Assembly (NCBI GenBank): GCA_900617975.1 | Contig: UZAE01012458.1 | Span: 17,540 to 40,648, forward strand | Reading direction: 5' to 3' | DNA from: Rodentolepis nana | Taxonomy: Eukaryota > Platyhelminthes > Cestoda > Cyclophyllidea > Hymenolepididae | DNA length: 23,109 bases | Part shown: positions 1-23,109 of the stretch, piece after piece | Position numbering within the stretch: position 1 is the stretch's first letter | Layout of the letters: the number at the start of each line of letters is the position of its first letter | Position numbers and translations under genes: made by a program | The notes under the pieces: generated by a model | What the model was told of the DNA's origin: nothing | What the model saw: only the letters and a program-made list of their open reading frames with translations | Databases searched by the model: none

Positions 1-1930
1 CAAATGTCAGGCTGTGCTGGCAAAGGCACAAAACTCGAACGTTGCAAACTAGAGATGCCTCGTTTCCTGCTATTTTCATGATCATTTTGTTAGGTATTCA
101 ATTACGAAGCATCTGATCGCACGATAAATTGATTTGTAGCATGAGATATGCACTTGGGCTTCAATAAAAAAGATAAATTAATGAAAAACACCACAGATTT
201 ATAGGTTTTCATTTATATGGAGTTCAGTAGATTTTTTTCATATTTCATTAACATCTATTTAACAATAAAATTAGTGCGTAAATTTCAAAAAATTAGAATT
301 ATTGGAATATGCCGACAGAAGTGCAATAAAATGATTTTTTTTCTGACATTTTTATTCACTGACCTTGACCTCACCTGTTTTAAATTTATTCAAATGAACA
401 AGAAAAAACATCAAATTCTCTACGTCGTTAAGTTGGAGATAAATGGTGGTGCTGGAATCACCACTCTTGGCAAAATTGGAGCTTTTGTCTACACGGCCTT
501 TTGTCACCATTCTGCAAGTGAATCAATAAACAGCTTGATAATAATAATAGTAATGATAAAATCAATGCTTGTGGAAAGTTGAGAGCAATCCAATGGTATT
601 GTGAACTTGTTAATAAATGCATATGTTCAAAAATGTAAGCACAAACGAAGCATAGGTGGGGTATTCATTTGATGTACAATGTAAGGACCGTAGTGGAACA
701 AATGTACCACATTTATACACGACGGATTAAGTAAAAACGCATTAATAACGATTTTAATGTTCAAAAGTGTGAGCAATCTGGAGTAATTTAGTTAGGTGCC
801 AGGGAGACCTGAAAGAGACAAAACAATTAAGACTATGAAACACTGCCAACATGATGGCTTTATCAATTTATCTTACGTAAATAAAATAAGTAATAAACAT
901 GATTGTATGTTATAAGTGCCACTTTTCAGAATAGTTTAATTTAGCTGAAAGAATGTCAGTTAATCAAATCACTTCACGTTTGACCAAGGATTATTCAGTG
1001 TTTACCCCACGAGAGAGAGAGGGTTTATGAGAAATTGATAAGTAGAAAGTTCGTCAGTTTATTTGAAATTAAAAAATTATTCACACATTTTACGATTATT
1101 AGTAGGCTGAAAATTCTCTAAGCTATGATTTAAATAGAAGGCTATTTACCGTGCTTTCATTCCCTTAAGTTAGTAAACTGTATATGAGTTGAGCAGCGAA
1201 AATTTGATAATGGTAATTACGTAAGTAAGATTGGCACTAAAAAAGTGGTGATTAAATTGTCTTTAATATCTAATAACCATATTGCAACCTAAATTGAATA
1301 TTTAATGCTGAAATAACAAAATAAATAAAGTGTTAGAACTAAAATTGGCAAATTTTCAGTGTAATTATCCTAGGGGTGGAGAAGGATATATATGTTAAAA
1401 GTTAGAATCAAGAATTTCGGAATATACTTGTGAGAGTTTTTATTGCTAATGTATGCGCATGAATAGAAAGGAAGTTTTTGTGAAATAAGTGCGGTCCCGG
1501 GCGCGATGACAACCAAGCCAAATGTCAATCAATAGTTCCTGTTTGGTTTATCGAATCCGCCATTGTAGCAAAATGACTAAACTCTTGATTCAAATAAACG
1601 TGTTTCACCCAATATGTCTGTTTCCACTATAGCTTTGCGGTCGCTTAGCTGATCCGGGAAGCCTTTTCAAACTAGGAGAACTTTCCATAGAGATAACAGA
1701 TTAGTAGTCAAGTGTACTAGTGTAGCAGCCAGCAACACATTTCTCTTTCTATTAAAGAGTTTATAGTAATTACTCTCACAGAACCTAATGACAAAGAATG
1801 ATTCAAGCCGTAAAAGACCATAGAGGTCCTCACAATACATTACTGCTGGTAATTTAATAAATTCATCGAAATTCAGCTGATACTCATAGCCTCAAAAAAG
1901 GAAAAATATGACAATAATAAGGTATTAATT
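1..1930. other. AT-rich non-coding DNA
   Basis: I see no gene here. The longest open frame (217-582, +) is 121 codons of low-complexity Ile/Phe/Lys-rich peptide in AT-rich DNA, with no recognisable domain, and is most simply a chance opening. A short GC-richer patch containing cccgggcgcg lies near 1495-1510. No copy of the short repeat family found elsewhere in the window is visible in this stretch. Confidence 0.6.
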
Positions 1931-1995
1931 TAATAATTTTACTAGGTTTCAGCAAATTCTTATTATTCAAATGGTGTTAACGTAACGATAAGTGA

Positions 1996-2972
1996 ATGAA
2001 ATTTAAGTGTTCTGTTCTAATACAGAAAGTCATAGAACTGAAGAAAGTATTACAAATCAATGACAAATCAAAAAGACTCCCTCTACTTACGAACTCATTA
2101 GAAGACACTGATAAAGTGTGTTGTACCCAACTGCTTGACTACTTCAGGAAATCAAACACCCTTCCAGAACAAATGCGCTCGCTGGCCCTTGAGACAATCA
2201 ATGTCAACTATTCTGTAGATCAATGGCTCCAAGTCTTCACTGAAGAGTCATACATAGAAAACCAAGCAAACGTTGGTGCAAGTGTCCATTCTGAACTCTT
2301 CTTTTTCTACGCATCAGCGGGAAACAATAGATCCGCTTTCGAAGGAGAAATAGAGACCATTAAGGTGGCACTATGCCATTCATGTTGCCTGGATACGAAA
2401 TTCACCAAAGCGGTGATACTTTCGGACACACAGTCAGCAATGAACTCAATTGGAGGCAGTGAGCCACCAAAAACAGATGAGATATACGAATGTAAAAAAA
2501 CTCTATCAGCTGCTGAGAGAGAAAAACAAAACAGTGGTCCTCTAATGGATTCCTGGTCACTGTGGCATTAAAGGCAATGAGCTTGCTGACACACTTGCTA
2601 AGAAGGGGACAACAATTTTGCAATGCATGGACTGGCCGATGTCTTTCCACACAATGAAGGCCTTAATCAGGATAGAATTCAAGACCTCAAGGTGCAACGA
2701 ACTTAAAGGAGAAACAGTGGACAGTGCCACTCTCCAACATAACCGACTGGCCAAGAATCGAAGCCATTGCTGAGTTAAGACCACGTATCGGACACGATTG
2801 CTTGGCAAAGCACCTTCACAGATTGGGAGTATACACTCAACCCACATGCCCTCTATGTAACCTACAGGAGGAAATGGAGAAGACCCATCTGATTCAATGC
2901 CCAGCCCTAAAGACAAGGACGGAAAGCCAGAGATACTGGGAAGCCAGAAGACAGCTGATGAATTGCTATTAA
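1996..2972 (+). pseudogene. LINE polyprotein C-terminus: RNase H and CCHC motif, frameshifted
   Basis: Three reading frames in succession give one RNase H-like protein. The first frame (1996 to about 2515) contains the strand with the first acidic position, where the usual D-G-S reads E83-E84-S85. It continues with the AFEGEIE segment (candidate catalytic E118) and ILSDTQSA (D144). The frame slips by one base near 2510-2520, where gctgctgag looks like a 1-nt insertion. The next frame runs through a TAA at 2543-2545, probably from CAA, into WIPGHCGIKGNELADTLAKK, whose Asp codon is 2588-2590. A further 1-nt insertion near 2708 (aaaggagaaac) moves the frame again. The last part holds C-x2-C-x9-H-x3-C (starting CPLC, about 2847-2900) and ends at 2972. 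Three of the four RNase H acidic residues remain and the first is D to E. It is dead as a gene. The N-terminal 75 residues resemble the connection region before RNase H in such LINEs. Confidence 0.85.
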
Positions 2973-3071
2973 TTAACTGCTATAAATGTACCCCCCCTTC
3001 TTGGGGGAAGCTGAAGTCAAAGTTTAAGGGCTAATGATAAATAACATAAAGCCAGCCATTTGAAATAATAA
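2973..3071 (+). other. LINE 3' UTR and tail shared with the short repeats
   Basis: A short 3' UTR follows the last stop. It starts with a possible hairpin in which a C run pairs with ggggg around ttctt (2991-3007). It then contains taagggctaatgataa (3025-3040) and gccatttgaaataa (3055-3068), both found in the same order at the ends of the short repeats. It finishes in an (AAT)n tail. Such shared 3' ends are how non-autonomous elements are recognised by a partner LINE reverse transcriptase. That role is inferred here; the sequence identity is seen directly. The stretch between stop codon and shared tail is only about 40 nt, so the body of the short repeats did not come from this 3' UTR. Confidence 0.75.
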
Positions 3072-3082
3072 TAATAATTTTA

Positions 3083-3676
3083 ATGTAAGAATATCCTTTT
3101 CAATATTCGGAACGCTTTTGCCCACTATTAAGTCGGATTCGCAAAATTAATTACCAGAAAAAACCTAACCAACCCTTTTAAAATATTATTTAATGTTTTT
3201 TCTTAATTTTTGCAATTATTTGTTACCACCACTCATTTTAAATAGCTTATCTAATACTAAACTATTCAAAAAAGTAGGAATTAACGTAATATTTGTTGAT
3301 AATTTCAAGGGAAGACTTGGTAACACTGGCTAAAGAAGAATTCATGTACTTTAGGAGTGTCAGGCAGTAAACCTCCATTTTTTAAGTAGAATAATTTTCC
3401 TTTCATCTTCCCATGTGTCAATCATAACAATTGACAATAGAAAGTCAGAAATTTAGTTTTCATAATATATTGATTATGCAAGTGGCATTCGTAAATGCAA
3501 TTTAACGCCAACCACATGATGGGTTTGAATGACCTAGAATTTAAAGTATTTTCATCTCTAAAACTATATTTTAAACTTTTGAGTAATGAAAATTTAAAAA
3601 TGTCAACAGAAATCACAAAACCGATGATCATGGAGGCAGAAAAGGGAACCCTCAGCCAACAAAAAACACCAATTTA
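3083..3676. other. AT-rich spacer, no gene
   Basis: AT-rich DNA between the LINE tail and the first short repeat. Overlapping open frames of 60-69 codons on both strands (3422-3677) have no recognisable content and are treated as chance. Confidence 0.55.
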
Positions 3677-3688
3677 ATTTGAGATTCT
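3677..3688. repeat. Target-site duplication, left copy (short repeat 1)
   Basis: atttgagattct here matches atttgaaattct at 4013-4024 in 11 of 12 bases, the difference being a transition. The left copy ends immediately before the first G of the ribozyme, so it fixes the 5' end of the insertion. Confidence 0.85.
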
Positions 3689-3760
3689 GGGGTGTGCGAT
3701 AGACTTACCTCCACGTGGTGCACCCTGGGCAACGTATTCTCATACGGCAAAAAAGTCTAT
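3689..3760 (+). ncRNA. HDV-like self-cleaving ribozyme (intact-looking)
   Basis: All pairings of the nested HDV double pseudoknot are present. P1 is GGGGTGT (3689-3695) with GCACCCT (3720-3726), whose first pair is the conserved G.U wobble. P2 is ATAGACTT (3699-3706) with AAGTCTAT (3753-3760), a perfect 8 bp. P3 is ACC (3707-3709) with GGT (3717-3719), closing loop L3 TCCACGT. CC of L3 can form P1.1 with the GG after P1. GGGCAAC follows P1, as in HDV. P4 is GTAT (3734-3737) with ATAC (3742-3745). The joining strand GGCAAAA carries the candidate catalytic C at 3748. Self-cleavage would fall 5' of G3689, the element's first base. The HDV fold and its presence at 5' ends of R2, RTE and ingi-like elements are established; activity of this copy is inferred. 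Confidence 0.88.
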
Positions 3761-4012
3761 TAACCGGCAGTCGACTTCTGATTTCAAACTGTAATGCCCC
3801 CACTGTATGTCATATTCTACCCCTTTTACAGTACTCACCTTACCTTTTCTCTGCCTTTGTGTCTTTCTGTCTCTTTTACATCTGTGAATCTTTCTTCTGC
3901 TCCTCCTCTCGAATTTTTTTCACTTTGATATTCCTCCTTCCCTCTGTGAAGCCCGAAGTCAGCTAACGCGCAAATGATAAGTATCATTAAGCCCGCCATT
4001 TGAATTAAATAC
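3689..4012 (+). mobile_element. Short ribozyme-headed retroposon, copy 1 (full length)
   Basis: This is the best-preserved short element in the window. It has three parts. Nucleotides 3689-3760 form an HDV-like ribozyme (separate entry), shared with the LINE at 22581. A pyrimidine-rich body follows (about 3790-3945), rich in tctctttt and ttctgct motifs. Last comes a tail (about 3946-4012) with gaagtcagctaa, aatgataa and gccatttgaa, shared with the LINE at 1996-3071. It is bounded by a 12-bp target-site duplication, and the tail is A/T-rich as expected for target-primed reverse transcription. I see no tRNA-type A/B boxes, so pol III transcription is not supported. It encodes no protein: the 83-codon frame at 3715-3966 is not kept open in most other copies. 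Confidence 0.88.
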
Positions 4013-4024
4013 ATTTGAAATTCT
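4013..4024. repeat. Target-site duplication, right copy (short repeat 1)
   Basis: atttgaaattct follows the tail directly and pairs with the left copy at 3677-3688 (11 of 12 identical). Confidence 0.85.
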
Positions 4025-7000
4025 TTTCATTTCAGAAGTTTTCTTTATTTGCAAAAAAATAAGGCCTTTGTTTTTTTCCAGTTTAGAAAAAGGAGAAGAT
4101 AAATCTCTATATTTATTATCTCTGATTTTGATTTTCATTATTTTAATATTTTGACTATTTACATTTTATTATTTTGATTGATTAAATGATAGTAATTAAC
4201 GATTGTGCGAAAAGGCACTTTATCTTAAATCTAGTAATAATTTTTTTCAAAAAATCACTTAAGTAATTGCATTTTGATTCCTTGAGTAATTTTTTAAAAT
4301 CAAGTAAACGTTTTTCCACCAAATTCGCCTGAGGCCTCTAACTAGCAAGTGCCTATTGCCTTGCTATTGAAGATAAACTGGGTTAATTTGTTAAATGAGC
4401 ATAAACGAAAGATTGCTTCAAACGCTTGGAATTGAAGGGCGCTTAAAGGAAATATTCAGGAAAGGCGGATGAGAATGAATTTCTTTCGACTTCGAACTTA
4501 AAGCAATGGTTTTGCATTGCTTCGGTTGCGAATAGATCCATTTACCCCTCTTTGGCATTTGAGAGAACGCTTATTTGAAGAAAGGCTTTCACAAACAATT
4601 ATTAAAAATAACATTGGATACTAATTTTTATTATTAAACCTTGAAAATATGCGTATTTTCTTAATGTCAAAATGTCACGCGAAATATCAAATATATCTGA
4701 CTGCAGAATGAGTTAAAAATGGGATGTTGATGACAATCCTATTTTTACATTTGGATTGCTGTTAATTGTTTTATCTTTTGCTAGCACCCAGTCTGGCATG
4801 CGGTAAACCCGTTGAAAAGCCTAATCTTGTATGTTCAGTTCGTATTCGCGCACAACGGCTAGCGAATTTTTTCAAAAAAAGTATCAATGATTTATTACAC
4901 CATACCAGTGCAATAAAAGAGGATTATTTTAAAATGTCAACTTTTACACAGCATGAAAATATAGCCCAAATATTTGTTTGACGGGTGAGAAAAAAGTGTA
5001 TGTAGGTATATATTATTCTTAGCGTTTTACCTATTTTAGTGCCTTAATAATAAATTTAGTTCGCTATTTTAAAACATAACTCAAGGCAGCAGGTGCTTTC
5101 AAAGTATTTTAGTATAGAAATGAAATGTAAAAAAATTATTGTTCTTAAAAATAGTCGATTAGATTAGCAGAAAAGAGTAGAAAAAATATTCATTTTTAAC
5201 CAAAGCACATGGCTTTATTATGGAGAATTGCGAATATTCTATTACGCCCTGAATGAAATGTCGCATAGGCGTATATGATAATTTGAAGTTGTTGGCTTCT
5301 AAAAGAATATATTTACTTACTTTATAAAAGGGGAGTATATTCTTTTTTTGACTTCCGAGGTTACGAAGCTCAATTATAACATTACGATCCATGAATTTCT
5401 GAACAAGCCATGTCCATGAAGTTTAGATGAATGATCTACCATGACATTGATCAGTCTGTAGGTTCTTACAGGGAGAAAGATTTTAAGGAGCGAAACTATT
5501 AAAATTTTGGAAAATTGAGTTTTTATCAAACACAGGCGGTTGATTTTATGCTATCAAACAATGTAAATCAAGTTTTTTTGTTCAAAACCAGGGTTGGTAT
5601 TTCACTCGCTTTATTTTAGTTATTTTTAAAGATTGCTACTAAATATTTTGAAAAATTTGATACCAATTATACCTATTGAATAGCAAACGTTTTACGAATT
5701 ATTCATCGATTTAATTCGGTGATTAAGGTTATGAAATTAGAATTTCTGATTTTGTTCGCTAAAAAATCTTATTAAGTCAAGGTTTAAGACTTTTCACTAT
5801 AAATTACTTAAAATTTAGGAAAATTAAAGTGACATATAAATTTAAAAAAGTTTTTTTTATAAGAATCTAACTCGCCGAATCACAGAAATGTATCTTTGTA
5901 AAGTGCCAAAAGAACATGACTGTCTGAGGCGAATAAATGTTTATGAAATGGGGTAAAAATAAGCGCGAATTCAATGGACGATGAGCTAAACTTGCCACCA
6001 CAATTTGCGAAACAAGTTCTCATAACAGAATTTCACCCATATTTTCTTACGTATTTGTTACTAATGTTTTGATTATTTAAAATTTTCTAGCCAACCAGTC
6101 GATTTAGAATTATTTTAAATATAATATTAAGCATTAAGTTGATAAAAAATAAAAAATTTATATGAAAGTAATAAAGCGTCATAATAATTTATGGAAGTAA
6201 TATTTGTGCACTGTGTGCCATCATATTGATAAACAGATTTTCCTTAACATTTAATTTCTAGAAATTGTGCGCAATGTTTAAGTGCAACAGGAATTTCTGT
6301 TAGGATCGATGTCTTTGTCACTACCAACAGCGTCGATTTGTTGTTAGATATGTTCTGCGCCAATAAGCCCTGGACGTACAATTCTAACAGACTATTTTGC
6401 TACACTATTACTGCTTATATCTACAGATCATGGAAAATCTAAACTTCCTTAAACATTTTTGAGGCGACATCATAGAGGATTCTTCACCGGAACTTCACAC
6501 ATGCATTTTAAAAAATAAAACTGACTATGTAAATCATAAACCCCTTAAACAGTGGATATGATATCCGTTAGCTTTGAAAATATTTCCCACCTCGAAACCC
6601 AAAAGCCTAAAAATGTACATTTTTTCAATTACATAAATGATTCCGTTTTTTATCACTCTTCCAGCCCGCCCACGTTTGCACTTATCACTCAGTTATTTGG
6701 ATCCGCGTTTTCAAAAGAATGTGTTCATTGGCAAGGCGTGGTGAGGCATGTCAAACCCCCCCCCCCACCCTGATTTGCCCATCTTCTGGGACGCCTGTGC
6801 GAGCCCATAGCGCGGGATTTAAGAAAGAGAGCGGACGAGCCAATTACCATAAATGGAAATTCCGGATTGGCTTTGGAGAATGGGGCGTGGTGATTCGGGT
6901 GGGGTGTGTGTGTGTGTGCGCAAAAGTTCGTCGATGTGCACCCAAAAATAAATTCTTCATCTGAACAATGGAATTAGGTAATGGAGGTTGGAATATAAAA

Positions 7001-7398
7001 ATAATCAATTCTCACAATGTCACTTAATGCCAAATAGACAAAATTCCAATGACATTAATTTACAAATAAATATAATTTTATTTACCTAACTATTTATTTA
7101 AAAAATCATCAATAGTCCATTAAGCAATTTACTATAAAATGAAAAGTTGAAAGGGTAGGATTTTTAACGCTTCCTATCAAAGGGTGAAAAGTTTCAATCT
7201 CAATTTTATGAGATCAGCGTTCATTGGTATGCAGCAGAATTGTTTCTTATTAAAACCTAAGAGACAGAGTTACTTATGGAAGCATCATTAAGGCATTCTT
7301 TCATGTTCTCTTGTCCAGTAAAGTTATTGCAACTGCATTGGGAGGTTTTTTATAACACAATTTGAACGTCATTTTGTGTGTATTTTAAGTTAAAGATT
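4025..7398. other. AT-rich spacer, no gene seen
   Basis: About 3.4 kb of AT-rich DNA with many stops in all frames. The few open frames of 70-80 codons (4766-4981 +, 5159-5392 -, 6552-6964 +) show no domain or motif I recognise and lack consistent codon character. The only visible compositional change is the GC-richer segment at 6661-6960, listed separately. Confidence 0.55.
6661..6960. other. GC-richer island with C-run and GT repeat
   Basis: This is a clear local departure from the AT-rich background, with CpG-containing words such as gagcggacgag and catagcgcggg. It has an 11-base C run at 6756-6766, a short GT repeat from about 6905, a CCAAT-like word near 6840 and its inverse attgg near 6875, plus ggcgtgg motifs near 6735 and 6884. 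Such a cluster could be a promoter or regulatory island or a fragment of an unrecognised element. No gene start is evident beside it, so function is not claimed. Confidence 0.35.
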
Positions 7399-7470
7399 GG
7401 TGAGTGAGATGGACTTACCTCCACGTGGTGCACTCTGGGCAACGTGCACTCATACGGCAAAAAATTCTAT
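7399..7470 (+). ncRNA. Degenerate HDV-like ribozyme
   Basis: This is homologous to the intact ribozyme at 3689-3760 but with damaged helices. P1 (GGTGAGT with GCACTCT) has two mismatches, P2 (ATGGACTT with AATTCTAT) has one mismatch and a wobble, and P4 (GTGC with ATAC) is weakened. L3, GGGCAAC and the GGCAA strand with the catalytic C are kept. It is probably inactive or poorly active. Confidence 0.65.
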
Positions 7471-7698
7471 GAACCGGCAGTTGACTTCTGACTTCAATCT
7501 ACCACTTCCGTGGTACTCATCTTACTTTTCTGTCTTTGAGTCTGTCTGTCTGTCTCTTTTACAACTGTAAATCATACTTCTGTTTTCCCTCTTAAATTTG
7601 CCCACTTTGTCTGTTCCTCCCTTCGGTGAAGCCCCGAAGTCAGCTAAGGGCTAATGATAACTATCAAAACGCCTGCCCTTTACTATAAATAAATTGGA
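7399..7698 (+). mobile_element. Short ribozyme-headed retroposon, copy 2 (diverged)
   Basis: This copy has the same head-body-tail order as copy 1. The head reads from ggtgagtgagatggactt through ccacgtggtgca, gggcaac and catacggcaa. The body is shortened, lacking the segment around the catattc motif present in other copies. The tail, with gaagtcagctaagggctaat and aactatcaaaacgcctgcc, ends in ataaataaa. Flanks taaagatt (7391-7398) and taaaaatt (7699-7706) agree in 7 of 8 bases and may be a decayed target-site duplication, though AT content makes this weak. The body contains a short (tctg)n run near 7544. Confidence 0.85.
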
Positions 7699-7706
7699 TA
7701 AAAATT

Positions 7707-9149
7707 TCTTTTAGGCACACAAGCGGCTGAACGGCAGTGATAACAACGCCGACCAAACTCGAAGCAAAGGTCCAGATTATTCATAAACAGGGACATAAGA
7801 GAAATTTTCGACAAACTGCTTATTTAAAACTTCATTGCACTCCGGTAGAAGGAATAGATAAAGTTTTTATTTATTACATAACATTTTTTAAGCTATAGAT
7901 TTATAAATATATGGACCTATAGATATTCGAAATTTTTATTAGAAAACCGATTCACGTTTTTATATGCTATATATGTGCCGTCACGCATATTATACCCTTC
8001 AACATCCGCCTGGAGTTTTAGCTCTTTGTAAGAGAAACTATTAAAAGATTTCCTACAGTGACTTATGAAGTTTAGTCTATTTAGGTGCATAACTTACGAA
8101 TACCGCTTGGTGTTAATTCGAACTAATTCGATAATCATCAAAGTGCTCTCGTGAATTTAATTCATATTCAGCCTATGCAATCCGGTCCATGATTGGCTGG
8201 ATCACCTCTAAAGGGCCTTTCGCTGACTTCCTAACTAAGATATGTGCCAGATTAAGCGGCTAAGCAAAATTACGGAATGGCTAAAATCTAATATTGTAAT
8301 CGCTTAGCTATCTGTTTCAAATTGTTAAAGTTTAAAAGTCAAAACAACTGCATAATATGATTATTTCTAGAGGAATAAAATGCAAATGTTTACCAAAGTA
8401 CACTGTCACTTGGTAGTTATAAATTGCGATTTAAATAATCCAATTCATTTCACAAAAGGATTATTGAAACGTCTCTTAATAAAAGAGTTGTTTAAATGTG
8501 ACACGATTTTACTTAAAATTTTCTGATAGATTAAATAATTTCTTTCTTTATCTGCGATAATATATATTTAGCAATATGAAGTAAAAAACCCTCTAGTAAA
8601 GAAGTTGACCTTTCTACATTTATTTGAAATTTGATTTTATTTTGGATAAATATTTCTCTACCTTTAATATCCATTAACCGTGTTATTTATGGTAAGTAAA
8701 ATGCCAAATTCTTGTTAAATTCCTTCTAATCCAATTAAAGTTCGCTTTAAAAGCTTACAAGTGAAAAAATGCTGCAAATATAAACAAATTATCCTTTTTG
8801 GAATTTAAGCTGATAATTAGGCCTTTCAAGGTAAATTATTTTTTTTGTTTCAAAATTCATGTAACTTTACTTTAAATAAAAGGTTTAAAAAAAATTTATT
8901 AACAAAATCAGGATGATTTTTTTCTTTTATTGTAGCGGATTGCTTCACTAAGGAGCCTTGATTTATGCTTAGCAATCTCTATGACAAGATCTCATCGGTT
9001 GAAATAGATCCCAGCATTAGCTCTTCTACCTCACGGATATGGAGGAAACAGATGTAGGACGTGGAACACTTTCACTTGAAATGTTTTTCTGTCACAATAA
9101 ATAAAATAGTCAAGGAAATTTAATGAGAGGTTAGTTAAATAATGCAGGG
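7707..9149. other. AT-rich spacer, no gene
   Basis: AT-rich non-coding DNA. I see no open frame of note, no repeat of the short family and no RNA gene. Confidence 0.5.
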
Positions 9150-9300
9150 ACTATTGATTGGTTGATGGCTTAGTGGCCCTAACACTCACAATCTCACTTG
9201 GTTCAAATGTGGAAAGTAGCACGGCCGCACCTTCGAGACTGCCCTAAGTGTGAAAAAAGATTTCTCCATTCAGCCATGAATTCGTTGTGCTAACATTTAC
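9150..9300 (+). repeat. Possible tRNA-derived SINE or tRNA-like pseudogene
   Basis: TGGCTTAGTGG at 9166-9176 fits the pol III A-box consensus TRGYNNARNGG. GGTTCAAAT at 9200-9208 fits most of the B box (GGTTCRANNCC), 34 nt downstream, close to tRNA spacing. The final CC of the B box is missing and I cannot fold a complete acceptor stem, so this is not a functional tRNA. The GC-richer downstream piece with gcacggccgc may be a SINE body. There is only one copy in the window, so a chance match is possible. Confidence 0.3.
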
Positions 9301-10367
9301 ACTAGACAAATAAAAGGATTATAAATAATTTGCGACTAAAAGAAGTGTTATCTAAAATCTCATTTACTCCTAGCGAGATATCTGAATTTAAGGAATCAGC
9401 ACAATTAAAAGGAAAATTCAAATTCTGGACTAATTCAGTGGTCCGTTGAAGTAAATTTCTATATTAAAAGTTATATTAAGGTAATTTTAGGCTGGAAAGA
9501 TCTTTCATTTGTTTAAATCTTTTCACCTATTCATTTTTTCGTTTTGCATAACCTGTCATAATAATCTCATGACAAATCAACCTCCGAACACGACATTTAT
9601 GGCTGATCTTATCTATTAATTATTTAAAGCTTACTTGAGTTATTTATGGTTAACATAGTTTAAATGTACAAATTATCTTCCGAATAACTGAATTTCAAGT
9701 TTCTAAATGAACATAATCCAAACATTCGTTTTATGAAAATAAAAAATATAATAAAATATGAATTAAACATGCTTTTATGGATTATCAAAAAGTAAATTTA
9801 GGAAGAAAATTATCAATTTAATAAATGAATCTTAAACAACTGAAGTTATTTAAAAGTTCATGTTGAAATTTCGCACTTATGTTATATTTTTACTTCCAAT
9901 TTTTTTCACACAAGTTAAAATAACTTTGATTTGTAGCAATCTTCACGAACGACAAATTTATTTGCAAAATTAACCGCATCCAATAAAGTAGTCTGTTGAT
10001 TTCCATCATTTAGATCCACCTTTCATACCTACCCGGGACGTACATATGAAAATCAATCGAAAATGGATCGTCTCCAGGTGCCAACCAAACATAGTCTGGT
10101 GCAAAGAGAGTTATGATTGTAAGGAATCCAACTCGTTAGAGTGTCCTACTGATGCGAAATTTCAGTTAAGGGTATGAATTTTGTGGTCTTTCCATCAAAG
10201 GTATTCTATTCGCTTGCAGAAACATTAATGAGGAAAATTTTAAATCTAACGAAGGCGGTGCTGCGTAATTTGCTTTAGAGTTTGCTATTTAAAATATATA
10301 AAGTAATACGTAGTAACAATTCCCTTTTTACATAGCGTAGATGGCTGTACGTCATTTTATTGCAACT
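9301..10367. other. AT-rich spacer, no gene
   Basis: AT-rich non-coding sequence with stops in all frames. Nothing recognisable was seen. Confidence 0.5.
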
Positions 10368-10381
10368 ATATTTGCAATTGA
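10368..10381. repeat. Target-site duplication, left copy (short repeat 3)
   Basis: atatttgcaattga is repeated without mismatch at 10624-10637. It ends directly before the GGGG that starts the element. Confidence 0.92.
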
Positions 10382-10623
10382 GGGGTGTGCGATAGACCAC
10401 CATGGCCCCACCGTATGTCATATTCGACCACATTCACAGTATTCATCGTTCCTTATCTCTGCCTTTGTGCCTATCTGTCTCTTTCACATATGTGAATCAC
10501 TCAATTGTCCCCCCTCTCGACTTTTGCCTCTTTGATGTTCAAACTCCTCTCTGTGAAGCCTGACGTCAGCTAAATGGCTAATGATAAGTACCAAAACGCC
10601 TGTCATTCGAAACAAAAAAATAA
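10382..10623 (+). mobile_element. Short retroposon, copy 3, ribozyme core deleted
   Basis: The element starts with the family's GGGGTGTGCGATAGAC (5' strands of P1 and most of P2). It then jumps straight to the body segment, which in other copies lies after the cttcaaac motif. About 105 nt are missing: P3, P1', P4, the catalytic strand and P2'. The junction shares 2-3 bases (ac), consistent with microhomology-mediated deletion. Body and tail (tgacgtcagctaaatggct, ccaaaacgcctgtcatt) are intact. A perfect 14-bp target-site duplication flanks the copy, suggesting it is the youngest insertion here. The 64-codon frame at 10341-10535 is body sequence read as protein, not a gene. Confidence 0.88.
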
Positions 10624-10637
10624 ATATTTGCAATTGA
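10624..10637. repeat. Target-site duplication, right copy (short repeat 3)
   Basis: This is an exact 14-bp copy of 10368-10381, immediately after the A-rich tail. Confidence 0.92.
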
Positions 10638-10985
10638 AATAATATCCATTATTTTATCAAGTGAAATAACTAAAACAAATATTCGTGAATTGACACAATT
10701 GGAAAACAGATGGAGAATGCGAGAAATCAGTTAATTTGTTTTGATTTGTAAAGAACTTTGAATTCCCAAAATTTTAATATAATAATTCTATAAGTATTTC
10801 GAAAGTGACTTGGAGGTAGCTTAACTTAAGTAAATCAAAGTCACTGCAACTCACCTCCCCCTGCGTATTCATTAAAAATATTTTAAGTATTAAAAGAGAT
10901 TGTTTCATTAGAAACTTTTTCTCATAACTTAAAAAAAACAATTTTAGCCTTAGTAAATTCCAAAATTCAGGAATTATATAAAAAA

Positions 10986-11093
10986 TGTCAAGAAAGAGGA
11001 AGGAGGAGAGAGTGGGGGAGAGAGGAGGGACAAGAAACTTTTGCAGAAGTATGAATCAGAAATTTGATTGGAGATGTGAAAGAGGAGGTATTA
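10986..11093 (-). repeat. Possible diverged fragment of the short-repeat body
   Basis: Read on the minus strand, this gives ctctttcacatct, then gattcatacttctg, then tccctcctctc. The same words occur in that order in the body of the short family (for example ctcttttacaactgtaa, aatcatacttctg and tttccctct in copy 2). There is extra sequence between the first two words, and neither ribozyme nor tail is attached. It could equally be an unrelated purine-rich tract. Confidence 0.3.
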
Positions 11094-11915
11094 ATAGGTG
11101 CCCTGTGTAGCCTTCACACTTAAAGGGCAAGCCTACGTGACCGGAAGCATTGGGGCTCTATAATGGGGATGGAGGCTGAAGCATTTTGGAGAAACAAGTT
11201 ATTAGGGAGCAAAAAGTGCCCTGGCGGGAGATACTTATGCCCATTTTCAACGACCAGTCTAAGATCAAATTAATGAACAGACTACAGCCAATTAATGTCT
11301 AAATCATATTAGGTGATATTTTTTTAAGACAATGAAGCTTATGCAATATTGTCATTCTGTTAATGCCACAATCAGATAATAGTAAATAGAACAAATAATA
11401 ATTTTTTAAAACAACTTCAAAATTGGCAGTAGTTGAATGTTCCAAAAGTGAATATCAGAAATTTTCAAACGTACCATAAAACACACAAATCGAGAATAAA
11501 CGAAAAAGCAAAATGGCTTTTTCACGTTGTCCTTGGTTCGAAGCATAGTTTCCTTCCCCTAACTTGAATATTTTGCCGCTATTTATATTGAATTTTCCTA
11601 CTGCAAACAATGTTTAATTATTAAATAAAGCATGATATGCGAAATATAACTGAATTCGGAATCGATTTTTAACTGGAGAGGTTCAAATTTTATTCCAATT
11701 TACGTAAAAAGGCAACTGTTCATTAAAAATCTCATGTGTTCGCTGTATGTATTTAGACGGGTAAGACAAGCACAATTTTATCCCACTTTTAATTCACAAA
11801 ATTACTTGAGAAATCTGGGATGGATTTTTTTATTAGAACTAAGCAATTTGATAATATTTTATTTTAATTTATCAATTTTTCCCTCTTTTTTAAATTAATC
11901 AGAAAACCTGTTTTT

Positions 11916-11980
11916 AATTTGGGGGAGGGGGGGGGGGGGGAAACAANTTTGGGGGGGGGGGGGGGGGGGGAAACAAATTC
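11916..11980. repeat. Two near-identical long G runs separated by an N
   Basis: A G run with one A (11921-11940) is followed by aaacaa, an N at 11947, ttt, and a second G run (11951-11970) followed again by aaacaaat. The repeated ttt-Gn-aaacaa unit next to an ambiguous base suggests an assembly or polymerase-slippage duplication of one homopolymer. If real, the runs have G-quadruplex potential. Confidence 0.75.
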
Positions 11981-12421
11981 TGTGAAAAGATTGAGCTACT
12001 TATATAAATAAGTAATAGGCATATTTTAGCTTCAATTTAGCATAGCCGTAGATTAGTAACAACATATCGACATTCATTTTTTCATGATACAACTACATAA
12101 TTTTATTTGTTGCATCAAAAATTCCACAGAAGTCAGCAAACTAATATCTGTTAATAATAAGTCTGAATTAATAATTAGCATTAGTCAATAATAAGCCATT
12201 TATATTTATTTATTTTAAATGGCAGGCGTTTCGATAGTTAACATTTGCCCATTAGCTGACTTCGGTCTTGGCAGAGGAGAAGGAACATCAAAGTAATAGA
12301 AAGTCGAGGAGTGGAGAACAGAAGGGAGATACACAGATTTAAAAGAGACTGACGGACACAAAGGTTGAGAAAGGATAAGATGAGTACTGTGAAAGGAGTC
12401 GAATATGACATACAGTGAGTC

Positions 12422-12506
12422 ATGGTAGTTTGAAGTCAGAAGTTAACTGCCGGTTTATAGATGGGTGATGGTAGTTTGAAGTCAGAAGTTAACTGCCGGT
12501 TTATAG
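12422..12506. repeat. Tandem duplication inside short repeat 4
   Basis: A 39-bp unit (atggtagtttgaagtcag through ttatag) occurs at 12422-12460 and 12468-12506, period 46, apparently without mismatch. It spans the boundary between the ribozyme's P2 3' strand and the element body, so a second partial P2' strand (ctataaac on the minus strand) exists downstream of the ribozyme. Confidence 0.88.
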
Positions 12507-12574
12507 ACTGTTTTGCCGTATTAGTATACGTTGTCCAGGATGCCCCACGTGGAGGTAAGTCAATCGCACACCCT
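12503..12574 (-). ncRNA. Degenerate HDV-like ribozyme
   Basis: On the minus strand P1 is AGGGTGT with GCATCCT: the G.U wobble is replaced by A-U, and one G.U occurs inside. P2 is ATTGACTT with CAGTCTAT, with two mismatches. P3 is ACC with GGG, losing a terminal pair. The joining segment GGGCAAC has become GGACAAC. P4 GTAT/ATAC and the catalytic GGCAAAA are kept. The damage in P2, P3 and the joining segment makes efficient cleavage doubtful. Confidence 0.65.
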
Positions 12575-12589
12575 AAAAGCGATTCATGT

Positions 12590-13033
12590 AATTTTTTAAG
12601 AAAATGTTCAGTGAAAAGGTTTTTTCAATAGACGATGGGTGGATGAATGAAGCAGATGCCATGAATCTGGACTTGTGCTTTATAAAATTGTGCAAGCGTC
12701 GCAAAATTTGTCATTGAAAATGCAAGTGTATGAAAATGTCCTCCCATTGAATGACAGTTACATTTAGGCAGACTCTTATTCAAGGACTATGAAATTGCAA
12801 CCTTTTCCAAATTTCATTTTTTGAGCGCCTTGAACGTGAGAGACGGCTGAAAAGCCCATAAGAAATTTTTCACTTTAAGAATACATCTCTCATTTCTCGT
12901 TTGAGAAGTGTATTAGTGAGAGCTTTACAACTAAAAGTTCAGACAGGTAGAAAGCAAGGTAAATGAACTAGATAAACAACAGAACAGCCACACAAAAATA
13001 TTAAAGAGAGCATATCAAAAGATAAGAATGCCA
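12590..13033. other. Spacer between two same-strand short repeats
   Basis: About 440 bp of AT-rich unique-looking DNA separate copies 4 and 5, which lie in the same orientation. No gene or further repeat was recognised. Confidence 0.5.
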
Positions 13034-13045
13034 ACCATCAAATAT

Positions 13046-13343
13046 ATATTTATTTCAAATGGCAGCCGTTTTGATAGTTATCATCAGCCATTTAGTTGAC
13101 TTTGGGCTTCACAGAGGGAAGGAACATCAATGCGACAAAAAGTGGAGAGGGGGGACAGAATAATGATTCATAGATGTAAAAGAGACAGACTGAAACAAAG
13201 GCTTAGAAAAGGTAAAATGAGTACTGTGTCAGGGTCATTGTAACTTGAAGTCGGGAGTCAACTGGCAGTTAAAAGACTTTTTTGCCGTATGAGTAAACGT
13301 TGCCCAGGGTGCACCACGTGGAGGTAAGTCTATCGCACACCCC
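13046..13343 (-). mobile_element. Short ribozyme-headed retroposon, copy 5 (full length)
   Basis: This is a minus-strand copy with its 5' end at 13343. It has an almost intact ribozyme head (13272-13343), a body with ctgtctcttttacatctatg on the minus strand, and the tail gaagcccaaagtcaacta, aactatcaaaacggctgcc ending in gaaataaata. Flanks accatcaaatat (13034-13045) and accatcgtatat (13344-13355) match in 10 of 12 bases, including the first six. The right flank starts directly at the base beyond the four C's, placing the 5' end exactly at the ribozyme's first G. Confidence 0.88.
13272..13343 (-). ncRNA. HDV-like self-cleaving ribozyme (nearly intact)
   Basis: On the minus strand P1 is GGGGTGT with GCACCCT, complete and beginning with the G.U wobble. 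P3 is ACC/GGT, L3 is TCCACGT, and GGGCAAC and the catalytic GGCAAAA are unchanged. P2 (ATAGACTT with AAGTCTTT) has one mismatch out of eight, and P4 (GTTT with ATAC) has one mismatch. Its length, 72 nt, equals that of the intact copy at 3689. Weak activity is plausible but unproven. Confidence 0.78.
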
Positions 13344-15549
13344 ACCATCGTATATTAAAACGTAAGATTTATAAAACGCCAATTATTGAAACCAGACGAT
13401 TTCGGTTGACCGTTCAATGCAAATTTAGTGCTTTAGTGCTTGTTCCTAAAGCAATTATAAAATGTCCTTTTGTGTGTAGTGGGACAGACAACTCAAGTAA
13501 TTTTTAAATTCAGAACTTAACTAGCTGTTGGGTTATCCTAACAAATGGCTGTAATTTACCATCTGTCAACATTTTCGGCAGAGGCAACTACTTCTTATTT
13601 CACAATTTCATCGAAATAATTACAAATGAAAAAATAAATTATTAACTTAAGTCAGTAGTATTCAGGAGAATTTTGGGTCACATGTAGCTGTATCACGAAG
13701 GTGATGTGACTTTGAATATCATTGTCTTCCATATACCAAAGCAAAATAAATAAATGTAGCGCTTAAATGAAATTCCAAATATTCATTATTTTACCTTATT
13801 GAGTCGCATTTTGCTGTATTCTAGAACTCATTGGCCCTTCTACATTTTGGAAAACATCCTCACGAATAACCTCCACCTCTCCCAAGTGTAAATTCGATTT
13901 CATTTATAATTTTAAAGCAATGGCTTTGAATTTTTTTAGATTGATTTGGTTCTACTTCTGTTAAATATTAGAAAACGCATATGTTAAACTTGTGATAAAG
14001 GTCAGAACATAACTTTTGACACAAACGCCTAGGCCAGTTGACGCATTGCTTTCTATCTAGGAAATGGTGAGGCTTAAAAATAGTCTTAAGAAAAATTTTT
14101 ATAAATTTTAATTTAATTTAATTTTAATTTTTATTCAAGCACTTAAGAGTGAAGTGTTTCCAATTGGTACGAATTTTGGAAATGTCGTATATAAAGGTGA
14201 GAAATGAATGGATTACGAATTTCACTAACAAGTTTATAAGGAAAGATAGTAAATTTAGAATGAATTTTTAAATTTAGTTAATCAGAAGTGACGCACTTCG
14301 CATTCGTCGTAATTAAAATTTTTAACTGTACTATTAGACACTCAAATTATCAATGGTGCATTTAGAGCTTAAAAGTAATAATGACTGAATGTTTGATTGA
14401 ATTTAGAATGGGAGAAACTTCTCCAAGAAAAACTAAGGAAATAACATTTCAATTTTCCTCAAACTCATGAACCATGATAAACTTCCAAGGGCATTAAGTT
14501 TGGAAAGGTAATACTCGGTATTTCCAGAAAAAAGGACGTCTTACAATGGGGACGTCTTTATTACCGTATTTGTGTTGCTATTCTATGTTATCAACAAACA
14601 CACCATATAATGCAACGTGGTTACTATGCTCTATTTGAGATTGGCAGCCACAATTTATTAGAAGTTGACCTATTCTCAACATTTCTGCGCCATTTCTACG
14701 AATTATGTGGTATTTGTATAAAAATACGTATATTTTTCTTCAAATGAAAGAAAATGATGTACCAAAGATAAATGATTTAAAGGAAAGAAAAAAGGGTATA
14801 GTTCTTAAAGAATGTCCCTTATTAGAAATTTCAACCCTGGACAATATCTCAGTGTAAGTGAATTTAAAATAAAGTGATAAATTTTGCATTTTATTAACAA
14901 AAATTATTAAATACAGCTGTAGGATTTCGAATTTCGAATGAACTAAGCCTAATCACCATATCGTTAATATTACCGTAGTTGAAAATTTCATTAAGGCATG
15001 TAAACAGCGTGGGAAAATGTCATACGCCTTTTACTAATACTCGTATTTTTGAAAGGTAAATGCACATTTATTAGGTAAATTTTTTGTTTCAAATTATCTC
15101 AATATTCAGAGTAAAGTGATGGATTGACGCACAATTTACAATTATTTGATTTATCCGAATCATTTTCTTAAGTCATTTGTTTAACTTAAGGTAATTTTAT
15201 GGTGATTTATTTAACTAATTTAATTTATTTGACATTTTGACAATCACAATTTTCTAATATTTTCGCTTTCAATGCTCTTCTTCACTCGCGCGTGAAATTC
15301 GTTCTGCTGTTCAGATTTCCTCGTCGATCCTATCTAACTACCTTCAATGTGTTTTAATTAACTTAAAGTAATAGCACTTGAAGGTATCGACTCCCTTATT
15401 TATATATTAGTGTTTTTTATAATAAGATAGTAAGGCGGAAAATTGTAAGTTTTAAAATTTTGATTGACAAAATTAATTTAAAACAGTAGATGCAATTAAA
15501 TAATTATGCCTAAATGAGCAAAATGTTTAAACTAAATGGCACGATCAAA

Positions 15550-15577
15550 CTCTCTCTCTCTCTCACTCTATCTCTCT
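15550..15577. repeat. (CT)n microsatellite
   Basis: A CT run from about 15550, interrupted by an A twice (cactctatctctc). Confidence 0.85.
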
Positions 15578-15676
15578 TCTTAATTGTTTTTAAAGGCCAA
15601 AATGCATTTAATAGTCCCATTCTACCGAAACGGATTTCTTGTAAATTATTCATGCAAAGCTATTTAGAGGAGGGTT

Positions 15677-15688
15677 GGGGGGGGGGGG
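15677..15688. repeat. G homopolymer run
   Basis: Twelve consecutive G's followed by a purine-rich stretch (aggaggaaagaaaa). No associated feature was seen. Confidence 0.85.
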
Positions 15689-16957
15689 AGGAGGAAAGAA
15701 AACGGGATTAACTTTCCCCACCAAAAGGAAATTGAATGCTCAAATTAATCTTCCATGTTAATCATCGCACCTAACACAGGTTTAAAATGTATAAAGTAGT
15801 TATACTTATTGTAAGCATCTTTACTAACAAATGATTTTAATTAGTTTGTGCCATTAATTTCAAAATTAGACACTATTTGTTCTCTGGCCCTTCGGAGACT
15901 CAGGATAGTGTAAATCAGATCTCGTCTTCATAAGTAAGAAAATCACGCTTGAGGGTGGTTTACTATCTTATTCTAGTATAGATAGTACATAAAGGAAATT
16001 GATTTTATTATAAATAATTATTTAATTAGATTGAAAGTCTAATAAATACTCCAAAACTACGCGTCCTACGCTTGAATTACTAGAATTGCAAATTTAATCG
16101 ATTCCGTCAAAACGCATGGTGATGAATCTCTGTACACTAAATTGATTGATGAATTAAAATTTATGTCCGAATTAATGCTAAGCCAAGGTTTTGATTTTTT
16201 GATTCACATCTGTAAACTTAGCTTAGTTGAGAAATTGCCACAACACCTGTTGAAGTCGACCTATTTCTAAGTACATTTATTGTTGCCAGGCCACAGATTT
16301 ATTTCCTTCCGAGTATCGCTATTTGTATCAAGCTTTATTAATAAAATGAGACGTTAATAGCGAAATATTGTTGTAGTTTTAAAATTAAGGCGTAAAATGA
16401 AATGTGCGCGGATATGATTCTATTTTCCATTTCATTGGGGGAAGTTTTAGTTGTCAAAAAATTCTTACTAGGAGTATTGTAGAGTTGGAAGTACTCAAAA
16501 ATTTTAGACCTCAACGTACATGATTTAATTCATGTAAAATTTTAAATTTCGCTTGATTGAGTTCGGTTTAAAAATTTTATCATTAAAATGCCAACCAATC
16601 ATAACTATGGACTTTTAGTTCGAACCCACCTTAACTAAATTAGTCAATGAAAATGCTTATAAGTGGAACAGACGTAATTTTATCTATGAATCTGAGGGAC
16701 CTATTTAGACATTTTTGCAAATTAGAATATTAAACGGATATTCTATTCCATATGTAAGGTGAGATCAGTGACCCAGTAAGTTAATTGAAGAAATGACTCT
16801 TATTGGCATTTCATTTTTACTTCTCGGGGCATTATTATCATTAAAAATTGCAAGCTTTTCAGCTGGCACTGTTGTAAAAGTAAAACGTTTGATTGAATAA
16901 TTTTGTCAGTTCAATAATTTACCTCCTTATGAACACAATTTATTTTATTAACGAAAG

Positions 16958-16978
16958 TATATATATATATATATATAA
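16958..16978. repeat. (AT)n microsatellite
   Basis: An uninterrupted run of alternating A and T. Confidence 0.9.
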
Positions 16979-19900
16979 TTTGAAACGGTGCCAAGTTCCT
17001 TTACTAGAGCTGTCACGCACAAAAATAAAACCGAACCAAATTTGTCTATTTGAAGTAAATTAAAAAAGGATTGCGAGATTTGAATTGTAGAAATTTTATT
17101 GGTGTGCTATGCAAAGAAGTAATCGGAATTTAACCAATATTTACAATACTTATTCTCGGATATAAAATTTTAGCATGGTCACATCCACTCAAATCGCCTC
17201 TAAAAAATTAATTTAAATGGTTAATTTTTACTATCTATGTATAATCAAATAAATTTCATGAATACTTATTTCCAAATCTAAGCATTGAACTAAAAATAAT
17301 AAAAATTCTTTTACCTTGTGTCATTTAATTGATTATACATCACTTAAGGATTAAGTAGAAAAAAATTCCATTCGTCAAAATTTCAAAAGTTAAAATTGCA
17401 GTTATTAAATCTACACTTCGTACAAAACACTGGTTAAAACTACGGGATTTTAAGCATGACGCAGATATAATCTTACGTAGTGATCTTTTATAAATAATAA
17501 TACTCCTCATTGAACATGAAAGGGGCCAATAATTTTCGCATCAGTAATTAGTGTCCTACCACTAGCAAATCGAGCAGCTTTCACATTTTATTCTCTTCCT
17601 CGTCTATAAAAGCTTTGATTGACAAAGGATTTCGGGAACGAACTTGACGTCGAAGATGTCCCACGACAAAATGATGATTTTTTTCCTTAGTTAATTACGA
17701 GAATTTTGGTTCTAGCACATTTGAAATAAATTAAAAATACGTAAGTAGCAATGTGATGACTTGGGTCCTGGTATTTATTCTTTACTCTTGTCTTGCATTA
17801 TTATTCGTCCTCTTATCTAATTCAATTTACTTATTAAAAATTATTTTTTTTTACCGCTTATTGTGTTTGCATAAGGGTATTCAGTTAGCGTCATAACATG
17901 GTATAATTACCGTTACAAAGCTTATAATTAAATTTAGTTGACCGAACTAACTTCTAGTTGTTTTATTTACGCGCACACTTCCTTCCCCCATCCCTCTCTC
18001 TCCATAAATAAATTATTATGTCCCAAACTCTAATATTTGCCTTCTTGAATTAGTAATTCTCTGCATCACCACTAACAACCCAGAATTTTATTGCTGTAAC
18101 CTTAAAGGTGAATGGGCAAAATTTTATTTAATGAATTACAATAATCAAATGCAAGTGTGATTTCAATCTCATGCATTGCTATCTATTTACTACTGTTTTG
18201 TAAGCTGAATCGTAATTTTATTTATTAATTTTGCTATTAATACTCCACATTACTACACTGGATGGATGAAATAATTTGTTTGAAATTAAAGACCCTATTT
18301 TTTTGGCAGCTTGAATAATATAAAAGTATCAAATATGATTAACGAGTATTACCATGTTCAATTTTGTTAAGTAATTCGAATTTCACAATCTCTTTCGTAT
18401 CATGACGGAGAAGTGAATTGTTAATTCAAAATGGAGATATATTCAATGAGCTCAGTTTAAGATTAACGCTTTGAATGCGTGCTAATAATCTTGATTTGGA
18501 ATGCATTAGCTATTGCTTGATTTGTTACAGGCACTGAAAGTTCTTTGCTCTAAAAAATGGTAGCGGAAACAAGAGATTTAGAATTTAGGAAGTAGTATAG
18601 AATTTGTAATTCAGAATTAACGGTAAAAATTTAGTTCTCTTAAACTTCATTTAACCATCATGGGGACTAGGGAATAAAAGCCTAACTTTTGGTTAACTGT
18701 CGAAGTACCCATCCACTGGCCAAAGGAGTCAACGGTATGGGAGATCATTTTTAATCTCCCAATGTCTACTTATACCACTTTTATTTACATAGATTCACAT
18801 TTAAGATTCCGCCTTCACGTTCATAATTCAGGTGAAGTTGATGTTTAGTAATGGGTGAAATAGACTTCTTTTTAAAACTCATCATTTCAATATTGTCATC
18901 ATTCTATTCAACCACCTGTATTGAATCTAATTGAAAGAGCCTTAATTCCTTCACACGAGTTTTCAATGGTATTTACCTTGAAAAGTGAGACTTCTCTAAC
19001 ATTATCTGTAAATGATTGCGGCCCAACTTCTCATAGGGATAGTTTCCGGCATGTCAGTGAATTCCTCTGCCTTCTAGTGTACAATACTAGCATCGTCTAT
19101 TTCAATAGCGTTTGCAATTGACCTTAGCATGCGGTAATAACCGACAATCTCTACAGAATTACTGGTTCAATAAATATCTTTGAGCCTTACATGTTGCCCT
19201 TTGGTCTTTATTGCTATTTGTTTCCGTGACATCATCGACTGACTCATTCTTATTAACCGAAAAGCCAATATGAGCCAAGGAGATCAATTAATTCACCTGT
19301 GGATCAGCCATTTGGTAAGATGATCGAATTAATTATTGGCACCAACTTACATCCGGACTTTTACGCACGTCATTTGCGTCACAAATTTACCAGGAAACAT
19401 CACTTTAATATCAAATACCTATTCAGTACATGGAACGAAAAAGCTCTGGACAAATGTTTTTGTAGGAATAAGTAGCTTCTTTCAAAATGAACCTTGGCCG
19501 CTTTATTGCAAGTCATTGTTGAAATTCAGCTTACAACAAATTTTAAATCACAGAAATACTTTTAGACGTATTTTAAGATTAATTTATTAATATTATTCTC
19601 CCCCCTTCCCTTATCTGCTTATATCGATTTTGTAGGAAATTCTTCTGAGAGGTACAATTCAATCCACCATGGTAATTTTCGCTTTTAAAAATTACATCAT
19701 CTTTTCATGTGTGGCAATGTAAATGTATCAAATTTATTTGAAGAAGCTTAATTTATAATACAGCAAGGTAACTTTGAATCAGTAGAAATTTTATAATTTT
19801 CTGCAAAAAATTTTTACTTTAAATAGAAATTGGAAATGCATCAAAAGTTTGGGTTCATATATAAAAGGGAAAGAGATCTGTTTCCTGTTTTTTCTTCAAT

Positions 19901-20238
19901 TTGCCTAAATTACATTTCTTCAACATTTCTTGCAATAATTTTTTTATAGAAATTGAGCTGCAGTTTTCATGGTTACTTTAGTTAAACTCGTCACGATACA
20001 ATGTTGTTAAATGAAGTACTAGCACTCTTATTGTTGCTGAACGTCAAATAAATAATTAATCATTTATAAAATTTTATACTTATCTATTAAATAAATTCAT
20101 GCTTATTTAATTAAACATCGTCGTTTTATTTACCCTGAATTTTTTATTTTGCTTTACTTAAATATATAATTCTTTTTTTAATATCTTCTGCTGTTTGGAG
20201 AAAGTTTTCAAAGTTGGTTTTCAATGTTATCGAAACGT

Positions 20239-20310
20239 GGAGTGTGCGATAGACTTACCTCCACGTGGTGCACCCTGAGCAACCTATACTCATACGGTAA
20301 AACAGTCTAT
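20239..20310 (+). ncRNA. HDV-like ribozyme with catalytic C lost
   Basis: The family ribozyme is recognisable (P3, L3, P1' GCACCCT). P1 has one A-C mismatch (GGAGTGT), GGGCAAC has become GAGCAAC, P4 has lost its first pair (CTAT with ATAC), and the catalytic strand reads GGTAAAA in place of GGCAAAA. Replacing the active-site C by U should abolish general-acid catalysis, so this copy is predicted dead. Confidence 0.72.
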
Positions 20311-20358
20311 AAATCGGCTTTCGCTATACTCATACGGTAAAACAGTCTATAAATCGGC
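20284..20358. repeat. Tandem duplication inside short repeat 6
   Basis: ctatactcatacggtaaa through aaatcggc (35 bp) occurs at 20284-20318 and, without visible mismatch, at 20324-20358, period 40. It duplicates P4, the catalytic strand and P2' of the ribozyme. Both copies carry the same C-to-T change, so the duplication came after that mutation. Confidence 0.88.
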
Positions 20359-20750
20359 AGTTGAGTTCTGACTTCTAACTACTATCACCCCAATTTACGC
20401 CATATTCGAACCCTTCCACAGTACTCATCCAGCCTCTTTACTTCCTTTGTATCTATCTCTTTTACATTTTTGAAACACTCTTCTGTTTCCCCCCCCCCCT
20501 CTCCACTTCTTTCATCTTGATGTTCCTTTCCCTCTATGAAGCCTGAAGTCAACTAAAGGGCTAATGATAACTGTCAAAACGCCTGCTATTTGATATAAAT
20601 AAATAAATACATGTTGCCAAAATACTGCCTACAGCTAAATATGCCCCAATGTTGTTCAAATATGTTTACAAATTGTCTAGTCTCGACTACTGCTTTAACC
20701 TTAATAAGGTACAAATGCCCCAATGATGTTAAACAACAAGCAACCCTCCC

Positions 20751-21107
20751 AACCTTTGAAAGAAAAGGGTGGGTAAAAGTCTTTGCCCATTAACCTTTCC
20801 ACTTTCGAGTGTAGATGGCAAGAATTTTCTGGGAAGTAAATTAACCTCAGCACTTTAAATCTCTCACTACATTATTCATGTTTCTTGGTCTATTGCTTCT
20901 GTTCTTAAACGCATTGATCCCTTTGTCTAACCTTTGAAAGAAAAGGGTGGGTAAAAAGTCTTTGCCCATTAACCTTTCCACTTTCGAGTGTAGATGGCAA
21001 GAATTTTCTGGGAAGTAAATTAACCTCAGCACTTTAAATCTCTCACTACATTATTCATGTTTCTTGGTCTATTGCTTCTGTTCTTAAACGCATTGATCCC
21101 TTTGTCT
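20751..21107. repeat. 178-bp tandem duplication
   Basis: Copy 1 (20751-20928) begins aacctttgaaagaaaagggt and ends gatccctttgtct. Copy 2 (20929-21107) is the same apart from one extra A in its gggtaaaaag stretch. Near identity means a very recent duplication or an assembly artefact. The unit has no recognisable domain or RNA fold. The frames crossing it (20611-20793 + and 20847-21032 -) look like chance. Confidence 0.92.
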
Positions 21108-21471
21108 AATTATCTTAAGGGAGTATTCTGCTCTAGAAAAAAATTGTTTTTGCATAATTCCATAGTTTAACTAATTAAAAATATGTCTACTAGAGGATTT
21201 TCCAAAATTCAAAATATTTTCGGAGAAATAAGTATTTTGCTGAGCAGGCATCCAAATCGGTTGGGCTGCAACTAAAGGAACAAAAGACATATTGGGTTCT
21301 CCGACTACCTGAATCTATATTTCTTAGTAAGCCCTTTTGTTCCGTTATTTCTATATATATATATATTTTTCACGGCAATAGATATACGGAACAGGAAAAC
21401 ACCAGTTTTACTAGTGCATCTGCAGCAAAGTTGAGGAAATAAAAAGATGAAGAGGTAATTATAGATAATAA

Positions 21472-21731
21472 TTAAGGCTACAGTTTTTGGAGTTTTTCAC
21501 GGTCTTTTCAGCAATTTCTTTGTTTATTTCGTGTACTACATGCAACAACGAGATTATATTTTCAAGAACGGCTCAACGCCGACTCGGTTTCAAAATAGCA
21601 TTACAATGCAGTTGCAATAGTCTACGCTACATTCCATCATGTCCTCAATGCAGTTGCAATAGTCTACGCTACATTCCATCATGTCCATTCGTTGAAAAAT
21701 CCTTCAAAGTTTATCATCAGAAGAGTTATTG
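21472..21731 (+). pseudogene. Mutator-like transposase, N-terminal fragment
   Basis: The frame opens after a stop at 21469-21471 and contains AISLFISCTTCNNEIIF and RRLGFKIALQCSCNS, then FVEKSFKV. This Cys-rich pattern, followed by the aromatic/Lys-rich SFxV stretch, is typical of the zinc-binding N-terminus of insect-type Mutator-like (MULE) transposases, by recall of the family. A 42-bp (14-codon) duplication inserts a second QCSCNSLRYIPSCP block in frame. After KSFKV the family sequence continues one base out of frame (IIRRVIDSVFGLR from about 21712), so there is a frameshift before the stop at 21730-21732. No ATG is evident at the start. The DDE catalytic core is absent from the window. 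Confidence 0.6.
21604..21686. repeat. 42-bp tandem duplication within the transposase fragment
   Basis: caatgcagttgcaatagtct through catgtcc is repeated exactly with period 42 (copies 21604-21645 and 21646-21686). The length is a multiple of three, so the reading frame is kept. Confidence 0.92.
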
Positions 21732-21787
21732 ATTCTGTTTTTGGGTTAAGAAACTCAAAATATTAATGGGTCTCTAAACTCGCTGAT

Positions 21788-22099
21788 ATGGCTTTCGCTC
21801 CAAAGCATATCCATTCCGGGTCTCAGATCATTGAAATTGCAACATTTATTGCTGTGTGTATTTTTAATGAAGACTTTGTACCACTATTGAAAATAATGAC
21901 GATTATGGAAGTGCAAATTGGTCCAGAAGCGCATGCATTTGCTATCAGACGAGACAACGCCCGGATTGACCGCTCCGAGATACGAGCATCCAGTGCATCA
22001 AAAGAGCCCAGAACTGCTCGAATAGAAAACAAAAACGCCAAAAATAGTTTTTTCAAAGTCGAGGAAGGTCCGATGTATGCAACAGGAATGGCAGATTAA
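21788..22099 (+). pseudogene. Mutator-like transposase, C-terminal fragment
   Basis: A 103-codon frame, open from the ATG, has two parts. The first is a hydrophobic segment, IATFIAVCIFNEDFVPLLKI. The second contains IGPEAHAFAIRRDNARI, a basic/Ala-rich stretch, and the terminal EEGPMYATGMAD. In MULE transposases of insects the protein ends this way: a helix with FN-D/E-G-like residues, a Gly-Pro turn, a run of R/D/E, then an acidic ending with tyrosine and Gly-Met/Ile-Ala-Asp. That identification is from memory of the family. With the N-terminal fragment 60 bp upstream and at least several hundred codons missing between, it is an internally deleted relic. An overlapping minus-strand frame (21823-22056) is its shadow. 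Confidence 0.6.
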
Positions 22100-22580
22100 A
22101 TAAATGTAAGTAAAAATATAATTTTATGACTTAGACTGCGAAACATTTTACTTGAAACTTTAAACGCGTTTTTTTAAAACTGTTTTTAATTTGATACCCA
22201 CGATTTTCAGATTATGACGAACCGATTTACTTGAAATTTTAAGAGAGTTTTCTTTAGAAACTTGGCTATGTCTGGAACTACAGCCATCCCCAAATTTTTA
22301 TTTTACTATTTTTAAAAAAATTGAAAAATGTTCAAAAAGTGGTACAAAAGTGGTTTTTTCGACAGTCGCCAATTTGTAAAAAAATATATCTAAAACTATT
22401 CCGTAGTTGAGAACATAGCGACATTATTGCAGATTGATAATCTTTTTTATTTTTTGATTTCAGATTGCTTAGAGAGTTAAAATCGTGGGTAGGGCCACGC
22501 ACCATATTTTTGAGATGCCCCACTCCATCAGCTGATAACTAACGGAATTTTAAATTTTTAAATTTTTGATTTTTTTGTAT
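22100..22580. other. Non-coding flank of the transposase relic, with internal repeats
   Basis: This is probably the 3' untranslated and subterminal part of the Mutator-like element. It contains a direct repeat, tttacttgaaa(c/t)tttaa (22147-22180 and 22226-22261, period 79), and a perfect 13-bp inverted repeat, tacccacgatttt (22195-22207) against aaaatcgtgggta (22479-22491). A T-rich stretch runs up to the LINE insertion at 22581. I could not find a terminal inverted repeat matching the start of the relic (ggagtattctgctct near 21120). Confidence 0.45.
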
Positions 22581-22651
22581 GGGGTGCGCGATAGACTTAC
22601 CTCCTCGTGGTGCACCCTGGGCAACGTATACTCATACGGCAAAAAGTTTAT
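22581..22651 (+). ncRNA. HDV-like self-cleaving ribozyme of the LINE
   Basis: P1 is GGGGTGC (22581-22587) with GCACCCT (22612-22618): G.U at the cleavage site, and a C-G closing pair where the short repeats have U.G. P2 is ATAGACTT (22591-22598) with AAGTTTAT (22644-22651), 8 bp with one G.U. P3 is ACC (22599-22601) with GGT (22609-22611). L3 is TCCTCGT, close to the UCCUCGC of genomic HDV. GGGCAAC follows P1', P4 is GTAT (22626-22629) with ATAC (22634-22637), and the candidate catalytic C is 22640 in GGCAAAA. Both sequence changes relative to the copy at 3689 preserve pairing, which supports selection on the fold. Cleavage would free a 5'-OH G at 22581, the first base of the element. Confidence 0.9.
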
Positions 22652-22700
22652 CACTCGGCATTTGATTTGACTTCGATTTATTATGATTAGCTTGAAATAA

Positions 22701-23109
22701 GGCTATGAGAGAAATCGCCCTCGTCAGGGTGAATCACAACGTCTTCAGATCCTCTAGTGGAATGCTGGAGGGATGTCACAGGACAAAAAGATCCAAGACC
22801 AGAAAATCCTAAAAACCTATGATGTAGACATTTTTACAATAATGGAAGCAAACATTTCGGATGACAAACTGAAGTACTACCAATTCCCAGGTTACACCCT
22901 GTACCTTCTACCTAAATACCGGCAAGTTGCAAGTGGAATTCTAACTGGAGTAAAAGATGGCCTCACCTCACACTACGATCAAATCAAGAGTATGGGCTCG
23001 ACACAAGACAAATGTGAAATAATCCAATTAAATATTTAGAAATGTCAAAACCACTTCAAGGTATATGCAGTCTACAATCCACCCCAGAATTTTCCCAACT
23101 TTGACCTTC
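22701..23109 (+). pseudogene. LINE APE-type endonuclease domain, N-terminal part
   Basis: The frame open after the stop at 22698-22700 reads LQIL, a TAG (22755-22757), then WNAGGM, the start pattern of APE/EEP endonucleases (usual form LLQWNAGG). The TAG is most simply a CAG mutated to a stop. From the ATG at 22773 it continues KTYDVDIFTIMEANIS, where the Glu (residue 25 from that ATG) is the metal-binding position of the family, then FPGYTLY, ASGILTGVKDGL and CEIIQLNI. A second TAG (23037-23039) interrupts, and the frame resumes as KVYAVYNPPQNFP, the VYNPP element of APE domains, to the window end. The domain nicks target DNA for target-primed reverse transcription. With two stops this copy is not functional. 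Confidence 0.85.

Follow-up and report, generated by a model that had tools for sequence, protein, structure and literature searches.

A short repeat in the genome of the tapeworm Rodentolepis nana begins with an HDV-like ribozyme, and it raises the question of how an element of this size, without a coding capacity of its own, is transcribed and moved. In the present study, we analysed a window of 23,109 nucleotides (assembly GCA_900617975.1, contig UZAE01012458.1, positions 17,540 to 40,648 of the forward strand) together with DNA fetched from other loci of the same assembly. We consider it highly probable (approximately 0.85) that the element is a SIDE, that is, a non-autonomous non-LTR retroposon in which both ends, the 5' one with its ribozyme and the 3' one, are those of an APE-type LINE with RNase H, around a body that has no convincing match in the LINE pieces examined, and that it is moved by the LINE machinery. 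The parts of the copy under study, copy 1, and of its ribozyme are as follows.

3677..3688, forward strand: left target-site duplication, ATTTGAGATTCT (direct reading; relaxed duplication test)
3689..4012, forward strand: short non-coding retroposon, probable SIDE, copy 1, 324 bp with an (AAAT)n-like tail (family consensus)
3689..3785, forward strand: head, consensus nt 1-97 (87.6% identity to the LINE 5' end)
3786..3926, forward strand: body, approximately consensus nt 98-239, boundary approximate (without a match to the LINE pieces examined)
3927..4012, forward strand: tail, approximately consensus nt 240-330, boundary approximate (84% identity to the LINE 3' end; predicted hairpin)
4013..4024, forward strand: right target-site duplication, ATTTGAAATTCT (direct reading; relaxed duplication test)
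3689..3760, forward strand: HDV-like ribozyme, double pseudoknot of P1, P1.1, P2, P3 and P4 (RF02682, 45.2 bits, and pair count)
3689-3695/3720-3726, forward strand: P1, 7 bp, with a G1-U pair at the predicted cleavage site (direct reading)
3699-3706/3753-3760, forward strand: P2, 8 of 8 pairs Watson-Crick (direct reading)
3707-3709/3717-3719, forward strand: P3, 3 bp (direct reading)
3711-3712/3727-3728, forward strand: P1.1, 2 bp (direct reading)
3733-3737/3742-3746, forward strand: P4, 5 bp (direct reading)
3748, forward strand: C that occupies the catalytic-C position of HDV (consensus C60, J4/2; present in 50 of 51 copies)

An Rfam scan and direct reading both identified a complete HDV-like ribozyme at 3689-3760. 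Model RF02682 matched positions 3691-3760 with a score above its gathering value of 44 (E-value 1.4e-5 over the 23 kb searched), and five further, weaker matches to this model lie elsewhere in the window. Model RF00094 matched 3687-3760 at 35.8 bits, short of its gathering score of 50. Copy 1 and the family consensus can both form all five helices. The register of P1 is the point of conflict, since the RF02682 alignment shifts this helix two bases downstream with one mismatch. However, the RF00094 match begins two bases upstream of 3689, as that model does ahead of its own P1, and this start agrees with the target-site duplications. Therefore, we favour the register with G1 at 3689, for which the cleavage site is predicted directly 5' of this base. 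We take the G1-U wobble of P1 to be as in HDV, and the C at 3748 is presumably the equivalent of the HDV catalytic C.

P2 provides independent support because it is absent from the pairs of the printed Rfam models. The preliminary description had reported P2 as perfect over 8 bp within an intact 72-nt ribozyme, and both statements agree with the present reading; eight contiguous pairs in shuffled strands of the same composition have a probability of 0.00042. Pseudoknot-free folding programs cannot draw P1.1 and P2, and folding prediction was applied to the tails. The structure is a proposal from sequence. It draws on the match to Rfam, on P2 as a helix that those models lack, on the 5' boundary and on conservation. 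A first look across the genome gave 25,212 candidates, of which 61 were scored with Rfam; 59 matched RF02682 at E <=0.001, 37 of these exceeded the gathering score, and other copies reached up to 54.5 bits. No RF02682 match was found in 14 control genomes, and the ribozyme core had no exact match in viral contigs.

The family consensus was built from 46 copies and trimmed to 330 nt. The extent of 324 bp first given for copy 1 was confirmed, and the element is flanked by a 12-bp duplication with one mismatch between its left and right forms. The duplications and the simple 3' repeat tail are features of non-LTR retroposons inserted by target-primed reverse transcription (TPRT). In agreement with the statement that the element encodes no protein, no conserved frame was found among the copies, and the 87-codon frame of copy 1 is open in only 5 of 51 copies. 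The source of the body (nt 98-239) was sought in the LINE ends and interior pieces examined, with no convincing match. Body matches in the fetched DNA numbered 78, and the two that fell outside annotated copies were found on inspection to be further copies of the element.

The window contains five other copies of the short element and two portions of its partner LINE.

7399..7695, forward strand: second copy, with a damaged ribozyme of 28.3 bits (Rfam and copy search)
10382..10623, forward strand: copy that keeps the first 16 nt; an internal deletion took most of the ribozyme (copy search)
12202..12573, reverse strand: copy with a 46-nt tandem duplication (copy search)
13043..13343, reverse strand: copy with a near-intact ribozyme of 39.9 bits (Rfam and copy search)
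20239..20606, forward strand: copy with an internal duplication (Rfam and copy search)
2050..3081, forward strand: 3' part of the partner LINE, with an RNase H region, a zinc-finger-like region and the shared tail at its 3' end (RNase H by Pfam in the related loci L047 and L086)
22581..23109, forward strand: 5' end of the partner LINE, with the shared ribozyme (38.0 bits) followed by an endonuclease frame that runs off the contig (domains found in the related locus L047)

We noted several local duplications in this material. A unit of approximately 46 nt that starts in the 3' strand of P2 occurs in tandem at 12416-12507 (reverse strand), at 20239-20350 and in three other loci (L014, L045 and L081), and some ribozyme cores among the genome matches listed are spaced by just 40 or 81 bases. 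A direct repeat of 168 nt with 97% identity and a spacing of 179 nt occupies 20763-21109, and two identical 41-nt direct repeats with one base between them occupy 21604-21686. A single N is present at repeat junctions in the window (11911-11970) and in many fetched loci, which hold 38 such one-N runs. These Ns seem to mark repeats that were joined or collapsed in the assembly, and structures that span them are untrustworthy.

Both ends of the short element derive from one LINE family. The 84% identity of the tail extends over 96 columns, and a 3' hairpin is predicted in the tails of both the short element and the LINE. The LINE pieces encode endonuclease, reverse transcriptase (RVT_1) and RNase H domains. 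A database search with the reverse transcriptase of the LINE returned a R. nana protein that is 99% identical, over 214 of its 248 aa, to contig G000:C4190 of the assembly. Locus L036 covers the ribozyme and the endonuclease and reaches the start of the reverse transcriptase, where it overlaps the reverse transcriptase frame of L079 (96.5% over 115 nt). Locus L088 contains no N and leads from the end of the reverse transcriptase region to the LINE 3' end. These overlapping stretches, all free of N, link both ends to one LINE. The order of endonuclease, reverse transcriptase and RNase H fits the L1Tc/ingi clade without being diagnostic of it, and the names BS and X-element carried by relatives of this LINE look like annotation transfers. 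As candidates for living intermediates between the LINE and the short element, we considered 17 loci in which the LINE ends lie closer together than the estimated LINE length permits; they were set aside because a single N, the mark of the assembly, stands between the ends in 16 of the 17.

The position of the ribozyme in the family was assessed from the 5' ends of the copies. An nhmmer search yielded 46 untargeted short-element copies, six of them in the window, and the six copies cut by a locus edge were excluded from the count of 5' ends. Of the remaining 40, 28 reach nt 1-4, four start at nt 5-11, two at nt 12-73 and six beyond; the corresponding numbers outside the window are 23, 4, 2 and 5 of 34. 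Most copies examined carry the ribozyme, a point that the preliminary description had proposed to check. Target-site duplications were tested in 51 of 53 candidates, namely those with sufficient flank, and this set differs from the 51 copies used for divergence. By the relaxed test, a duplication adjoins G1 exactly in 30 of 51 copies (versus 7 of 1004 chimeric controls), and exact-match duplications were found in 23 of 51 copies, 14 of them at offset 0, versus 25 of 1000 controls. Among the five copies of the window that entered this test, copy 1 is the one with a duplication adjoining G1. Loci L001, L031 and L061 duplicate the window and were excluded from the 5'-end, divergence, duplication and deleted-LINE tests.

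Divergence was examined in 51 copies with one uninterrupted match from nt 1-11 to at least nt 310, 29 of which were targeted. The ribozyme is closer to the consensus than nt 98-312 in 44 of the 51. Private changes outside CpG occur at similar rates in the ribozyme and outside it (0.0252 and 0.0299, p 0.18; two looser cut-offs gave p 0.31 and 0.065). Shared changes are 2.7 times rarer in the ribozyme (0.0287 versus 0.0777), and approximately seven times rarer at a stricter cut; since shared alleles come from related copies, Fisher values for this comparison of private and shared changes overstate its significance. Shared variants occur at 9 of the 72 ribozyme sites, compared with 89 of 240 sites outside it (5 and 66 in the untargeted subset, 7 and 60 in the targeted one). 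A common second base was found at 1 of 72 ribozyme sites versus 26 of 240 sites outside (Fisher p 0.008), and none of 169 stretches of 72 nt starting at nt 73 or later was as conserved as the ribozyme. Near-equal private changes and rarer shared changes indicate conservation of the ribozyme among source copies. It is there that selection seems to operate, while inserted copies drift.

The preliminary description had asked whether the helices are conserved beyond neutral drift. This was the case for the sequence in source copies, but not in the form of covariation within helices. Pairs are broken at a frequency of 0.0996 in the copies versus 0.078 under a null with each copy's own mutation rate, and in 99.8% of its runs the null did not exceed the observed value; all 25 pairs are intact in 11 of 51 copies. 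The pair count used 65 sequences, 59 of them distinct, from 33 of 56 short-element ribozymes, 22 of 28 LINE heads, loci L092-L097 and L065, and three more copies of the window. Standard pairs occupy 94.3% of cells in these ribozymes versus 94.1% in shuffles. No covariation beyond shuffles was found in this set, in which two pairs changed on both sides, a number matched by 191 of 500 shuffles, and the change of A13 to U in P2 is accompanied by a compensating change in 1 of 54 copies. The ribozymes are very similar to each other, and the covariation test is therefore a weak one.

Copy number was estimated by pattern searches in the 107-Mb assembly of 4,701 contigs, with up to three mismatches allowed and no matches to reversed-pattern controls. 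These searches returned 15,232 ribozyme cores, 10,123 head junctions and 10,184 tails of the short element, and 296 5' UTRs and 932 tails of the partner LINE, all of which are matches rather than distinct insertions, inflated by tandem duplications and overlapping contigs and lowered by divergence. The near-equal numbers of heads and tails point to little 5' loss in the short element. The LINE retains its 5' end approximately one third as often as its tail.

The results obtained are consistent with the following cycle. A longer transcript would be cut by the ribozyme just upstream of G1, and the released RNA would carry a 5'-OH at GGGG. The LINE protein may then recognise the common 3' hairpin and tail and copy the RNA into a nick through TPRT. 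A full-length copy that begins at G1 would again be a ribozyme, able to free itself from a surrounding transcript. The short element appears to borrow the enzymes of the LINE, and we infer its mobilisation in trans from the shared 3' end and the target-site duplications. The precursor could be supplied by host read-through or by an internal promoter in the head. Read-through is a plausible source. We hold more tentatively, at somewhat less than even odds, the stronger proposal that approximately ten thousand dispersed copies arose in this animal without a promoter of their own, through host read-through alone and release by a ribozyme that substitutes for a SINE's pol III head.

The conserved 5' block may have been kept for a function other than release. 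Its main role could be that of an internal promoter similar to Pr77 of trypanosomatids, with transcription starting at G1 and self-cleavage being secondary or serving to trim read-through RNA. The 5' boundary would be the same if transcription began at G1, and Pr77 is reported to be both a promoter and an HDV-like ribozyme (PMC4035085). However, what is conserved is a complete ribozyme in which the single common variable site (nt 50) is a loop position, and both strands of P2, which lie 46 nt apart, are kept. We regard a mainly promoter role as less likely than not, while noting that it is compatible with the explanation that we prefer. The block could also be a binding site of the LINE protein, with catalysis lost or irrelevant. 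At least one pair is broken in 40 of 51 copies and covariation is absent, which speaks for such a site; however, broken pairs are explicable by decay after insertion, the catalytic C is almost invariant, and the boundary of the copies coincides with the predicted cleavage site. This possibility appears distinctly less probable than a promoter.

Two further explanations concern the identity of the repeat itself. Its size, dispersal, layout of head, body and tail, and a tail common to a LINE are also those of an ordinary pol III SINE, and the promoter might have been overlooked. However, the best A and B boxes in the element do not outscore those of shuffles (P 0.98 and 1.0), no tRNA is present in the window, and three runs of at least four T lie inside the element. 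No pol III head was found upstream of GGGG, where the ribozyme starts the element, in agreement with the original observation that a ribozyme stands in place of such a head. We consider an overlooked SINE promoter the most improbable of the readings weighed here. Nearly as improbable is a contaminant of the assembly as the source of the repeats. In its favour, the named sequences closest to the LINE protein, apart from those of Hymenolepididae, are spider and cockroach sequences. Against this, related LINE proteins are present in Hymenolepis microstoma, 59 of the contigs C1 to C102 carry perfect ribozyme cores among the matches listed, and the assembly contains a cestode mitochondrial COX1. 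The latter gene lies at G000:C1797:9958-11292 (L091); the two database clusters closest to it show 91% and 89% identity, and the one at 89% is named Pseudanoplocephala crawfordi. These identities are low for an assembly in which a nuclear contig points to R. nana. A SIDE of the tapeworm's own genome remains the explanation that we prefer.

In the open-licence literature, going by titles and the openings of abstracts, we found no report of a ribozyme-headed retroposon in a tapeworm. The genome of H. microstoma is described as containing 1% LINEs, with 14.8% of its repetitive sequence unclassified, and the word SINE is absent from the main text of that paper (PMC7653826). The occurrence of a partner LINE and its parasite in the same animal genome offers a direct test bed for the transcription of a retroposon that lacks a pol III promoter, and the system bears on whether a self-cleaving 5' end suffices for dispersed spread. 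Furthermore, approximately fifteen thousand ribozyme cores raise the question of effects on host transcripts, if they lie in introns and UTRs.

The suggestion of a new SINE-like class was not sustained, because ribozyme-headed SIDEs have already been published (PMC3414825, PMC4035085). The tapeworm family is most probably a SIDE akin to the R2 SIDEs of Drosophila and to NARTc and RIME of trypanosomes, and it is not a new class. According to PMC3414825, the R2 SIDEs also carry a 5' HDV-like ribozyme related to that of their partner LINE and similarly show mostly precise 5' junctions, and they are not transcribed by pol III. R2Dwi_SIDE consists of the same three parts: its 5' ribozyme is followed by 197 bp that share no identity with R2, and the R2 3' end closes the element. 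However, R2 SIDEs reside in 28S genes and are co-transcribed with rRNA, whereas the tapeworm element is dispersed, has target-site duplications and gives approximately ten thousand matches. Its partner LINE has an endonuclease and RNase H, unlike the R2 setting, and the ribozymes of R2 SIDEs were shown to cleave (PMC3414825), while that of the tapeworm is predicted from its sequence.

The short elements NARTc, RIME and SIDER of trypanosomatids similarly carry the 5' HDV-like ribozyme (Pr77) of L1Tc/ingi LINEs. As described in PMC4035085, L1Tc and ingi have short counterparts, NARTc and RIME, which carry the Pr77 ribozyme; L1Tc encodes an APE endonuclease, reverse transcriptase and RNase H, and NARTc, RIME and SIDER rank with the most abundant repeats in the genomes that contain them. 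As a point of difference, Pr77 also acts as a promoter, and the likeness to the tapeworm element is one of layout rather than of sequence comparison. Persaeus, a SIDE linked to the CR1 LINE Zenon in Lepidoptera, likewise combines a high copy number (up to 115,283 copies) with the lack of a pol III promoter; its head is the CR1 5' UTR, and the word ribozyme is absent from that paper (PMC6740152). The ribozyme itself matches RF02682 (HDV-F-prausnitzii) above gathering in sequence and structure; this family is named for a bacterium, whereas the tapeworm version heads retroposons and has its P1 register two bases off. According to PMC3414825 and PMC6740152, SIDEs are rare, and the known ones mostly have few copies. 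In the tapeworm family, a ribozyme head occurs together with dispersed sites and a high copy number, here in a flatworm.
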